Of a stretch of 64,000 nucleotides of DNA, positions 1 through 64,000 are shown piece by piece. Below the pieces are notes generated by a model that searched no databases, was not told the origin of the DNA, and saw only the letters and a list, made by a program, of their open reading frames with translations. Source of the DNA: Negativicoccus massiliensis (GTDB lineage: Bacteria > Bacillota > Negativicutes > Veillonellales > Negativicoccaceae). How positions within the stretch are numbered: position 1 is the stretch's first letter; each line of letters begins with the position of its first letter. The stretch is taken from assembly GCA_900155405.1 (NCBI GenBank), contig LT700188.1, forward strand, positions 744,001 through 808,000. The letters run 5' to 3'. Position numbers and translations under genes: made by a program.

Positions 1-375
1 CTTCCAACTGTGCGCTTCGCTGTAGACCGCGCGCACGATCCGATCAAACGCGACCGCGTCCCGATCGGCGCTCGCCAGAACGCCTTTGCCGTGGCGAATG
101 CATTTTTTGATCGTTCGCGCGGTCACCGTTTCATGGCGCGCTTCGACCGAAAGCAACGCGGCATAGCAACGGCGCAGGAAATCGGCGCCGAAATGGGCGC
201 GCAAATACCTCGCGACGCGCGCCGCTTTCGCCGGATCGGTCGCGACCCGATCATGCGCCACCAAAAAATCCATTTGCGGTGTGAGCGGTTCGATTTCAAT
301 CGTTTCCAACGTTCGATACCGCGCGAAAATCACCGTTAAAAATCCCGGATAGGTTCCGTCATAGTGCGTCAGCAT
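1..375 (-). CDS. DUF4130 / TIGR03915-type DNA metabolism protein, partial
   Basis: The open frame runs to the window edge, so only the first 125 residues are visible. It starts MLTHYDGTYPGFLTVIFARY, the characteristic N-terminus of the family that accompanies a radical-SAM 'putative DNA modification/repair' protein. The start ATG (373-375) overlaps the stop of the upstream radical-SAM gene by 7 bases, so the two are almost certainly co-translated. The family's biochemical role is not established; a DNA base modification or repair role is inferred only from the partnership and the partner's helix-hairpin-helix. Confidence 0.8.
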   Translation of the reverse strand, partial: MLTHYDGTYPGFLTVIFARYRTLETIEIEPLTPQMDFLVAHDRVATDPAKAARVARYLRAHFGADFLRRCYAALLSVEARHETVTARTIKKCIRHGKGVLASADRDAVAFDRIVRAVYSEAHSWK

Positions 376-1622
376 GGCGCAAACAAGTCCATCTGCTCAT
401 AGCGCGGCGTGCCTTCGAGCAATTTCATGCGCTGCCGCAAGTCGTGGCGCGAACGGATAGCCGCGCCGCGGTATACGCCGGCGACCGTCATGAAGTGGCG
501 CGCCCGCTTGGTGGAAATTTTCAGAGTCCGCAAGTCGTCATATTTCAACTTGGCGAAACGACGCGCGCGAATAATGCGCTTCGCGCCGGTGATGCCGATC
601 CCCGGGATACGGATCAGCTCCTCCAAATCGGCGCGGTTGATTTCCACCGGAAACCGATCCAAGTGACGAATCGCCCAGCTCATTTTAGGATCCAACTCCA
701 AGTCAAAAAAAGGCTCTTTTTCCGTTAAAATTTCATCGGCCGTGAAATCATAATAGCGCATCAAAAAATCCGCCTGATAAATGCGATGTTCGCGCAAAAG
801 CGGCGGTTTCACGATGCCTTCCGTGAAGCGCGACGACACCACCGGCACGAAACTCGAATAGTATACCCGCTTCAAAGCAAACGAATGGTACAAGGCTTGC
901 GCCCGCTGAATGATCGTGCGATCGTCCTCGCGGCTCGCGCCGACAATCATTTGCGTGCTTTGCCCCGCCGGCGCGAAGAGCGGCGCGTGCCGTGATGTTT
1001 TGCGCTCGCTGCGGCTCTCCAGAATATGTTGCCGAATGGTCGCCATCGGTTGAAAGATCTTGGCGAAGCTTTTTTGCGGCGCCAAAAGCGCCAGCGCCGA
1101 TTCCGTCGGCAGTTCGATATTCACGCTCAACCGATCCACCAATCGTCCCAATTCTTCCACCAGTGCGGGGGATGCACCGGGAATCGCTTTCATGTGGATA
1201 TAGCCGTTAAAATTCTCACGATAGCGCAAAAGGCGCGCGACACGGATCAATTTTTCCATCGTGTGATCGGCGTTACCGACAATCCCGCTCGAAAGGAACA
1301 AGCCTTCGATATAGTTGCGCTTATAAAAATTAAGCGTGAGTTCGCAGACCTCTTCGGGCGTGAACTCCGCGCGCTCCACATCGTTGCTGCTGCGATTGAT
1401 GCAATATTCGCAGTTGTAAATGCACTTATTGGTAAGGAGAATTTTCAGCAGCGAAATGCAGCGTCCGTCCTCGCTCCAGCTGTGGCAAATTCCCGACTCG
1501 GCGGCATTGCCCACGCCCCCTTTGCGATGCGAGCGGCGGGATCCGCTCGAACTGCAGCTGGCGTCGTATTTCGCGGCATCGGTTAAAATTTTCAGTTTGT
1601 GTTGCAGTGTGTCAAATTCCAT
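369..1622 (-). CDS. Radical SAM protein, putative DNA modification/repair (TIGR03916-like)
   Basis: 417 residues. The N-terminal third holds the radical-SAM cluster motif CIYNCEYCINR (CxxxCxxC), which would bind a [4Fe-4S] cluster and S-adenosylmethionine. The C-terminal part has a helix-hairpin-helix of the IPGIGITGAKRI type, a non-sequence-specific DNA-binding element. This combination and length match the family named putative DNA modification/repair radical SAM protein. It overlaps the following DUF4130 gene, its usual partner. The substrate is unknown. The start is the first ATG (MEFDTLQHKLKIL), preceded by a promoter-containing gap that separates it from csaA. Confidence 0.85.
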   Translation of the reverse strand: MEFDTLQHKLKILTDAAKYDASCSSSGSRRSHRKGGVGNAAESGICHSWSEDGRCISLLKILLTNKCIYNCEYCINRSSNDVERAEFTPEEVCELTLNFYKRNYIEGLFLSSGIVGNADHTMEKLIRVARLLRYRENFNGYIHMKAIPGASPALVEELGRLVDRLSVNIELPTESALALLAPQKSFAKIFQPMATIRQHILESRSERKTSRHAPLFAPAGQSTQMIVGASREDDRTIIQRAQALYHSFALKRVYYSSFVPVVSSRFTEGIVKPPLLREHRIYQADFLMRYYDFTADEILTEKEPFFDLELDPKMSWAIRHLDRFPVEINRADLEELIRIPGIGITGAKRIIRARRFAKLKYDDLRTLKISTKRARHFMTVAGVYRGAAIRSRHDLRQRMKLLEGTPRYEQMDLFAPC

Positions 1623-1730
1623 AACTTTACCCCGAACAAATGTTCTTTTTCTGTATTATAGCACGGAATGACCGCGACTGCTATTTTGTCGTTCCCTTTT
1701 TCCGACGACATGTATTTTTCATTTCGCGCA

Positions 1731-1760
1731 ACAAAAAAGACGCTCGCGCGTCTTTTTTGT
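1731..1760. terminator. Bidirectional intrinsic terminator
   Basis: A perfect stem (AAAAAAGACGC, loop TCGC, GCGTCTTTTTT) directly follows the csaA stop codon. It has A and T runs on both sides, so it can end transcription in either direction. Its main job is to end the crotonase-csaA transcript. Confidence 0.85.
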
Positions 1761-2117
1761 TTAGCCTAATACTATACCGTTATCCGTTTTTTGTTTCGGC
1801 GCGATGAGAACAACGCCCTGCTCCGTATACACGCCGAGTACGAGCACTTCCGAACGCCAACCGGCGATATGCATCGGCGGGAAATTGACCACGCCGAGCA
1901 CCTGCTCGCCGATCAGACCTTCCGGCGTATAAAGATCCGTGATTTGCGCCGATGATTGCTTGATACCGATCACGGGTCCGAAATCCACTTTCAGCCGGTA
2001 CGCGGGTACGCACGCCCCCTTGAGCGGGCGGGCTTCCACAATCGTCCCCGTGCGAATATCTAATTGAGCGAAAGTGTCAAACGTGACTTCTTCTTTAGGT
2101 TGAGCATCTTGCGTCAT
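1761..2117 (-). CDS. csaA: CsaA-like tRNA-binding domain protein
   Basis: 118 residues from MTQDAQPKEEVTF. It is a single OB-fold tRNA-binding domain (FAQLDIRTGTIVEARP..., GVVNFPP), the size of CsaA, a dimeric secretion-related chaperone that binds tRNA-like structures. The frame stays open upstream, but the ATG at 2115-2117 overlaps the stop of the crotonase gene by one base (TAATG), a typical coupled start. The longer start would run into the crotonase coding sequence. The same domain occurs in the C-terminus of MetRS, but no synthetase is attached here. Confidence 0.85.
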   Translation of the reverse strand: MTQDAQPKEEVTFDTFAQLDIRTGTIVEARPLKGACVPAYRLKVDFGPVIGIKQSSAQITDLYTPEGLIGEQVLGVVNFPPMHIAGWRSEVLVLGVYTEQGVVLIAPKQKTDNGIVLG

Positions 2118-2884
2118 TATTTTTTCTTTCCGAACGACTGCATGCGTTTCGTTTGGTCCTCGGTCGCGAAACAAATTCCGAAATATTGCGCTTCCAATTC
2201 AATCGCATTACGCTGATCCAAATCCTGTCCCGCCAGCACCGAGCGTTTCGTGGCGCGCACCGCGACTTTGGCGTTCTTTTGAATGCGTTTCGCCGTCGCC
2301 AGCGCCGTTTCCAGCAAGTCTTTTTGCGGTACTACGCGATTGACCAAACCGATCCGCAACGCTTCCTGCGCGTCAATGAAATCGGCGGTATATAAAAGTT
2401 CTTTCGCCATCGCGGGACCGACCGCGCGCGTCAAGCGTTGGCTCGCGCCGAACCCGGCGCAAATGCCCCACTTCACTTCCGGCTGACCGAATTGCGCGTT
2501 TTCGCTCGCGTACCGAAAATCGCAGGCGAGCGAAAGTTCACAACCGCCGCCCAACGCGTAACCGTTCACCGCGGCGATGACCGGCTGCGGCGCGTCTTCG
2601 AGTTGCTGGGTGACCGCTTGACCGAAACGACCCCAATCGCGACCGGAAAGCGTATCCATAGCCGCCATTTCTTTAATATCCGCGCCCGCTACGAACGCCT
2701 TTTCACCGGCGCCGGTCAAAATAATGACATCCACCGTTTCATCCTGCGCCACTTCGGCGAAAAGCGCGTGCAATTCTTTCATCGTCGCCATATTGAGCGC
2801 ATTCAACGCTTTAGGACGATCAATGGTAATAATGGCGATGCCGTCACGATTTTCCCAATGTACATTTTCATACTTCGCAGTCAT
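2117..2884 (-). CDS. Enoyl-CoA hydratase / crotonase
   Basis: 255 residues, full length for a crotonase. The oxyanion-hole segment GAGEKAFVAGADIKEM, the second glycine loop NGYALGGGCEL, and the C-terminal KRSVLAGQDLD region are present. The glutamate of PEVKWGICAG sits where the catalytic Glu of 3-hydroxybutyryl-CoA dehydratases lies. It probably hydrates short-chain 2-enoyl-CoA, for instance crotonyl-CoA in a butyrate or related branch. No thiolase or acyl-CoA dehydrogenase lies beside it, so the pathway is not fixed by context. It is translationally coupled to csaA. Confidence 0.85.
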   Translation of the reverse strand: MTAKYENVHWENRDGIAIITIDRPKALNALNMATMKELHALFAEVAQDETVDVIILTGAGEKAFVAGADIKEMAAMDTLSGRDWGRFGQAVTQQLEDAPQPVIAAVNGYALGGGCELSLACDFRYASENAQFGQPEVKWGICAGFGASQRLTRAVGPAMAKELLYTADFIDAQEALRIGLVNRVVPQKDLLETALATAKRIQKNAKVAVRATKRSVLAGQDLDQRNAIELEAQYFGICFATEDQTKRMQSFGKKK

Positions 2885-2895
2885 TTTCTCTCCTC

Positions 2896-3222
2896 CTATT
2901 GTCGATTCAAAAACGCTTCCGTGTTTTTCGCGCGCAAATCGCTCATGCGCGTAATCAAATCTTCATCGCCGGCGCCGGCCGTGAGTAAGTCCGCCAACGC
3001 CGCGCCGTCTTGGATCGTCACCGTCCATAAAAATTCACCGTCGTCAGCGTACAATGTCCAATACAACTCTTCGGCGAATGTTTCCGGCGCGCGTCCTTCC
3101 GAGTCGGTAATCACCGCGTACCGGCCGTCGGCAAAATCCTGCACCAAAAGCACTTCATCTTCCGCTTCCGTTTCGACGACCCCGAGTTCCGCGAGTCGCT
3201 CTCGTACTTCCGTATCGTTCAT
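2896..3222 (-). CDS. Small acidic protein of unknown function
   Basis: 108 residues, strongly acidic, with a predicted beta-rich core (DEVLLVQDFADGRYAVITDSEG). No motif or signal sequence is recognised. The start MNDTEVRERL has a good ribosome-binding site (AAGGAGG) just upstream. It lies 11 bases before the crotonase gene, so it is likely the first gene of that short operon. It resembles small acidic DUF1292-like Firmicute proteins only in general character, which is not enough to assign it. Confidence 0.6.
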   Translation of the reverse strand: MNDTEVRERLAELGVVETEAEDEVLLVQDFADGRYAVITDSEGRAPETFAEELYWTLYADDGEFLWTVTIQDGAALADLLTAGAGDEDLITRMSDLRAKNTEAFLNRQ

Positions 3223-3257
3223 AAGCGTTCCTCCTTGTCACTATTGTACACCATTTT

Positions 3258-3290
3258 AAAAAATCCCCCGTAACGGGGGATTTCATTTTT
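3258..3290. terminator. Intrinsic terminator after copA
   Basis: The stem AATCCCCCG / CGGGGGATT with a TAA loop has a six-T tract on the minus side, ending the copA transcript. A T-rich tract also follows on the plus side. Confidence 0.8.
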
Positions 3291-3360
3291 TGTAAAATAG
3301 CGATGCGCCTTGATCTTGTAAGATGCGTGACCACGCTAAAACGCATCGGCATGGACCGCT

Positions 3361-5487
3361 TCACCGCAATGACACGTATTGCAAACGTAACGCGTTGAGC
3401 ACAACGGACACGGAGCTGAGCGCCATCGCGGCGCCCGCGAGGAGCGGTGAAAGGTAACCGAGCGCGGCCAGCGGGATACCAATCATGTTGTAGATCAGCG
3501 CCCAGAAAAGATTTTGACGAATATTTTTCAGCGTCTCTTTCGCAAGCGTGACGGAGCGAGCCACGTCACGCACGCGACTGCGGAGTAAAACGATATCCGC
3601 GGCATCAATCGCGACCGCGGTGCCGGAGCCGATCGCGATGCCCAAATCCGCCGTCGCCAACGCCGGCGCGTCATTGATGCCGTCGCCAACCATCGCGACC
3701 AATCGGCCCGCGCCTTTGCGCGCGGCGACATGGTCCGCTTTTTCAATCGGTTTTACTTCCGCCGTCACGGTGTCGATCCCGAGACTTCGCGCAATCGCCG
3801 TGGCGGTGGGACGGTTGTCGCCGCTTAAAAGTTCTGTTTCGATGCCCTGTGCGTGCAAATCGCGAATGGCCTCCGCCGCGTCCTCGCGCAACGCATCCGC
3901 CACCGCGATCAGGCCGAGCACTTCCGCTTCGCGACGCACGGCGAGCACCGTGCGTCCCTGCGCCTCCCAGGTGGCGGCCGTCGGATCATCGGACGCGGCG
4001 CGACCGATTGTATACGTCGCGCCTTCATATTGACCGCCCATGCCCTTACCGACGGTTTCCGTCAAATCCGTAAAGCGACGCGCCGGAATCGCGCGCGCTT
4101 GACCCGCGGCCATAATCGCTCCGGCCAAACGGTGACCGGAACCGCTTTCCAAACCTTGCGCCAACGCGAGCAGTTCCGTTTCCGTCATCGCTCCTTGCGG
4201 CGCCAGCGCCACTACTTCCGGTTCTCCTTTGGTGAGTGTGCCGGTTTTATCAAAAATAATATGGGTAAGTTTACCGGCGGCTTCTAAATCAGCGGCGCTT
4301 TTAAAAAGAATACCCGAACGCGCGCCCACACCGGAACCGACCATAATTGATGTCGGTGTCGCGAGTCCCAAGGCGCACGGGCAAGCGATGACAAGCACCG
4401 CCACGGTACGCAGCAGCGCGGTTTCCAACGTGGCGTCGAAAAAAGCGTAGTAAACGATGCCCGTCAGCGCCGCAATCGAAATCACCGCGGGCACGAACCG
4501 AGCGGAAACGATATCCGCCAATCGCTGAATGGGCGCTTTGGATTCCTGCGCCGCCGCCACGACGCGAATGATTTGGGAAAGCACCGTATCGGCGCCGACC
4601 GCTTGCGCCGTCATCGTAAACGGCGTGGCGCCGTTCACCGTGCCGCCGGTCACCGTATCGCCGACCGTTTTTTCTACCGGCATGCTTTCACCGGTCAACA
4701 TTGCTTCATTCACTTCCGGCGCGCCTTCGCTGACTTGACCGTCCACCGGAATCTGCTCACCCGCTTTGACCCAAAGCGTCATGCCGACCGTCACGTCATG
4801 CGCGTCAATGGTTGTGATTTCTTCCCCTTCTTTGCGATGGGCCCGCGCGGGCGCCGCGGCAAGCAATGTTTCCAGCGCGCGTCCGGTGCGGCGTTTCGCG
4901 GCCGCTTCCAAGTATTTACCGAGTAAAATAAAGGTAATCAGCCATGCGGACGTTTCAAAATATAAATGTCCGGCGCCGCCAAAAAGTTCATACAGCGAGT
5001 AAAGATACGCCGTCGTCGTTCCCAAAACCACGAGCACGTCCATATTGAGCGAGCCGCCGCGCAATGCGCCCCACGCGCCACGATAAAAATAAAGTCCCGG
5101 TCCGAATTGCACGACCGTCGCCAAAACGAGCTCCGCAACGCCCGGCAACATCGGCCACCAACCGGTAAGCGCGCCGACCATGCCGATCATCAGCGGCAAG
5201 GCGAAAACGAATGCGATGAGCAAACGTCGTTTCGCCGCTCGCACCTCCGCCCCCGGATCTTCCCAAGCGGCATCGGCGATATGCGCGCCGTAACCGCTTT
5301 TTTCAATTTTGGCAATGATATCGGCGGCGGTTACCGTCTGCTCGTCGTACACCAGCCGGGCGCGGCCGGTAATCAGATTGACCGCCACTTCCTGCACTCC
5401 CGGCATTCGTCCGACGACTTTTTCGATTCGCGCGGAACAGGCCGCGCAATGCATGCCGGTGATGGCAAGTCGTAACGTTTGTTTCAT
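3361..5487 (-). CDS. copA: Copper-translocating P1B-type ATPase
   Basis: 708 residues. It has one N-terminal heavy-metal domain with GMHCAAC (residues 11-17), the actuator motif LTGES, the membrane metal site CPC (IACPCALG), the phosphorylation site DKTGTLT and the hinge GDGINDAP. CPC plus one CxxC domain indicates Cu(I) export. The frame remains open seven codons upstream from a TTG, but the ATG at 5485-5487 has a well-spaced AAGG and begins the metal domain directly. Oddity: the nucleotide-binding 'HP' pair usual in these pumps reads HR (GSGHRLAGAI). It is single, with no CopZ or CsoR beside it. The AT-rich gap to yigZ must carry its promoter, but no operator could be recognised. Confidence 0.93.
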   Translation of the reverse strand: MKQTLRLAITGMHCAACSARIEKVVGRMPGVQEVAVNLITGRARLVYDEQTVTAADIIAKIEKSGYGAHIADAAWEDPGAEVRAAKRRLLIAFVFALPLMIGMVGALTGWWPMLPGVAELVLATVVQFGPGLYFYRGAWGALRGGSLNMDVLVVLGTTTAYLYSLYELFGGAGHLYFETSAWLITFILLGKYLEAAAKRRTGRALETLLAAAPARAHRKEGEEITTIDAHDVTVGMTLWVKAGEQIPVDGQVSEGAPEVNEAMLTGESMPVEKTVGDTVTGGTVNGATPFTMTAQAVGADTVLSQIIRVVAAAQESKAPIQRLADIVSARFVPAVISIAALTGIVYYAFFDATLETALLRTVAVLVIACPCALGLATPTSIMVGSGVGARSGILFKSAADLEAAGKLTHIIFDKTGTLTKGEPEVVALAPQGAMTETELLALAQGLESGSGHRLAGAIMAAGQARAIPARRFTDLTETVGKGMGGQYEGATYTIGRAASDDPTAATWEAQGRTVLAVRREAEVLGLIAVADALREDAAEAIRDLHAQGIETELLSGDNRPTATAIARSLGIDTVTAEVKPIEKADHVAARKGAGRLVAMVGDGINDAPALATADLGIAIGSGTAVAIDAADIVLLRSRVRDVARSVTLAKETLKNIRQNLFWALIYNMIGIPLAALGYLSPLLAGAAMALSSVSVVLNALRLQYVSLR

Positions 5488-5614
5488 TCTATACCTTCTC
5501 TCCGTCAACTTCGATGGATATTATATCGAATATTTTCTATATATTTTCAGTATAACACTTTTGTCAAGAGTTGCCTACATGGTAAAATGCAGTTACTCTA
5601 ATAGCGGAGGTCAT

Positions 5615-6253
5615 ATGTATTTTTCAATCAAAGAACCTTTCCATTATGAAACGGTCATCAAAAAATCGCGCTTTATCTGTGATCTGATTCCCGTCAATGA
5701 TACGGAGGAAGCCAAAGACGCGTTGGCGGCCATTCGCAAACGCTACTACGATGCGACGCATCACTGCTCGGCGCTTCGCCTCGGCACCACCGGCACTTTG
5801 CAGGAGCAATCCAATGACGACGGCGAACCGGCCGGCACGGCAGGTCGTCCCATGCTGCATGTGCTGCAGCAACGGGACATGACCAATGTGCTCGCCGTAG
5901 TAACTCGCTATTTCGGCGGCATTAAGCTCGGCACCGGCGGTCTGACTCGCGCGTACGGGGGAACGCTTGCCGAGAGTGTAACCGCCGCGCCGATCGTCGC
6001 GTATGTCGCTCACCATCGTTACTCGGTCCAAATTCCCTACGATCTTTTGGGCGCGTTGGAAAACGCCTGGAAAGACATGCCGTACATCATCATCGACCGC
6101 CAATTTACAGATACCGTTCGCTTCACGATGGACGTACCGGCAACGACGGCCGCAGACTTTGAAAAAAATCTGACGGAACTGACCGCGGCGCGAGCCGTTT
6201 GGCAAAAAGATCCCGAATGCCTTTTAATGATTGACTATGATTTAATAAAATAA
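5615..6253 (+). CDS. yigZ: YigZ / IMPACT-family protein (UPF0029)
   Basis: 212 residues from MYFSIKEPFHYETVIKKSRF, the usual length. The family signature (ATHHCSALRLG, DDGEPAGTAGRPML, VVTRYFGGIKLGTGGL) is intact, followed by the small C-terminal DUF1949-like domain. The frame extends some 300 bases upstream without a stop, but the ATG at 5615 has a clear GGAGG and matches family starts. The role is still uncertain; homologues are tied to translation and stress. It is divergent from copA and stands alone. Confidence 0.9.
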   Translation: MYFSIKEPFHYETVIKKSRFICDLIPVNDTEEAKDALAAIRKRYYDATHHCSALRLGTTGTLQEQSNDDGEPAGTAGRPMLHVLQQRDMTNVLAVVTRYFGGIKLGTGGLTRAYGGTLAESVTAAPIVAYVAHHRYSVQIPYDLLGALENAWKDMPYIIIDRQFTDTVRFTMDVPATTAADFEKNLTELTAARAVWQKDPECLLMIDYDLIK

Positions 6254-6381
6254 ATCACTTTTTTTGGTAATTATTCGCATTTATTTGGTTATCAATAAAA
6301 CACTTTCATTTTACATCCCTCTCCATTCCTCGTATCCTATAAATAGAAAATTCCGTTAGGGAAGGGAAAGGAGATGATTTT

Positions 6382-6597
6382 ATGTCGAGATTTTGGCAGC
6401 ATTACGCAGACCATCGTTTGGCGGCGGCTACCGGTCTGAATACCGAGACAATGGAAAGTTCCGTGATGGTCGCACCGCGCTTGGCACGCAAAGAAGTGTT
6501 TTCACTGCAAGGCGTGTGGCGCTACCTCGCAAAAAAACGGCTGGCGACCGCGGATGCTCTCTACTACCATAATGCATTCCCGGTGGCGCATGTCTGA
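6382..6597 (+). CDS. Small protein of unknown function
   Basis: 71 residues, basic and rich in aromatic residues and Ala/Leu/Arg (MSRFWQHYADHRLAAATG...). A strong ribosome-binding site (GGAAAGGAGATG) and an intrinsic terminator shortly downstream support a real single-gene unit. No membrane segment, signal peptide or known motif is seen. Confidence 0.6.
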   Translation: MSRFWQHYADHRLAAATGLNTETMESSVMVAPRLARKEVFSLQGVWRYLAKKRLATADALYYHNAFPVAHV

Positions 6598-6654
6598 CAT
6601 GCTCTTTTTTCTCCGCTTAAAGTACCCGGGCCTGCCCGCTCGGGTAATCTGCCC

Positions 6655-6690
6655 ATAAAAATAACGGCGTCATGACGCCGTTATTTTTAT
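6655..6690. terminator. Bidirectional terminator between convergent genes
   Basis: A 36-base perfect palindrome with an ACGGCGTCATGACGCCGT core and A/T-rich ends. It lies between the small plus-strand gene and the convergent LysR gene and can serve both. Confidence 0.85.
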
Positions 6691-6698
6691 GTCGAAAT

Positions 6699-7637
6699 TT
6701 ATATCGATACAGACGCCAACGTGTCAACCGCGTTGGCGCTCACAGAAGCGTCTACTTTCTCCGCCTCCAAGACGCTTGCATAGTAATGTAAAAACACTTG
6801 CGCGGTGTGCGAGAGCGGTCGATTCCGCGGACGCACAATCGCTTTTTTCAGAGTGACACCGCTCAGCTTTCGGGAGTCCAATCCCGGCCAAAATTCTTCT
6901 TCCTCTTCCGCCGGAATGAGGGCCGCTACATTTTCCGTGCGCGCCCAAGCCAGCGCCGATGCTTTGGTCGTACAGACCGCTACCAATTGAACAAGCGTCT
7001 GCGGATCGCCGATTTCCTGCCGTAAAATGGCGGCGCCGCTGCCCGAAGTGGCGATCGCCATGCCGCGTAAATCGGAAAAGTTCGCCCCTTGCATCGGCAC
7101 CTGACGCAGTAAATCTTCCGCGCCGACGACTGTCAGTGTTTCGGCGCGGGTAAATAAAAATTCAAACTGCTCCGGTTGCGGAAACGTCGTATGACATACC
7201 CCGAGATCTGTTTCTCCGGCAAGAAGATCCTCCTGCTGCACACTCGTAATGCCTTCTTTCAGTTCAAAGCGCACGTTCGGATATTCTTTGTGAAATCCCG
7301 CCAGTACCCGATGGATAAAGCGCGGCGACCGTCCCGGCGAAATGCTGAAACGCAAGGTGCCGCGCACCTCTTGCGTGGCCGTTGCCATTTCATCGCCCGC
7401 CAAGTCCTCTAAAGCGCAAATCTCTTTTGCACGCTGATAGAAGATTTCCCCGGCTTCCGTCAGATGCAAACGGCGACGACCGCGCGCGACAACGACCAGC
7501 TTTGTTTCGAACCGTTTTTCCAAAAGCTGTAGCTGCTTACTCAACGTCGGTTGCGTAACATGCAGGTATTCCGCAGCGCTCGTCATATTGCCCGCGTCCA
7601 CCATCGCCATAAAATTACGGTAATACTCAGTGTCCAT
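6699..7637 (-). CDS. LysR-family transcriptional regulator
   Basis: 312 residues. The N-terminal winged helix-turn-helix (MTSAAEYLHVTQPTLSKQLQLLE, about residues 18-40) is followed by the linker helix and a type-2 periplasmic-binding-like effector domain. The start has a good AAAGGAAG site. It is transcribed away from feoA across a 509-base gap, so it may regulate feoAB or itself, but the effector is unknown. It differs clearly from the second LysR gene at 32727-33608. Confidence 0.9.
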   Translation of the reverse strand: MDTEYYRNFMAMVDAGNMTSAAEYLHVTQPTLSKQLQLLEKRFETKLVVVARGRRRLHLTEAGEIFYQRAKEICALEDLAGDEMATATQEVRGTLRFSISPGRSPRFIHRVLAGFHKEYPNVRFELKEGITSVQQEDLLAGETDLGVCHTTFPQPEQFEFLFTRAETLTVVGAEDLLRQVPMQGANFSDLRGMAIATSGSGAAILRQEIGDPQTLVQLVAVCTTKASALAWARTENVAALIPAEEEEEFWPGLDSRKLSGVTLKKAIVRPRNRPLSHTAQVFLHYYASVLEAEKVDASVSANAVDTLASVSI

Positions 7638-7858
7638 GGCTTCCTTTCCGCGCCAATGTATTATATTTAGCGCTAAAATATATATTTATTTGATAATATA
7701 AACTTCCTCTCCAGTTTACATTATTATAGTATATTGTAACACATATTTTATATGTTTTTTAGCATATAAAGATGATAAATAACGTTTTTTCTTTGCTCGA
7801 GCGCTTATTTTTTTCGCGCCGAAATCATTGCCTGACCGTCCCGAAAAAATAGTAAGCA

Positions 7859-8146
7859 TGCTATAATATTTTAAATTAGATAATTAAACTCAAAATCCGA
7901 TATTTGTCTGTCCACAATCACTGAATTGCTTCGCCTGCGGATGTATTTCTGCGATGACAGGCTCACAACGGCATCCGTTCTTTCATTTTACTGCGCCGTT
8001 TTCTCTGTTGTTTTTCGTATCCGTCGGCCGGATGATCCCGGTAGCGACTTCGGCTGCCGGGTATTTTTCTGTCCGTTCCCGCGCGGTACGAGGACAGCAT
8101 TACATTTATATATTTTTACTTAACATATAAATTTTCGGAGGAAAAT
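7859..8146 (+). promoter_or_regulatory. feoAB promoter and long 5' leader
   Basis: An extended -10 element (TGCTATAAT, 7859-7867) inside a GCATGC palindrome suggests transcription starts near 7874. This leaves a leader of about 270 bases before feoA. The leader contains a terminator-like hairpin (8037-8068) and a second hairpin closed by CTGTCC (8069-8074) and GGACAG (8092-8097), followed by the feoA ribosome-binding site (TTCGGAGG). An AT-rich stretch at 7870-7890 could be a Fur-type site but does not match the consensus well. 7638-7858 holds only AT-rich DNA and the presumed LysR promoter. Confidence 0.5.
8037..8068 (+). terminator. Terminator-like hairpin in the feoAB leader
   Basis: A nine-pair stem (CCCGGTAGC / GCTGCCGGG, one wobble, loop of seven) is followed by TATTTTTCT. 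It lies between the likely transcription start and feoA, which is the position of an attenuator. No known riboswitch consensus was recognised. Confidence 0.55.
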
Positions 8147-8368
8147 ATGACACTGGCTGACTTACGCCCGGGCGATATCGCTATCGTCACGGGACTTGCG
8201 CAAACGAGCATGAAGCGTCGTTTGCAGGATTTGGGGCTGATTGAAGGCACGCGCGTCACCTGCATCGGCATCAGCCCGCTCGGCGACCCCAAAGCATTTG
8301 CGGTGCGCGGCACCGTCATCGCGATTCGCGCGACCGACAGCCGCCACATCGCGGTAAGGAGTTGTTGA
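8147..8368 (+). CDS. feoA: Ferrous iron transport protein A
   Basis: 73 residues, a single SH3-like FeoA domain (MTLADLRPGDIAIVTGL, then LGLIEGTRV and RGTVIAIRATD). FeoA is a cytoplasmic partner of the FeoB iron permease. It ends two bases before feoB, so the two are one operon. The start follows a strong CGGAGGAAAAT site. Confidence 0.93.
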   Translation: MTLADLRPGDIAIVTGLAQTSMKRRLQDLGLIEGTRVTCIGISPLGDPKAFAVRGTVIAIRATDSRHIAVRSC

Positions 8369-8369
8369 A

Positions 8370-10442
8370 ATGACTCCCGCCATCGCCCTCGCCGGCAATC
8401 CGAATGTCGGCAAAAGCACCGTTTTCAATGCCTTGACCGGATTACATCAACACACCGGAAATTGGCCCGGTAAAACGGTGGAGACCGCGCACGGCTACTA
8501 CGAAGATGCCGACGGCCGACTGGAGCTTGTCGATCTGCCCGGCTGCTATTCTCTTTTAGCGCATTCCGAAGAAGAGGAAGTCGCCCGCGATTACATCTGT
8601 TTTGAACAACCGGCCTGCGTGATCGCCGTGTGTGATGCGACCGCGTTGGAACGCAATTTGAATCTTGTCTTGCAAATTATGGAGACTACGCCGCAGGTAG
8701 TCGTCTGCGTGAACTTGCTGGATGAGGCTGCGAAAAAAGAAATTCATATCGACTTGGCGCAACTGGCCCGTCGTCTGGGCGTTCCCGTTATCGGTACGGC
8801 GGCCCGCTCCAAGAAGGGGCTCGATGATTTGATCGCCACGGTCAAACAGCGTCATGTCGCCTGCCGGCAACCGCAAAAGCACACTTACCCTGAAGCGATG
8901 GAAGCGGCGATCACCAAACTGGAACCCGAACTCGTTCCGTACGTCGGCCACAAAGTCAGCCCGCGCTGGCTCGCCATACGTCTTTTGGAGCGAGCTGCCG
9001 GGATGTCACAGGCAATGGAACGATACCTCGGCATCAATTTGTATAAAATTCCCGCCATCGCGCAGGCGCTCACCGCGGCGCAACGGGATTTGGTGCTGGC
9101 GGGATTTCCCCAAGAGAAACTGCGGGACGCGATCAGCGAAAGTTTCATTCGCCGGGCGGAAGCCGTCAGTCGAGAGGTCGTGACCTTTCACAATCCGCAT
9201 TACGCGCAACGGGATCGCAAACTCGACCGGTACTTTACCGGTCCGTATAGCGGATTCGCCATTATGTTTCTTTTGCTTTTAGGCGTCTTTTGGCTGACGA
9301 TTACCGGTTCCAACTATCCTTCCGAACTCCTCGCGCGGATTCTTTTCGCCGGTCAGGATTGGTTGGTCGACCGCGCCGTTGCTCTGGGGATATCCGAGGC
9401 GATCTACGGTCCGCTTTTATTCGGCGTGTATCGCGTCATGGCCTGGGTCGTTTCGGTCATGTTGCCGCCGATGGCGATCTTTTTCCCGCTTTTCACCCTG
9501 CTCGAAGACCTCGGTTATTTGCCGCGTGTCGCGTATAACTTGGACCGTTGCTTTCAATACTGTAAAGCCTGCGGCAAACAGGCTCTCACGATGTGCATGG
9601 GCTTCGGTTGCAACGCGGCGGGCGTGACCGGCTGTCGGATCATTGATTCGCCGCGCGAGCAGATGATTGCCATCATCACGAACAATTTCGTCCCCTGTAA
9701 CGGCCGTTTTCCGACGATAATCGCGATGATTTCCATGTTTTGGATCGGGACATCGGGCGGACTTTTAGATTCACTGGGAGCCGCCTTTTTGCTCGCCATG
9801 GTCATTGTCGTCGGCATCGTCGCCACGCTGGTGGCTTCCAAGCTGCTTTCCATGACCGCGCTGAAGGGAATTCCCTCCTCGTTTACGCTCGAGCTGCCGC
9901 CGTTCCGCCGACCGCAGATCGGCACCGTCATCGTGCGTTCGCTGTTGGACCGCACGCTCTTTGTACTGTGGCGCGCGGTCAGCGTCGCCGCGCCCGCCGG
10001 ACTCGTGATTTGGTGCCTGGCCAATCTGCAATATCAGGGCGTCAGCTTAGTCCGCCACATGGTGAACGCGTTGGAGCCGCTCGGCTACCTCATGGGACTG
10101 GACGGCACGATTTTAGCCGCGTTTATTTTAGGTCTGCCGGCGAATGAAATCATTTTCCCCTGCATGATTATGATTTATCTCGCCGAAGGCGCTTTGCTCG
10201 ACATCGATAATCTCTCCACCTTGAAAACGCTTTTGCTCGACCACGGTTGGACCTGGCTCACCGCCCTGTGCGTGATTCTATTTTCACTCATGCATTGGCC
10301 CTGCGGCACGACCCTGCTCACCATTCAAAATGAAACGAAAAGCTGGCGTTGGACGATGCTTGCCGCATTGCTTCCTACCGCCATGGGCATCCTCACTTGC
10401 ATGGCCGTCGCCGCCATCGTTCGAAGCGTAGGCGGCGCATAA
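8370..10442 (+). CDS. feoB: Ferrous iron transporter B
   Basis: 690 residues. The N-terminal G domain has P-loop GNPNVGKS (9-16), the switch region and DLPG (55-58). It is followed by the helical GDI domain and a C-terminal membrane region with two nucleoside-recognition (gate) domains and conserved Cys residues. It imports Fe2+ across the inner membrane and uses GTP binding or hydrolysis for control. No feoC was found downstream; a terminator follows the stop codon at once. Confidence 0.95.
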   Translation: MTPAIALAGNPNVGKSTVFNALTGLHQHTGNWPGKTVETAHGYYEDADGRLELVDLPGCYSLLAHSEEEEVARDYICFEQPACVIAVCDATALERNLNLVLQIMETTPQVVVCVNLLDEAAKKEIHIDLAQLARRLGVPVIGTAARSKKGLDDLIATVKQRHVACRQPQKHTYPEAMEAAITKLEPELVPYVGHKVSPRWLAIRLLERAAGMSQAMERYLGINLYKIPAIAQALTAAQRDLVLAGFPQEKLRDAISESFIRRAEAVSREVVTFHNPHYAQRDRKLDRYFTGPYSGFAIMFLLLLGVFWLTITGSNYPSELLARILFAGQDWLVDRAVALGISEAIYGPLLFGVYRVMAWVVSVMLPPMAIFFPLFTLLEDLGYLPRVAYNLDRCFQYCKACGKQALTMCMGFGCNAAGVTGCRIIDSPREQMIAIITNNFVPCNGRFPTIIAMISMFWIGTSGGLLDSLGAAFLLAMVIVVGIVATLVASKLLSMTALKGIPSSFTLELPPFRRPQIGTVIVRSLLDRTLFVLWRAVSVAAPAGLVIWCLANLQYQGVSLVRHMVNALEPLGYLMGLDGTILAAFILGLPANEIIFPCMIMIYLAEGALLDIDNLSTLKTLLLDHGWTWLTALCVILFSLMHWPCGTTLLTIQNETKSWRWTMLAALLPTAMGILTCMAVAAIVRSVGGA

Positions 10443-10472
10443 AAAAAAGACCTCCTCGGAGGTCTTTTTTTA
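10443..10472. terminator. Bidirectional terminator between feoB and SLC13 gene
   Basis: A stem of AAAAAAGACCTCC / GGAGGTCTTTTTT lies directly after the feoB stop and just before the convergent transporter gene ends. It serves both transcripts. Confidence 0.85.
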
Positions 10473-10486
10473 TGTCATTCAGCAGC

Positions 10487-11764
10487 TCACGGGAAGAACG
10501 GCCAAACGATCGGAATCACGATCATCGAAGTGATGAAGCCGACAATACAGAGCGGAATACCGACTTTCAGGTAATCGTTGAAGCTGTATTGGCCCGGTCC
10601 AAGAACCAAGGTGTTCGGCGGTGTCGCTACCGGCGTTGCAAAAGCAGCCGACGCGGCAATCGCGATACTTACGAGCACGGCCTTCGGATCCGCACCCATG
10701 GACTGCGCCATGGAAATGCCGAGCGGTGCCAAGAGCGCCGCCGTCGCCGTGTTGTTCATGAACTGCGTCATGATGTTACTCAAGAGATACATAACCGCTG
10801 CGATAACGAGCGGGTTCGGGCTGTCGCCGAGCCAGCCGACAACGGTATCGGCAATCAATTTGCCGGCGCCCGATTTATCCAAAGCAGTCGCGATCGGCAT
10901 CATGCCGGCGAAGAGGAAAATCGTTACCCAGTCAATGGAGGCATACGCCTGTTTTTCCGTCATACAGCCGGTCAAAACAGCGACCAACGCGCCGATAACG
11001 GCTGCAGTCGTCAGCGAAACGCCGAGCTGTTTGGAGAATACCATCGTCAGTACAACACCGACCAAAATCAAGAGCGAAATAATCTGTTTCGATTTGCTGT
11101 GGTTGACAGTCGACGGATCGACTTCCTGTTCCACTTCGACTTCCGCATCCAGATCATGCGAAGGCAGCAAGCGTTTGCCGACCGTCAGCGTGAACGCGAC
11201 GGTGACGAGCGAAAGCGGAATACCCATCCAGGCGAATTCGAAGAAACCGAATGACGGCAAACCCGCATTGGCCAATGCGCCGGTAACGATAATATTCGGC
11301 GGCGTACCGACCATGGTGAGCGTACCGCCGACGTTGGCGGCGATCGCCATCGGCATCAGGAAGCGCGAGCCTTTCAATTTCGCCGCCGCGCAGATGCCGG
11401 TCACTACCGGAATCAAAGATGCGGCCGTACCAGTGTTGGACAATACCGCACTCATGACAATCGTAACGAGCATAACGCCACCCATCAGGCGCGTTTCACC
11501 CGTGCCCGCCATGCGGACAACCTTTTCACCGATAAGTTGCGCCATACCGGTATGGAACAACGCCGCACCGATGACGAACATGCCGGCGAACAAAACAACC
11601 GTCGAGTTCGAAAGACCCGAGAAAATTTGTTTTTCAGAAATAACGCCTAACAAACCCAGCGCAATCGATCCGCCCATGGAAGTAATCGCAAGCGGAATCA
11701 GTTCGGTAATGAACAGCACCGCGACGACGCCCAGGACGCAAAGAGTAATAATAGCAGGACTCAA
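10487..11764 (-). CDS. SLC13/DASS-family anion permease, copy 1
   Basis: 425 residues, with about eleven hydrophobic segments in two repeats. It carries the paired Asn-Thr motifs of this superfamily (VLSNTGTAASL in the first half, MNNTATAALL in the second). Such carriers move dicarboxylates or related anions with Na+ across the inner membrane. It starts at a TTG after AAGAAGG. By eye it is about 80-85% identical to the copy at 15035-16306, with an unbroken identical block around KQAYASIDWVTIFLFAG. It follows a decarboxylase beta subunit, as its twin does. A role in succinate or malate transport is inferred from context, not shown. Confidence 0.8.
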   Translation of the reverse strand: MSPAIITLCVLGVVAVLFITELIPLAITSMGGSIALGLLGVISEKQIFSGLSNSTVVLFAGMFVIGAALFHTGMAQLIGEKVVRMAGTGETRLMGGVMLVTIVMSAVLSNTGTAASLIPVVTGICAAAKLKGSRFLMPMAIAANVGGTLTMVGTPPNIIVTGALANAGLPSFGFFEFAWMGIPLSLVTVAFTLTVGKRLLPSHDLDAEVEVEQEVDPSTVNHSKSKQIISLLILVGVVLTMVFSKQLGVSLTTAAVIGALVAVLTGCMTEKQAYASIDWVTIFLFAGMMPIATALDKSGAGKLIADTVVGWLGDSPNPLVIAAVMYLLSNIMTQFMNNTATAALLAPLGISMAQSMGADPKAVLVSIAIAASAAFATPVATPPNTLVLGPGQYSFNDYLKVGIPLCIVGFITSMIVIPIVWPFFP

Positions 11765-11848
11765 ATCAATACCTTCTTCCTATAACAACTGTAGAACATT
11801 TGAAAAATAGGTAAGTGGTTCGGGCAAGAAAGTAAGTGGGAAAAAAGT

Positions 11849-12985
11849 TTATTGTATGGCTTGCAACATAGCGAGCATCGTGCCGGCCGCGACCGCCGTG
11901 CCGATAACACCGGCTACGTTCGGTCCCATCGCGTGCATCAGAAGGAAGTTCGACGGATTGGCTTTCGCGCCGACCACCTGCGATACGCGCGCCGCCATCG
12001 GTACGGCCGATACGCCCGCCGAGCCGATGAGCGGGTTGGTCTTGCCGCCGTCCAGCTTCGTCATCAATTGACCGAAGAGTACACCGGCCGCCGTGCCGCC
12101 GATAAAGGCCACCAAGCCGAGGCCGATAATTTCCAGCGTTTGCACGTTCAGGAAACTTTCGGCCGACATCGTGATACCGGTACCGAGCGCGAGGAAAATC
12201 GTAACCGTATTCATCAACGCGTTCTGCGCCGTATCCGACAGACGATGGGTGACGCCGGATTCGTTGATCAGGTTACCGAACATCAGCATGCCGAGCAATG
12301 CCGTGATCGAGGGCAAAATCAACGAAATCAGGATCGTCGCGGCGATGGGGAATACCACCTTTTCAAAATGCGTCACATGACGCAGCTGACCCATGACGAT
12401 TTGACGTTGCTTTTTCGTGGTGAACAGTTTCATAATCGGCGGCTGGATCAAAGGAACCAGCGACATGTACGAATACGCCGCTACCGCGATCGCGCCCAAG
12501 AGTTCCGGTGCAAGTTTGGAAGCGAGGTAAATCGATGTCGGGCCGTCCGCTCCGCCGATAATACCGATAGCCGCCGCCTGCGGTGCCGTAAAGCCCAAGA
12601 ACATAGCGCCCCCGAGTGCGACAAACACGCCGATCTGTGCGGCCGCTCCTAAAAGAAGCGTTTTAGGATTCGCGAGCAGCGGACCGAAGTCCGTCATCGC
12701 GCCAACCCCCATGAAAATAAGTGGCGGAAAAATTTCATACTGAATGCCCGCGCTGATAAGTGCAAAAACTCCTTCTTCGAAGCCGTTTTTCGGTAAGTTC
12801 GCCAAAATACAGCCGAAAGCGATCGGCCCTAAGAGCAAAGGTTCATACTCTTTGACAAACGCCATGTACAGCAATAAAATGCCAACAAAAATCATCAGGC
12901 CATGACCCAGGGAAAAAGCAATCATACCGCTGTCATGCCATACTGATGTGATCGCTACTATGAAGTCTGTTGCAAAACTTCCCAA
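11849..12985 (-). CDS. Na+-translocating decarboxylase beta subunit, copy 1
   Basis: 378 residues, OadB/MmdB family. It is a polytopic membrane protein with the signatures [35 protein letters not shown] and NLINESGV. In this family the subunit decarboxylates carboxybiotin and exports Na+. It is nearly identical to the copy at 16404-17531, but it lies outside the mmd operon, has its own promoter and a 330-base leader, and is followed by its own SLC13 gene. The start is TTG ([11 protein letters not shown]) behind AAAGGAGAGAGG. It could replace the operon copy in the complex or pair with a decarboxylase encoded elsewhere. Confidence 0.88.
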
Positions 12986-13316
12986 TTGACCTCTCTCCTT
13001 TCTTCTAAAGGGCGGAAAGCTCCGCCCGCTGCCAATGTCCGATCGCTATTTGCTCCGATGGACAAATCCTTTGCCATGGCTGAAAACGGGGTGCCGCATG
13101 ACGAGGTAGCGACTCGTCGCACAATTGACACTTCGTCATCGAAGTAAGGAGATACTTGGTCAATTTCGTTTCTCTCAGTTTCACGGTCAGGATGCTTTGC
13201 AAACTTTTTCGCAGAAAGTCTGCTCGCAAGCGATCATGTGTGCGCTCTTCCTACGCACGTCGGATAAGTAAGAGAGACCGATCTAAAAGGTGGACAGAAG
13301 GTCATACCTTACTTAT
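12986..13316 (-). promoter_or_regulatory. Long structured leader of the copy-1 beta subunit gene
   Basis: This is the 5' untranslated region between the promoter at 13324-13352 and the TTG start. It contains several hairpins, among them GGGCGGA / TCCGCCC (13010-13027) just before the ribosome-binding site, ACGAG / CTCGT and CTTCG / CGAAG. No known riboswitch consensus was recognised. The length and the hairpin before the Shine-Dalgarno suggest post-transcriptional control. Confidence 0.4.
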
Positions 13317-13323
13317 GTTCTCA

Positions 13324-13352
13324 ATATTACATGCCTTTTAAGCTTTCGTCAA
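13324..13352 (-). promoter_or_regulatory. Promoter of copy-1 beta subunit / SLC13 pair
   Basis: Sigma-70 type: TTGACG (13347-13352), 17-base spacer, TAATAT (13324-13329). It gives the copy-1 pair its own transcription, independent of the mmd operon. Confidence 0.65.
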
Positions 13353-14628
13353 CATTAATGCAATTCATAAATTCGTGTAAATCATTCTTGAATATCTCCA
13401 CAAACTACCTATTTACAAGCGTTTATGTGTCATTATAGAGATTGATATTCTAAATGTTTTATGGTGTTATTACTCAGACATATTATCAATATATCGAATA
13501 GTAATTATATTCATGTATATTATTATATTATATATACATGTTTATATAGGATATTTTGCATCTGTCACTATTATCATTTTTAACGCGACGTCTTTGTCCC
13601 GCTCCATAAAGGTCATGGAAATACCTTTTGTAACGCATCCTTCCCAACGATACGTGAAAAACAATCCCCCAGACTCGTCCGCGCGCTCCCCGTAAGCCAA
13701 GCTTGCCCGTGTATCTTGCCGCTCGCCTTTTCCTCTTTTTCGCGTCCTCGGATCATTCGATCCGCAAATCGTCACTATCGTCTTCCCGTACCGCAGACAG
13801 CCGCATCGCGATGACGGCAGGGACAATGAACACTCGGATATTTGCGATCCGTTCCCGTGTCGGACAGCGAAAAAGTACCGCGACCACATGCATCTGTGTT
13901 CATCCTCCCCCGGTCACCAAGCACATCGGATCCTTCATTACCTCCATGCCGGCGCTGTTTTATATCCGTAAAATTTTTCGTTTATCTGTCGAACTCAAAA
14001 AGTTCCTCGCATGGAAACGGAACATATGCGCTCGCCTTTTATCGAATACCCTCCCCTATGCGTTTCCTTCCATGCACCTCATTGCGTGATCTTTCATTCA
14101 CCGCGCCCATCATTTTCTATCCGCGACGGCGTTTACTTTATATTTGCCGCTTACTTCGCCCCCTCACTCTTGACCGTATCCCGCTTGCAATGCAGCGGCA
14201 AATTTTCTAACGGATCGCGCATGCTTTCAACCAGAGCCTTCCACGCCTGGATATGACCTTTCTCCGCATGGAAATAATATCGTTCCAAGACAACAGTTAC
14301 CCGCCATTTTCTTCGCGTTTATTTCGCGAAAAAATGACTCAAATCACGGCAAAAGATCAAATCAGGTCATCTTTTATATGTGAGTAAACATATTTTTCAA
14401 AATATTCAAAAAACGCTTATTTTATAAGAATTATAGGTACACCAGAGTGTTTGGTCGTATGTGGATATAAAACACGTAATTTGACCGTTTTTTGCGCATT
14501 TGAGTTTACTTGCACTTGACAACCTCGGCTTCTTTTTACCAAAACGCATCTTTCTTTATTTTCTCCTTTTCGGCGTCTTCTTTATTTTTATCCGTCGGTT
14601 ACTCTTCTCCGACTGTTTTTTAGCAATA
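13353..14628. other. Gene-poor stretch between the two transporter regions
   Basis: No convincing full-length gene was found on either strand; the longer open frames are Ser- or Arg-rich and lack ribosome-binding sites. Items seen are an AT-rich inverted repeat CATGTATAT / ATATACATG (13512-13540), a 46-codon minus-strand frame at 13753-13893 (MHVVAVLFRC..., with GGGGGAGG upstream), and the frame listed separately at 14151-14288. The composition is uneven, with AT-rich ends and a GC-richer middle. This fits a decayed gene region. Confidence 0.4.
14151..14288 (-). pseudogene. Possible gene remnant or very small gene
   Basis: A 45-residue frame from a TTG (LERYYFHAEKGHIQAWKALV..., ending KSEGAK) with codon use and amino-acid mix like real protein, unlike the frames around it. 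It remains open about 12 codons upstream without an ATG. It could be the C-terminal end of a lost gene. No family is recognised. Confidence 0.25.
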
Positions 14629-14656
14629 AAAAAGACCGGAGATCTCCGGTCTTTTT
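14629..14656. terminator. Intrinsic terminator after the small membrane protein gene
   Basis: A perfect palindrome AAAAAGACCGGAGA / TCTCCGGTCTTTTT directly follows the stop of the gene at 14659, with an A/T tract on each side. Confidence 0.85.
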
Positions 14657-14658
14657 GG

Positions 14659-14949
14659 CTAGTTCAATAACGGTGTGGTAAAAATAAACACGGACGCCAG
14701 TCCGATGACAATACACATCGCTAAAAACACGCCGATGCCTTCCAGGGTGCGCGGATAGCCGAAATGAAATTTTTCACCCAGCGGACCGCGACGCAAAAAG
14801 AAAGAAAAGCGGGTGCGCTTTTTGAACCAGCGCGCCTTGCGCTCTTCCCCGATCCATTCTGCCGTAATGCCCACCACGACCATTGCCGCCAGCATGCACA
14901 AAAACAGACGATAGAGGAATTGCGCCGGGCTCATTTGTTCCAAAATTTC
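14659..14949 (-). CDS. Small membrane protein of unknown function
   Basis: 96 residues from MEILEQMSPAQF. It has two hydrophobic helices (FLYRLFLCMLAAMVVVGIT and VFLAMCIVIGLASVFIF) separated by a strongly basic cytoplasmic stretch (EERKARWFKKRTRF). The ATG at 14947-14949 has GAGG five bases upstream; the six extra upstream codons start with TTG and are less likely. It lies alone between the two paralogous transporter pairs, bounded by terminators on both sides. The function is unknown. Confidence 0.65.
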   Translation of the reverse strand, partial: EILEQMSPAQFLYRLFLCMLAAMVVVGITAEWIGEERKARWFKKRTRFSFFLRRGPLGEKFHFGYPRTLEGIGVFLAMCIVIGLASVFIFTTPLLN

Positions 14950-14975
14950 CATACAAACCTCAATCAAAGGTAAAG

Positions 14976-15001
14976 AAAAGGCCTCGCAAGCGAGGCCTTT
15001 T
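14976..15001. terminator. Terminator of the succinate decarboxylation operon
   Basis: The stem AAAAGGCCTCGC / GCGAGGCCTTTT, 34 bases beyond the SLC13 stop, is followed on the minus strand by a short T tract. Confidence 0.75.
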
Positions 15002-15034
15002 CATACATACGCTAGATTCCTGTCATTCAGCAGT

Positions 15035-16306
15035 TCACGGGAAGAACGGCCAAACAATCGGAATTACAATCATCATAACGACGAAGCCTACGAGACAAAG
15101 CGGAATACCGACCTTGAGGTAGTCGTTGAAGCTGTATTGGCCGGGGCCAAGTACCAGAGTGTTCGGAGGCGTTGCAACCGGAGTCGCGAATGCGGCGGAA
15201 GCAGCGATCGCGATAGCAACCAAAACCGCCTTCGGATCCGCATGTAAGGATTGCGCCATCGAAATGCCTAACGGTGCCAACAGAGCGGCTGTCGCCGTGT
15301 TGTTCATGAACTGCGTCATGATGTTGCTCAAAAGATACATCGCCGCGCAGACAAGCAACGGGCTCGGGCTGTCGCCCAACCAGCCGACAACGGTATCCGC
15401 AATCAATTTGCCGGCGCCCGATTTATCCAATGCGGTCGCGATCGGCATCATGCCTGCGAATAAGAAAATCGTTACCCAGTCAATCGAAGCATACGCTTGT
15501 TTTTCTGTCATACAACCCGTCAAGACAGCTGCCAACGCGCCGATAACGGCCGCAGTCGTCAGCGATACGTGCAAGGTTTTCGAGAAGATCATGACGATAA
15601 CGACGCAGATCAGGATCAAGAGCGAAATCATCTGTTTCGTTTTGTTGCCCGATACTTCCGAGACTTCCTGTTCCACTTCCACGGAAGTGTCGATATCATG
15701 TTTCGGCAGTAAGGGTTTGCCGATCGTCAAAGTGAACAGAACCGTCGCGATACAAAGCGGAATACCGGCAAATGCGAATTCGAAGAAACCGAAAGTCGGC
15801 AAATGCGCGTTGGACAACGCGCCGGTAACGATGATGTTCGGCGGTGTACCGACCATCGTCAGCGTACCGCCGGCGTTAGCGGCGATCGCCATCGGCATCA
15901 TGAAGCGCGAACCTTTCAGATGAGCTGCCGCGCAGATACCGGTAACAACCGGGATCAGGGAAGCGGCGGTACCGGTGTTGGACAGTACCGAGCTCATGAT
16001 GATCGTAATCGCCATGACGCCAAACATCAAGCCGGTTTCACTTTTACCGGCCATGCGTACAACTCTTTCTCCGATAAGTTGCGCCATGCCGGTGTGGAAC
16101 AAAGCCGCACCGATGACGAACATGCCGGCGAACAAAACAACTGTCGAATTGGAGAGACCGGAGAAAATCATTTTTTCCGGAATAACACCCAACAAACCCA
16201 GCGCAATAGCGCCGCCCATCGAAGTAATCGCCAAAGGAATAATTTCAGTAATAAAGCAAATGGCGACCACTGCAAGTACAATTAATGTGATGATTGCAGG
16301 GCTCAT
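15035..16306 (-). CDS. SLC13/DASS-family permease of the decarboxylase operon (copy 2)
   Basis: 423 residues, the same architecture as copy 1 with SNTGTAASL and MNNTATAALL motifs. It is the last gene of the operon that runs from scpC through mmdB, 97 bases after mmdB, with no terminator between. Being attached to a complete succinate-to-propionate pathway, it is most simply the Na+-coupled uptake system (or exchanger) for succinate; this is inference. It begins with an ATG behind GAAGGTG. Confidence 0.82.
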   Translation of the reverse strand: MSPAIITLIVLAVVAICFITEIIPLAITSMGGAIALGLLGVIPEKMIFSGLSNSTVVLFAGMFVIGAALFHTGMAQLIGERVVRMAGKSETGLMFGVMAITIIMSSVLSNTGTAASLIPVVTGICAAAHLKGSRFMMPMAIAANAGGTLTMVGTPPNIIVTGALSNAHLPTFGFFEFAFAGIPLCIATVLFTLTIGKPLLPKHDIDTSVEVEQEVSEVSGNKTKQMISLLILICVVIVMIFSKTLHVSLTTAAVIGALAAVLTGCMTEKQAYASIDWVTIFLFAGMMPIATALDKSGAGKLIADTVVGWLGDSPSPLLVCAAMYLLSNIMTQFMNNTATAALLAPLGISMAQSLHADPKAVLVAIAIAASAAFATPVATPPNTLVLGPGQYSFNDYLKVGIPLCLVGFVVMMIVIPIVWPFFP

Positions 16307-16403
16307 AAGAGTACACCTTCTTTTTCGTAATAACTAACAAATAGTCATTGGGCAAAGGTATAAAAGAAGGGCTCGAGGTAAGGGGATATGTTGCGGATGC
16401 TAA

Positions 16404-17531
16404 TTAGTGAGCGCCTGTCGCACTCAACATGGCAAGCATGGTACCGGCCGCTACCGCCGTACCGATTACGCCGGCAACGTTCGGGCCCATGGCGTGCATG
16501 AGCAGGAAGTTAGCCGGGTTCGCTTTCGAACCGACGACCTGCGATACGCGAGCCGCCATCGGAACGGCGGAAACGCCTGCCGAACCGATCAACGGGTTCG
16601 TCTTGCCATCGACCATCAGCATGATCTTACCGAAGATAACACCGCCCGCTGTACCCGCGATGAAAGCAACGAGGCCCAAACCGATGATTTCCAAAGTTTG
16701 AAGGTTCAGGAAGCTTTCCGCCGACATGGTACAACCGGTACCCAATGCCAGGAAGATCGTGACGGTGTTCATCAACGCGTTCTGCGCCGTATCGGACAGA
16801 CGATGCGTAACACCGGATTCATTGATCAGGTTACCGAACATCAGCATACCTAAAAGTGCGGTAATGGACGGAAGTAATAAGCTGATGAAGATCGTAGATG
16901 CGATCGGGAATACCACTTTTTCAAAGTGGGATACCTGACGCAACTGTTCCATGACAATTTGACGATCTTTTTTCGTCGTGAACAATTTCATGATCGGAGG
17001 CTGGATCAACGGAACCAGGGACATGTACGAATACGCCGCTACCGCGATCGCACCCAAGAGTTCCGGAGCCAATTTCGAAGCCAGGTAAATCGAAGTCGGG
17101 CCGTCGGCGCCGCCGATAATACCGATCGCAGCTGCCTGCGGAGCGGTAAAGCCCAAGAACATCGCGCCACCCAAGGCAACGAATACACCGATCTGTGCCG
17201 CCGCGCCGAGCAAGAGGGTTTTCGGGTTCGCAAGCAGCGGACCGAAGTCCGTCATCGCGCCGACACCCATAAAGATCAACGGCGGGAAAATTTCAAACTG
17301 AATGCCCGCATGAATGAGGGCAAAAACGCCTTCTTCAAAGCCGTTTTTCGGCAAGTTGGCAAGGATACAACCGAATGCGATCGGTCCGAGCAACAACGGC
17401 TCAAATTCCTTGGCAAATGCCAGGTAGAGCAACAGTATGCCGACAACGATCATGATCGCGTTACCGATGGAAAATACGATCATGCCGCTGTCATGCCATA
17501 CTGAAGTCACCGCTACTATGAAATCAGTCAT
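16404..17531 (-). CDS. mmdB: Methylmalonyl-CoA decarboxylase beta subunit
   Basis: 375 residues, OadB/MmdB family, multi-spanning. The conserved blocks [28 protein letters not shown] and [14 protein letters not shown] are intact. It removes CO2 from the biotin of MmdC and couples this to Na+ export. The position directly after mmdA-mmdD-mmdC makes it the operon's own beta subunit. The start MTDFIVAV has GAGGAGAT upstream. A close second copy lies at 11849-12985. Confidence 0.93.
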
Positions 17532-17571
17532 TCTGTATCTCCTCTTCTATGTTTTCTGGTAAGTTGAGGTT

Positions 17572-17970
17572 TTAGCCCAACGCGATCAAATCGTCGCCCG
17601 CTTGTACGGTAGCATTGGCTGCGACCAAGATGCTTTTAACCGTAGCGTCGCTCGGAGCATAGATTTCGTTGGCCATTTTCATCGCTTCCAGGACACAGAG
17701 GAGATCGCCGGCTTTAACAGCCTGACCTTCTTTTACGTCAACGGAAAGGATTTTGCCCGGCATCGGAGCTTTCACTGTTTCCGCGCCGGCCGGAGCCGCT
17801 TTCGCTGCCGGAGCCGGAGCTGCCGCCGGAGCCGCTGCTGCTGCCGGAGCCGCTTTCGGAGCCGGAGCCGCTTTCGGAGCCGGAGCTGCTTTCGGAGCTG
17901 CGCCTGCACCGAGTTCGTTGACTTCTACATCATATTCTTGACCGTTAACGGTTACAGAAAATTTTCTCAT
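17572..17970 (-). CDS. mmdC: Methylmalonyl-CoA decarboxylase gamma subunit (biotin carrier)
   Basis: 132 residues: a short N-terminal segment (MRKFSVTVNGQEYDVEV), an Ala/Pro/Lys linker at about 22-62, and a C-terminal biotinyl domain with EAMKM (95-99; biotin on Lys98). It shuttles the carboxyl group from MmdA to MmdB. The linker is encoded by near-perfect repeats of an 18-base unit (APKAAP), which are prone to slippage. The ATG at 17968-17970 has AGGAGG at ideal spacing; the longer frame upstream is not needed. Confidence 0.93.
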   Translation of the reverse strand: MRKFSVTVNGQEYDVEVNELGAGAAPKAAPAPKAAPAPKAAPAAAAAPAAAPAPAAKAAPAGAETVKAPMPGKILSVDVKEGQAVKAGDLLCVLEAMKMANEIYAPSDATVKSILVAANATVQAGDDLIALG

Positions 17971-18016
17971 TGTACATCCTCCTACTAAAAAGTAATTCTC
18001 CAAAACAAGGTACTGC

Positions 18017-18358
18017 TTAGTAATTATCTACTCCAGACAGACGCGCTGCTGCCGTCCAGCCGGTATTTTTCGCCGGACGAATCGACGCAATTTGCGTGCT
18101 CGAGTAGCCCATTGCTACTACTGCTGCGGTGATCGCCGCAACTACTTCATCATTACCGGACGCAGTCGACGTCGCTGCCGGAGCTGCTGCCGCGGCGGCA
18201 GGTGCCGCTTTCGCTACCGGTTTAGGAGACGACTTTTTTTTTCCAGTCGGATCCACAAGTCGAATGATCGTCATGAGTACCCACAGCATAATCAACACAA
18301 AGAATACAATGAACATATTGATCAGCATAAATACCCAAGGATTCAATTCATTTTCCAT
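18017..18358 (-). CDS. mmdD: Methylmalonyl-CoA decarboxylase delta subunit
   Basis: 113 residues, OadG-like. One N-terminal membrane helix (MLINMFIVFFVLIMLWVLM) is followed by a basic segment, an Ala/Pro linker and a conserved C-terminal piece (AAITAAVVAMGYSS). In Veillonella this subunit holds the complex together, and its C-terminal part binds the carboxyltransferase. It lies between mmdA and mmdC as in that genus. No separate mmdE was found. Confidence 0.88.
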   Translation of the reverse strand: MENELNPWVFMLINMFIVFFVLIMLWVLMTIIRLVDPTGKKKSSPKPVAKAAPAAAAAAPAATSTASGNDEVVAAITAAVVAMGYSSTQIASIRPAKNTGWTAAARLSGVDNY

Positions 18359-18413
18359 TCACACCCATCCTTTCTCTTTAGATTTTCCTATATCTCGTTA
18401 TGCCGCTAAGGGA

Positions 18414-19943
18414 TTATAACGGAATATTGGCGTGTTTCTTCGCAGGACGGGCTTCGCGTTTGCTGGCGAGCATGGCCAACGCGTTGATAATGTACGGACG
18501 CGTTTGTTTCGGTTCGATAACTGCGTCAACAAAGCCGCGTTCTGCTGCTTTGTACGGAGTCGCGAACTCTTCCACATATTCTGCCGTCTTTTGTTCTTTG
18601 TCCGGATCTTTCCGGAAGATGATGTTGGCAGCGCCTGCCGGTCCCATAACCGCAATTTCCGAAGTCGGCCAAGCGAATACCTGGTCCGCGCCCAAGTCTT
18701 GGGAGCACATCGCGAGGTACGATCCGCCGTAGGCTTTACGGGTAATTACCGTTACTTTCGGCACTGTCGCTTCCGAGTACGCAAACAGCATTTTCGCGCC
18801 GTGGCGAATGATGCCGCCGTATTCCTGCTGTACGCCCGGCAAGAAGCCCGGTACGTCAACCAAGTTTACGAGCGGAATGTTGAACGCGTCGCAGAAACGG
18901 ATGAAACGGCTGGATTTGTCGGATGCATTGATGTCCAAGCAGCCGGCCATAAATTTCGGCTGGTTGGCAATGATGCCGACGGTTTGTCCGTCGAAACGGG
19001 CAAAGCAGGTGATGATGTTTTTCGCGTAGTGAGCGAGTACATCGTAGTATTCGCCATTGTCGACAATACCTTTGATGACATCGTACATGTCATAGGCTGC
19101 GTTGGAGTTGTCCGGCAACAAGGTGTTGAGGCTTTCTTCCATACGCATCGGGTCATCGCCCGTGTCAACAATCGGAGCTTCTTCCATGTTGTTGCTCGGC
19201 AGGAAGCCCAAGAGGTAGCGGATCTGGTTCAAGCAGTCTTCGTCGTCTTTCGCGATGAAGTGCGATACGCCCGAAATGCTGTTGTGGGTCATAGCGCCGC
19301 CCAGTTTTTCCGCCGTTACGTCTTCACCGGTGACCGATTTAACAACGGCCGGACCCGTGATGAACATTTGGCTGGTGCCATCGACCATGTAGATGAAGTC
19401 CGTCAATGCAGGCGAGTAAACCGCGCCGCCGGCCGACGGTCCCATGATGGCCGAGATCTGCGGAACGACACCGGATGCAATCGTATTTTCGAAGAAAATA
19501 CGGCCGTAACCGGACAATGCGTCAACCGCTTCTTGAATACGAGCGCCGCCCGAATCGTTCAGGCCGACACACGGTGCGCCCATTTTGAGCGAAAGCTGCA
19601 GTACGCGAACGATTTTGCTGGCGTGCATTTCGCCGAGCGAGCCGCCTTCTACCGTGAAGTCTTGCGCGAATGCGTAAACGAGTTTGCCGTCAACGGTACC
19701 ATAACCGGTAACAACGCCTTCGCCCGGAAGATCTTTTTTATCCTGGCCGAAGTTTACGCAACGATGTTTTACCAAAGCACCGATTTCAACGAAGGAACCT
19801 TCGTCAAAAAGGATTTCCAAACGTTCACGCGCAGTCATTTTGCCTTTCGCGTGCTGTTTGTCGATACGGCTTTGGCCACCGCCCATGCGGACGTGTTCCA
19901 AATTTTTATGAAGCAATTCAACTTTTTGCTGGTTTACCGACAT
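18414..19943 (-). CDS. mmdA: Methylmalonyl-CoA decarboxylase alpha subunit (carboxyltransferase)
   Basis: 509 residues, the standard length. It has two crotonase-like carboxyltransferase domains. Visible blocks are the N-terminal AKGKMTARERLEILFDEGSF, GLNDSGGARIQE and, in the second half, VDVPGFLPGVQQE and RKAYGGSYLAM. It transfers CO2 from (S)-methylmalonyl-CoA to biotin on MmdC, giving propionyl-CoA. It starts at MSVNQQKVELL, ATG 19941-19943 behind TCGGAGG; the 13-codon upstream extension has no site. The PCC beta chain is similar, but the mmdD, mmdC and mmdB neighbours decide for the decarboxylase. Confidence 0.94.
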   Translation of the reverse strand: MSVNQQKVELLHKNLEHVRMGGGQSRIDKQHAKGKMTARERLEILFDEGSFVEIGALVKHRCVNFGQDKKDLPGEGVVTGYGTVDGKLVYAFAQDFTVEGGSLGEMHASKIVRVLQLSLKMGAPCVGLNDSGGARIQEAVDALSGYGRIFFENTIASGVVPQISAIMGPSAGGAVYSPALTDFIYMVDGTSQMFITGPAVVKSVTGEDVTAEKLGGAMTHNSISGVSHFIAKDDEDCLNQIRYLLGFLPSNNMEEAPIVDTGDDPMRMEESLNTLLPDNSNAAYDMYDVIKGIVDNGEYYDVLAHYAKNIITCFARFDGQTVGIIANQPKFMAGCLDINASDKSSRFIRFCDAFNIPLVNLVDVPGFLPGVQQEYGGIIRHGAKMLFAYSEATVPKVTVITRKAYGGSYLAMCSQDLGADQVFAWPTSEIAVMGPAGAANIIFRKDPDKEQKTAEYVEEFATPYKAAERGFVDAVIEPKQTRPYIINALAMLASKREARPAKKHANIPL

Positions 19944-20000
19944 TCTTACACCTCCGAATAATGGTAGGGAAGGCCGCCTCATCGAGGCGGCATACTCCTA

Positions 20001-20417
20001 TTATTGACGCTCCGTAAGTTCGATCAAAAGACCGTTCGTAGCTTTCGGATGCAAGAACGCGATGCGGCAGCCGCCGGCACCGTAACGAGGTTTTTCATCC
20101 AACAGACGAACACCGCGAGCTTTCAAGTCTTCGAGAGCCGCGTCGATGCTGTCAACACGCAAAGCAACATGCTGGAAGCCGTTACGATGTTTTTCAATGT
20201 AACGGGCAATCGGGCCATCCGGGCTGGTGGATTCCAAGAATTCGAGTTCCGCGTCACCCAGTTTGAAGAAGCTTACGTTGACTTTCTGTTCTTCCACCGT
20301 TTCGTCTTCTGCGGTCGGATGAATGTTCAACGTTTCCTGGAAAACTTGTTTCGTTTTCTGCAGGTCGTCCACAGCAATACCGATATGGTCGATATTCATA
20401 ACTTTCCAATTTGCCAT
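20001..20417 (-). CDS. mce: Methylmalonyl-CoA epimerase
   Basis: 138 residues of the glyoxalase/VOC fold. NIDHIGIAVDDL carries the first metal His; QHVALRVD and ELEFLESTSPDGPI provide further conserved sites. It interconverts (R)- and (S)-methylmalonyl-CoA between the mutase and the decarboxylase, matching its position between meaB and mmdA. The start MANWKVMNI follows AGGAGG. Confidence 0.94.
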   Translation of the reverse strand: MANWKVMNIDHIGIAVDDLQKTKQVFQETLNIHPTAEDETVEEQKVNVSFFKLGDAELEFLESTSPDGPIARYIEKHRNGFQHVALRVDSIDAALEDLKARGVRLLDEKPRYGAGGCRIAFLHPKATNGLLIELTERQ

Positions 20418-20449
20418 GTTTTTTCCTCCTTTTGCAACAAAAAATAAAA

Positions 20450-21388
20450 TTATTTAATAGCTTTTCCTACGATGGACTCAACGACTGTGTAAGGATCTAC
20501 TTTCCTTGCATAGACTTGTTCCACGTAGTTATCAAATTCACCCGAGGACGTAACTTTTTCCATTACGTGACGGGAAATTTGCTCTTTGACCATCGCGATA
20601 ATCTCGTTAACCGTCCGTTCGTGTCTGCGTTCCTGCAGAAGGCCGGACTCTTCCAAGTATTCACGATGTTCTTCCATCGCCTCAATGACATCGGCTACGC
20701 CTTCGTCACGGCTGGCAATGGTGCGTTTGATCGGCGGACGCCAATCCACCTCTTCCGAGTTCAAGTCGAGCATCATTTCGATTTCAACGTTCAAACGGTC
20801 CGCGCCGTCGCGATCACATTTGTTGATCGTAAATACGTCGCCGATTTCCAGAATGCCCGCCTTAATCGCCTGAATATCATCGCCCAAACCTGGTACCAGT
20901 ACAACCAATGTGGTGTCCGCATTCTTGACGATATCGACTTCGGATTGGCCGACGCCAACCGTTTCAATCAAGACGACATCCAAGCCGAATGCATCCATCA
21001 ACTTGACCGTATCCGCGGTTTTCTTGGAGAGTCCCCCCAAGCTTCCGCGCGTACCCATACTCCGAATAAATACGCCTTCATCCAATGTCAAATCATTCAT
21101 GCGAATTCGGTCACCCAAGATCGCGCCGCCGCTAAACGGGCTCGTCGGGTCGACTGCGACAATGCCGACAGTCTTACCTTGTTTACGGAAATGTTTTACC
21201 AGCTTGTCGGTCAAGGTCGATTTGCCTGCACCCGGTGCGCCGGTAATACCGATAATCCGCGCATTACCTGTATGACTATAGATTTCTCGAAGTATATCGA
21301 CATATCCGTCCGCTTCGTTCTCGACTGCAGAGATAGACCTCGCCAAGGCCAGCCTGGATCCATTCCAGAATTCCTTCATTAAATCCAT
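20450..21388 (-). CDS. meaB: MeaB-type GTPase, mutase chaperone
   Basis: 312 residues. The G domain has P-loop GAPGAGKSTL, the Walker B-like VLIETVGVGQSE and NKCD. Family members (MeaB/ArgK) gate cobalamin loading of, and protect, methylmalonyl-CoA mutase. Start: the ATG at 21386-21388 (MDLMKEFWNG) with GGGGGG upstream; the longer frame begins at a TTG inside this site. It lies between mcmB and mce. Confidence 0.92.
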   Translation of the reverse strand: MDLMKEFWNGSRLALARSISAVENEADGYVDILREIYSHTGNARIIGITGAPGAGKSTLTDKLVKHFRKQGKTVGIVAVDPTSPFSGGAILGDRIRMNDLTLDEGVFIRSMGTRGSLGGLSKKTADTVKLMDAFGLDVVLIETVGVGQSEVDIVKNADTTLVVLVPGLGDDIQAIKAGILEIGDVFTINKCDRDGADRLNVEIEMMLDLNSEEVDWRPPIKRTIASRDEGVADVIEAMEEHREYLEESGLLQERRHERTVNEIIAMVKEQISRHVMEKVTSSGEFDNYVEQVYARKVDPYTVVESIVGKAIK

Positions 21389-21460
21389 GGTTTTGCCCCC
21401 CTTGGTCAATTACGGACCTGCGCTCCCGCCGAAGCGGGAGCCGGTACCGTCTATCAGTTC

Positions 21461-21856
21461 TTATTGAACGTTTTCTTTGATGAAATCGATGATCTTCGTG
21501 GTCGGAGTGCCCGGTGTGAAGACAGCTTTTACGCCGGCTTCTTTCAGTGCCGGGATATCGCCTTCCGGAATAACGCCGCCGCCGATAACGAGCACATCTT
21601 TCAAACCCTTTTCTTTCAAGAGTTCGATAACGCGCGGGAACAGCGTACCGTGCGCGCCGGAGAGCAAGCTCAACGCAACTACATCAACGTCTTCGGAGAG
21701 AGCCGCTTCCGCGATCTGTTCCGGAGTCTGACGAAGACCTGTATAAATAACTTCAAAACCCGCGTCGCGCAATGCACGAGCGACTACTTTAGCACCGCGG
21801 TCATGTCCATCCAGACCCGGTTTTGCAACAATTACACGAATTAATTTTTCTGCCAT
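21461..21856 (-). CDS. mcmB: Methylmalonyl-CoA mutase, cobalamin-binding subunit
   Basis: 131 residues, a Rossmann-type B12-binding domain. The DxHxxG motif is present as DGHDRG near residue 16, with LSLLSGAH and [11 protein letters not shown] further on. It supplies adenosylcobalamin to the catalytic chain encoded just upstream. Mutases with this domain as a separate chain are known in archaea and many anaerobes. Confidence 0.93.
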
Positions 21857-21895
21857 GATTGGTTACCTCCCGTATCCTTTCAGCAATAGCGTATC

Positions 21896-23542
21896 TTAAA
21901 CCGTAGCGTGCGCCTGGTATTCACCGAATACGCCGCGCAGTACGTTACAGATTTCACCCAAAGATGCATATGTGCGTACGCAGTCGAGGATCAACGGCAT
22001 CAAGTTGACGCTTTCATCTTCGGCGCCTTTACGCAATGCTTCCAACGCAGCCTTAACAGCTTCCTGATCGCGTTCGGCTTTGACTTTAGCCAATTTCTTG
22101 GACTGCATTTCACCAACCGAAGCGTCGACTTTCAGCAAGCCTTCCACCGGTTTTTCTTCGACTTGGAATTTGTTGACGCCAACGATAATACGGTCGCCGG
22201 ATTCAACTTCCATCTGCCAACGATATGCCGATTCCTGGATTTCTTTCTGGATGTAACCTTTTTCAATCGCAACTACCGCGCCGCCCATTTCGTCGATCTT
22301 ACGGATGTAGTCTTCCGCTTCTTTTTCGATCGCATTGGTCAACGCTTCTACATAGTACGAGCCGCCCAGCGGATCGACTACGTCAGCCAAACCGGATTCG
22401 TACGCAACGATCTGCTGCGTGCGCAACGCGATTTGTACGGATTCCGTTGTCGGCAATGCCAACGCTTCGTCGCGGGAGTTGGTGTGCAAGGACTGCGTGC
22501 CGCCGAGAACAGCCGCCGCGGTCTGCAACGCTACACGAACGATGTTGTTGTCGACCTGTTGCGCCGTCAACATCGAGCCTGCGGTCTGCGTGTGTACACG
22601 CAGTTTCATGGATTTGTCTTTCTTCGCGCCGAAACGTTCTTTCAGGATGTGCGCCCAAAGACGACGGGATGCACGGAATTTCGCAACTTCTTCGAGTACG
22701 TTATTGTGCGCGTTCCAGAAGAAGGACAGACGACCTGCAAATTCGTCGATTTCCATGCCGGCTTTCAGTGCCGCTTCGATGTATGCGATACCGTCAGCGA
22801 TCGTGAAAGCGATTTCCTGTGCCGCAGTCGAACCCGCTTCACGGATGTGGTAGCCGGAGATCGAAATCGTGTTCCATTTCGGAACGTTCTGCGAGCAGTA
22901 TTCAAAAATGTTGGTGATCAAACGCATCGACGGTTTCGGCGGGAAGATGTAGGTGCCGCGAGCCGCATATTCTTTCAGGATGTCGTTTTGGATCGTGCCG
23001 CGCAGCTGGTCAGCGGATACGCCCTGTTTTTCCGCAACGGCAATGTACATCGCCAAGAGAACGGACGCCGGAGCGTTGATCGTCATCGAGGTCGAAACTT
23101 TACCCAAGTCGATCTGGTCGAACAGGATTTCCATGTCGGCGAGCGTATCGATCGCAACGCCTACTTTACCGACTTCGCCGGCACTCATCGGATCATCCGA
23201 GTCGTAACCGATCTGGGTCGGCAAGTCAAATGCGCAGGAAAGACCCGTCGCACCGTTTTCAATCAGGTAACGGTAACGTTGGTTGGATTCTTCGGCCGTA
23301 GCGAAACCGGCATACATACGCATCGTCCAGAGGCGACCGCGGTACATCGTCGGCTGTACGCCGCGGGTGTACGGGTAGCTGCCCGGCAGATCCAGGTCGC
23401 GTTCATAGTCAAACCCTTCGATATCGAGCGGGGTGTAGACTTTGTTGTGCTTCATGTTCGGACGTTCCGGGTGTTTGGCATACATCTTAGCAACTGTTTC
23501 TTCGTATGCCTCCAATTTGGCCTTCAAGGATTCATTAGCCAT
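21896..23542 (-). CDS. mcmA: Methylmalonyl-CoA mutase, catalytic subunit
   Basis: 548 residues, a TIM-barrel substrate-binding chain without a B12 domain. Conserved sequences include [36 protein letters not shown] and [14 protein letters not shown]. It catalyses succinyl-CoA to (R)-methylmalonyl-CoA by a radical rearrangement together with mcmB. The start [15 protein letters not shown] follows AGGAGGATG. Confidence 0.95.
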
Positions 23543-23668
23543 GTGTTCATCATCCTCCTAAAAAATATAAATATATATCGGTCTCTTGCGAGACTGACTA
23601 ACCACAACGCAGCCGCAGCTTAAGCTGTCTTTTCAACGATGCGGGTAAGTCCATAAAGGGATCGGGTC

Positions 23669-25180
23669 TTACTGTTTTTTCATGCTCTTGTTATCGGCTA
23701 AGCGCTGATGGAAATCGAATGCTTCTTTGAGAATATGCGGGGTTTGCGAGTAGCCGCAAGCTTTTTCCGCACGTTCCAGATAGTCCATCAATTCCGGACG
23801 GTAATCCGGGTGCGCGATGTTTTCGATAATCACGCGAGCGCGTTCTTTCGGCGAGAGGCCGCGAACGTCGGCAACGCCCATTTCGGAAATGTAGACGTGT
23901 ACGTCGTGTTCCGTATGGTCGACGTGCGAGCAGAACGGTACGACACAGGAGATGTCGCCGTTTTTCGCGATCGAGTTCGTGAAGAAGATGCTCAAGCCGC
24001 CGTTACGAGCGAAGTCGCCCGAACCGCCGATACCGTTCATCATCTTCGTGCCCGATACGTGCGTCGAGTTGATGTTGCCGTAGATGTCCATTTCGAGCGC
24101 GGTGTTCATCGCGATAACGCCTAAGCGACGGATGACTTCCGGGTTGTTCGAAATTTCTTGCGGACGCAGAACGATCTTATCGCGGTATCCTTTGATACCT
24201 TTGTAGAAGCGTTTCAGTCCGTCCGGCGACGGCGAAAGGCTCGTGCCCGAGGCCATCGTCAATTTACCGGCGTCGATCAGGTCGAACATGCCGTCCTGGA
24301 TAACTTCCGTGTATACGGTCAGGTTTTCATACGGGGAATCGACCAAACCGCTGATGACGGCGTTTGCTACGTTACCTACACCGGATTGCAACGGGAGCAG
24401 GTTTTCCGGCAAGCGGCCGTGTTTTACTTCGTTTTGCAAGAAGTCGATGAGGTTGCCGCTCATCTTCTTCGCGTCTTCGCCAATCGCGGAGAAGGCGCGC
24501 GTTTTGTCGGTGATGTCGCACGGTACGATCGCAGCGATTTTGCTGTGGTCCACTTCGATGTACGGAGTACCGATGCGGTCGCCTGCTGCTTCGATCGGAA
24601 TCGGTTTGCGATGCGGCGGGTTGGCCGGCTGATAAATATCATGCATACCTTCCAATTCGAGCGGTTGCGAAGTGTTCACTTCGATGATGACTTTTTTCGC
24701 TTCCGTGACATATACCGGCGAGTTGCCCAAGGCGGTCGTCGGAATCAGATGACCTTCTTCGGTAATGGCGCATACTTCAATGATGCACCAGTCCAAGTCA
24801 CCAAAAAAGCCCGAGCGTACTTGCTGCGCTACGTGGCTCAAGTGCATATCGATGTAATGTACTTTACCGGCGTTGATAGCTTTGCGCAGTACCGCATTTG
24901 TCTGGTACGGGAAGCGACGGTTCATGCCGTCACATTCAACCAGAGCCTGGTCTGCTTCCGGGCCGACCGAGGCGCCGGTCCACAGATCAATTTTGAAATG
25001 TTCTTTGTTAATCCGTTCTTCCAATGCGAGTGGTACTGCTTTCGGGTAACCGGACGGTGTAAATCCGCTGATGCCGATATGATCATTCGGGTGAATCATG
25101 GCGGCCGCTTCTTCTGCGGTCATGACTTTGCCGAGCAGATCTTTACACCGAATTCTGTCGCGAATGTCGTTAATATCCAT
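23669..25180 (-). CDS. scpC: Succinyl-CoA:acetate/propionate CoA-transferase
   Basis: 503 residues of the acetyl-CoA hydrolase/transferase family (Cat1/ScpC). It has IGISGFTPSGYPKAVP near the N-terminus and the catalytic region with GIGGSGDFARNGGLSIF. It moves CoA from propionyl-CoA (or acetyl-CoA) to succinate, regenerating succinyl-CoA, and is the first gene of the operon. It is preceded by a 230-base leader with two terminator-like hairpins. 4-hydroxybutyrate CoA-transferases are the nearest alternative, but the mutase and decarboxylase neighbours favour ScpC. Confidence 0.92.
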   Translation of the reverse strand: MDINDIRDRIRCKDLLGKVMTAEEAAAMIHPNDHIGISGFTPSGYPKAVPLALEERINKEHFKIDLWTGASVGPEADQALVECDGMNRRFPYQTNAVLRKAINAGKVHYIDMHLSHVAQQVRSGFFGDLDWCIIEVCAITEEGHLIPTTALGNSPVYVTEAKKVIIEVNTSQPLELEGMHDIYQPANPPHRKPIPIEAAGDRIGTPYIEVDHSKIAAIVPCDITDKTRAFSAIGEDAKKMSGNLIDFLQNEVKHGRLPENLLPLQSGVGNVANAVISGLVDSPYENLTVYTEVIQDGMFDLIDAGKLTMASGTSLSPSPDGLKRFYKGIKGYRDKIVLRPQEISNNPEVIRRLGVIAMNTALEMDIYGNINSTHVSGTKMMNGIGGSGDFARNGGLSIFFTNSIAKNGDISCVVPFCSHVDHTEHDVHVYISEMGVADVRGLSPKERARVIIENIAHPDYRPELMDYLERAEKACGYSQTPHILKEAFDFHQRLADNKSMKKQ

Positions 25181-25412
25181 TCCTTTACCATCTCCTTAAA
25201 AAACAACGGAACGCACTATGTCATACATAGTTCCGAGAAACAAAAAAGGATATCGCCGCCGTCGACGATATCCTTTCGTAGGGAAGAGAAATAGTCAACG
25301 GTACCGCAATGCGATAAAACCTGGCGTTTCCTAAATTCTTGAATCCCCTCCCTTGTGGACCAACTCCGTATTTTTGCGAAGAGCCTTGTAAATCAGACCC
25401 TCGCATGCTGTT
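25181..25412 (-). promoter_or_regulatory. Leader of the succinate decarboxylation operon
   Basis: This stretch runs from the predicted start near 25412 to the scpC start. It carries a strong terminator hairpin (25239-25276) and then a second stem (GGAACTATGT / ACATAG...GTTCC, about 25206-25236) followed by GTTGTTTTTT before the ribosome-binding site. The upstream half (GGAGTTGGTCC, GGGAGGGGATTC) looks structured. A 61-codon frame (25221-25406) crosses the leader but has no ribosome-binding site. No B12-box or other known riboswitch consensus was recognised. Confidence 0.5.
25239..25276 (-). terminator. Terminator hairpin inside the scpC leader (candidate attenuator)
   Basis: An 11-pair stem AAAGGATATCG / CGATATCCTTT followed on the minus strand by six T. 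It stands about 135 bases after the predicted transcription start and upstream of scpC, so read-through must be permitted for the operon to be expressed. Confidence 0.75.
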
Positions 25413-25419
25413 CGTCTAT

Positions 25420-25448
25420 ATGATAGTCGATGATTTTTACCTTGTCAA
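25420..25448 (-). promoter_or_regulatory. Promoter of the scpC-SLC13 operon
   Basis: TTGACA (25443-25448), 17-base spacer, TATCAT (25420-25425), close to sigma-70 consensus. No other strong promoter was noticed between here and mmdB. 25449-25608 holds only AT-rich intergenic DNA. Confidence 0.75.
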
Positions 25449-25608
25449 TCATTACTATTCGTTTTCTAATCTTTCTAAGCCCCTTTGAAACGGCGCTCGA
25501 TTGCTGTTACAAAAGATTGTTGATTAATTGTGAACCTTGTTATTCTCTTTCATTATAACAGCTATTCAATTATTTTTCAACGTCTCTTAAGCTTTCTAAT
25601 GTTTCTTT

Positions 25609-26829
25609 TCAGCGTTGCCCCAGGCGGCTCAGTGTGCTTTGCAACGCGCATAATGTCCAAAACGTGAGCGCCACCGTCCGGTGAAAGAAGTTGCAATCGA
25701 ACAGACCGTTAATGCTCATGCCGATCACGGCCAACAGCACTCCCAGGGACAACGCCCGCGAAAGATGACTGACGCTTGTCCGATAGCTGCGCCACGCCAA
25801 GACGCCGTGCCCCCAAAAGGCCAGTATGTATAGCGCGAAACCGATGATGCCGGTCTCCGCGAATACCGTCAAGTACAGGTTATGCGCGTGATAAATCACA
25901 ATCGACGGATCCTGAATATAGTAATCATAGCGGGGATACACAAACGGAAAGGCCGCCCAGCCGATACCGTTCCACCAATGATCGCCGATCATTTGCCAGG
26001 TGCTGCGCCAAAACGCAAAGCGCAGGTCCACGGACGTATCGCCGCCGTGAAAAAGAGAAATGAAACGCTCCGTAATTTGTCCATGATGCAACCAAAGAAA
26101 TACGGGCACGGCCAACAAGCCCCATGCGACCCTTCGGTCATAGACAATGGCAGTGACGGTAAGCACCGCCAACATGCTCACCCACGCGCCCCGCGAATAC
26201 GTCAGCAACAACACCAGCAAAATCAGTAATAAAAGCGCCGCCGTCAGCAAGCGTTTATATCCGCGCTCATAGATCGCGGCAAAACTCGCCAGCACGCTCG
26301 CGATCATCAGCAAGTACGCCCCCAGCAAATTGGGATTGCCCAGCGTACTGTACATGCGACGCAGCAGTAGCGGGAAACGCTCGCGATCCACCCATTCCAT
26401 CGTAAAGCCGGCAAACCCGCCGAAGAAATACTGGTAAATACCGATAACGCATACAATAACCGCGCCGCCCAACAAATAGCTCAAAAAATGTACGCATTGC
26501 TCCCGCGTGCGCAACTGCCATGTCACCAATAAGTACATCGCCGTATAGGTACCGCAACGATAAAAAAAGTTATAGGCACTGGCTGACGGCTCCGGCGCCA
26601 ACCATGTGGTGCAATACGCCCAAGCGGCAAACAACATGAGCGCCACTCCCGGCCAACGCAAGGCGCGCAAACGAGCCGGCTCGCGCCAAAGCAGGACCGC
26701 CATAATGGCGCATGCCGCCAGCAGTGAAAGCTCCAGCCCCATTTGCCACCAGGGCATAAAAAAAGCCGCCGCATATAATAACCCGCTGCACCACTGCGAC
26801 AACAGTCGGGAATGCGTCTGTACCTGCAT
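25609..26829 (-). CDS. O-antigen ligase / polymerase-like membrane protein
   Basis: 406 residues with about ten to twelve membrane helices and one large periplasmic loop. The Wzy_C region contains NGIGWAAFPFVYPRYDYY, then IVIYHAHNLYLTVFAETGIIG, the typical loop-helix signature of O-antigen ligases (WaaL) and polymerases (Wzy). It probably acts in lipopolysaccharide or capsule assembly. It starts at MQVQTHSRLL with AAAGGAACG upstream. It is single, far from wecAB. Confidence 0.8.
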   Translation of the reverse strand: MQVQTHSRLLSQWCSGLLYAAAFFMPWWQMGLELSLLAACAIMAVLLWREPARLRALRWPGVALMLFAAWAYCTTWLAPEPSASAYNFFYRCGTYTAMYLLVTWQLRTREQCVHFLSYLLGGAVIVCVIGIYQYFFGGFAGFTMEWVDRERFPLLLRRMYSTLGNPNLLGAYLLMIASVLASFAAIYERGYKRLLTAALLLLILLVLLLTYSRGAWVSMLAVLTVTAIVYDRRVAWGLLAVPVFLWLHHGQITERFISLFHGGDTSVDLRFAFWRSTWQMIGDHWWNGIGWAAFPFVYPRYDYYIQDPSIVIYHAHNLYLTVFAETGIIGFALYILAFWGHGVLAWRSYRTSVSHLSRALSLGVLLAVIGMSINGLFDCNFFHRTVALTFWTLCALQSTLSRLGQR

Positions 26830-26863
26830 GCAGATTCGTTCCTTTCAGAATGATATTAAGCTT

Positions 26864-26892
26864 ATTATAATGCGCAGGACTCTTTCTGTCCA
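26864..26892 (-). promoter_or_regulatory. Promoter of the O-antigen-ligase-like gene
   Basis: TGGACA (26887-26892), 17-base spacer, TATAAT (26864-26869). The rest of the gap to 27202 is AT-rich and holds only a possible -10 (TACAAT) near 27180 for the next gene. Confidence 0.65.
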
Positions 26893-27202
26893 CGCGGGCG
26901 GGCGCTGACGCCTGTGTTGTCCCGTTTCCCCGCCCGTAAAGTTATCAATGATGATTAAATCTCTCTTTTTTCAGCTATTAATCATGTTTGTTTATATTTC
27001 GTAAATTAAACATTCTTTTTCAACGCCATTTTGCTTTTCCGTTTTACTTAAACTTTTATTTCCCTATATATAAATGTTTTAATATATAAAGATAATAATG
27101 TCAGTATTATTATTAAAATTGATACTTCATCTAAAGAAACTTCCTGTTTCCTTGCCGCACGATGATTTTATGTATGCTACAATAGCAAAAGGAGGGATTC
27201 AC

Positions 27203-27391
27203 ATGGACAAAGTCAAAATTGGTACAATGGCTGTCGCCTTCATGTACACGATTTACCATATCAACAACGTCGGCTTGAATATCGGTAACGGTCTGGTCCT
27301 CGCCGTGGTTCTTTTTTGCATCGCTCTCGATTGCTACCGCTATGCCAAACGGCGCACCACCGAAGACAAAAAGAGTTTGTACCGTAAATAA
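27203..27391 (+). CDS. Small membrane protein of unknown function
   Basis: 62 residues: one hydrophobic hairpin or helix (VGLNIGNGLVLAVVLFCIAL) and a basic C-terminus (RYAKRRTTEDKKSLYRK). The ATG at 27203 follows a strong AAAAGGAGGG; the longer frame upstream crosses the promoter region. It is single and close to ahpC, but with its own spacing. The function is unknown. Confidence 0.65.
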   Translation: MDKVKIGTMAVAFMYTIYHINNVGLNIGNGLVLAVVLFCIALDCYRYAKRRTTEDKKSLYRK

Positions 27392-27426
27392 GTCAAAAAT
27401 TTTCGCGTCCTATTTCGCGGCTTATA

Positions 27427-27455
27427 TTGATTTATTTGCATATAATGACTATACT
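27427..27455 (+). promoter_or_regulatory. Promoter of ahpC
   Basis: TTGATT (27427-27432), 17-base spacer, TATACT (27450-27455). No PerR box was recognised. Confidence 0.5.
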
Positions 27456-27499
27456 AAAGATGAGCATCATTCATATTAACCATAAGGAGGAATATAACA

Positions 27500-28063
27500 A
27501 TGAGCATGATTGGGAAAAAACTGCCGGAGTTTAAGGCGGACTACTATCAGGCGGGCGAATTGAAGCAACTCACCCACGAGGACGTTTTGGGGAAATGGGC
27601 GGTTTTCTTCTTTTACCCGGCCGACTTCACCTTTGTATGCCCGACGGAATTAGCCGACTTGGCTGATCACTATGAAGAATTGCAGGAATTAGGCTGCGAA
27701 GTGTACAGTGTTTCGACCGATACGCATTTCGTTCATATGGCTTGGGCGAAAGAATCCCCGAGCATTCAGAAAGTCCAATACAAAATGCTCGGCGATCCGA
27801 CCGGTCAATTAGCCCGTTATTTTGATGTCATGGACGAAGCGGAAGGCAGCGCGCAGCGCGGTTCCTTCGTCATCGATCCCGAAGGCGTCATCCAGGCCAT
27901 GGAAGTTCACGCGGACGGCATCGGCCGTAATGCGGATGAATTGGTTCGCAAAGTGGAAGCGGCGCAATTCGTTGCCGAGCACGGCGACCAGGTATGCCCC
28001 GCGCGCTGGCACAAAGGCGCGGAAACGTTGAAACCGGGTAAAGATTTAGTCGGTACGATTTAA
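27500..28063 (+). CDS. ahpC: 2-Cys peroxiredoxin (AhpC-type)
   Basis: 187 residues. The peroxidatic Cys47 sits in FTFVCPTE, and the resolving cysteine (about 166) in VCPARW. It reduces H2O2 and organic peroxides in the cytoplasm. No ahpF or thioredoxin reductase lies beside it, so the reductant comes from elsewhere. Ribosome-binding site AAGGAGGAA; a terminator follows immediately, so it is monocistronic. Confidence 0.94.
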   Translation: MSMIGKKLPEFKADYYQAGELKQLTHEDVLGKWAVFFFYPADFTFVCPTELADLADHYEELQELGCEVYSVSTDTHFVHMAWAKESPSIQKVQYKMLGDPTGQLARYFDVMDEAEGSAQRGSFVIDPEGVIQAMEVHADGIGRNADELVRKVEAAQFVAEHGDQVCPARWHKGAETLKPGKDLVGTI

Positions 28064-28067
28064 CTTC

Positions 28068-28096
28068 AAAAAAGCCACCCTTCGGGTGGCTTTTTT
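28068..28096 (+). terminator. Terminator of ahpC
   Basis: AAAAAAGCCACCC, loop, GGGTGGCTTTTTT, five bases after the stop codon. Confidence 0.88.
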
Positions 28097-28209
28097 ATTT
28101 TCAAGGCAAGCGTCGATCGCGCGCCGATAAAATAACTTTTTATTCCGATATAGAATAAAATTGACAATCGCCTCTAAATTCGCTACACTAGGAGAGTATT
28201 CATGCACGC

Positions 28210-28301
<92 letters not shown>

Positions 28302-28349
28302 TTTACTTTTGGTCAGTACCGTTAAGTAAGTGATTTACCGATACCGTCA

Positions 28350-28377
28350 AAAGGCCCGCGATATCGCGGGCTTTTTT
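28350..28377 (+). terminator. Terminator after tRNA-Ser
   Basis: The stem GCCCGCGAT / ATCGCGGGC is followed by six T. Confidence 0.85.
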
Positions 28378-28539
28378 GTATGCCTGCAGATATCAATGCA
28401 ACGCCGGGCGTGATCCCTTTCCGAGTCATCTCCGCGCGCGAAAAAAGGTCGACCTAAATCAAAGTCCTCTGAAAACGCATGCCGTCACTGTTGTCACCAC
28501 GCAGCAGCCGCTTACCTCGTACGATATTTTTCATCGTTC

Positions 28540-28567
28540 TTGACATGTATTACCGCCTATGTATTCT
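28540..28567 (+). promoter_or_regulatory. Promoter of a candidate small RNA
   Basis: TTGACA (28540-28545), 16-base spacer, TATTCT (28562-28567). No open reading frame with a ribosome-binding site follows. The first bases (TTGACATGT) match the promoter at 63039-63067. Confidence 0.55.
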
Positions 28568-28573
28568 GAGCGT

Positions 28574-28640
28574 AGAAAAAGAGTTGCCCATGATAGGGCC
28601 CGGCATCTTAGCCGAACGCACATGGGAACTCTTTTTCTTT
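28574..28640 (+). ncRNA. Candidate hairpin small RNA
   Basis: Just after the promoter comes a long stem, AAAAAGAGTT-G-CCCATG (28576-28592) with CATGGG-AACTCTTTTT (28621-28636): 16 pairs with one bulge. It encloses a smaller hairpin, CGGC / GCCG. The 3' arm ends in a T tract, so the molecule would end as its own terminator at about 65 bases. The neighbours are tRNA-Ser and an opposing flavoprotein gene, so it is not a leader. 28378-28539 holds nothing recognisable. Confidence 0.45.
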
Positions 28641-28709
28641 GTCTATTCCTTTTTTTCATATTCGTAAAAACCGTAAGCTGACGACTTGATGAGCGAAGCA
28701 CATTTCGTT

Positions 28710-28739
28710 GCCGCCCCGATGCATTCGGCGGCGTTTTTT
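28710..28739 (+). terminator. Terminator hairpin
   Basis: GCCGCC / GGCGGC with six T. It may end a read-through form of the small RNA, or block transcription towards the opposing gene. Confidence 0.6.
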
Positions 28740-28798
28740 ATTTCATCCCGCGCATCGCCGTAATGGTGCCGTCATTTTTACCGCGTTTACGCGAGCGC

Positions 28799-29299
28799 CT
28801 ATTCTTTCACGAGGACTTTTTCGATTTCGCCGATGTACATGTCATGGAAATCGCTGTCGGGATAATGCTCGTCAATGATCCGCGCGTCGATAAATCCGTC
28901 GGGAAGCAGCGGCGCCCGATACAATTTGCGGCAGACGATCACGATCTCGGCTTCCGCAAAATAGGTATAGTCTTCTTCAAACACGGGAGTAAGACCGACT
29001 TTTGCGACTTTATGCCCATCGCGGCCCGAATGGCTGCCCAAGTAACCCATCTCTTTTTTATAGCCGACGCCGAAAAGAGAAAGCGTGTACCGGTCCGCGC
29101 GATCGATAAATTCTTTAGTGTAACGTTGCGGGCGGATATACACGATTGCCGTCGGGCGTTGCCAAATGACGCCGACATGCCCCCAGCTCGCGGTCATCGT
29201 ATTGTAGCCTTGCGTCTTATCGCCGGCGGTCACCAGCCACCATTCATTACCGATCATTTGCGGGGTGACTTGCAGTTCTGTTACGGAAATTTCACGCAT
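28799..29299 (-). CDS. Flavin reductase-like FMN-binding protein
   Basis: 166 residues of the split-barrel flavin reductase family. N-terminal beta strands precede YNTMTASWGHVGVIWQRPT and YIRPQRYTKEFID, the usual FMN-contact region. It probably reduces a substrate or free flavin with electrons from NAD(P)H in the cytoplasm; the substrate is unknown. No gene for a partner monooxygenase is near. Confidence 0.82.
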   Translation of the reverse strand: MREISVTELQVTPQMIGNEWWLVTAGDKTQGYNTMTASWGHVGVIWQRPTAIVYIRPQRYTKEFIDRADRYTLSLFGVGYKKEMGYLGSHSGRDGHKVAKVGLTPVFEEDYTYFAEAEIVIVCRKLYRAPLLPDGFIDARIIDEHYPDSDFHDMYIGEIEKVLVKE

Positions 29300-29488
29300 A
29301 ATAGACCTCCTTCAAGCAATATTTCCTTTTCTTTCATTATACGCTCCGATGCAAGCGCGGAAAAATTCAATCGATTTTAATGTAATGAAGTTGGCCGCTT
29401 GTGTGGGTACGAAAAACGGCGTTTTTTCAATGCGCATGCTATAATACATACAGGTACATCATAAAGTAGCAGCAGAGGAGGAATAACT

Positions 29489-29773
29489 ATGAGTTGTCCA
29501 CACAGTAAATACGATGTCAGCAAAATGGATCCGCATGAACGCGCCCGTTATGAGTCGGCGATGCGGCATGTCGAGGCCGCCAAGGCGGCGGGAAAGTCGA
29601 CGGATGAGTGCCATGCGATTTTCCAAACGATCATGAACCGCAAATGGGACGATCCCGTGCCGAACGACGAGGCGCACCGCGACTACGCGGAACGGGTAGA
29701 GCGCGCGAAAAAAGCGCGTGACAACGGCGCCGGTTGCAAGGAAATCGCCGCGATTTTACACGGCGAAAAATAA
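29489..29773 (+). CDS. Small charged protein of unknown function
   Basis: 94 residues, helical and charged, with Cys near both ends (MSCPHSKYDV..., GAGCKEIAAIL). Strong AGAGGAGGAA site; a TATAAT box lies about 40 bases upstream (near 29449). Two similar helical segments (EAAKAAGKSTDECHAIF and KKARDNGAGCKEIAAIL) suggest an internal duplication. No known family. Confidence 0.65.
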   Translation: MSCPHSKYDVSKMDPHERARYESAMRHVEAAKAAGKSTDECHAIFQTIMNRKWDDPVPNDEAHRDYAERVERAKKARDNGAGCKEIAAILHGEK

Positions 29774-29826
29774 AAATATAACTTTTTCCATATAGCGGCG
29801 GAACGATTCCGTCCGAAAGGATCCAC

Positions 29827-30042
29827 ATGCATTGTGAACACCGTGATCACGATATCGCGCCGGTGACCTCTGCCGAGAAGGCTCGTTCTGAGCGCGCGCC
29901 ACGCGAAGACGACGCGTATTTTGACGGCGTGGTCCGCAACGACCCGCCGGAAACGATCGTTCGCCATGATGATGTCCGTCATGATGAAAGCGAAGATGAT
30001 GCGCATCAGGAAGGCGTTGTCGTTCGTCATGACGAGGCTTAA
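29827..30042 (+). CDS. Small His/Asp-rich protein, possibly truncated by a stop
   Basis: 71 residues, very acidic and His-rich, with three repeats of the type VRHD[DE] (IVRHDDVRHDESEDD...VVVRHDEA). AAAGGA precedes the ATG. After the TAA at 30040-30042 the same frame continues open for 30 more codons (AGDIDTNEPDIRENARVHYA..) to TAA at 30133-30135. That suggests a longer ancestral protein cut by one nonsense change. The metal-binding look is only a composition argument. It follows the previous small gene by 53 bases. Confidence 0.45.
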   Translation: MHCEHRDHDIAPVTSAEKARSERAPREDDAYFDGVVRNDPPETIVRHDDVRHDESEDDAHQEGVVVRHDEA

Positions 30043-30145
30043 GCAGGCGACATCGACACGAACGAGCCGGACATTCGGGAAAATGCGCGCGTCCACTACG
30101 CGCGCGGACCGGTGAGAGAGTCGGTCGCATCGTAAATAAAAAAAC

Positions 30146-30176
30146 AAAAGGGCCCCGGTTCGCTTGGGACCTTTTT
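30146..30176 (+). terminator. Terminator of the small-gene pair
   Basis: An imperfect stem AAAAGG-GCCC / GGGACCTTTTT with a T tract, shortly after the extended frame ends. Confidence 0.6.
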
Positions 30177-30272
30177 GCTTTCTTATTTTCCGCATGCCGC
30201 GGGGAAACCGCGCATGCCCCAAAGACTGTCAATTTGGTATAATAAAGTAAACTTATGCAAAGGAGATCGCTT

Positions 30273-31325
30273 ATGTATACAGAACGTGAAATCAACTTGC
30301 AAGACAACGGCATGCACCAACGCCTGATGGATTTTTTAGCCGGTTTTGAATTGACTTTTTCGGGCAATATCGACTATTCCATGGGGATCTTTGACGGTGA
30401 ACGCCTGATCGCCACCGGCTCGCTGAGCGGCCGTGTTTTGCGCAATATCGCCATCGATTCTGAATACCAGGGACAGGGTCTTACGCACCGCATTCTCGAC
30501 CATCTGATGGCGGAAGCGAAACGGCGCGGGATCACCAGCTATCAGATCTTCACGAAACCGGAAAAAGTACCGGTTTTTGAGCACTCCGGCTTTACCTGCG
30601 TCGCGAAAGCGGAGCCGTATGCCGCGCTGCTGGAATACGGCGATGATACGCTGGCGGAATTTTTAGAAAAAACCAAAAAAATCGTCGGTGAGCCGGTCGG
30701 TCCGGTGCGCGGTTCCATTGTCATGAACTGCAACCCCTTTACCAAAGGTCACCGCGCTTTGATCGAGTACACGTCGCAACAGTGCGATGATGTCGTATTG
30801 TTCGCCGTGCAAGAAGACCGTTCGATGTTCCCGTTCGCGGATCGTTTGGAACTGATTCGCAAAGGGACCGCCGACCTCGGCAATATCAAAGTGGTTTCAG
30901 GCGGTGATTATATCATTTCGAACGCCACCTTCCCGACCTACTTCATCAAAGGTACGGAAGCGCTCGACGCGCAAACGAAACTCGACGCGACCGTGTTCGC
31001 GGAACAGATCGCGCCCGCGCTCGGCATCACCGTTCGTTTCGTGGGCGAAGAACCCACCGACAACACGACCAGCGCGTATAATTCGGCGCTCAGTAAAGTG
31101 TTGCCGATGAACGATATGGATTTCAAAATCATTCCCCGTATCCAAAAAGCGGGCACTATCGTCAGCGCCTCCAAGGTGCGCGCCGCGCTTGGCAAGGATG
31201 ATTGGCAAACGGTGGAAGAAATGGTTCCGAAAACCACGTTGGACTATCTGCGTTCGGAACGCGGCGCCGCCGTCATCGAAAAAATCAAGAAAGACGCCGC
31301 GGCGAAAGCTAAGCTCGCGAAATAA
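30273..31325 (+). CDS. citC: [Citrate (pro-3S)-lyase] ligase
   Basis: 350 residues. An N-terminal GNAT-like domain (YQGQGLT at 65-71) is joined to a C-terminal cytidylyltransferase-like domain with NPFTKGH (154-160), replacing the usual HxGH. CitC acetylates the prosthetic group of the citrate lyase acyl carrier protein using acetate and ATP. No citD, citE or citF lies anywhere in the window, so this is an orphan copy. Start ATG 30273 with AAAGGAGAT; an extended -10 (TGGTATAAT) lies 30 bases upstream. Confidence 0.9.
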   Translation: MYTEREINLQDNGMHQRLMDFLAGFELTFSGNIDYSMGIFDGERLIATGSLSGRVLRNIAIDSEYQGQGLTHRILDHLMAEAKRRGITSYQIFTKPEKVPVFEHSGFTCVAKAEPYAALLEYGDDTLAEFLEKTKKIVGEPVGPVRGSIVMNCNPFTKGHRALIEYTSQQCDDVVLFAVQEDRSMFPFADRLELIRKGTADLGNIKVVSGGDYIISNATFPTYFIKGTEALDAQTKLDATVFAEQIAPALGITVRFVGEEPTDNTTSAYNSALSKVLPMNDMDFKIIPRIQKAGTIVSASKVRAALGKDDWQTVEEMVPKTTLDYLRSERGAAVIEKIKKDAAAKAKLAK

Positions 31326-31335
31326 AATAAATACG

Positions 31336-31363
31336 AAAAAGACGTCCGTACGGACGTCTTTTT
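31336..31363. terminator. Bidirectional terminator between citC and alcohol dehydrogenase
   Basis: A perfect palindrome with GACGTCCGTACGGACGTC core and A/T flanks between two convergent genes. Confidence 0.85.
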
Positions 31364-31401
31364 TATTGGCTAAATTCCTATTGATGATGCGCGCTCTCCG
31401 C

Positions 31402-32643
31402 TCAGTCTTCGATTTTCGTCAACGCCGGTTTCGTTTGCGGCGCCGGCTGATAATTTTGCAGATATTCGACGGCATCCGCGTAAATGCGCTGCACTTCGTC
31501 GCGCGTCAACGCCTTAAAGCTGCCGAGTTGCGGCCGACCCGCCATCGCGCGATCGGTCAATTCTTCCAAGTCAAAATCAATATCGCGCGCTTCCTGCGAA
31601 GCGACCGGACCGAGCATGTCGATTTGCTCGAAGAATTCTTCCGTAAAACGAATGCCTTCCAGCGCGATTTCTTCCTGCGTACCGAAGTCGCGTTCAATAT
31701 TCCAAACGGTTCTGCCGTACCGATAGAAGCGATGTACATCGGCGGTGTAGACATATCTCGCCCATGCGCACCAAACGGCCGCCATGCCGACGCCCGAAGA
31801 AATATTGTACAAGCCCAACAGTTCCTTTTGCAATTCGTGAACGGTAATATCCGCTTCGCCGTTGCCGGAACCGGTCAGGTCGTTATGCGCCAGCGCGCTC
31901 GCCCACATGACATTGGCTCGGGCGTCATAATTATTCATTTCCGTCAGGATGGTCTGCGAGTTGCGGATCAATACGCGCAGCAGCGCTTCGCAGATATTAT
32001 CCGTCAGTTCCATCGTCGAATTATGCGTAAAGTAATGCTCCATCGTCATAATCATGATTTCGGAAATGCCGCTGTATAATTCCGCTTTGGAAAGAGGATA
32101 CGTCAGCATCGGATTCATGATCGCAAAGCGCGGCCGTGCGCCGACCACATTGATGATGCGACTGACGCGCTGTACCTTGTTGGTCAAATGCGTCAGCGCG
32201 CTCATTTCACCGGAACCCGCCATCGTGGTGGAAATAACCCCCACCGGTAAAACTTCTTCGGCGACACGTTCGCGGGTGAAATACTCCCAAATATCGCCGT
32301 CGTTAACGATGCCGATCGCAATGACTTTCGCCAGATTAACGACCGCCGGACCGCCCAGCGCGAGTACAAAATCCACATCTTCAATCCGGCCGAGAGCAAT
32401 CCCCTCGTTCGCTTTACGGCGTGTCGGCGGCGGATAGACTCCGCCGATATCGTTGTATAAAATGCCCGCTTCATCCAGCGACGCCTGCACCCGCTCCAAT
32501 AAGCCGTGGCATTGGGCGCATTGCCGGCCGTGAATAATCAAGACCTTACGCGCGCCTTCTTTGCGCAATAATTGACCGACTTCACGTTCACGATCCGATC
32601 CGAAAATAACCTTTGTCGGAACGTGATAAGTAAAGTTCTTCAT
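31402..32643 (-). CDS. Iron-containing alcohol dehydrogenase (BdhA-like)
   Basis: 413 residues of the group III metal-dependent alcohol dehydrogenases, closest in layout to NAD(P)H-dependent butanol dehydrogenases. Start MKNFTYHVPTKVIFG; glycine-rich nucleotide site around FVLALGGPAVVNLAK (the family usually has GGGS). Metal-ligand region: TMEHYF, SALAHNDLTG. Oddities: GGPA in place of GGGS, and CAQCHG near residue 60. It has its own strong promoter and is preceded by a LysR gene on the same strand, which may control it. Confidence 0.85.
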   Translation of the reverse strand: MKNFTYHVPTKVIFGSDREREVGQLLRKEGARKVLIIHGRQCAQCHGLLERVQASLDEAGILYNDIGGVYPPPTRRKANEGIALGRIEDVDFVLALGGPAVVNLAKVIAIGIVNDGDIWEYFTRERVAEEVLPVGVISTTMAGSGEMSALTHLTNKVQRVSRIINVVGARPRFAIMNPMLTYPLSKAELYSGISEIMIMTMEHYFTHNSTMELTDNICEALLRVLIRNSQTILTEMNNYDARANVMWASALAHNDLTGSGNGEADITVHELQKELLGLYNISSGVGMAAVWCAWARYVYTADVHRFYRYGRTVWNIERDFGTQEEIALEGIRFTEEFFEQIDMLGPVASQEARDIDFDLEELTDRAMAGRPQLGSFKALTRDEVQRIYADAVEYLQNYQPAPQTKPALTKIED

Positions 32644-32690
32644 GGAATTCTCCTTTAAAAATACTCTTACACATATAATAATCTAACTCT

Positions 32691-32719
32691 ATTATAGGCT
32701 TGTCCCGCGGGAGCGTCAA
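32691..32719 (-). promoter_or_regulatory. Promoter of the alcohol dehydrogenase gene
   Basis: TTGACG (32714-32719), 17-base spacer, TATAAT (32691-32696). The spacer contains the palindrome CCCGCGGG, a possible operator. Confidence 0.7.
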
Positions 32720-32726
32720 ACAGAGT

Positions 32727-33608
32727 CTAGTTTCGATCGCGAATAAAATCGCAGAACATCTGCGCAATCGTCGTCAATTTGCGATCTTTGACCGTATAAA
32801 TGTGCTCCGCTCCCACGATCTCTTCCGTCGCGATCGGCATGGTGGTGAGGCCGATGTTGGCGTCTTCATCCGGCTCGCCCATAATCACCGCGATCCCCAT
32901 GCCTCGGCGAGCCCAATGCATCGCAACCAGATTCGTGCTGCAGACAACGCGAATATCTTGATGCAAACCGCGTTCCCGAAAAAAGCTTTCCAGACGAGGC
33001 GCCAAACTGCGCGTCACGCAAAGCGGAATACCGGCCAGATCCTCAATGGTCAAAGGCTGCAGCGGTTTTTTGAGCCATTGTTGCTGATCGCTCATCACCG
33101 CGGAAAGCGATCGGTAGCGAATCGTGAGCAGGTCAAATAAATAGCCGCGCGGAATCGGCTCATTCATAACGCCGATATCGGATATTCCGTTCAGCAGCGC
33201 ATCCGCCTGCTGGTCCACATTGCCCTCGGAAAAAATGGAACGGAAGTGCGGATGCTCTTCCGTAAAGGGCTGCAAATAGGTGTCGATAAAGCCATTGACC
33301 GCGCCCGGCGTAATCGAAATGCGCAAGGTACCTTCACCGCCTTGCGACACGCTTTGCACCTCATATTTGAGTTCGTCCGCCAAACGGATAATATCTTTGG
33401 CGCGGCGATAGAAAAGTTGCCCCGCTTCGGTGAGCTCGATGCGTCGTCCGCCGCGGTGCGTAATGATCAAATCCGCCTTGTAATTCGTCTCAATTTGCTT
33501 CAATTGCGCGCTTAACGCGGGCTGTACCATGCTCAGTCGCTTCGCCGCCTCGGTCAAGGTCTGCGAATCGACTATCATAATAAAATTGCGAAAATATTCG
33601 ATGTCCAT
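32727..33608 (-). CDS. LysR-family transcriptional regulator
   Basis: 293 residues. The N-terminal HTH (LTEAAKRLSMVQPALSAQLKQIE) and effector-binding domain are of normal length. It is transcribed in the same direction as, and just upstream of, the alcohol dehydrogenase gene, whose promoter lies immediately after its stop. Regulation of that gene is a reasonable guess but not shown. Start MDIEYFRNFI with AAAGGAG upstream. Confidence 0.9.
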   Translation of the reverse strand: MDIEYFRNFIMIVDSQTLTEAAKRLSMVQPALSAQLKQIETNYKADLIITHRGGRRIELTEAGQLFYRRAKDIIRLADELKYEVQSVSQGGEGTLRISITPGAVNGFIDTYLQPFTEEHPHFRSIFSEGNVDQQADALLNGISDIGVMNEPIPRGYLFDLLTIRYRSLSAVMSDQQQWLKKPLQPLTIEDLAGIPLCVTRSLAPRLESFFRERGLHQDIRVVCSTNLVAMHWARRGMGIAVIMGEPDEDANIGLTTMPIATEEIVGAEHIYTVKDRKLTTIAQMFCDFIRDRN

Positions 33609-33645
33609 GCGTATGCTCCTTTCCCATTGCTTTCCCCGACAATGG

Positions 33646-34347
33646 TCACACAGAAGGTCGAAATAAGTGTTCCCGACGCAAGCTTACAAATGTTCCCGCA
33701 CCGATGACTACATGATCGAGCACCGGTATGTTTAAGACTTCACCGGCGGCGTTAAACCGCTCGGTTAATGCGATATCCGCCCCGGAAGGAGTCGGATCAC
33801 CGCTCGGATGATTATGCACCAGGATCATCGCCGCCGCGTTCCAACGAATCGCGTCTTTCATCGCCAGTCGCACATCGGCGACGCTTTGATCCAAACTGCC
33901 GCGCGACTGTTCCACCGCGGCGAGCAAACCGTTTTTCGTATTCAAATAGCAACAGTAAAACACTTCCTGCGGCAAATCCCGCAACTGCGGCAGAAAATAC
34001 CGAGCGACCGCCTCCGGATCGGAAAAATCGCTGCGCGTTTGCGGTTTACGTTGCGCCAGACGTTTCCCCAATTCAATCGCCGCGCAGAGAGTCGCCGCTT
34101 TGCTGGCGCCGATGCCTTTGACCGTCAGCAGATCCCGCCAATGGAGTGAGCCGTAGCGCGACGGATCGCCTCCGATCCACTGGTCTTCGACCGCGCGCGC
34201 GAGCTCAATCACCGACTGACCGGGAATCCCGCTTTTTAAAATCAAAGCGATCAGCTCCACTTCGGTCAGTTGTTCCGGCCCCTGCGTCAAAAGTTTCTCG
34301 CGCGGCCGCTCCGCTTCTGTCAAATCGCAAATGCGTGCCATTACCAT
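33646..34347 (-). CDS. radC: RadC-family JAB-domain protein
   Basis: 233 residues. An N-terminal helix-hairpin-helix part (LLTVKGIGASKAATLCAAI) is followed by a JAB/MPN metalloprotease-like domain with the EN...HNHPSGDP...S signature. Despite the name, a direct role in repair is doubtful. The start overlaps the maf stop (ATGGTAATG), so the pair is co-translated; a second in-frame ATG two codons later (34339-34341) is equally possible. Confidence 0.9.
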   Translation of the reverse strand: MVMARICDLTEAERPREKLLTQGPEQLTEVELIALILKSGIPGQSVIELARAVEDQWIGGDPSRYGSLHWRDLLTVKGIGASKAATLCAAIELGKRLAQRKPQTRSDFSDPEAVARYFLPQLRDLPQEVFYCCYLNTKNGLLAAVEQSRGSLDQSVADVRLAMKDAIRWNAAAMILVHNHPSGDPTPSGADIALTERFNAAGEVLNIPVLDHVVIGAGTFVSLRREHLFRPSV

Positions 34348-34910
34348 TCCACTCCGTTTTCCGTGAGCAGCCGATACGTCGCATGCAAGGGCAGACCGAC
34401 TACATTAGTGTAACTGCCGGCGATGGCGGAAATCACCAATGCCGCCGTTCCCTGAATCGCGTAGGCGCCGGCCTTATCCGTCCATTCGTCGCCGGCCAAA
34501 TACCTTTCCAGCAACGCTTGCGGCCAGCGTTCCATCTTGACTTCGGTGGTTATCGCCCGCGTGATCGCTTCTCCTGAAGGCAAAAGTAACGCCAGTCCTG
34601 TAACGACATAGTGCGTCCGACCGCCGAGCGCGGTAAGCATAGTCTTCGCCATCTCCCGATCACGCGGCTTACCGAACACCTCATCATCGCAAACCACCAG
34701 CGTATCCGCGCCCAACACTGCCAACTGCGGCATGCGGGAGATCGCCTCGCCGGCGCGCGCCTTGCCAAGCGCCTGTTCCTGCACCAAGGACGCCGGGTCA
34801 TGTTCGCTTCGGTTGCGTTCCCGATACTCCGGCGTAATCACGGTAAAATGGGCGCCCGCTTTTGTCAACAGCTGTTTACGGCGCGGTGATGCCGATGCCA
34901 AAATCCACAT
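34341..34910 (-). CDS. maf: Maf-family nucleotide pyrophosphatase
   Basis: 189 residues from MWILASASPRRKQLL, the family's hallmark N-terminus with the catalytic SxSPRR. GADTLVVCDDEVFGKP holds the metal-binding aspartate. It hydrolyses non-canonical or modified nucleoside triphosphates to monophosphates. The ATG at 34908-34910 overlaps the upstream stop (TGATG) and has GGAGG; the seven-codon longer frame lies inside the upstream gene. Confidence 0.92.
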   Translation of the reverse strand: MWILASASPRRKQLLTKAGAHFTVITPEYRERNRSEHDPASLVQEQALGKARAGEAISRMPQLAVLGADTLVVCDDEVFGKPRDREMAKTMLTALGGRTHYVVTGLALLLPSGEAITRAITTEVKMERWPQALLERYLAGDEWTDKAGAYAIQGTAALVISAIAGSYTNVVGLPLHATYRLLTENGVEW

Positions 34911-35179
34911 CAGATCCTCCGAAATACCCATACGGCAATAATCATGCCGATTACGCTTAATAAGTTCGGCGCAAATCGAATGCCGAAATCAATTTCAAGT
35001 ATCAAGAGATTTAAATGAATATTTTGCAGGTCAAGCAAAGTATACTGCCGAACTAAGTACGGCATGATGCCGGAGAAGGAGACCGACCCCAGAAGATCCG
35101 CCAAAATCCCGCCTAAAAGCGCTCCGACAAAAAGGAATAAAAGCAGCATCAAGATGCCGCGAGTACCGCTCCAACGCAT
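34910..35179 (-). CDS. DUF4321 small membrane protein
   Basis: 89 residues with two membrane helices (MLLLFLFVGALLGGILADLL and LLSVIGMIIAVWVF). This matches the DUF4321 family, usually next to maf or radC in Firmicutes. It shares a base with both neighbours' start or stop codons, so it belongs to the same operon. Function unknown. Confidence 0.8.
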   Translation of the reverse strand: MRWSGTRGILMLLLFLFVGALLGGILADLLGSVSFSGIMPYLVRQYTLLDLQNIHLNLLILEIDFGIRFAPNLLSVIGMIIAVWVFRRI

Positions 35180-35886
35180 TATTTCGCCTGCTTTCTTGCG
35201 GCTTTCAAACGCTCGACTTCATCCATACGTTTGCTTTCGTCCAAGAGCACATGGTAGGTGGTTTCCTCTTCGGTGATCCCCACCCGCCCCGGCAAGTATT
35301 CATTCAAGCCGAGCAAAAATTGCGGTTCCGCTTTGAACAACGCGCGACCGAATTGCGGTTTTTTGCCCGGTCGCGGAATTTTACAGAAAAGAGCGTACAA
35401 AGGGCGGGAATCCAAAAGCGAATACCAACGCCATTTGTACCGAAACTTCACGTTATTCGCGACCCGCGCTTTATGCGTATGCACACCGTAAAGACAATCG
35501 TACGGAATTTCCGTGCGGTGCGTGCGAAACCAGGTGCGATATTCGCAAATCAGCGCCGTATCGGTCAAACGCAAATGGTAACTGGTAAGCGCCTGTCCCA
35601 GCAAATAGTAGATCGCGAACAACACGAAAACAATGCTCGCGTAATCAATGCTCCCCCAGAAACTTTGCGTCGCCTGATAGTGATCAATCATGCGCCCCAG
35701 GTCCCAGATGAAAAAGACCGCCACTAAAAAAGCGACGCCGAGCACCGGCAAACGACTGCCCGAATTGTCCGACTCATCTTCATAAATCGGATCACCTGCC
35801 ACCGATAATATCTGTTTGGGAAAAACGGGATTGGCCGTCGTCCCGCGACGTTCTTCCGTCATTTCCGGTTTCCCATTTTGATTCAT
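35179..35886 (-). CDS. Membrane protein with PH-like domain
   Basis: 235 residues. The N-terminus is polar, followed by two membrane helices (LPVLGVAFLVAVFFIWDLG and IVFVLFAIYYLLG). Then comes a PH-like domain region (LRLTDTALICEYRTWFRTHR, EIPYDCLYGVHTH) resembling bacterial PH-domain (DUF304-like) proteins, and a basic helical tail. Start MNQNGKPEMTE with AAAGGAG. First to last, it is coupled with DUF4321-maf-radC. Function unknown. Confidence 0.65.
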   Translation of the reverse strand: MNQNGKPEMTEERRGTTANPVFPKQILSVAGDPIYEDESDNSGSRLPVLGVAFLVAVFFIWDLGRMIDHYQATQSFWGSIDYASIVFVLFAIYYLLGQALTSYHLRLTDTALICEYRTWFRTHRTEIPYDCLYGVHTHKARVANNVKFRYKWRWYSLLDSRPLYALFCKIPRPGKKPQFGRALFKAEPQFLLGLNEYLPGRVGITEEETTYHVLLDESKRMDEVERLKAARKQAK

Positions 35887-35887
35887 G

Positions 35888-36616
35888 CTATTCTCCTTTT
35901 CCCGCTGCCGGGTGCATAGGCGGCTCTTCCGTGTCCGCTTCATCTAACAGTTGTTGAAATGCATCCGCCGGGATTAATTCCGGCAACGCCCGCCACGGCT
36001 CATACCCTTGCAGTTTTTCCAAACTGCGTGAACCGGTAGCGACCGCAATCGTATACGCGCCGATTTTTTTGCCGCATTGAATATCGTGCTCCGTGTCACC
36101 GATGATAAATATTTTTTCCAGTTCCGCGCCCCACTTGGACCGCGCCAACGCGCCGGCGCGCCGCGCGACATCGATACGATTGAAATCATCACCGGCGAAG
36201 CCGCTGTAATCGAAATCGAAATAGCTCGCCAAACCGTAATGGGTGAGTTTGAGTTCCGCGCCGCGGCGACTGTTCCCCGTCAAGAGCAGCTGATCATAGT
36301 CGGGCATGCCGCTGAAATACGCCAGCAATTCTTTGACATACGGCAGAATTTTTCCTTTCGTTTCCTCCATATAGTAGAGCAGCGTTTCTTCGTATTGGCG
36401 GCTGAATTGATGCACATCGTCAAGCGTCGGTTCTTTTTGCATCACATGCCGCAGAATTTCACGGCAGATAAAATTATCCGTGCGGCCTCCCGCATCAAAT
36501 CGCGGTAACGTCGCATCCGGTCCCATCATTTCCGTCAGGGTATGCTCAATCGCAAGAAAGCCGGCATGGCCGGTATACACAAGCGTCTGGTCAATATCCC
36601 AAAAAAGTACGTTCAT
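35888..36616 (-). CDS. HAD-family hydrolase (phosphoglycolate phosphatase-like)
   Basis: 242 residues. Motif I is DIDQT (the usual DxD[GS]T with Q in the fourth place), motif II the LLLTGNSRRG stretch, and motif IV IIGDTEHDI. An alpha-helical cap lies between motifs I and II. It likely dephosphorylates a small phosphorylated metabolite. The ATG at 36614-36616 has GGGGAGG. It lies one base from the next gene and is the first in the operon running to radC. Confidence 0.85.
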   Translation of the reverse strand: MNVLFWDIDQTLVYTGHAGFLAIEHTLTEMMGPDATLPRFDAGGRTDNFICREILRHVMQKEPTLDDVHQFSRQYEETLLYYMEETKGKILPYVKELLAYFSGMPDYDQLLLTGNSRRGAELKLTHYGLASYFDFDYSGFAGDDFNRIDVARRAGALARSKWGAELEKIFIIGDTEHDIQCGKKIGAYTIAVATGSRSLEKLQGYEPWRALPELIPADAFQQLLDEADTEEPPMHPAAGKGE

Positions 36617-36757
36617 GCCATTCCTCCCCATCGATTGGTGGTGTTACGGAAGATAATATCTCATTTATTTATTATATCATACTTAAATACCGATCAGCGC
36701 CCATGAATCGGCAAAAAATAAAGGTGCACAATGTGAATTTATGACGCGGATACGATC

Positions 36758-36789
36758 AAAAAAAGACATGCGAATGCATGTCTTTTTTT
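36758..36789. terminator. Terminator of thrS-hutP
   Basis: The stem AAAAAAAGACATGC / GCATGTCTTTTTTT lies six bases after the hutP stop and is suitable for either direction. Confidence 0.85.
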
Positions 36790-36794
36790 CATTT

Positions 36795-37226
36795 TCAGAT
36801 ATTGTCATACACGGCGCGATGCCCGATGCCCGCCACCACTTCATTAAAGTGCAGCACGCCGACGGTGCCGTAAATGGCAACAACGAGGTGATCGCCTTTG
36901 CGGGCGATGGCGATTTTACCGCCGATATTTTGGCCGAGCGCTTTCATTTTAATCGCCTCGACCGCCGACTGGACCGCGCCGACGACCGCTCCTTCACCGA
37001 CGTGGGTATCGGAAACAATGCCCGTGCGCTGGGCGGCCACCACCGTATGCTCAATCAGTTTGGGCAAAATCGTGATGAACACGCCGCCGAAATCCACCGC
37101 CGCCGTTTTGAGTCCGGCTTCAGCATATTCTTTACGTAATGTGTTTTCTTCCGCGCGCGAAGACGTGAGCGCCAACTTCATGGCCGCACGACCGACATCG
37201 CTGCTGGAATATTCATGGGTACTCAT
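36795..37226 (-). CDS. hutP: HutP-family RNA-binding antiterminator
   Basis: 143 residues from MSTHEYSSSDVGRAAMKLAL, similar in length to Bacillus HutP (about 148). The core includes GGVFITILPKLIEHTVVAAQRTG, EGAVVGAVQSAVEAIK and VAIYGTVGVLHFNEVVAGIGHR. HutP binds mRNA with histidine and Mg2+ and prevents termination. No hut genes are in the window; the gene sits eight bases after thrS, so its target here is unknown. The longer frame upstream lies within thrS and is rejected. Confidence 0.88.
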   Translation of the reverse strand: MSTHEYSSSDVGRAAMKLALTSSRAEENTLRKEYAEAGLKTAAVDFGGVFITILPKLIEHTVVAAQRTGIVSDTHVGEGAVVGAVQSAVEAIKMKALGQNIGGKIAIARKGDHLVVAIYGTVGVLHFNEVVAGIGHRAVYDNI

Positions 37227-37233
37227 AAGCGCC

Positions 37234-39141
37234 TCAGTCTTGCCGTTCACGAACCGCTTTCTGCAAGTCCGCGATGAAATCTTGCAGCGCGACATCGTTG
37301 GTTTCTTCGCCCGCGCGATTGCGGATTGAAATCGACTGCGCTTCCACTTCTTTATCGCCCAAAATCAACATGTACGGTACTTTTTCCAACTGCGCGCCGC
37401 GGATTTTATAGCCGAGTTTTTCGTTGCGTTCATCCGCCTGCGCCCGTAATCCCGCCCGATTGAGTTGACGGGCCACTTTGTTGGCGTACTCCAGGTGACG
37501 CTCCGCGACCGGAATCACTTTCACCTGTACCGGCGCAAGCCAGACCGGGAATTTGCCGGCGTAGTGTTCAATCAGAATACCGATGAAACGTTCGATACTG
37601 CCGAAACCGGCGCGGTGAATCATGACCGGACGATGTTTTTCGCCATCTTCGCCGATATACGTCATGTCAAAACGTTCCGGCATCTGCATATCCAACTGGA
37701 TCGTGCCGCATTGCCAGGTACGTCCGAGTGAATCTTGAATATGGAAGTCCAGTTTCGGTCCGTAGAACGCGCCGTCGCCGGGGTTGATCTTGTACGATAC
37801 GCCCGCGGATTCGATCGCGTCATGCAAAACGGTGGTCGCTAGCTCCCACAAATCATCATCGCCCATTGAGTCTTCCGGTCGCGTGGAGAGTTCCACGTGG
37901 TATTCCAAACCGAAAGCGGAGTAAATCCGATCAAAAAGTTCGAGGACTTTCAGTACTTCTTCTTTCATCTGGCTCGGCAAAATGAACAAATGCGCATCGT
38001 CTTGCGTAAAGCAACGAACACGGAACAGACCGTGCAACGCGCCGCTCATTTCATGACGATGAACCAGGCCGAGTTCGGCGACCCGCAACGGGAAATCGCG
38101 GTAGCTCTTCGGCGAATCTTTATAGTACAGAATACCGCCCGGGCAGTTCATCGGCTTGATCGCGTAATCCTCTTCATCAATCTGCGTGAAGTACATGTTG
38201 TCGCGGTAATGATCCCAGTGACCGGAGCGCATCCACAGATCGCGATTCAAAATGACCGGAGTGGAAATTTCATCGTAGTCGTATTCGTGATGCAGCTCCC
38301 GCCAAAAGGCCAGCAACTCGTTGCGCAAAACCATTCCTTTTGGATGGAAAAACGGGAAGCCCGGGCCTTCCGGCTGGAAGCTGAACAAATCAAGTTCTTT
38401 GCCCAATTTACGATGATCACGGCGTTCCGCTTCCGCCAGCATGAACAGGTAATGATCCAATTCTTCCTGGCTTCCGAAGGCGGTACCGTAGACACGTTGC
38501 AGCATTTTATTTTTTTCATCGCCGCGCCAGTACGCGCCCGCGACGCTCATCAGTTTGAATGCTTTCACTTTGCCGGTCGACGCTACGTGCGGGCCCGCGC
38601 AAAGATCGGTGAATTCGCCCTGCGTGTAGAAAGTAATGGTTTCGTCCGCCGGCAGATCGCGGATCAGTTCTTCTTTATAGATTTCTCCCTCGGCTTTGAA
38701 ATGTTCCATCGCCGCGTCGCGTTTCATGACTTCGCGCACGAGTTTGTGGTTTTCCTTCACGATCTTTTTCATTTCTTTTTCGATCGCGGGGAAATCGTCC
38801 GGCGAGAACACATGCTCGGTGTCCATGTCGTAGTAAAAGCCGTTATCGATCGCCGGTCCGATCGCGAGTTTCGTCTCCGGCCACAGGCGCAAAATCGCTT
38901 GCGCCATAATATGCGCCGCCGTATGACGGATCGCGTGCAAGCCTTCGGGGCTCGCGCCGTCAAAAAATTCGACTTGCGCGCCGTCGACGACCGGACGTGA
39001 TAAGTCCGTCAACTCACCGTCGACTTTCGCGACGACCATTTTTTTCGCCATACTGTTGCTGATCGCTTTCGCGACATCCAGCCAGCTGCTTTCGTTTGCT
39101 ACCTCGCGTACGCTGCCGTCCGCCAAGTGGATTTTTGCCAT
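37234..39141 (-). CDS. thrS: Threonyl-tRNA synthetase
   Basis: 635 residues: a TGS domain (MAKIHLADGSVREV), an editing domain with HIMAQAIL, and the class II core with motifs 2 and 3 (RVRCFTQDDAHLF, HRAGFGSIERFIGILIEHY). A C-terminal anticodon-binding domain follows. It charges tRNA-Thr. The ATG at 39139-39141 follows AAAAGGAG; the 23 codons upstream would run through the T-box terminator. Controlled by the T-box described next. Confidence 0.97.
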   Translation of the reverse strand: MAKIHLADGSVREVANESSWLDVAKAISNSMAKKMVVAKVDGELTDLSRPVVDGAQVEFFDGASPEGLHAIRHTAAHIMAQAILRLWPETKLAIGPAIDNGFYYDMDTEHVFSPDDFPAIEKEMKKIVKENHKLVREVMKRDAAMEHFKAEGEIYKEELIRDLPADETITFYTQGEFTDLCAGPHVASTGKVKAFKLMSVAGAYWRGDEKNKMLQRVYGTAFGSQEELDHYLFMLAEAERRDHRKLGKELDLFSFQPEGPGFPFFHPKGMVLRNELLAFWRELHHEYDYDEISTPVILNRDLWMRSGHWDHYRDNMYFTQIDEEDYAIKPMNCPGGILYYKDSPKSYRDFPLRVAELGLVHRHEMSGALHGLFRVRCFTQDDAHLFILPSQMKEEVLKVLELFDRIYSAFGLEYHVELSTRPEDSMGDDDLWELATTVLHDAIESAGVSYKINPGDGAFYGPKLDFHIQDSLGRTWQCGTIQLDMQMPERFDMTYIGEDGEKHRPVMIHRAGFGSIERFIGILIEHYAGKFPVWLAPVQVKVIPVAERHLEYANKVARQLNRAGLRAQADERNEKLGYKIRGAQLEKVPYMLILGDKEVEAQSISIRNRAGEETNDVALQDFIADLQKAVRERQD

Positions 39142-39160
39142 AGTATCTGCTCCTTTTGTA

Positions 39161-39399
39161 ATAAAAAAACTTTCGCCCCAAATGGGACGAAAGTTAATTC
39201 GCGGTTCCACCCAAGTTAATCCGTACGGATTCTCTCGATCGTGATAACGGGTCGGCCCGGCCGTTCATTTCCGAACGGCGACTCCAAGGCGGTAACAATC
39301 ACTGTGGTAACGAGCGCTTGCAGCCGTGACGCTCTTCTCTTGAGTTACCGGGCAATGACGGTCATGTCCTTTTCGTGGTCATTGAAATCTTTTGATATT
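39161..39399 (-). promoter_or_regulatory. T-box riboswitch of thrS
   Basis: The minus strand carries the conserved T-box sequence GGGTGGAACCGCG (39200-39212) followed by a terminator AACTTTCGTCCC / GGGGCGAAAGTT with a T7 tract (39161-39196). A large upstream stem-I region contains GGTAAC / GTTACC pairing and ACC (Thr) triplets. Uncharged tRNA-Thr would stabilise the antiterminator and permit thrS-hutP expression. The exact specifier loop could not be fixed by eye. Confidence 0.93.
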
Positions 39400-39405
39400 G
39401 TCAGT

Positions 39406-39434
39406 ATTGTACGTCTATTTCTGTGATTTGTCAA
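39406..39434 (-). promoter_or_regulatory. thrS promoter
   Basis: TTGACA (39429-39434), 17-base spacer, TACAAT (39406-39411). The -35 lies inside the end of the upstream gene. Confidence 0.8.
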
Positions 39435-40140
39435 GCGGCGGCAAGGGCGGCGGTAATGTATCCGTGAACGAATCTTGCGGAATTTCCGGCCGCGTTTTCC
39501 CGACGGAATAATTTTGAATGACGACAATCGGTGTTTTTTGGCTGGCGTTGCCGAACGGATTATCGATCAAAAGTCGCGCGATTTCCTGCGCGTCGATGCC
39601 TTTGCTCGTGCCCAGTACCGCGCTTCTCTTCAAATCATTCACATCCGCAATCACGGCGCCGTGGCAACCGAGACGGTCAGTGATCTCATCGCAGACCTCA
39701 TCCGTTTCATCCGGACCGTACACGATGCATTTGTCAAACGGAGGCATCGTTCCCGTGACATCGTCAACCAGCGACGCCTGTCGGCAATGCGCATACCATA
39801 CACCGCGTTTGCCGAATAGTTTCGCGATAAAGCCGACGATGAACCAAAAGAGCATGCGCCATTCGCCTTCCGCGTTCATCGCGGCCTGCATGCCGTAAAT
39901 GGTCGACATCGAACCTTCCGCTGGCACAAAACGATTCATCAGGCGCGCTTGCCAGGAAACTTTCACATCTTCCGGACGCACATAGCGGCCCTGCGTGATC
40001 GCGACTACGCTTTCCGCCACGCACACCACATCATGCGGCCCGATCAAAAAATGTCCGTACTCATATACGACATCGGCGATGTCGTCCGCCGCCGTCAAAA
40101 TACGCGTCGGAATCGGGATGAGTTTCATCTGTTCGTTCAT
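39415..40140 (-). CDS. F420-0:gamma-glutamyl ligase-like protein (CofE family)
   Basis: 241 residues with the CofE fold signature: LIPIPTRILTAADD, then DVVCVAESVVAITQGR and GSMSTIYGMQ near the middle, and a C-terminal Pro-rich tail. In methanogens and actinobacteria CofE adds glutamates to coenzyme F420. Firmicutes such as this are not known to make F420, and no other F420 gene is here, so the true substrate is open. It is coupled (stop/start overlap) to the membrane protein gene upstream. Confidence 0.7.
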   Translation of the reverse strand: MNEQMKLIPIPTRILTAADDIADVVYEYGHFLIGPHDVVCVAESVVAITQGRYVRPEDVKVSWQARLMNRFVPAEGSMSTIYGMQAAMNAEGEWRMLFWFIVGFIAKLFGKRGVWYAHCRQASLVDDVTGTMPPFDKCIVYGPDETDEVCDEITDRLGCHGAVIADVNDLKRSAVLGTSKGIDAQEIARLLIDNPFGNASQKTPIVVIQNYSVGKTRPEIPQDSFTDTLPPPLPPLDKSQK

Positions 40141-40736
40141 CAGCGTGCCCCTTTCTCCTGCAACAGCGACTGGCGTAAATTCACACCGGAAACGACGAAG
40201 CGGGTGCGTTCATAACGGGCATCGCTGCGTCCGTACACGTTGTAAACCACATCGATCGGAAATTCCCCAAGATCTTCCATCGTCGTACCGATCCGACCGT
40301 CCAATGAGCGCAGTGTGACAACAACATTCAATGCCACTTCTTTTTTGCGAGGCACTAGGTACGCTTCCCAATACCCGTCATCGCGAGGTTCATCCGCTCG
40401 CGATAAGAAGGTGTCGACGCGTAATGACGGATACTGTTCCCGCGGCAAATAGGCCCGCGGAAAGCAATCCATCACGGTCCCCTGTTGACGACCGATATTG
40501 CGCAATACCGCTTCGATCGTAAATGTCACTTCCGTCGGCGTCACATTCGTAACGACCAGCGGCGGCTGCGGAACGGCGCGGCGGTAGCCTTTGCGTTCAC
40601 CGCGGCGCGCGCCGGGGAAGAACACTTTCCACTTCGCGTCTCCCTGCCGCGCCGCATGCAACGCCGCCAACAGCTGTACGACAGCGATAATAACAAGAAC
40701 GGCAATAATAAGATTCAGTAAGTAATAGCCCCACAT
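40140..40736 (-). CDS. Membrane-anchored protein of unknown function
   Basis: 198 residues. A single N-terminal helix (YYLLNLIIAVLVIIAVVQLL) is followed by a basic stretch and a beta-rich soluble domain (VVTNVTPTEVTFTIEAVLRN). It reads like a small immunoglobulin-like domain, but no family is recognised. Its stop codon overlaps the start of the F420-ligase-like gene; the two may work together. Confidence 0.6.
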   Translation of the reverse strand: MWGYYLLNLIIAVLVIIAVVQLLAALHAARQGDAKWKVFFPGARRGERKGYRRAVPQPPLVVTNVTPTEVTFTIEAVLRNIGRQQGTVMDCFPRAYLPREQYPSLRVDTFLSRADEPRDDGYWEAYLVPRKKEVALNVVVTLRSLDGRIGTTMEDLGEFPIDVVYNVYGRSDARYERTRFVVSGVNLRQSLLQEKGAR

Positions 40737-40743
40737 GTTTGCT

Positions 40744-41487
40744 TCACTCCTCGATCGTCACTTGACGGGCCGCGGCGTTCGGTCCGAATAAGCGGGAGAC
40801 CCACATGGCCGCGCGGCCTTCCTGCGTAAATGTATACTCTGTTCGGCCACTGCCTTGCGCCTGCTCGCCCAACGCGTGACGAGCCGCTTTCGCCGTCGCC
40901 TGCGCCGGATCAATGAATCGGCACGATGGCGAAAGTTTCTGCCAATCGCTTATGATCAGCGGATAATGCGTGCAACCGAGAATCGCCGCGTCACATTCAG
41001 AAAGCAACGAGCGGCACTCTTCCAGCAACTGCCCGATCTCTTCACGGCGGTTGTGTTCAATCGCCGAAGCCAAGCCGGGGCATGCGTGCGCCACCACATC
41101 GACTGCCGGATAACGCTCCGCTAGCGATTGTTGGTAATTTCCCTTGGCGATCGTCGCCGGCGTCGCGAACACGGCCACGCGTTTTTCCGCGGGCCACAAT
41201 GCGACATCCGTTTGCATGCCGATCACCGGTATGGGCAATTCGCGTCGCAACAAATCCAACGCCTGCACCGTAATCGTATTGCAGGCGACCACCAGTCCCG
41301 TCACTTCATGCGCTAACAGCCATTTCCCCAACTGCAGAGAGTACTTTTTAATTTCTTCCGGCGTTCGCGTACCATAGGGATTGCGCGCGGTGTCGCCCAA
41401 GTAGAAAAAATCCGCCTGCGGCATCGCCTGACGCAGCTCTTTCAATACGGAAAGACCGCCCACGCCGGAATCGATAACGCCGATCAT
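40744..41487 (-). CDS. murI: Glutamate racemase
   Basis: 247 residues. Both catalytic cysteines are in place, in VACNTITVQ and LGCTHYPLI. The N-terminal IGVIDSGVGGLSVLKEL and LGDTARNPYG are typical. It supplies D-glutamate for peptidoglycan. It starts within the end of the thioesterase gene (4-base overlap). Confidence 0.95.
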   Translation of the reverse strand: MIGVIDSGVGGLSVLKELRQAMPQADFFYLGDTARNPYGTRTPEEIKKYSLQLGKWLLAHEVTGLVVACNTITVQALDLLRRELPIPVIGMQTDVALWPAEKRVAVFATPATIAKGNYQQSLAERYPAVDVVAHACPGLASAIEHNRREEIGQLLEECRSLLSECDAAILGCTHYPLIISDWQKLSPSCRFIDPAQATAKAARHALGEQAQGSGRTEYTFTQEGRAAMWVSRLFGPNAAARQVTIEE

Positions 41488-41903
41488 TCGGCATCCTCCG
41501 ACTCCATCATCGCCCGCAAACCATCATAGTATTTCATCGGCAAGCGTATGATTTTGCCCGTTTCGACCGATGTAAAAGTGCCTTTCGTCTTGCCCGTGAC
41601 AATGGTCGCGCCGTCTTTCGGACGCACGATTTCATACGCGAAGACGATTTGCGCCCTCGTCAGCTTGATGAGTTTCGCACGAACTTCAAGCTCATCATCA
41701 TAATACGATGAATGGTGGTAATCCACTTCCACATGTAAAATCGGAAAGACGATTTCATCACGCATCATGTCGCCAAGCGGAATGCCCGCCTGACGAAAAA
41801 ACTCCACACGCGCGGCTTCAAACCATAAAATATAGTTAGCATGGTGCGTAACCTGCATGCCGTCCGTGTGATAAAAACGTACCCGTACGGGATAGGAAAA
41901 CAT
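41484..41903 (-). CDS. Acyl-CoA thioesterase (YbgC/4HBT type)
   Basis: 139 residues, one hotdog domain: VRFYHTDGMQVTHHANYILWFEAAR contains the catalytic Asp. It hydrolyses acyl-CoAs of unknown chain length in the cytoplasm. Start: the third nearby ATG (41901-41903, MFSYPVRVRFY), best spaced from AAAGGA; the two upstream ATGs add at most three residues. Confidence 0.87.
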   Translation of the reverse strand: MFSYPVRVRFYHTDGMQVTHHANYILWFEAARVEFFRQAGIPLGDMMRDEIVFPILHVEVDYHHSSYYDDELEVRAKLIKLTRAQIVFAYEIVRPKDGATIVTGKTKGTFTSVETGKIIRLPMKYYDGLRAMMESEDAE

Positions 41904-42034
41904 AATCATCATCCTTTATTTCTTATTCATACTCATAATACTATTTATTGTAGTCGCGCGCCCGCGGAATGTCAAAGAAACTTGCCGTTTTGTCGGCACT
42001 TGCGTATACTGAAAACAAAAACGAGGAACTTGCC

Positions 42035-42229
42035 ATGATGATTATTTGCCCTTATTGCAAAAAAGAACTGACTCTTTTTCAAAGTCAGGTGGAACGTCGA
42101 CGCGGACGCATTCGCTGTGTCGGTTGCAGCGCCGTGATCCCCTATGACCTCGATCGCGGCCAAAGGCGTCGGCGCACCTTACCCGGTCTGCCGCCGCTCA
42201 CGCCGCGCGAACCGCGAAAAGAGCAATAA
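42035..42229 (+). CDS. Small zinc-ribbon-like protein
   Basis: 64 residues with two CxxC pairs (CPYCKKE and CVGCSA) that could hold one Zn2+, and a basic, Pro-rich C-terminus. The ATG at 42035 has GAGGA seven bases upstream. Such proteins may bind nucleic acid or a partner protein; no function is assigned. Confidence 0.6.
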   Translation: MMIICPYCKKELTLFQSQVERRRGRIRCVGCSAVIPYDLDRGQRRRRTLPGLPPLTPREPRKEQ

Positions 42230-42266
42230 CTTTATCCGACCGTCGGTCGACTTGTACCGACAAAAT

Positions 42267-42298
42267 AAAAAGCGCTTACCTCAAGGTAAGCGCTTTTT
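42267..42298. terminator. Bidirectional terminator
   Basis: AAAAAGCGCTTACC, loop TCAA, GGTAAGCGCTTTTT, between two convergent genes. Confidence 0.88.
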
Positions 42299-42299
42299 C

Positions 42300-42629
42300 T
42301 CAACCCGGAAAAAATTTCTTCGCCTTCATCACATGTTCCGGTCGGATATATTTATCCGCAATTTTCATCGCGCCGGCGATGACCGCCGCATCATCCAACC
42401 AACCGATGCCCGCAATAAAATCCGGTAAAAGGTCGCCCGGCGTAATCATATACCCCAGCGTCCCTAGAATGGCAAGGCGCACAAAATTCGGCGTCCGCGA
42501 GTCGCGCAGACAATAAAACAAGACAACCGCCTGACGCAAGAATCCCGCTCGTTTGCCCAGCGTTCCGAAATAGCCGAAAAACTTTTTGGCCGAATACATA
42601 CGGAATAAGAGTTTGAACAATCTTCCCAT
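42300..42629 (-). CDS. YkvA-family (DUF1232) membrane protein
   Basis: 109 residues with the DUF1232 core (RLAILGTLGYMITPGDLLPDFI, GWLDDAAVI). The family is small, membrane-associated and of unknown function. It is the last gene of the likely three-gene unit with the two LEA-like proteins upstream; 14 bases separate it from the next. Confidence 0.85.
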   Translation of the reverse strand: MGRLFKLLFRMYSAKKFFGYFGTLGKRAGFLRQAVVLFYCLRDSRTPNFVRLAILGTLGYMITPGDLLPDFIAGIGWLDDAAVIAGAMKIADKYIRPEHVMKAKKFFPG

Positions 42630-42643
42630 AGAGATGTTCCCCC

Positions 42644-42880
42644 TTACTTCGTGGCTTCGTGAATTTCCTGTTTAACCTTTTCCGCCGCGTCTTCAACGCT
42701 TTGTTTGGCGTCGGCATAAGCGCCTTTTGCTTTCGCGCCGTATTCGTCCGCTTTCGCTTTCGCTTTATCGGCCAATTCGCCGCCGTCCGGCTCCGCCTTT
42801 TCCGCTTCGTATCTGGCTTTAGCGGCCAGTTCTTCCGCTTTTGCTTCGGCTTTCATTTTCATGTTATCCAAGTCGCTCAT
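42644..42880 (-). CDS. Small LEA-like charged helical protein
   Basis: 78 residues of almost pure amphipathic helix rich in Ala, Lys and Glu (KAEAKAEELAAKARYEAEKAE...). It resembles plant group-3 LEA or apolipoprotein-type repeats and is likely disordered in water. Good AGGAACTC-type site. Its composition matches the C-terminal half of the next protein upstream. A protective or envelope-related role is possible but unproven. Confidence 0.6.
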   Translation of the reverse strand: MSDLDNMKMKAEAKAEELAAKARYEAEKAEPDGGELADKAKAKADEYGAKAKGAYADAKQSVEDAAEKVKQEIHEATK

Positions 42881-42926
42881 CAGAGTTCCTCCCCCCGGGC
42901 CGTGCCCGTTTCAAAATAGATTCCGA

Positions 42927-44276
42927 TTATTTCTTTGCTTTGCCTTTTGCGAATTTTTCATGCGCTTCGATGCGTTCTTCATTGGCCGCATTGGCCGGAT
43001 TTTCCTTTAGTTCCACTTCTTCCGGTGTTTCCACTACGATGCGGTCTTCACCGTCCGGACCGAATTTCGTCGCTTCTACGCGAGCTTCGACTTTGTCCTT
43101 GAATGTTTCCGCTTTATCCGCTGCTTCTTCTTTCGCTTCCGCGGCCTTCTCTTTCACTTCGGCCGCTTTTTCCCGGACGTCGTCTTTTAATTCCGCCGCT
43201 TTGTCGGCCGCTTCTTCTTTCGCTTCCGCGGCCTTCTCTTTGGCTTCCGCCGCTTTTTCCTGGACGCGTTCTTTCAATTCCGCCGCTTTATCGGCCGCTT
43301 CCTCTTTCACTTCGGCGGCTTTCACTTTGGCTTCCGCGGCTTTTTCCTGCACGCGATCTTTTAATTCCGCTACTTTATCTTCGGCTTTAGCCTGCCAATC
43401 CACGGATTTTTCTTTCACTTCACCCGCTTTTTGTTGCGCCTGATCTTTCAGTAATTCCGCGCGCGATTTGGCATCGGCGCCGGCTTCGCTGACGCGTTCT
43501 TTGACTTCGCTCGCCAGTTCTTCCGCCGTATCTTTAGTGACTTCAAAAATACCTTTCGCCAACGCTTTTTTATCGTCGATCTGCTCCTGCGATACGCCGA
43601 AGGTCAACAGCAATTCCGTCAACGCTTTGTCGGCCGTGCCCAAGAATTTGTGCACTTTGGCCTGACCGGCATAGTCTTCCATGAAGTCCTGCGTTTCGTC
43701 GCCCAACGGCTCGTCTTTTTTGACATCGTTGGCGATTTCTTCGACTTTTTCCTCGCCTTCCTGTTTCAGGTCTTCAAATTTTTCCACATACGGTTTGATA
43801 TCGAGCGGCAAGCCGTCTTTAATCCACGACTGCGCCACACGACCGACACCGTAGGTGACGGAAACGGCGACCGGCAAACCGACGCCCGGAATCGGAATCA
43901 TCATCGCGGCGATAGAGCCGACGACACGCGCGCCGAACGCGCCGAGAAAACTCATAATGGTACGATCCGAAAGATTGACATCGTACACTTTCGCCAGTCG
44001 GCTGATCATATATACTTCATTGGCCATCAAAGCGATTCCACCCAAAAACGGCGTCATCGAAATGACACCCGCTCGCGCGGCGCCCCAGCGGATTAAATTT
44101 TCCGCTTCTAGGTCGCGTTCATCATGAACGACCGGCGCTTCCGGCGCCACCGGCTTCGTTTTCACTTGCGGTGCCGGGACGTGCGCACCTAATTTTTCCA
44201 CGTTTTCTTGCGCTTCCGCCGTCGGACGAATGTCTTCATGCTCCGGATTCTTAATTTTTCGTTTGTCTGTTGACAT
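42927..44276 (-). CDS. DUF697-like membrane protein with LEA-like repeat tail
   Basis: 449 residues. The N-terminal half has two hydrophobic stretches (ARAGVISMTPFLGGIALMANEV and GARVVGSIAAMMIPIPGVGLP) resembling the DUF697-like domain. The C-terminal half, from about residue 250, is long charged repeats of AAELKERVQEKAAEAKEKAA type (11-residue periodicity), predicted as helix or coiled coil. Start ATG 44274-44276 with AAGGGG. The fusion of a membrane anchor with a LEA-like tail is unusual. Confidence 0.65.
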   Translation of the reverse strand: MSTDKRKIKNPEHEDIRPTAEAQENVEKLGAHVPAPQVKTKPVAPEAPVVHDERDLEAENLIRWGAARAGVISMTPFLGGIALMANEVYMISRLAKVYDVNLSDRTIMSFLGAFGARVVGSIAAMMIPIPGVGLPVAVSVTYGVGRVAQSWIKDGLPLDIKPYVEKFEDLKQEGEEKVEEIANDVKKDEPLGDETQDFMEDYAGQAKVHKFLGTADKALTELLLTFGVSQEQIDDKKALAKGIFEVTKDTAEELASEVKERVSEAGADAKSRAELLKDQAQQKAGEVKEKSVDWQAKAEDKVAELKDRVQEKAAEAKVKAAEVKEEAADKAAELKERVQEKAAEAKEKAAEAKEEAADKAAELKDDVREKAAEVKEKAAEAKEEAADKAETFKDKVEARVEATKFGPDGEDRIVVETPEEVELKENPANAANEERIEAHEKFAKGKAKK

Positions 44277-44428
44277 ATGATTCACCCCTTCGCAAAAATA
44301 ATTCTTCTGTCTTTATTGTACCACAATTGCCGCTAACTGACCCCAAAAGCAATGTGAAAAACTCACTTTAATGCGATGTTAATCAATCAGTCGGGCATGT
44401 TCACGCTCCCGAGGATCTTGTTTTTTCA

Positions 44429-44492
44429 CATGGTAATGCAGCGTAATGCAGCGAGGTCGATCATCGGCGCTCGACCTCGCTGCATTACCATG
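44429..44492. repeat. Long inverted repeat with internal duplication
   Basis: The right arm (44471-44492) pairs fully with the left arm (44429-44460) except for a 10-base insert in the left arm, which is a direct duplication of TAATGCAGCG. The inner 18 pairs are perfect around a 10-base loop. The right arm includes the stop codon of the SDR gene. There is no T tract on either side, so it is not a normal terminator. The rest of the gap (44286-44484) shows no gene. Confidence 0.75.
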
Positions 44493-45207
44493 CGGTGAGG
44501 CCGCCGTCAACGGGAATCCCCGCGCCGGTGATGAAGGACGCGCGCGACGACAGTAAAAAAGCAATCACTTCCGCGACTTCGTCCGCCGTCGCGATCCGCT
44601 GCAAAGGATAATGCGCCGCCATCTCCGCTCGATCCGCCGGCGTTTGCCATTGCGCTTGGGTCAAGGGCGTCTCGGTATCGCCGGGCAAAACCGCATTCAC
44701 CCGTACTCCGTAAACCGCCATTTCCAGACTCCATGAACGCGTAAAGGCGAGCACCGCTCCCTTTGTAGCCGCATAGAGGGAGGCCGCCACATTCCCGTTG
44801 ACCGCGGCGTCGGAGGCTACCGTAACGACCGCGCCGCGCGTCTCGCGCAGGTAAGGAGTCGCCGCGCGACAGCAACGAATCGTCCCGTAGACATTCGTGG
44901 CGAAAAGTTCCGCCAACGCGGCTTCCGTTTCCTCACTTAAAAGCGCTTCATGATAGATACCGGCGGCGGTGACCAGTCCGACGATCGGGCCGTACTGCGC
45001 CGCCTGTGCAAAAATGGCTTCCGACCCGTTCGGATCGGCCACATCTCCCTGCAAGAATCGAGCCGCGGGGACGTTCGCCAAGGCGGCCGCGCCGCGTTCG
45101 GGATCGCGCCCCACTAAAAGAGGACGGAAACCCGATGCGGCTAAAATTTTCGCCGTGGCAAGACCGATGCCCGAAGTCCCTCCGGTAATCACAACACTTT
45201 GCTTCAT
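44485..45207 (-). CDS. Short-chain dehydrogenase/reductase
   Basis: 240 residues. The nucleotide motif TGGTSGIG lies near residue 10; the catalytic Ser and YxxxK are in TVASDAAV and YAATKG. The C-terminal half has PGDTETPLT and DGG. It likely reduces or oxidises a keto or hydroxy compound with NAD(P)(H); the substrate is unknown. The ATG at 45205-45207 overlaps the stop of the TauE gene; a longer upstream frame lies inside that gene. Confidence 0.88.
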   Translation of the reverse strand: MKQSVVITGGTSGIGLATAKILAASGFRPLLVGRDPERGAAALANVPAARFLQGDVADPNGSEAIFAQAAQYGPIVGLVTAAGIYHEALLSEETEAALAELFATNVYGTIRCCRAATPYLRETRGAVVTVASDAAVNGNVAASLYAATKGAVLAFTRSWSLEMAVYGVRVNAVLPGDTETPLTQAQWQTPADRAEMAAHYPLQRIATADEVAEVIAFLLSSRASFITGAGIPVDGGLTAW

Positions 45208-45977
45208 GCGCCCCAGTACCCCCATGCGAGCTTGATGATCAACGCGCCGACAATCAGCAGAAACAACAGCCGCACAAAACCGTTGCCGCGCACCATTGCC
45301 GTGCGCGCGCCAACGTACCCGCCGGCCACCATGCCCAACGCCATCGCCAAACCGTAACCGAAGTGCACCTGCCCCCAGAGCAGGAAAAACACTAAACTGC
45401 CGCAATTGCTTGCCGCATTCAGACAACGACTGTTTCCCGCCGCCCGGACAAAATCAAAACCCATGGCGACAAACGCCATCATCATGAACGATCCTGTACC
45501 GGGGCCGATAAAACCGTCATAAAAAGCGCAACCCGCCGCTGCGAGCGTCGCCGCTACCCAAACATTACGACTTCGCCCGCGATATGTAGATTGGCCGCCC
45601 CAGTCCTTTTTGAAAAGAACGACCAGCGCGACGATCACCAAGGCGCCGATAATTACCGGCTCAAAGGCGAACGCGGCGATTCGCATGATGACGTACGAAC
45701 CGAGCATCGAGCTCAAAAAAGCCAGCGGCAGTAAATATACCACCAGCTTTTTTTCGACCATGCCGCGACGCCAAAACGTGGTGCTTGAAGTCAGAACACC
45801 CGCGATCGCGGCCAGTTTATTCGTTCCGAGCGCCACCGTCGGCGGAAGACCCGTCAGCAACATGGCCGGCAATGAAATCAAACCGCCACCTCCGACCACG
45901 CTGTCAATAAAGGCGGAAATAAATCCCGCTGCGATTAATGCCAATAAAAGCAAAATATCTGTGGAAAACAGTTCCAT
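45204..45977 (-). CDS. TauE/SafE-family membrane transporter
   Basis: 257 residues with about eight helices. The two conserved repeats show as FIDSVVGGGGLISLPAML and the second-half YDGFIGPGTGSFM. The family exports sulfite or organosulfonates, or takes up sulfur compounds; the substrate is not known here. Coupled to the SDR gene. Confidence 0.87.
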   Translation of the reverse strand: MELFSTDILLLLALIAAGFISAFIDSVVGGGGLISLPAMLLTGLPPTVALGTNKLAAIAGVLTSSTTFWRRGMVEKKLVVYLLPLAFLSSMLGSYVIMRIAAFAFEPVIIGALVIVALVVLFKKDWGGQSTYRGRSRNVWVAATLAAAGCAFYDGFIGPGTGSFMMMAFVAMGFDFVRAAGNSRCLNAASNCGSLVFFLLWGQVHFGYGLAMALGMVAGGYVGARTAMVRGNGFVRLLFLLIVGALIIKLAWGYWGA

Positions 45978-45980
45978 CCG

Positions 45981-47291
45981 TCATCCTACCAATTGCGAAA
46001 CATAGACCAATTCAATGCCTTGCGCTTCCAGCTCCGGCACCATTTGACGCACCGCTTCCGCCGTATTCGGGCGACAATGTCCGATCACCAGCGCCGATCC
46101 GTCGCGTTGCGCCATGGCAGCCGCTTGCCGCAAGCGTTCGCAAATGGCCGCAATGCTGCTGTCATTATCGATAAATAATTCGTTTCTGCGGGTCGCAATC
46201 CCCATCTCCCCCGCCAATAGACTGCCGATCGAATCGGACGCTGTGGCGCTGTCGACATAAAAGAGACCGCGATCTCTGAGAATTTGCAATACGGGCAACA
46301 TGGCGCCGCGCGATGCGGTAAACTTTGAGCCTTGGTGATTATTGACGCCGACCGCTCCCGGCACCTGCGCCAACGCCGCTTCCGTACGGCCGGCAAGATC
46401 CGCCGCCGACATCGTTGTCAACAACGTGCCCGCTTCCATACCGCTGCCGGAAACCGGTTCCATCGGCAGATGCAACATGATTTCAAACCCCTGCTCCGCC
46501 GCTTGCGCTGCCGCCGCGCCCGTATGCGCCATATTCGGCATCACGGCCAGCGAAAACGGTCGCCCGATCGAAGCGTATACCGCCTGCGACTCCAGATCCG
46601 TGCCCGCATCGTCAATCAGGATGGCGAGTTTAGCCGTTCCGCCGGCGCGCGGCGTTACTTTCGGCGTTTTCGGCGGCGCGGCGACCGGCTGTTCGGCCGT
46701 TTCTGCGGCCTTTGTTTCTTTGACCGGGTACACATATAAATGCGCGATAATCATCGTGATTTCGTCCTGTTTCGGACGATCTTTCAGCGTCACTTCATAC
46801 CGTTCGACGGAGTCTTCATGCCAGGTATCCTCATGCGCTGCGCTGAGCGTTATTTTCCCTGCCGTATCGGGTAATGCTTCGATCAGTTTCGGCAAATCCA
46901 GCGATCGGCTCGGCGTGACGATCAGGTTGCGCGCCGACCAGCGAATACGGCCGCCGGTTTCTTCCCATTTCACTTCTTTTTTGACCGGGGTTTCCCCTTC
47001 CACTTTCGCGCCTTCGGCTTCCAATTTCGCTACCAGGCGCGTCGCCAAATTGTCGATGGCCGGACGATAATCGGCAATGCTTTGCGTGACTTGCGGTTTT
47101 TGCGGCAACGGCTTGGCCTTTTCCTCGACGACCTGATTCGAGTCATGCATGCCGAAATACCACCACGCCCCGCAAGCGACGACAATAAACAGCAATATCC
47201 CCCACAGGGAAAACCCGCGCCGCCGCTGGGTAAACGATCCCTTCGGATGACTTCTTCCATCGGGACGACGTCTTTTTCTTTGTTGTGCCAT
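45981..47291 (-). CDS. Divergent polysaccharide deacetylase (YibQ-like)
   Basis: 436 residues. A basic N-terminus and one membrane anchor (FSLWGILLFIVVACGAWWYF) are followed by a low-complexity Pro/Lys linker and the divergent deacetylase domain (LAILIDDAGTDLES, LHLPMEPVSG, GVNNHQGS, IGHCRPNT). It would work at the outer face of the inner membrane on an envelope polysaccharide. Start at the ATG 47289-47291 with GGAG; the four extra codons upstream are less likely. Three bases separate it from tauE. Confidence 0.85.
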   Translation of the reverse strand: MAQQRKRRRPDGRSHPKGSFTQRRRGFSLWGILLFIVVACGAWWYFGMHDSNQVVEEKAKPLPQKPQVTQSIADYRPAIDNLATRLVAKLEAEGAKVEGETPVKKEVKWEETGGRIRWSARNLIVTPSRSLDLPKLIEALPDTAGKITLSAAHEDTWHEDSVERYEVTLKDRPKQDEITMIIAHLYVYPVKETKAAETAEQPVAAPPKTPKVTPRAGGTAKLAILIDDAGTDLESQAVYASIGRPFSLAVMPNMAHTGAAAAQAAEQGFEIMLHLPMEPVSGSGMEAGTLLTTMSAADLAGRTEAALAQVPGAVGVNNHQGSKFTASRGAMLPVLQILRDRGLFYVDSATASDSIGSLLAGEMGIATRRNELFIDNDSSIAAICERLRQAAAMAQRDGSALVIGHCRPNTAEAVRQMVPELEAQGIELVYVSQLVG

Positions 47292-47374
47292 AGTAAGCTC
47301 CATTTCCTCGCGCTAACGCGCGTTGATCTCTTCTTTGCCTTCATTGTAACCGTGAAAACGAAACGCCGCAATAA

Positions 47375-47402
47375 AAAAGCCCTTGCGATCGCAAAGGCTT
47401 TT
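47375..47402 (-). terminator. Terminator of pyrFE
   Basis: AAAAGCC-TTTGCGATCGCAA-GGGCTTTTTT on the minus strand, 20 bases after pyrE. Confidence 0.75.
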
Positions 47403-47421
47403 GCAAAGCAATTTTTACCGA

Positions 47422-48009
47422 TTACGCTTTTAAATGTTTGCTGCCGCGTTCCGTCAGCGGTGTTCCTTTTTGGCAAAGCGGGCAATCTTCCGGCGTGTAC
47501 GTCTGCACGTCCAGTTTCAAAAGCGCCTGCACCTTTTCGTTCGGCACGCCGAAATCCGCGCGGCCGCCCGACCGATCGACCAATAGGCCCACGCCGACAA
47601 TGTCCGCGCCCGCCGCCTTGACCACGTCGACGACTTCACGCACTGAGCCTCCGGTCGTCACGATATCCTCGACAATCAGCACGCGTTCCCCCGGCGCGAG
47701 TTTGAAACCGCGACGCAACGTCATCTTGCCGTGTTCACGCTCCGTAAAAATCGCGCGCGTGCCGAGCGCCTTGCCGACTTCATGCGCGAGCAAGATACCG
47801 CCCGTCATCGGCCCCAAGACCGTATCCACTTTTTGTTCCGCGAACCGCGCCGCGAGTTCTTTGCACAGCGCTTCCGTATACTTGGGTTGTTGCAGCACGT
47901 TGAATTTTTCGACATACAGCGGGCTGTGCAATCCCGATGTTAGTAAAAAATGTCCTTCCAAAATGGCTTTCGTTTCCACTAATAATTGACGTACTTCCTG
48001 TTCGTTCAT
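47422..48009 (-). CDS. pyrE: Orotate phosphoribosyltransferase
   Basis: 195 residues. The PRPP motif VLIVEDIVTTGGS is intact, with HFLLTSGLHSP near the N-terminus and a C-terminal C-x2-C (CPLCQKG) that is common in Firmicutes. It converts orotate and PRPP to OMP. Its start overlaps the pyrF stop by four bases, so the two are coupled. Confidence 0.95.
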   Translation of the reverse strand: MNEQEVRQLLVETKAILEGHFLLTSGLHSPLYVEKFNVLQQPKYTEALCKELAARFAEQKVDTVLGPMTGGILLAHEVGKALGTRAIFTEREHGKMTLRRGFKLAPGERVLIVEDIVTTGGSVREVVDVVKAAGADIVGVGLLVDRSGGRADFGVPNEKVQALLKLDVQTYTPEDCPLCQKGTPLTERGSKHLKA

Positions 48010-48722
48010 TTTGTTTCCTCCATCTCGGCAATAATGGTTTGCGCCGCCGCTTTGGGATCGTCCGCTTTCGTAATCGGCCGACCGATCACCAAGTACGACG
48101 ATCCGGCCGCCAGCGCGTCTTTCGGTGTCATTATGCGTTCCTGATCATCCAGCGACGCAAACGCGGGACGAATGCCCGGCGTCACCAACAGGAAATCCGG
48201 TCCGAGTAAAGCGCGCAAACGGGCCGCTTCCTGCGGCGAGCAGACGACGCCGTCAAGCCCCGATTCTTTCGCCAACAACGCAAGCTTTTCCACATGCGTG
48301 ACGATCGGCACCGTACCGCCGATTTCTTTCCAACCCGTTTCGGAAAAACTCGTCAACGCCGTAATTCCCACCAGACGCGGACGCTCGATACCGAGTTCCT
48401 CCGCCGTTGTTGCAGCAGAACGAGCCGCCGCCTGCATCATTTCACGGCCGCCCTGCGTATGCACGCTCAGTAAATCCGCTCCCAAGCGCGTTAACGCCGC
48501 CACCGCTTGCGCGACAGTGTTCGGTATATCATGCAGTTTCAAATCCAAAAATACATGCTTTTCACGCGTTTTCAAGTAATCCAGAGGCAAGGTTCCCGCA
48601 CTGTAGAAAAGCTCCATCCCGACTTTGTAAAAAGATACCGCCTCACCCAACGTATCGACAAGTGTCTTCATCTCCGCCAAAGACTTCACGTCCAAGGCGG
48701 TAATCAAACGCGATCTGCTCAT
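48006..48722 (-). CDS. pyrF: Orotidine 5'-phosphate decarboxylase
   Basis: 238 residues, TIM barrel. The catalytic DxKxxD is present as FLDLKLHDIPNT. It makes UMP from OMP. The ATG at 48720-48722 follows GGAGGCAGG. First gene of the pyrFE unit, behind an attenuator-type leader. No other pyrimidine gene lies here. Confidence 0.95.
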   Translation of the reverse strand: MSRSRLITALDVKSLAEMKTLVDTLGEAVSFYKVGMELFYSAGTLPLDYLKTREKHVFLDLKLHDIPNTVAQAVAALTRLGADLLSVHTQGGREMMQAAARSAATTAEELGIERPRLVGITALTSFSETGWKEIGGTVPIVTHVEKLALLAKESGLDGVVCSPQEAARLRALLGPDFLLVTPGIRPAFASLDDQERIMTPKDALAAGSSYLVIGRPITKADDPKAAAQTIIAEMEETK

Positions 48723-48741
48723 CCTGCCTCCATCATACCCC

Positions 48742-48849
48742 AAAATAAAAAACTTCTCCCGCCGGGAGAAGTCATCAAAATAATTTATTCTTGCGTTGCC
48801 GCCGCTGTCTTTTCCGGTCTCCCGTACCGGATTAAAAGACGAGTTTGGG
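48742..48849 (-). promoter_or_regulatory. Attenuator-type leader of pyrFE
   Basis: A terminator stem ACTTCTCCC / GGGAGAAGT (48752-48772) with a T-rich tail lies 20 bases before pyrF. Further upstream a hairpin (TCCGGT / ACCGGA, about 48813-48832) shows CGGGAGA in its loop (48818-48824). This is complementary to TCTCCCG of the terminator's 5' arm (48763-48769), so terminator and antiterminator would exclude each other. The PyrR consensus (about UCCAGAGAGG) was not matched. Confidence 0.55.
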
Positions 48850-49037
48850 CAAAAAAAGAGGTCGCCGGTAGCGACCTGCTCGGATCAGAGCTGAATACCG
48901 AAGTAATTCAGAGCCATCACAACTAAAATTCCCATTGCGCATGTCCTTTCTTTGCTGACCATGGTACCTATCGCTAGGCTCCGTTACCACTGTAAATCAT
49001 TGTTGTGCAATGGCCTTTAGGAACTCTCCTAAAAGTT
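48850..49037 (-). ncRNA. Small transcript with hairpin 5' part and a tiny ORF
   Basis: It starts just after a strong promoter and ends at a terminator (AGGTCGC / GCGACCT with T7, 48850-48877). The 5' half forms short stems (TTAGGA / TCCTAA, CATTG / CAATG, TTAC / GTAA, CCTA / TAGG), then comes a ribosome-binding site and a 16-codon frame (48885-48935). It could be a leader with a peptide, a dual-function small RNA, or a riboswitch of unknown class. It resembles no known family by eye. Confidence 0.45.
48885..48935 (-). CDS. Tiny hydrophobic peptide, candidate
   Basis: 16 residues, MGILVVMALNYFGIQL, almost all hydrophobic, with AAAGGA eight bases upstream. It lies inside the short transcript. 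It could be a leader peptide or a membrane microprotein. Too short to be certain. Confidence 0.35.
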   Translation of the reverse strand: MGILVVMALNYFGIQL

Positions 49038-49043
49038 AGCTAA

Positions 49044-49072
49044 AGTATAAAACACGCAATCGGGAATTGCAA
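49044..49072 (-). promoter_or_regulatory. Promoter of the tiny-ORF transcript
   Basis: TTGCAA (49067-49072), 17-base spacer, TATACT (49044-49049). 49073-49237 holds no gene. Confidence 0.65.
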
Positions 49073-49237
49073 GTCTTTTTTACAAAAAATTGAACTTTTT
49101 TCACGCCTTTTATAAACAGTCCTTCAACATATGCTACAAGGCTTAACGGTATTTTTCCAAAAAGGCCCGCAACAGGCTCTTTCATGCGTCGCAAAAAAGT
49201 TAAACACAAAGTTTTTCATAACTTCCAGGAAATTTTA

Positions 49238-49561
49238 TTATGTTCGATTTTGATGTTTTTTCGGCGCGGTGACGAGCACGATATTGCGTCCGTCACGACG
49301 CGCTTCGATCGAAAAATCGACGATTTCATCCTTGTAGTAGTCAAGCTTGACTTCCAGCAATAATTTGCCCAGACGCTCTTCGAGCTCGGGTGTCAGAAAA
49401 CCGCGATGAAACGAGTTGCCGGATGTCGATTGATTTGTCGTCGCGCGCGAGTCCGCCTGCGTTTGGGACGATCTTGTCACCGTCGTCCGTTTGGCATTGA
49501 CGCCCGCGGCGCGCAACATGTCCGCGTCGGTTCTGTCTTTCGGAATTTTATATTTCGCCAT
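49238..49561 (-). CDS. Hypothetical protein
   Basis: 107 residues: a polar, Ser/Thr-rich middle (TVTRSSQTQADSRATTNQST) and a C-terminal mixed alpha/beta part (LEERLGKLLLEVKLDYYKDE). No signal sequence. It starts one base after the stop of the next gene upstream, so it ends an operon that begins with the polysaccharide deacetylase at 51469. Function unknown. Confidence 0.6.
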   Translation of the reverse strand: MAKYKIPKDRTDADMLRAAGVNAKRTTVTRSSQTQADSRATTNQSTSGNSFHRGFLTPELEERLGKLLLEVKLDYYKDEIVDFSIEARRDGRNIVLVTAPKKHQNRT

Positions 49562-49562
49562 G

Positions 49563-50516
49563 CTACTCCTTCTTCTTCGTTGGTGGATCGTTGGCGGTCA
49601 TGCCTTCACCTTCACGCTGTTGAACATAGTTGATGGTAACCTGTGAAAACGGCACCGGCTCGGTCAGTTTGGCGACCGTCGTGAAACCGACGCCCAAGTA
49701 CCCGCGCGCCAACTCCATCGCGTTGCCCTTGGAATCCACTTTCGCCGCATAAATGGCTTTACTTTGGTCGACGCCGATCAGACGATAAAAGCCCGGCGGA
49801 GAAATCGTGCGCCAGGAACTGTCGCTACCGTTAAACGCGTACATGATACCTTCATCGGCATCGTCATAGAAGAATACGTCTTCGTCATAAAACACGCCGA
49901 TCCGACCGATATTTTCCGCTTGGACATAGATGCGGCGCGTATCGTAGTTCGCGTCGGTACGGTAGATGCGGTACCGCTCATCGGCCACTTTCATTTTCAT
50001 GTACACGGCATTGGTCGCGGTCGAGTACGCCATCGACGTGACTTTCGATCCGGCCGGTACATTTTCAATCGGCGTATCCAGTTCATGATCGGGCGTTTCC
50101 GGATTGTACTGCGCGATGATAATGTCATCGGTGCCGGAAGCCTCCGGATCATAAAGCGCCATTAAGATCAGGTTGCGATCCTGCAGCCATTCAAAGAAGG
50201 ATACCTCGCGCTTTTTCAGATCAATCACCTGAGTATTTTGTTTATCCTGCGCATCATAGACGGTCACCGATGTCGGCGTGACCATCGCCATGTAGCGACG
50301 ATCATGCGAATAGTACCGGGAGCCGCTGCCTTTCACTTGTCCGAACCGATCCGAATCCGGCTGCTGCTGTTCTTCGGACATGCCGCTGACGTAAAAACCG
50401 GAGTCCGGCGCGAACAGGTATTGGTCCAAATAAAGATAGGCCGCTCCCTGCAGCAAAATGCCCGCGGCAAATGCGACAAGCCAGGTGGTACGATGGGATT
50501 TCACAACATTCCTCAT
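49563..50516 (-). CDS. Membrane-anchored protein, beta-propeller-like
   Basis: 317 residues. An N-terminal anchor (WLVAFAAGILLQGAAYLYL) precedes a large beta-rich external domain with repeats such as YYSHDRRYMAMVTPTSVTVYD and SMAYSTATNAVYMKMKV. These suggest a propeller or WD-like fold. No enzyme motif. It overlaps the phosphodiester glycosidase gene by four bases and may serve the same envelope process. Confidence 0.6.
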   Translation of the reverse strand: MRNVVKSHRTTWLVAFAAGILLQGAAYLYLDQYLFAPDSGFYVSGMSEEQQQPDSDRFGQVKGSGSRYYSHDRRYMAMVTPTSVTVYDAQDKQNTQVIDLKKREVSFFEWLQDRNLILMALYDPEASGTDDIIIAQYNPETPDHELDTPIENVPAGSKVTSMAYSTATNAVYMKMKVADERYRIYRTDANYDTRRIYVQAENIGRIGVFYDEDVFFYDDADEGIMYAFNGSDSSWRTISPPGFYRLIGVDQSKAIYAAKVDSKGNAMELARGYLGVGFTTVAKLTEPVPFSQVTINYVQQREGEGMTANDPPTKKKE

Positions 50517-51460
50517 TTCACAATAAACGCGGTCGGAATCATCCGTTCGCCCAAAAGATCGGCCGGCTTATTCACGACTTTGCCATTCAAATAAAGTGTA
50601 GAGCTCGAGCCGCCGTCCAAGTTGGCGGCAATGTAGGCGCCCTGTTCATACATGATATTTTGCACGTCCGCCAGCGATGCGCCGACGGAGTAGCCGACCT
50701 GACGACCGTCAATGACGAGAAATAAAACAGTGCCGTCGCGACGTTGACCGATCGCGGTTCGCGGACCGATACCCCAGCCGCCGTCACCGTGCGTAATCGT
50801 TTTCTGTCCGTTAACGACCAGCGGCGGTCCGAACGTAATACCTTCGATCACGCCGAGCCGACGAAGCTCCGCTTTATTGTACGTGCCGGCAATCAGGTTG
50901 CCGCTATCGCTAAAGCCGATAAAATCGACTTCTTCCTCATCATCCACTTTCTCGCCCAAAAGGTATTTGCCGTCATGCAAAATAAAACCGTAAGGCAAAC
51001 GTCCCGTGCCCGTGCCGTTGGGATCGTAAAAACCGCCGCCGTTGATCGCGGCCACCGCGTCATTATTGCGGGCGATATTACTGGTCGTATCGCCCTTTTC
51101 GTTGATATCCGCGGCGGTAGCGACTTGGATCCGTTTCGGGTTCGGGATCTCCAAAAGATATCCGACAAAACGATCCGATTCGATTTTTTGCAATTTCAGC
51201 GTTTTGTCTTCACGCACTTTGAAATTGAAAATATCCTGTTCCGGCACCGCCTGGACGCGTCCCAAAATGCGATCCAATTCCTGCTGGTCAAACAACCAGG
51301 TAATATAGTGCGGATGCCGCGAACGCACAATCGCGCCGACGACCGCCTGCTTCAAATTCGCAAACGGACCGAACAGAACGACAATCGGGCTGGTGATGAC
51401 GAAAAACAGCAAGGTCACAAGCAGCCACCGTATGCCGATATGATTCCACCAATGTTTCAT
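50513..51460 (-). CDS. Phosphodiester glycosidase family protein (NAGPA-like)
   Basis: 315 residues. One N-terminal membrane helix (RWLLVTLLFFVITSPIVVLF) precedes the external domain with VAAINGGGFYDPNG, GPRTAIGQR and NLDGGSSSTLYLNG, the family hallmarks. Such enzymes cut GlcNAc-phosphodiester linkages. It lies in a run with a deacetylase and a beta-propeller-like protein, which points to modification of an envelope glycopolymer. Confidence 0.85.
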   Translation of the reverse strand: MKHWWNHIGIRWLLVTLLFFVITSPIVVLFGPFANLKQAVVGAIVRSRHPHYITWLFDQQELDRILGRVQAVPEQDIFNFKVREDKTLKLQKIESDRFVGYLLEIPNPKRIQVATAADINEKGDTTSNIARNNDAVAAINGGGFYDPNGTGTGRLPYGFILHDGKYLLGEKVDDEEEVDFIGFSDSGNLIAGTYNKAELRRLGVIEGITFGPPLVVNGQKTITHGDGGWGIGPRTAIGQRRDGTVLFLVIDGRQVGYSVGASLADVQNIMYEQGAYIAANLDGGSSSTLYLNGKVVNKPADLLGERMIPTAFIVK

Positions 51461-51468
51461 AGAGCTCC

Positions 51469-52299
51469 TTATAACGAACGGTACTGATCCGTGGTCAGCC
51501 GTTCTTCAAAATGTTCCAAATCAACGCGATTACCGATCCAAATCCGACGAACGGTAAGCGGATCGTCACCGACATGCGTGCGCCCCGGATCCATGGTCAC
51601 CGCCAATGTAATACCGTTCTCCTGTAAAATCCCTTTCAGAGTATCATTGTACAAACCGTACGGGTAACAGAAGTACGTATTTTCAATGCCCAGGTGTTCC
51701 GCCAACGCTTGTTGCGTCAACTCGACTTCCTCCCGCTGCGTCTTGGCCGGAATGTAAGTCATCTGCGGATGCGAAAACGTATGGTTCGCCACCGTCACGC
51801 CCGCCGCCTGCATTTCTTTGAGCTGTTCCCAAGTGACGCGACCGGATTTTCCGACATCATTGGTAATGACAAAAATCGTCCATGGAAAACCGAATTTTTT
51901 CATGATCGGATACACGATTTCATAGTTATCGGCGTAACCGTCATCAAATGTAATGCAAACGGGTTTTCCCGGCAGCGGCGTGCCGTTGCGGATATACTCA
52001 TCCAGTTGTTGCAATGTGATCGGGTGGTAGCCGTTATCTTTCAAAAATTGCATTTGCGCTCGAAAATGATCCGGCGCCAACACCGCGTCATTATCCGCAA
52101 TATCGGCAATCATATGGTACATCAAAACGGACACGCCGTTTTTCACCGGTTCTTCGGCCGATGGAGTCGCTGCTGTCGCGACCGGATCGGCGTCGTGCGC
52201 CGCCGTTTTTGTAACAGGATCATTTTGGCAACCGGCCAGCAACATCATCGCCATCAGTATGGTAAGAACCATCCCCCAGCGCCAAATCTTTTTTTGCAT
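51469..52299 (-). CDS. Polysaccharide deacetylase, lipoprotein
   Basis: 276 residues. The signal peptide ends in a lipobox LLAGC (Cys24), so it is probably attached to a membrane. The NodB domain has TFDDGYADN (catalytic Asp and metal Asp) and NHTFSHPQMT (metal His pair). It would deacetylate an N-acetylated sugar polymer such as peptidoglycan or surface glycan. First gene of the run 51469-49238. Confidence 0.9.
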   Translation of the reverse strand: MQKKIWRWGMVLTILMAMMLLAGCQNDPVTKTAAHDADPVATAATPSAEEPVKNGVSVLMYHMIADIADNDAVLAPDHFRAQMQFLKDNGYHPITLQQLDEYIRNGTPLPGKPVCITFDDGYADNYEIVYPIMKKFGFPWTIFVITNDVGKSGRVTWEQLKEMQAAGVTVANHTFSHPQMTYIPAKTQREEVELTQQALAEHLGIENTYFCYPYGLYNDTLKGILQENGITLAVTMDPGRTHVGDDPLTVRRIWIGNRVDLEHFEERLTTDQYRSL

Positions 52300-52440
52300 C
52301 GTATTCTCTCCTACTGCCCGCCGTATCTATGTACAGACAAAAGTTTACCTTTTACGGGCGAATGTAATTACTCCTTATTTTACTATACAGAGCGCCGCAT
52401 TTCAAACCGCAGCGCCACAGCCTTCCTATATAAAGGCACA

Positions 52441-52473
52441 AAAAAAAGAGCGTCTTTCAAGACGCTCTTTTTT
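52441..52473. terminator. Terminator of the ATP synthase operon
   Basis: AAAAAAGAGCGTCT, loop, AGACGCTCTTTTTT, directly after the atpC stop. Confidence 0.88.
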
Positions 52474-52475
52474 GA

Positions 52476-52904
52476 TCAACTTTTGAGTTTGGTACCACCG
52501 GCGACTTGCAAACGAATCAATGCACGTTGCAAAGCCAATTCGGCACGGTCACGATCGATATCCTTATCTTTGGATTCCAAACGAGACAACGCGCGATCGC
52601 GCGCTTTCATCGCTCGCTCGACATCGATATAGTCCGCCGTTTCCGCCACTCGGGAGGTAATCGTAATCACATTGTCTTTGACTTCCATGAAGCCGCCGAA
52701 TACGGCGATTACGGTTTCCTTGCCGTCCTTTTTAATGCGGATCGGCCAAACTTTCAATGCCGCTACTAACGGGGCATGATCGCGCATGATCCCGAACTCA
52801 CCGTCAAGTGCGCGTGCGACCACCAAATCGACGCCGTCTTCACTGAAAACAGTACCGTCCGGCGTGATGATGTTGACGCGCATTCCCGCATCATTCGTGG
52901 CCAT
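52476..52904 (-). CDS. atpC: ATP synthase epsilon subunit
   Basis: 142 residues: an N-terminal beta sandwich (VNIITPDGTVFSEDGVDLVVARALDGEFGIM) and a C-terminal helical hairpin rich in Arg/Asp/Ala. It forms part of the F1 central stalk and usually inhibits hydrolysis. Last gene of the operon. Confidence 0.95.
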   Translation of the reverse strand: MATNDAGMRVNIITPDGTVFSEDGVDLVVARALDGEFGIMRDHAPLVAALKVWPIRIKKDGKETVIAVFGGFMEVKDNVITITSRVAETADYIDVERAMKARDRALSRLESKDKDIDRDRAELALQRALIRLQVAGGTKLKS

Positions 52905-52907
52905 GGG

Positions 52908-55228
<2,321 letters not shown>

Positions 55229-55232
55229 TCAA

Positions 55233-56768
55233 TCACCCCGCAACCGTATTACTGTTCCGCGCCGCCTTGAACCGTTCTTTATACTCTTCAATCGCCTGTT
55301 TCAGAGCTTCTTCGTTGGATTCGTCCAGTTTTTTCTTCGCGACGATGTCACGGCCGATATCCGCATACGTGGTACGCAGGTAGTTCACCAGACCGTGTTC
55401 GAACGGAACGACTTCATCCACTTCGAGATCATCCAGGAAACCGTTAACCGCGGCAAAGATCACCATGACCTGTTCTTCGACCGGGTACGGTGTGTACTGC
55501 GGCTGTTTGAGGACTTCCGTCATGCGCTGACCGCGATCGATCTGCGCTTTCGTAGCGGCATCCAAGTCCGAACCGAACTGCGCGAAAGCGGCGAGTTCGC
55601 GGAACTGTGCCAAGTCCAAACGCAAGGTACCGGCGACCTGTTTCATCGCCTTAATCTGCGCGGAACCGCCGACACGGGATACCGAAAGGCCGACGTTGAC
55701 CGCCGGACGAACGCCCGAGTAGAAAAGTTCCGTTTCCAGGAAAATCTGACCGTCAGTAATGGAAATGACGTTGGTCGGAATGTACGCACCGACGTCGCCT
55801 GCGAGCGTTTCAATGATCGGCAACGCGGTAATCGAACCGCCGCCCATATCATCGGAAAGTTTCGCCGCACGTTCCAAGAGACGGGAGTGTAAGTAGAATA
55901 CGTCGCCCGGATACGCTTCACGTCCCGGCGGACGACGCAGCAAGAGCGACATCGCACGGTACGCTACCGCGTGTTTGGACAAGTCGTCATATACGCACAG
56001 TACGGCTTTGCCCTGGTACATGAAGTGTTCCGCCATGGCAACACCCGCGTACGGAGCAATGTACTGCATCGGCGAACCTTCCGATGCGCCGGCGTGCACG
56101 ACGATCGTGTAATCCATCGCGCCCGCTTCCGTCAGTTTGTCGACAAGACGAGCGACCGTCGAGTTCTTCTGACCGATAGAAACGTAAATACAAATAACAT
56201 CCTGTCCTTTTTGGTTCAGGATGGTATCAATCGCTACCGCCGTTTTACCGGTACTGCGGTCGCCGATGATCAGCTCACGCTGTCCGCGTCCGATCGGAAC
56301 CATCGAGTCGATGGATTTAATACCGGTTTGTAACGGTTCATTAACCGACTGCCGATCCGCAATACCCGGCGCAGGAAATTCCACACGACGGTGGTCAGCA
56401 GCGGGAATCTCCCCTTTGCCGTCCAACGGTTGACCGAGCGCGTTGACAACGCGACCGATCATCGCTTCGCCTACCGGCACCTGCATAACACGACCGGTGC
56501 GTTTGACCGTGTCGCCTTCTTTAATCGTTTCGTAGTTGCCCAGCAATACGGCACCGACGTTCGACTCTTCCAAGTTGAGCGCCATCCCGTATACGCCGTT
56601 CGGCAACTCGAGCAGCTCACCGGCCATACACTTGTCAATACCATAGATATGTGCGATACCGTCGCCCACTTCCAATACCGAGCCTACTTCATCGACATTG
56701 AGGTCTGCTGTGTAATTTTCGATTTGCTGTTTAATCACCGATGTTATTTCATCCGGTTTAATTTTCAT
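55233..56768 (-). CDS. atpA: ATP synthase alpha subunit
   Basis: 511 residues. P-loop GDRSTGKTA, with [23 protein letters not shown]. The F1 regulatory nucleotide subunit. It overlaps the atpH stop by four bases. Confidence 0.97.
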
Positions 56769-57337
56769 ATTGCGTTAGTCACCTCAATCCCATGTTTTTC
56801 CGATAGTAGGGTCGTCTTCATTTCGTGTAACTGTCGTTTTAAGGACCCGTCAATGCGCTGGTCGCCGATCGTCACGATCATGCCGCCCAAAATCGACGGA
56901 TCGATCGTTTTCTCCAGATAAATTTCTTTTCCGGTCAATTCGGTCAGCTCGCGAATCAAACGGGTTTCTTCTTCGTCAGTCAAGTCCACCGCCAAACGCA
57001 CCTGCGCTTCGGCAATGTTGCGTTCGACATGCGACAACTCCAGATAGACATCAATAATATCCGGCAGGAGCGCAATTCGGCCGCGGTCAATGACAACACC
57101 CAGAAATCGCATGACCATCGGATTCAGATGTTGCGTAAAAATCCGTTCTACGACTTCTTTTTTTGCCTCGCGGGAGATCAACTGATTGCGCAAAAATTCC
57201 GTTAATTCCGGATTTTGCTGCACAATCTCGCCGATTTGTGCGAGTTCCTGCTCAACTTCTTCCAATGTGCCGGTTTCCTTGGCTAAAGCCAAGAGCGCCG
57301 CCGCATATTTTTTGGCAAGTGCTCGGTTATTTTTCAT
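56765..57337 (-). CDS. atpH: ATP synthase delta subunit
   Basis: 190 residues, OSCP/delta family: N-terminal helical domain ([22 protein letters not shown]) and C-terminal [20 protein letters not shown]. It joins F1 to the peripheral stalk. One base from atpF and overlapping atpA. Confidence 0.95.
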
Positions 57338-57338
57338 C

Positions 57339-57833
57339 TTACCGACCTACTTGCTTTGTGGCCAACTTTTCGATGCAGTCATTAATCAGTTTACGATTCA
57401 TATCCGCATCAAGGTTTTTGGCAATCAGTCGCTCAGCGATCGCTGTAGCGAGTTCTACCACCTCGGCACGCAAATTCTTCACAAGTTCCTCGCGTTCTTC
57501 CGCCAATTGACGGGTAGCGAGCGTTTTTTCCTGTTCGATTTGAGCACGTACCGTATCCAGTTGCGCTTGGGCTTGTTCTTCCGCTTCCGCAACGGCTTTA
57601 TTAACGATTTCCTGCGCTTGCGCGCGCGCCGATTCCAGTTGCGCCTGGTATTCCGCATGCAGTGCTTCCGCCTGTTTCCGGGCTTGTTCCGCGCCGCTTA
57701 AATCTGCAGCAATCCGAGCTTTACGAGCATCGAGAGTCCGCATCAGCGGACCGAAACCGAATTTTCCTATGATGGCAACGAGAACGAAAAAGTTGAGGAT
57801 TTGGATAATCAAAGTAAGGTTAAATTCGACCAA
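57339..57833 (-). CDS. atpF: ATP synthase b subunit
   Basis: 164 residues: an N-terminal membrane anchor (FNLTLIIQILNFFVLVAII) and a long charged helix with Glu/Ala/Gln repeats. The peripheral stalk dimer. Confidence 0.95.
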   Translation of the reverse strand: MVEFNLTLIIQILNFFVLVAIIGKFGFGPLMRTLDARKARIAADLSGAEQARKQAEALHAEYQAQLESARAQAQEIVNKAVAEAEEQAQAQLDTVRAQIEQEKTLATRQLAEEREELVKNLRAEVVELATAIAERLIAKNLDADMNRKLINDCIEKLATKQVGR

Positions 57834-57866
57834 TGAAATTCCCTCCTCAAAACACTAGATGCCAAA

Positions 57867-58127
57867 TTAGAGCAAGTCAACGAGCGGGTTGGCAAATACC
57901 AAAACGAGCGCAATAACCGACGAAATAATCGGAATCGATTCGATCAAGCCGATCGAGATCAGCAAGTTAACCATCAAACGTTGCGCCATTTCCGGCTGAC
58001 GAGCCATGGCGTCCAATGCAGTCGTAGCCGCTTTCGCGTCAGAGAATGCCGCCGCAACCGAAGCGACGCAAGCGATCAAAGCTGCGCAAATCGCAGAAAC
58101 AACAAGTACTAAAGCAGTAGATTCCAT
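57867..58127 (-). CDS. atpE: ATP synthase c subunit, unusual sequence
   Basis: 86 residues, two helices with the polar loop ARQPE (42-46) and the ion-carrying carboxylate Glu63 in IESIPIIS. Compared with known Na+ c subunits, Thr and Tyr after the Glu-Ser are replaced by Ile, and the Gln of helix 1 aligns to Asp30. The Gly-x-Gly packing motif of helix 1 is missing, replaced by ACVASVAAAFSDA. A proton-type ring is the more likely reading, but the glycine loss is unusual. Short initial hydrophobic segment and no extension. Confidence 0.9.
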   Translation of the reverse strand: MESTALVLVVSAICAALIACVASVAAAFSDAKAATTALDAMARQPEMAQRLMVNLLISIGLIESIPIISSVIALVLVFANPLVDLL

Positions 58128-58180
58128 TATAGTTTCCTCCTAAAATAAAATTCCATTATGTACGTTTCGTACATGCTGAA

Positions 58181-58858
58181 TTAATGGCCGCCCTCACCAA
58201 TTGCACCGCCCAGGTATGCGGTCACGAGGATCGTAAAAATAAACGCCTGGATCAAACCGATTACTAACGAAACACCGATCCATAAGATAGGTACACCGAC
58301 TGGCGCCAGATAGTTTAAAACTTCCAGCAAAATTTCCCCCGCCAAAATGTTGCCGAATAGACGCATTGCCAACGTAATCGGTTTTGCGATTTCTTCGATC
58401 AGGTTAATAAAAACGAACGGAGCGAAGGGTTTGAAGAAGTGTGCAAAATACTCTTTGAACCCTTTGTTTTTCACGTACAGTGCGTGCGTCGCCAGGGATG
58501 CTGCAATCGCCAGGCCCAATGTCGTATTGACGTCATTCGTGGGCGAGGTAATGAGGTGCGGCGTCGGTAACAACCCGATCTCGTTTCCGATGAAGATAAA
58601 GAAAAAGAGCGTTAACAGCATGTATACCGCTTTACGATAATCGGGCCCGAGAATGGAATAGAACTGATCGCTCAAATTCTCTACGATCATTTCCACTGCG
58701 TTTTGCACACCGGACGGTACCATTTCACGACTTCGCGTCGCCAACAATACCAAAATAAAAACCAGTGCGCCGGTCAGCCAAGTCATGTAAATCGTGTCCA
58801 TGTTAACGGCCATTCCCCAAAGATATTGCACATCATGTGTACCTGTGTGTAGATGCAT
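58181..58858 (-). CDS. atpB: ATP synthase a subunit
   Basis: 225 residues with five to six helices. The essential arginine is in AMRLFGNILAGE, and the C-terminal helix has IGLIQAFIFTILVTAYL. It forms the ion half-channels beside the c ring. Confidence 0.95.
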   Translation of the reverse strand: MHLHTGTHDVQYLWGMAVNMDTIYMTWLTGALVFILVLLATRSREMVPSGVQNAVEMIVENLSDQFYSILGPDYRKAVYMLLTLFFFIFIGNEIGLLPTPHLITSPTNDVNTTLGLAIAASLATHALYVKNKGFKEYFAHFFKPFAPFVFINLIEEIAKPITLAMRLFGNILAGEILLEVLNYLAPVGVPILWIGVSLVIGLIQAFIFTILVTAYLGGAIGEGGH

Positions 58859-58886
58859 AGCTTCACCCCCTTCCGCCAGGACATAC

Positions 58887-59276
58887 TCACCTATTTTTTA
58901 TATGCTTGAAGTCGCCTAAAAACGTGACGAAATAGTACACGAGTTTCAGCGACAGTAAGCCGCAAACTGTAGCCCCGAAATGGGCTAAATGGGTTTTTAA
59001 GACCACCAGCAAAAAGAGGATGGCCACAAAGAAACGCCCTGCCGCGACATTGGTTAGTCTTCTCGCCATATCCAGATCATCGCGATCGCGTTGCTTAAAC
59101 GCGATCAATGCAAGGTAAGAAAAATACGCTATATTAAAGGCGCCGCCTACGATCCAACCGACGGCCCAGTCCCCTTTGCCGAACAGGAGAACGAGGACCG
59201 CCCCCGCGGCCATCAACGCTCCTTGCCAATGCATGCAGGCAAGCAGCCAACGAAAAAGTTCCCGACCGTCCGTCAT
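58887..59276 (-). CDS. atpI: ATP synthase subunit I-like protein
   Basis: 129 residues with four hydrophobic segments (GALMAAGAVLVLLFG, WIVGGAFNIAYFSYLALI and two more). It matches in size and place the AtpI proteins that assist c-ring assembly or Mg2+ uptake. Four bases overlap with atpZ. Confidence 0.8.
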   Translation of the reverse strand: MTDGRELFRWLLACMHWQGALMAAGAVLVLLFGKGDWAVGWIVGGAFNIAYFSYLALIAFKQRDRDDLDMARRLTNVAAGRFFVAILFLLVVLKTHLAHFGATVCGLLSLKLVYYFVTFLGDFKHIKNR

Positions 59277-59482
59277 TTGCGAATCATGTCACGAACTAAC
59301 GTCAACAGACCTGTCAGCGCACCCGCCACGCCTCCGGCCAACAAACCGAACGGAGCCGTGCCGACATATTTGTCGAGGAGATACCCTAAATACAGGCCGA
59401 ATAAAATCGTGCAAAGCAGTGTCATACCGGCACCGGTAGCAATGGCTAACGCCCGCCGCCAATTAAATTCCTGTTCTTTCAC
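59273..59482 (-). CDS. atpZ: AtpZ-like small membrane protein
   Basis: 69 residues from a GTG (59480-59482) preceded by AAGGAGG. Two helices (ALAIATGAGMTLLCTILFG and GLLAGGVAGALTGLLTLV). First gene of the operon. The 24-codon longer frame lacks a ribosome-binding site. An extended -10-like TGATAGAAT lies about 50 bases upstream (near 59535), but no clear -35, so transcription may also come from wecB. Confidence 0.78.
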   Translation of the reverse strand: MKEQEFNWRRALAIATGAGMTLLCTILFGLYLGYLLDKYVGTAPFGLLAGGVAGALTGLLTLVRDMIRK

Positions 59483-59543
59483 CGGAGACCTCCTTGCCGC
59501 GCACATGAGGTCATAAGAACCTGCACATGCAGTTATTATTCTA

Positions 59544-60701
59544 TCATAATTCATTAGTATTGGCTATAAATTCAGGCGGTTTTTTCGCCGTTTTGCCGTA
59601 GGCGTACAAAAGCGCCTGCACAATTCTTCCGGCGGCTTTACCGTCGCCGTACGGATTGACGGAATTCGCCATCCGACGGTACAAATCGTCGTCGGACAAA
59701 AGACGTTTCGCTTCCCGATACACATCTTCTTCCGCCGTGCCGATCAGGTTCACCGTGCCGGCCGCCACCGCCTCGGGGCGTTCCGTGGTATCGCGCAACA
59801 CGAGCACCGGTTTGCCTAAGCCCGGCGCCTCTTCCTGAATGCCGCCGGAATCGGTCAATATCAGATCGCTTTGCGCCATCAATTGCGCAAACGGTTCATA
59901 ATCCAACGGTTCGATCAAATGCACATGCGGCACATCGCCGAGTTCCGCCCGAACGACTTCACGCACCGCCGGATTTTTATGAACCGGAAACACCAGTTCC
60001 AAGTTCGGCACATCTTCCAGTATCCGCCGTAACGCGCGATATACGTCGCGCATCGGGTCGCCCAAGTTTTCGCGTCGGTGGGTGGTGACCAACAGCGTGC
60101 GCCGCGACGGATCAAGCTTCACCGGCAGCATATTCGCATCAAAAGGACGGCCGACCGTCTGCAAAAGCGCATCGATGACCGTGTTTCCCGTCACGAAAAT
60201 CGATTCTTCCGCGACATTTTCCCGCAACAGATTCGCTTTCGTTTCCGGCGTCGGCGCAAAGTGGTATCGCGCCAGCCGACCGGTCAAACGACGGTTCATT
60301 TCTTCGGGAAACGGCGAATAAATATCGCCTGTTCGCAACCCCGCTTCCACGTGACCGACCGGAATCTGCTCATAAAACGCGGCGAGCGCGCCGGCAAAAG
60401 TTGTCGTCGTGTCGCCGTGAACCAAGACCACATCAGGACGTTCCTGCTGCAGACATGTCCGCAAGCCGAGCAACGCCCGGCTGGTGACGTCATATAAAGT
60501 TTGTCCCGGCGCCATGATATCTAAATCGTAATCCGGCGTAATCGCAAATAACCGCAACACCTGGTCAAGCATCTCGCGATGCTGCGCGGTCACGGTAACG
60601 CATACGGAAAATTCCGGATGCCGGGCGAGTTCGGAAACGACCGGAGCCATCTTGATGGCTTCCGGACGAGTACCAAAAATGGTCATTACCTTGATTGTCA
60701 T
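59544..60701 (-). CDS. wecB: UDP-N-acetylglucosamine 2-epimerase
   Basis: 385 residues. MTIFGTRPEAIKMAPVVSEL at the N-terminus; VTTHRRENLG and TDSGGIQEEAPGLGKPVLVLR are the standard nucleotide-sugar sites. It converts UDP-GlcNAc to UDP-ManNAc for surface polysaccharide. The ATG 60699-60701 follows GAGGAACG; the longer frame reads back into wecA. Ten bases from wecA. Confidence 0.94.
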   Translation of the reverse strand: MTIKVMTIFGTRPEAIKMAPVVSELARHPEFSVCVTVTAQHREMLDQVLRLFAITPDYDLDIMAPGQTLYDVTSRALLGLRTCLQQERPDVVLVHGDTTTTFAGALAAFYEQIPVGHVEAGLRTGDIYSPFPEEMNRRLTGRLARYHFAPTPETKANLLRENVAEESIFVTGNTVIDALLQTVGRPFDANMLPVKLDPSRRTLLVTTHRRENLGDPMRDVYRALRRILEDVPNLELVFPVHKNPAVREVVRAELGDVPHVHLIEPLDYEPFAQLMAQSDLILTDSGGIQEEAPGLGKPVLVLRDTTERPEAVAAGTVNLIGTAEEDVYREAKRLLSDDDLYRRMANSVNPYGDGKAAGRIVQALLYAYGKTAKKPPEFIANTNEL

Positions 60702-60711
60702 AAAACGTTCC

Positions 60712-61743
60712 TCAGTGTTTTTCCGACGCGCACTTGCCGCCTGCAATCATACCCAAGTAGCGCGCCCACCAAAGTCCCGCCGCCGTTACCACACCGACTA
60801 CGACGGCACCGAAAACGACATTTAAATGCACTACCAATAAAGCGATCATACCCAGAAACGCGGTAATCGCATACATTAATAAAACCACCTGTTTTTGCGA
60901 TAAGCCGCTATCGAGCAAACGGTGATGTAAATGCCCGCGGTCCGGCGCGAAAATTGGTACGCCCGAAAGCTTGCGCCGCACGATCGCCAGCGCCGTATCC
61001 ATAATCGGCAGGCCCAGCGCTATGACCGGCACGACCAATGCGACGGTCGCTGCGGTTTTCATCACGCCCATGATCGATACCGCGGCGAGCGTGTAGCCTA
61101 AGAACATACTGCCCGTATCGCCCATGAAAATCTTCGCGGGATTGAAATTATACTGCAGAAAACCGATCGCCGCGCCCGCCATCGCGACCGTGATCGCCAC
61201 GCTGTTCCATTGCCCCATTTGGTACGCGATCAACGCCACGGAAACGGCCGCAATCGAACTTACGCCGGCCGCCAAACCGTCCAGACCGTCGATCAGGTTC
61301 ACCATATTGGTAAATCCCACCACCCACAAAATCGTAAGCGGTACGGAAATGAACGCGCTTAAATAAATATAATCGCCGAACGGGTTCAATACCCAGTCGA
61401 CGCGTACACCGCACGCCACCAGCACCACCGCCGCCAAAATCTGACCGAGCAGTTTTACCTTGGCGGGAATCTGACAAATATCATCCCATACGCCGACCGC
61501 AATGATCACGGCCGAGCCCATCAGTAAACCGATCACCTCGGTCGATAACGGCAAGCTGTACAGTACCGATGCCAAAAATCCGATATATATTCCCAAACCG
61601 CCCAAACGCGGTACGGCTCCATGATGAACCTTGCGAGCGTTGGGATTATCCATCGCTCCGACCCGACAGGCCAAACGTTTCACGGCAGGGGTGATGACAT
61701 AGGTCACGATGAGCGCAATCCCGAACGCAATTACATACGCCAA
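60712..61743 (-). CDS. wecA: Undecaprenyl-phosphate GlcNAc-1-phosphate transferase
   Basis: 343 residues, about eleven helices. Conserved: NPNARKVHHGAVPRLGG, NLIDGLDGLAAG, GDTGSMFLGY and the C-terminal RGHLHHRLLDSG. It starts an envelope polysaccharide on undecaprenyl phosphate at the inner membrane; TagO-type enzymes are the same family. First gene of the wecA-wecB pair. The gap to 61957 is AT-rich and carries its promoter, which was not located exactly. Confidence 0.92.
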   Translation of the reverse strand: MAYVIAFGIALIVTYVITPAVKRLACRVGAMDNPNARKVHHGAVPRLGGLGIYIGFLASVLYSLPLSTEVIGLLMGSAVIIAVGVWDDICQIPAKVKLLGQILAAVVLVACGVRVDWVLNPFGDYIYLSAFISVPLTILWVVGFTNMVNLIDGLDGLAAGVSSIAAVSVALIAYQMGQWNSVAITVAMAGAAIGFLQYNFNPAKIFMGDTGSMFLGYTLAAVSIMGVMKTAATVALVVPVIALGLPIMDTALAIVRRKLSGVPIFAPDRGHLHHRLLDSGLSQKQVVLLMYAITAFLGMIALLVVHLNVVFGAVVVGVVTAAGLWWARYLGMIAGGKCASEKH

Positions 61744-61957
61744 GCTCTTCCGCCTCCTCTATTCTCATTCATCGTTATTGTATCATAACGCGCGTCTTAA
61801 TAACATTAATTTTGTCAAGCGCGACTTGATATTGCACATTTCGCTGAGGAAATGTTTTTATATTTTATATTTTGTATTTCACAATGATCGCGTTTTTTGT
61901 TTGATTATATATTCCGTATTCGCGTTTTCTGTATTCTTGATCAGAATGGAAAATCAA

Positions 61958-61987
61958 TTGACAATTATTCCCACCATCCCCTACAAT
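61958..61987 (+). promoter_or_regulatory. Promoter of the secreted protein gene
   Basis: TTGACA (61958-61963), 18-base spacer, TACAAT (61982-61987). A short inverted repeat, GTCTGT / ACAGAC, about 20 bases downstream may be an operator or a leader hairpin. Confidence 0.6.
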
Positions 61988-62111
61988 AAATTTCATCATT
62001 TTCGTCTGTCAAAATGTACAGACAAAGCCGAGCGTTACGCGTCATTATTCTGTCTACCGCAATGGATGCGGCAACGCTCCGTGTGAAATTAATTCCAAAG
62101 GAGTTTACCCA

Positions 62112-62645
62112 ATGAACAAACTTACCACTACCCTCTTGGCGGCACTCATGCTTCTCTCCGCCGTCCCCTCCGCGTTCGCGCTGGAGCCGCCCGCCAACGA
62201 TGCCACGCGCATACAACGGATCATGACGAAAGAAACGCGCACGGAAACGGTGACGCACACCGAAGAGCGCTCCAAAGAAACCCGACACGGTCACTCCGTT
62301 CGCGTGCAGCCGCCGGCCGGCAAAGTGCAACTGGGTTTTGACGGTGTAGCCGAAACCGGCTTTGAAAAATGGACCAACGCCGCAATGTCGGTGTTCTCGA
62401 TTTTCAAAAAATCTCCGACACCGAAAGCCAAGCAACCGCTTTTACCCGCGCTGAGAGAGCAGGATCTGCCCTATTTTGAAATCTCCAAGATGCACGGGCA
62501 TAAACGCACCACCGGCGTCACGACAACGGTAACCAAGGAGCAGACAACTATCTATCCGGGTCTCCCCATGGATACGAAACCGCAGCAGGAAGATCCGTTC
62601 GAACGAATGATCAGAAACTTCGGTCCGGAATCCGTCAAACGCTAA
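62112..62645 (+). CDS. Secreted protein of unknown function
   Basis: 177 residues with a clear signal peptide (MNKLTTTLLAALMLLSAVPSAFA, cleavage before LEPP). The mature part is polar, rich in Thr/Arg/Lys, with two related Thr-rich segments (KETRTETVTHTEERSKETR and RTTGVTTTVTKEQTT). It presumably acts in the periplasm or at the cell surface. Ribosome-binding site AAAGGAG. No family recognised. Confidence 0.7.
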   Translation: MNKLTTTLLAALMLLSAVPSAFALEPPANDATRIQRIMTKETRTETVTHTEERSKETRHGHSVRVQPPAGKVQLGFDGVAETGFEKWTNAAMSVFSIFKKSPTPKAKQPLLPALREQDLPYFEISKMHGHKRTTGVTTTVTKEQTTIYPGLPMDTKPQQEDPFERMIRNFGPESVKR

Positions 62646-62709
62646 ATGACGGACTCTTTCCGTCGCACCGTAATGCAGCTTGATCGCATGACCATGCGAC
62701 AGACGACAA

Positions 62710-62733
62710 GCGAAATTAAAACATTTTCATATT
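62710..62733. repeat. 24-base direct repeat, left copy
   Basis: A perfect match to 63084-63107 (AT-rich, starts GCGAAATTAAAACATTTTC). The two copies bracket the small-RNA pair. Confidence 0.85.
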
Positions 62734-62741
62734 TCGCATTT

Positions 62742-62779
62742 GTCAATAAAATAAAAACAACACCGATGTGCTCGGTGTT
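62742..62779 (-). terminator. Terminator-type hairpin
   Basis: AACACCGA / TCGGTGTT with GTTTTTATTTT on the minus strand. It lies after the second small RNA and would stop read-through. Confidence 0.6.
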
Positions 62780-62789
62780 ACCGTCATCC

Positions 62790-62880
62790 ATAAAAAGGAA
62801 AAGCTGTTGATATGAAATATCGTTCGGTCACGGGATATACAACCCGTTCGTGCGAAGACACTCATATCAACAGCTTTTCT
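62790..62880 (-). ncRNA. Candidate hairpin small RNA, unit 2
   Basis: It begins a few bases after the promoter at 62887-62915. The ends form a perfect 17-pair stem (62862-62878 with 62799-62815), followed by CCTTTTTATG, so the molecule ends as its own terminator. Inside are nested pairs TTCG / CGAA and ACGGG / CCCGT. About 90 bases. A plus-strand frame over it (62812-63045) lacks a ribosome-binding site and is rejected. Confidence 0.5.
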
Positions 62881-62886
62881 GCCATT

Positions 62887-62915
62887 AGTGTAGAGAAAAG
62901 ATTGAAGAACGTCAA
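62887..62915 (-). promoter_or_regulatory. Promoter of small RNA unit 2
   Basis: TTGACG (62910-62915), 17-base spacer, TACACT (62887-62892). Followed by AATGGCAGAAA, which the unit-1 start also has. Confidence 0.65.
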
Positions 62916-62953
62916 GTTCGAAGAGCAACTGCGAAAATCAAACTTTTTTCTAT

Positions 62954-63032
62954 CAAAAGCACCGAGGGCTGGCTCAAACCGGCCGTCGGACAATCGTCCG
63001 CCGCATCCGATACCGAGCACCTCGGTGTTTCT
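62954..63032 (-). ncRNA. Candidate hairpin small RNA, unit 1
   Basis: It begins just after the promoter at 63039-63067. The outer stem is CACCGAGG / CCTCGGTG (63020-63027 with 62960-62967), followed by a short T tract. It encloses ACCGAG / CTCGGT and CGGAC / GTCCG. About 80 bases. Same layout as unit 2 though the stems differ in sequence. Confidence 0.45.
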
Positions 63033-63038
63033 GCCATC

Positions 63039-63067
63039 AGTTTAGAAGAAACGCCGAAACATGTCAA
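63039..63067 (-). promoter_or_regulatory. Promoter of small RNA unit 1
   Basis: TTGACA (63062-63067), 17-base spacer, TAAACT (63039-63044), then GATGGCAGAAA as in unit 2. Confidence 0.65.
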
Positions 63068-63083
63068 GGTCAAAAGAACAATC

Positions 63084-63107
63084 GCGAAATTAAAACATTT
63101 TCATATT
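63084..63107. repeat. 24-base direct repeat, right copy
   Basis: Identical to 62710-62733. It lies between the outer-membrane gene's terminator and the unit-1 promoter. Confidence 0.85.
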
Positions 63108-63120
63108 GTATTCGCGCAAC

Positions 63121-63149
63121 AAAAAAGACTCGCCGAGCGAGTCTTTTTT
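63121..63149. terminator. Terminator of the outer-membrane protein gene
   Basis: AAAAAAGACTCGC, loop CGA, GCGAGTCTTTTTT, ten bases after the stop. Confidence 0.87.
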
Positions 63150-63159
63150 ATGTTTAGAA

Positions 63160-63672
63160 TTAGAAGCGGTAGTTCAAGCCGACACCGACACCTTTACGGT
63201 TCAAGTCTTCGTCGCGATCCTGGTACGTGTAGTTAACGTCCAAGTCGAAATTCGGGTTCAGATCATACAAAGCACCGACTTTGTATTCTTTTTCTTCACT
63301 CGAAACTTTTACGCTGGCATAGCCGTCAAACTTTTCGGTCAGGTAGGTCATGCCTTCTACGCCCCCATAGATTTTGTTGCCGGCTACGTCGTAGTTGCGA
63401 TTACCGAGGGTCACATACACGTTATCGTTCAAACGATATTTACCGTACACATCAAATTCATTGCCCATGTTGACGAGGTCGCGATATTCCGCGCCGATCA
63501 CGACTTTATCGGCGATACCGTGTTCCACGTAGACCGCATGCGAACCGTCCTGCGCTCCGTTGTAACCGTAACCTACATTCGTGCCGCCTTCCGGAATATA
63601 CGTCACCGGCGCTGCCATGGCGGCGCCCGCCACCAAGCATGCACACGCTGTTAAAATAGCTAATTTACGCAT
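63160..63672 (-). CDS. Small outer-membrane beta-barrel protein
   Basis: 170 residues. A signal peptide (MRKLAILTACACLVAGAAMA) precedes alternating beta strands (YGKYRLNDNVYVTLGNRNYDVAG, VGALYDLNPNFDLDVNYTYQD). It ends in the C-terminal Phe (GVGLNYRF) typical of barrels inserted by BamA, and probably has eight strands. This supports a diderm cell envelope. Start ATG 63670-63672 with GAAGGAGGG; the 18-codon upstream extension is unlikely. Role unknown. Confidence 0.78.
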   Translation of the reverse strand: MRKLAILTACACLVAGAAMAAPVTYIPEGGTNVGYGYNGAQDGSHAVYVEHGIADKVVIGAEYRDLVNMGNEFDVYGKYRLNDNVYVTLGNRNYDVAGNKIYGGVEGMTYLTEKFDGYASVKVSSEEKEYKVGALYDLNPNFDLDVNYTYQDRDEDLNRKGVGVGLNYRF

Positions 63673-63834
63673 TTCTTTCCCTCCTTCACGTATATCGATT
63701 AGTTTTATTATAGAGGATACGTTCATTAATGTACAGTCAAAATTACCATTTCATAAATTTTAATCTGCCGGCGACGCTTGACGTAGCATTATATATAGGC
63801 GCATTATAAATATAATGAAATGAAAGGACCGTAT

Positions 63835-64000
63835 ATGTCATTTTTAAAAATTGAAACGCTGCGCAGTCGCTCTTTGCGAACCGATTCCACGCTGCTTTTG
63901 GAAGGTATTTTAGTCGGGTTGCTGGCGGGTGGCGCGGGCGTCATTTATCGCTTGCTGATCACCTGGTGCGAGGACAGTGTCAGCTATTTGGCGCAACTGG
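63835..64000 (+). CDS. ClC-family chloride channel/transporter, partial
   Basis: Only the first 55 residues are inside the window (MSFLKIETLRSRSL..., EGILVGLLAGGAGVIYRLLI). The first helix with its glycine-rich turn and the following segment resemble the start of bacterial ClC channels. AAAGGA precedes the ATG. The selectivity motifs lie beyond the window, so the assignment is tentative. Confidence 0.55.
   Translation, partial: MSFLKIETLRSRSLRTDSTLLLEGILVGLLAGGAGVIYRLLITWCEDSVSYLAQL

What the first reader, a model, noticed from the sequence alone, without database searches (positions are those of the whole stretch)
57867..58127. ATP synthase c subunit lacking the glycine packing motif
Helix 1 normally carries repeated Gly-x-Gly spacing that packs the ring tightly. 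Here it reads ACVASVAAAFSDA, and the Na+-coordinating residues after Glu63 are Ile. An organism with a Na+-pumping decarboxylase but apparently H+-type ATPase chemistry needs an antiporter link. The ring size and packing may be altered.
Basis: partly seen in the sequence, partly recalled or inferred. Interest (0 to 1): 0.5.

Follow-up and report, generated by a model that had tools for sequence, protein, structure and literature searches.

The report
Glycine-poor ATP synthase rotor subunit
This bacterium's ATP synthase rotor protein is real and intact but packs its inner helix with alanine and serine instead of glycine, a change also seen in several related fermenters that may alter the size of the rotor ring.

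Summary
The c subunit is real: window 57867-58127, minus strand, in an F-type atp operon. Helix 1 reads ACVASVAAAFSDA as reported; the five usual glycine slots are S23, A25, A27, S29, A31, and G60 is the only glycine. The ion site was partly misread. Ser64, not Ile, follows Glu63, and a second carboxylate, Asp30, sits where Ilyobacter has Gln32 and Fusobacterium Glu32; Ile65 and Ile68 replace Thr67 and Tyr70. By a published rule (polar at position 67 in Na+ rings, Leu/Ile/Val in H+ rings) this is a mixed, two-carboxylate, probably H+-coupled site. That site is normal for the order (Asp in 59 of 60 genomes). Glycine loss is not unique: 13 of 60 order genomes have no slot glycine, including 10 of 12 in the Dialister family, and other lineages lose some or all. 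Published rings with such losses (AxAxAxA c13; AxGxAxAxG c17) suggest a larger ring; nothing here measures it. Loss shows no association with Na+-decarboxylase genes (10 of 13 versus 30 of 47) and does not follow a succinate lifestyle. The genome has two antiporter-family proteins, two decarboxylase beta subunits and no Rnf/Nqr match. A modest new variant of a known rotor.

The parts
57867..58127 (-). atpE, F-type c subunit, 86 aa; slots S23 A25 A27 S29 A31; Asp30, Glu63, Ser64, Ile65, Ile68
58037..58061 (-). stretch coding residues 23-31 (SVAAAFSDA), the former glycine slots with Asp30; end points rounded to within a codon
58181..58858 (-). atpB, a subunit
   Evidence: TIGR01131 141.2 bits, cut-off 102.6
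57339..57833 (-). atpF, b subunit (TTG start as listed)
   Evidence: TIGR01144 97 bits, cut-off 65.5
56765..57337 (-). atpH, delta subunit, by position and length; no family scan run
55233..56768 (-). atpA, alpha subunit
   Evidence: TIGR00962 838.6 bits, cut-off 484.45
54362..55228 (-). atpG, gamma subunit, by position and length; no family scan run
52908..54329 (-). atpD, beta subunit
   Evidence: TIGR01039 851.2 bits, cut-off 462.85
52476..52904 (-). atpC, epsilon subunit
   Evidence: TIGR01216 103.2 bits, cut-off 67.25
58887..59276 (-). atpI-like gene
   Evidence: PF03899 33.1 bits, cut-off 25.1
59273..59554 (-). ATPase_gene1 (atpZ-like) gene
   Evidence: PF09527 36.1 bits, cut-off 26.6
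16404..19982 (-). Na+-pump decarboxylase cluster of methylmalonyl-CoA type: beta 16404-17531, biotin carrier 17572-18003, small subunit 18017-18358, carboxyltransferase 18414-19982; mutase and epimerase-like genes follow
   Evidence: PF03977 510.3 bits, PF01039 656.1 bits; MmdC 170.4 (cut-off 200), MmdD 124.5 (cut-off 150), oadG_fam 42.4 (cut-off 36.05)

Best explanation
It is an ordinary, functional F-type c subunit whose ion site is of the published 'mix' kind. Glu63 carries the transported ion; Asp30 on helix 1 is a second carboxylate that probably stays protonated and donates a hydrogen bond; Ser64 is kept; the Thr67 and Tyr70 positions are Ile. The transported ion is most likely H+. Helix 1 packs through Ala and Ser instead of Gly, which probably loosens packing and gives a larger ring (13 or more subunits, so 4.3 or more ions per ATP) than the c11 Na+ rings. 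Sodium expelled by the decarboxylase would reach this enzyme through Na+/H+ exchange, or the enzyme may mainly hydrolyse ATP to hold a proton gradient. Shown: sequence, operon, residue identities, predicted hairpin, distribution among relatives. Inferred: protonation of Asp30, coupling ion, ring size, direction of work.
For: Intact gene in an atp operon with the expected subunits. Residue correspondence from spacing (33 residues between the carboxylates in both), from the 3zk1 superposition with offset plus 2 at the C-terminal end and from the printed 3zk1 alignment of a related query. Aliphatic residue at the Thr67 position, the published H+ mark. The second carboxylate is argued to stay protonated in F. 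nucleatum and expected so in H+ rings. Ser at position 66 does not go with the Na+ pump: 20 of 40 Ser genomes and 20 of 20 Ala genomes have OAD_beta. Glycine loss goes with larger rings in AxAxAxA c13, AxGxAxAxG c17 and I. tartaricus mutants.
Against: Four of the five direct Na+ ligands of F. nucleatum have a plausible counterpart here (Asp30, Glu63, Ser64, a backbone carbonyl), so Na+ binding is not excluded. 28 of 60 order c subunits have Met at position 67, which the published rule does not list. Large c14 and c15 rings keep slot glycines (alignments), so glycine content alone does not set ring size. Neither antiporter-family protein is identified as Na+-specific.
Confidence: 0.5

Rival explanations
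1. A Na+-coupled two-carboxylate ring like that of F. nucleatum: protonated Asp30, Glu63, Ser64 and a backbone carbonyl bind Na+, so the decarboxylase drives ATP synthesis directly, as in Propionigenium.
For: Asp30, Glu63 and Ser64 kept at the ligand positions; Na+-pump decarboxylase genes and a second OAD_beta gene in the window; Propionigenium precedent (PMC8473912 passages); no Rnf/Nqr match.
Against: Thr67 and Tyr70 counterparts are Ile, against the published Na+ rule. In the order, Ser at 66 does not track the pump gene: 20 Ser-type genomes lack it and 20 of 20 Ala-type genomes have it. Asp is shorter than the Gln or Glu of the Na+ rings.
Confidence: 0.25
2. The small-residue exchange is nearly neutral: Ala and Ser fill the slots of an otherwise ordinary ring, with no change in ring size or physiology.
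For: Nearly all slot letters in rows without slot glycine are small (Ala, Ser, Thr, Cys, Asn; exception VATNR in L115). No association with the Na+-pump gene (10 of 13 versus 30 of 47, Fisher p 0.51) and none visible with succinate specialists.
Against: Single changes at these positions alter ring size in I. tartaricus, and natural rings with Ala or Ser there are large.
Confidence: 0.24
3. The gene is degraded or not used.
For: Low family score (39 bits genome-wide), the lowest of the 60 order matches.
Against: Open frame, ribosome-site-like stretch, operon with the expected genes, 99% identity in the second species of the genus, sole copy in a 99.96% complete genome.
Confidence: 0.01

Closest known systems
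Fusobacterium nucleatum Na+ two-carboxylate c11 ring (PDB 3zk1; PMC3692424)
   Same: Second carboxylate at position 32, Glu65, Ser66; hairpin superposes (Z 10.7, 2.8 A, 85 residues)
   Different: Asp instead of Glu at 32; Ile for Thr67 and Tyr70; no slot glycines
Bacillus pseudofirmus OF4 c13 ring (PDB 2x2v; PMC2914638)
   Same: Glycine motif replaced by small residues (AxAxAxA there)
   Different: OF4 site is E/D-only; here Asp30 and Ser64 are present and slots 1 and 4 are Ser
Burkholderia pseudomallei N-type c17 ring (PMC5376962)
   Same: Two carboxylates and partly replaced glycines (AxGxAxAxG)
   Different: That is an alternate-type ATPase with Glu30; the alternate-type models score below their cut-offs here
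Mycobacterial c9 ring (PDB 4v1f; PMC5874750 passages)
   Same: Asp32 with Glu65; hairpin superposes (Z 10.7)
   Different: Ala66 and Ala67 there; Ser64 and Ile65 here; glycine slots there not checked
Dialister-family c subunits (e.g. L117, D. succinatiphilus)
   Same: ASIAAAFSDS against ASVAAAFSDA; same ESIPII
   Different: Sister family; the loss there may be separate but this is unresolved

Membership tests
F-type ATP synthase c subunit (PF00137 / TIGR01260) | Scores over the curated cut-offs | tested here: met
   42.8 of 24 bits; 54.1 of 43.95 bits
F-type ATP synthase c subunit (PF00137 / TIGR01260) | Two-helix hairpin with RQP loop and a carboxylate in helix 2 | tested here: met
   helices 2-43 and 45-78, pLDDT 92.1; R43-Q44-P45, Glu63. 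The fold match alone is weak evidence: an unrelated helical chain, 6swg, reaches Z 9.0
F-type ATP synthase c subunit (PF00137 / TIGR01260) | Gene within an atp operon | tested here: met
Rings with the GxGxGxG helix-1 motif | Glycine at the helix-1 slots | tested here: not met
   S23, A25, A27, S29, A31
F. nucleatum-type Na+ two-carboxylate rings | Carboxylate at 32, Glu65 and Ser66 | tested here: met
   Asp30, Glu63, Ser64; Asp in place of Glu
F. nucleatum-type Na+ two-carboxylate rings | Thr67 and Tyr70 | tested here: not met
   Ile65 and Ile68
F. nucleatum-type Na+ two-carboxylate rings | Na+ protects the site and stimulates the enzyme | not testable with these tools
   needs protein
'Mix' H+ c subunits (PMC2914638) | Elements of the Na+ motif without the complete set | tested here: met
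'Mix' H+ c subunits (PMC2914638) | Proton coupling | not testable with these tools
   inferred only, from position 67
Alkaliphile AxAxAxA rings | Ala at the slots | tested here: not met
   Ser at slots 1 and 4
Alkaliphile AxAxAxA rings | E/D-only ion site | tested here: not met
   Asp30 and Ser64 present
N-type (alternate F1F0) ATPases | Scores over the alternate-ATPase models | tested here: not met
   c 51.1 of 130.85, a 104.6 of 302.1, alpha 641.8 of 750.5, beta 612 of 752

The most novel reading that the evidence does not exclude
A recurrent rotor type: a glycine-free, Ser/Ala-packed helix 1 (AS-x-AAAFSD) joined to an Asp/Glu two-carboxylate site, reached separately in the window's family, the Dialister family and another Bacillota family, giving enlarged rings (13 or more subunits) that let fermenters run ATP synthase on a small ion gradient.
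Probability: 0.2. Interest if true: 0.55.

Novelty: new variant of a known kind. Interest (0 to 1): 0.3.

Why it matters
I know of no solved ring that joins a two-carboxylate site to a helix 1 without slot glycines (not checked systematically). Closely related pairs, Megasphaera with glycines and Dialister or this genus without, are a natural experiment on whether the glycine motif sets ring size, and whether a fermenter with a Na+ pump couples ATP synthesis to Na+ or to H+. If ring size does not differ, the glycine rule is weaker than reviews suggest.

Tried and rejected
Succinate idea: I expected glycine loss to mark succinate-decarboxylating specialists (their physiology is recalled, from no call). 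Not supported: among the rows titled Phascolarctobacterium or Succiniclasticum in the 78-row tree, eight keep AGGGG or AGAGG with Asn at position 32 (L163, L164, L171, L190, L192, L193, L167, L168) and two do not (L145 SAAGS, L142 SATGS).

Na+-pump idea: no slot glycine against OAD_beta presence, 10 of 13 versus 30 of 47 genomes, Fisher p 0.51, no phylogenetic correction. Ser at 66 against the pump runs the wrong way: 20 of 40 Ser genomes have it, 20 of 20 Ala genomes have it.

Phe28 as a companion change: 19 of 20 rows with Phe there lack glycine at slot 2, but independent pairs (8) go 2.9 for, 0 against, median p 0.25: not shown.

Separate origins: parsimony on the 78-row tree leaves the common ancestor of the window's family and the Dialister family undecided at slots 2 and 4. 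The 112-row AtpB tree adds a second glycine-bearing early Dialister-family branch, L049 (its clade with the rest 98, the rest without it 87), which by my own count favours two losses (2 changes against 4). Not proof.

Motif scan: the degenerate pattern hit 11 of 398 phylum genomes; 3 (G000, G742, G567) lie in c subunits, the other 8 in unrelated frames.

Rows: of 173 rows with a readable c subunit, 166 had both AtpA and an AtpB of 180 aa or more; identical AtpB merged them to 116. Dropped before the 112-row counts: L170 and L191 (Gln or Glu at 32, other organisms), L106 (contains N, broken frame), and L090 (G087, same class, Ile at 32 and slots AAAGS; a counter-example to Asp or Asn throughout). 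The 78-row tree left out 38 of the 116, mostly for short AtpA. L175 (slots SMASS) was in neither. The class rows are no random sample: 30 genomes were picked mostly for weak PF00137 scores, and 80 loci are the best 80 of 241 relatives; three of the 112 rows (L169, L176, L180) are Bacillota MAGs that sit on a long branch. Only the order set (60 of 61 genomes held; G348 without a match) is complete as held.

Ring-size modelling was not tried: the fold tool predicts single chains. No held paper on c subunits of Negativicutes showed in the listings; weak evidence of absence, since most listed papers were not opened.

Full report
What is there. The coordinates hold an 86-residue F-type ATP synthase c subunit on the minus strand. 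It scores 42.8 bits against PF00137, cut-off 24, is the only PF00137 match in the 1.36-Mb genome, has an aggagga stretch before its start, and lies among genes for AtpZ-like, AtpI-like, a, b, delta, alpha, gamma, beta and epsilon proteins (delta and gamma by position and length only). AlphaFold gives a confident hairpin (pLDDT 92.1) that superposes on c-ring chains, among them F. nucleatum 3zk1 (Z 10.7, 2.8 A, 85 residues) and I. tartaricus 1yce (Z 10.4); an unrelated helical chain reaches Z 9.0, so the fold match alone says little.

Helix 1. In register with the RQP loop the five glycine slots are S23, A25, A27, S29 and A31. The protein has one glycine, G60, the lowest count among 112 compared rows, shared by 2 of them.

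Ion site. After Glu63 come Ser64, Ile65, Pro66, Ile67, Ile68. In F. nucleatum the Na+ ligands are Glu32, the Val63 carbonyl, Glu65, Ser66 and a water near Thr67, with Tyr70 bonded to Glu65 (PMC3692424, passages). The counterparts here are Asp30, Leu61, Glu63, Ser64, Ile65 and Ile68, from equal spacing, from the offset in the 3zk1 superposition and from the printed 3zk1 alignment of a related query. So this is a two-carboxylate site with part of the Na+ ligand set. A published survey says all predicted Na+ c subunits have Ser, Thr, Gln or Arg at the Thr67 position and all predicted H+ ones Leu, Ile or Val (PMC2359735, section 6 read). PMC2914638 (Introduction and passages) calls proton rings with elements of the Na+ motif 'mix'. 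The F. nucleatum authors argue that the second carboxylate stays protonated and expect this in H+ rings with two carboxylates too (Discussion read). H+ coupling is the better bet, not certain.

Relatives. I fetched the c subunit of the 60 of 61 order genomes with a match. Position 32 is Asp in 59 and Asn in 1; the residue after Glu is Ser in 40 and Ala in 20; position 67 is Met 28, Ile 24, Val 8; position 70 is Ile in 60. Met is not in the survey's list for either ion. So the ion site is the local norm. The glycine slots are not: 13 of 60 have none, namely 3 of 4 in the window's family and 10 of 12 in the Dialister family, and six Veillonella-family genomes read AAAGA. Outside the order, some uncultured Selenomonadales have bulky slots (IAVGS, IMVGS), Schwartzia succinivorans AMVGS, Acidaminococcus SATGS, SASGS or SGTGS. 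Parsimony needs 6 changes for 'no slot glycine' and 13 for 'no glycine at slot 2' on the 112-row AtpB tree, and 4 for the former on the 78-row AtpA+AtpB tree. Another Bacillota family (L169, L176, L180; G742, G567) reads AS[FI]AAAFSD in its c subunit, L180 with Ala at the last slot. These rows were partly picked for being odd or similar, so class counts are not frequencies; dropped rows are under Tried and rejected.

Ring size. Published cases link loss of slot glycines to larger or wider rings: AxAxAxA in B. pseudofirmus, c13, and two Gly-to-Ser changes in Bacillus TA2.A1 (PMC2914638, passages); AxGxAxAxG in B. pseudomallei, c17 (PMC5376962, passages); I. tartaricus point mutants (PMC3692424); a review's statement that smaller residues give smaller rings (PMC7003800, passages). 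Against a simple rule, the Spirulina c15 (size) and spinach c14 subunits keep four slot glycines (alignments). A larger ring is plausible, not shown.

Energetics. The window holds a Na+-pump decarboxylase cluster of methylmalonyl-CoA type beside mutase and epimerase-like genes (MmdC and MmdD models below their cut-offs) and a second OAD_beta gene. The genome has one PF03553 and one PF00999 protein and no PF03116 (Rnf/Nqr) match. Both antiporter-family proteins are far below NCBIfam cut-offs; the best model of the second is a K+/H+ antiporter. Only these families were searched. The pump gene does not go with glycine loss (10 of 13 versus 30 of 47) nor with Ser at 66 (20 of 40 with Ser, 20 of 20 with Ala), so Ser is no sign of Na+ coupling here. 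PMC8473912 (passages) describes Propionigenium, where decarboxylation drives a Na+ ATP synthase directly; that is the main rival.

Verdict. Observation partly confirmed, interpretation partly supported: a normal enzyme part with a locally common ion site and an unusual, recurrent helix-1 packing. Worth a ring-size measurement; not a new kind of system.

Noticed in passing
window 10490-12985 and 15038-17531, minus strand: Two OAD_beta sodium-pump beta subunits, each beside a CitMHS/DASS-like transporter gene: a doubled arrangement.
   Followed up: partly
L185, L187, L189, L108-L114: Uncultured Selenomonadales c subunits with bulky Ile, Val or Met at helix-1 slots (IAVGS, IMVGS), a stronger departure from the glycine motif than the window's.
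   Followed up: partly
L191:3618-3866: A contig titled Planctomycetales carries a c subunit with Glu at position 32 and Glu-Ser-Thr in helix 2, like the F. nucleatum Na+ ring.
   Followed up: no
G322 (Dialister-family genome): Eight OAD_beta matches in one genome, six of them within about 24 kb.
   Followed up: no
L136, L140: MAGs titled Acholeplasmataceae group with Acidaminococcaceae in the AtpA+AtpB tree, so the titles are probably wrong.
   Followed up: no

Follow-up and report, generated by a model that had tools for sequence, protein, structure and literature searches.

A predicted family of small hairpin-RNA genes antisense to the phage LPD3 domain in Negativicutes

Two hairpin units on the minus strand of a Negativicoccus massiliensis genome belong to a previously unlisted kind of small-RNA gene carried by phages of the Negativicutes and by their hosts. 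The pair lies in a stretch of 64,000 nucleotides (the window; assembly GCA_900155405.1, contig LT700188.1, positions 744,001 to 808,000). From sequence comparisons, this family appears to have its home on the strand opposite the LPD3 coding sequence, at its 3′ end, in Negativicutes prophages. The units share one architecture, their promoter codons are under selection, their stems covary, they co-occur with LPD3 and they recur as arrays in host genomes. That the units are RNA genes is highly probable. Regarding their role, we lean slightly towards the reading that the window pair represents stand-alone copies of a small-RNA gene that lies antisense to the LPD3 3′ end and would silence a polyvalent phage gene.

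The unit pair in the window

Units A and B each consist of TTGAC(A/G), a 17-nt spacer and TA(A/C)ACT, followed by a long hairpin (Table 1), and their promoter and start regions share 72% identity over 47 nt (62876-62922 versus 63028-63074). A promoter scan recovered TTGACA-17-TAAACT for unit A (63067..63039, 10/12 matches) and TTGACG-17-TACACT for unit B (62915..62887, 9/12 matches). None of 200 dinucleotide shuffles was as stable as the hairpin of unit A (-43.0 kcal/mol, z -4.3) or that of unit B (-42.5 kcal/mol, z -8.3). The first-pass annotation had described two minus-strand promoter and hairpin units bracketed by perfect 24-base direct repeats, and the scan, the folding scores and the repeats all bore it out. 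The T-rich RNA end that it assigned to both units is present in unit B, where the T-run is CTTTTTAT, but is weak in unit A, whose tail is CTTTTGAT. The short hairpin downstream of unit B is either a collapsed unit or a plain terminator.

Table 1. Features of the unit pair (positions are those of the window)
Feature	Positions	Strand	Remarks
Unit A -35 element TTGACA	63062..63067	-	17 nt from the -10; same place relative to the peptide motif in ~30 relatives
Unit A -10 element TAAACT	63039..63044	-	promoter scan
Unit A hairpin, 68 nt	62960..63027	-	predicted RNA start ~63032; weak T-run behind the hairpin
Unit B -35 element TTGACG	62910..62915	-	promoter scan
Unit B -10 element TACACT	62887..62892	-	promoter scan
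Unit B hairpin, 82 nt	62798..62879	-	predicted RNA start ~62880; 19-bp outer stem, 18 perfect
Unit B T-run	62790-62797	-	directly after the hairpin
Short terminator-like hairpin	62756..62782	-	downstream of unit B; arms resemble the unit A stem base
Coding remnant ISLEETPKHVK	63036..63068	+	end of LPD3 junction; lies opposite the unit A promoter
Coding remnant ISVEKRLKNVK	62884..62916	+	lies opposite the unit B promoter
24-bp direct repeat, left copy	62710..62733	+	perfect match to the right copy
24-bp direct repeat, right copy	63084..63107	+	perfect match to the left copy
Cassette, ~374 bp	62734..63107	.	missing at the orthologous site in a congeneric genome (G001:C3, ~30.2 kb)

The genes flanking the cassette are present in the congeneric genome G001 with 86-93% identity, while the DNA between the repeats is missing there and one diverged copy of the repeat region is left. 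The window pair is therefore a cassette that one species acquired or the other lost. Of the duplication or insertion first proposed, the block event stands. A local duplication followed by divergence does not, as simple duplication was ruled out by the different nearest relatives of the two units, which were WLKP-type phage units for unit A and a KYRSV-type unit of G003:C18 for unit B. A and B are distinct members of a large family.

The plus-strand remnants lie in different frames and contain stops. No intact LPD3 domain or gene was found at the window units, where the domain body is missing and the frame changes from one unit to the other, and a profile search detected no LPD3 domain in the window genome. 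When compared with the protein of a relative in this genome, the remnants gave short matches only (E 0.013 and 0.15), and their identity was backed by the DNA match of the window units to phage genes of G002 and G003. On this evidence, both units appear to be what is left of the 3′ end of an LPD3 domain encoded by phage 'polyvalent' genes. The initial statement that no reading frame explains the pair holds for a present-day gene, but it overlooked these remnants of a phage protein.

The dead sense frames and the missing LPD3 body raise the question of whether the window copies are debris of a decayed prophage gene with no present function, which would be compatible with silencing by the family as a whole. 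The sister species without the cassette, window promoters weaker than those of the phage copies and the poor terminator of unit A fit such a history. On the other hand, unit B retains a perfect 18-bp stem together with its low folding z, and the comparison of unit A with a phage relative in G002 (G002b) revealed 5 compensatory, 3 one-sided and 17 unchanged pairs, with structures inferred from each pair. Furthermore, the window genome holds other intact stand-alone copies (at 211, 872 and, twice, 1090 kb, besides the window pair at 807 kb), and arrays without LPD3 bodies recur in several families. Altogether, we regard decay without function as possible but doubtful. The pair may be active or decaying; for unit A, the weak T-run and a weak model score suggest that it may be decaying.

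Promoter selection at LPD3 junctions and covariation of the stems

When related genomes were searched at the DNA level, these units were recovered from G002 and G003, antisense within the frames of large prophage genes. Unit-bearing frames with LPD3 matches measured 3026 aa in G003, 2336 aa in G002 and 3068 aa in G001. These genes encode polyvalent proteins with LPD3, in one case also with PBECR5, and virion genes adjoin them. The units occupy the linker after the LPD3 domain. Read on the complementary strand, the 'promoter' encodes the peptide motif I[ST]I.[DE][ML]L..VK(D) and the hairpin the variable linker. Each LPD3 copy carries its own unit, whatever domain comes next, and the units lie inside intact LPD3 frames, on the opposite strand and overlapping the phage gene as a cis-encoded phage antisense RNA does. 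In the G003 prophage (L037/L038), the LPD3 gene is located among terminase-, portal- and ejection-like genes, and a second unit (L037 12393) lies behind a stretch with no obvious LPD3 match.

The junctions examined for selection were found by protein similarity alone and were thus not chosen for a promoter or a hairpin. At these ~30 junctions, the antisense strand presented 9-11 of 12 matches to TTGACA-17-TATAAT; the spacer was 17 nt in every case and the place constant. The Ile codon of the promoter region was ATA in 23/23 cases (6.3 expected), the Val codon GTC in 25/27 (5.4 expected) and the Thr/Ser codon ACT or AGT in 25/27 (5.7 expected), while the codon preceding Val ended in T in 22/29 (10.7 expected); some junctions are related, hence the independent events are fewer than these counts, but the effect is large. 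Similarly, synonymous resampling gave 130.4±3.1 matches to the -35 element versus 163 observed and 88.3±3.8 to the -10 element versus 135 observed, with 0/5000 resamplings as high in either case. A promoter that simply resulted from the peptide motif would follow the codon usage of the gene, and these codons depart from it. Selection thus acts on the antisense promoter in addition to the protein, and the unit has a promoter of its own.

The hairpins at the LPD3 junctions were more stable than 200 synonymous codon shuffles nearly everywhere (z -1.1 to -5.4, the weakest being that of G555). Among 62 units, for which a T-rich tail was a search requirement, the hairpin began 7.8±2.2 nt after the -10 element, measured 71±13 nt and was followed by a T-rich stretch; a T-run lies behind the hairpin in most units. 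Compensatory changes affected 17/17 consensus pairs in a set of 11 units, in which 86% of the cells pair versus 58% when shuffled, with a covariation score of 0.78 versus 0.28. For 53 distinct rows, in an alignment that was fitted to the covariance model, the score was 0.83 versus 0.22 in shuffled and 0.11-0.21 in slid alignments. The information per column amounted to 0.37 bits in the stem, 1.66 in the -35 and 1.45 in the -10 element. The family keeps the shape of the stem and not its sequence, in line with what the first-pass annotation had read from the window pair. Its small-RNA reading is supported in kind and forms part of a much larger finding. Compensatory changes also numbered 4 between the units of G005 and G008, despite stops in the G005 frame (structures inferred from each pair). 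The first stem interruption was on the 5′ side in 33 cases versus 9. At column 61 of alignment A6, an insert between the outer and inner stems, an unpaired G was present in 26 of the 32 units with a letter there, the rows coming from many loci, and it could be a recognition site.

Conservation of structure without sequence would also suit an element that acts as DNA, either a folded attC-like recombination site or a mobile palindrome able to insert into coding sequences like the Rickettsia palindromic elements. Copies inside and outside genes, the block insertion with 24-bp repeats and copy numbers that vary between close relatives agree with such an element. However, conservation of the unit is highest in a promoter whose 17-nt spacing is fixed and whose codons are selected, features that recombination does not require, the T-run is always on the same side, and the units are tied to one protein domain instead of being scattered over genes. 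Integron attC sites have conserved R/L boxes (GTTRRRY) and go with an integrase; among the aligned units, no stem ends were universally conserved. We consider a DNA-level element very improbable.

Stand-alone copies and distribution

Arrays of 2 to ~10 units without LPD3 bodies were found on chromosomes of several families, mostly in dead frames, each unit having its own promoter and an intact hairpin. They included five units in G003:C19 and three units between pyrE-like and plsX-like genes in G009. In the close relatives G686 and G687, ~ten units are flanked by DUF1292/yqgF-like genes on one side and an mltG-like gene on the other, and three of these units form a tandem run at ~117 bp; the gene names derive from translations and not from a database. 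A simple unit scan of 328 kb of chosen loci returned more than 50 predictions versus 4 in a codon-shuffled control. Among the stand-alone units, 37/46 had no open sense frame over 400 nt. Stand-alone and phage copies scored 9.85/12 versus 10.42/12 for the promoter and had hairpin z values of -4.4 versus -4.7, a comparison biased by the stand-alone set having been gathered in part through a promoter and hairpin search. At L093 (2500-5100) and L107, two close species carry a ~ten-unit array in which some units overlap phage-like peptides other than LPD3 and in which the conserved apical loop CCAGGGGGAATTGGACCCCGGCGG presents a G-C to A-U double change. A CRISPR direct repeat (RF01317; L100 5997-6024) lies near a unit array in G282.

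The covariance search of Negativicutes genomes that had been proposed at the outset was performed with a model built without the window units (R1). At E≤1e-3, R1 matched 30/379 Negativicutes genomes and 23/102 genera, and the LPD3 profile matched 26/380 genomes of the class. Among 299 evenly drawn Bacillota genomes, the 4 that matched R1 were all Negativicutes and no other member of the phylum gave a match; the LPD3 loci inspected in other Bacillota showed neither the junction motif nor a unit. In a search of 362 kb, R1 recovered unit B of the window (E 2.7e-4) and, weakly, unit A (E 0.07). One R1 match was discarded for overlapping an apparent tRNA gene (G001:C1:162.8k), and two weak ones are probable false positives (G000 499.8k and window 28540). 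The latter (28540-28643, plus strand, E 0.03) lies near a tRNA at 28210-28298 and is probably due to chance.

No Rfam family reached the gathering score for the units in the window or in 13 related loci, and at E≤5 only sub-threshold matches appeared, none of them relevant. Elsewhere in the window, a T-box leader (RF00230; 39180-39385, minus strand) scored above the gathering threshold. Viral contigs yielded 4 loci with protein profile A3 and nothing with profile A1 or two DNA patterns. Neither a single-protein query nor one array loop pattern produced a match, and tblastn against phage and plasmid records produced none either.

Proposed function and known systems

The position of the units, antisense within the gene of a virion-injected protein, suggests silencing in cis. 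In the mechanism we propose, a near-consensus sigma-70 promoter would start transcription beside the foot of a ~70-nt hairpin and a T-run terminator would end it, giving an RNA of ~75-85 nt. We infer that the lysogen produces this RNA and that it base-pairs with the complementary hairpin of the sense mRNA, probably through the loop first and with RNase III cleavage following. Pairing would keep the virion-injected polyvalent gene silent in the lysogen and could block related superinfecting phages. Chromosomal stand-alone copies, such as the window pair, would be antisense genes that were captured or left behind; they could work in trans against related phages, or decay. From what the sequences suggest, the chances that the RNA silences the overlapping phage gene are about even.

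One unit per LPD3 copy, irrespective of the next domain, and the 5′-side bias of the stem interruptions would also be expected if a protein binds the RNA. The hairpin RNA might thus bind and restrain the LPD3 domain or its neighbour in the manner of a type III toxin-antitoxin, with host copies neutralising incoming LPD3. The frequent G in the bulge and the conservation of shape but not sequence fit this proposal, as does LPD3 being a phage conflict-associated domain (PMC5512222). In type III systems, however, antitoxin RNA repeats lie directly upstream of the toxin gene in one operon, with a ToxN-like RNase as the partner protein, whereas the hairpin RNA is encoded within the phage gene on its other strand. 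There is no sign that LPD3 is a toxin or an RNase, and the LPD3 domains inspected outside the Negativicutes come without a unit. The AlphaFold model of LPD3, of modest confidence (mean pLDDT 69, pTM 0.72), had no convincing fold match (best E 0.25 with Foldseek and best Z 3.6 with VIA-align); a nuclease assignment was dropped as unproven, a CDI toxin chain at Z 3.2 being too weak. We find protein binding rather unlikely. LPD3, the home domain of the units (Pfam PF18798), has been described as a domain of unknown function in mosaic phage proteins (Iyer et al. 2017, PMC5512222), in an article whose text, when searched, mentions neither antisense RNA nor Negativicutes.

The proposed silencing by antisense hairpins has parallels outside phages. 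CopA and RNA-OUT are stem-loop RNAs of ~70-90 nt from plasmids and transposons that pair with a complementary stem-loop and whose stems drift freely; they control replication or transposase genes and, unlike the units, are not nested in a virion-protein domain. The lambda OOP RNA measures ~77 nt. Lambda OOP and P22 sar are smaller analogues, being short terminator-ended RNAs antisense to the phage gene that they repress (PMC5869508, PMC12197685). They differ in targeting regulators (cII, ant), in occurring once per phage and in forming neither chromosomal arrays nor a family that is nested inside a single protein domain and shows codon-level selection. By analogy, the best precedent for silencing would be STnc6030 of the Salmonella prophage BTP1, which is antisense to a DNA-injection gene and excludes superinfecting BTP1 (PMC7067206). 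Like the units, it is a prophage-encoded RNA antisense to late structural or DNA-injection genes; its exclusion is sequence-specific and works when the RNA is expressed alone, and point mutations in the target allow escape (PMC7067206). In contrast to the units, STnc6030 is a single case, measures ~500-786 nt and is not a hairpin gene associated with a protein domain; host arrays have not been reported for it.

The units constitute a class-wide small-RNA gene family with rare codon-level proof of selection on an antisense promoter, and they are missed by genome annotation because they are antisense inside protein-coding sequence. They tie one RNA to one phage domain of unknown function and offer a handle on how lysogens silence a virion-injected protein. 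Host arrays of such RNAs might, moreover, be maintained against phages. Whether the chromosomal arrays are a heritable host store of antisense RNAs that grows by capturing phage LPD3 antisense genes is a speculative proposal that we think unlikely; if true, they would be an RNA-based anti-phage memory. Most host copies had exact matches of only 14-22 nt to the few phages sampled, which we counted against antisense silencing. The best case for action in trans is a chromosomal stand-alone unit of G058 with a 35-nt exact match to a prophage unit of G045.
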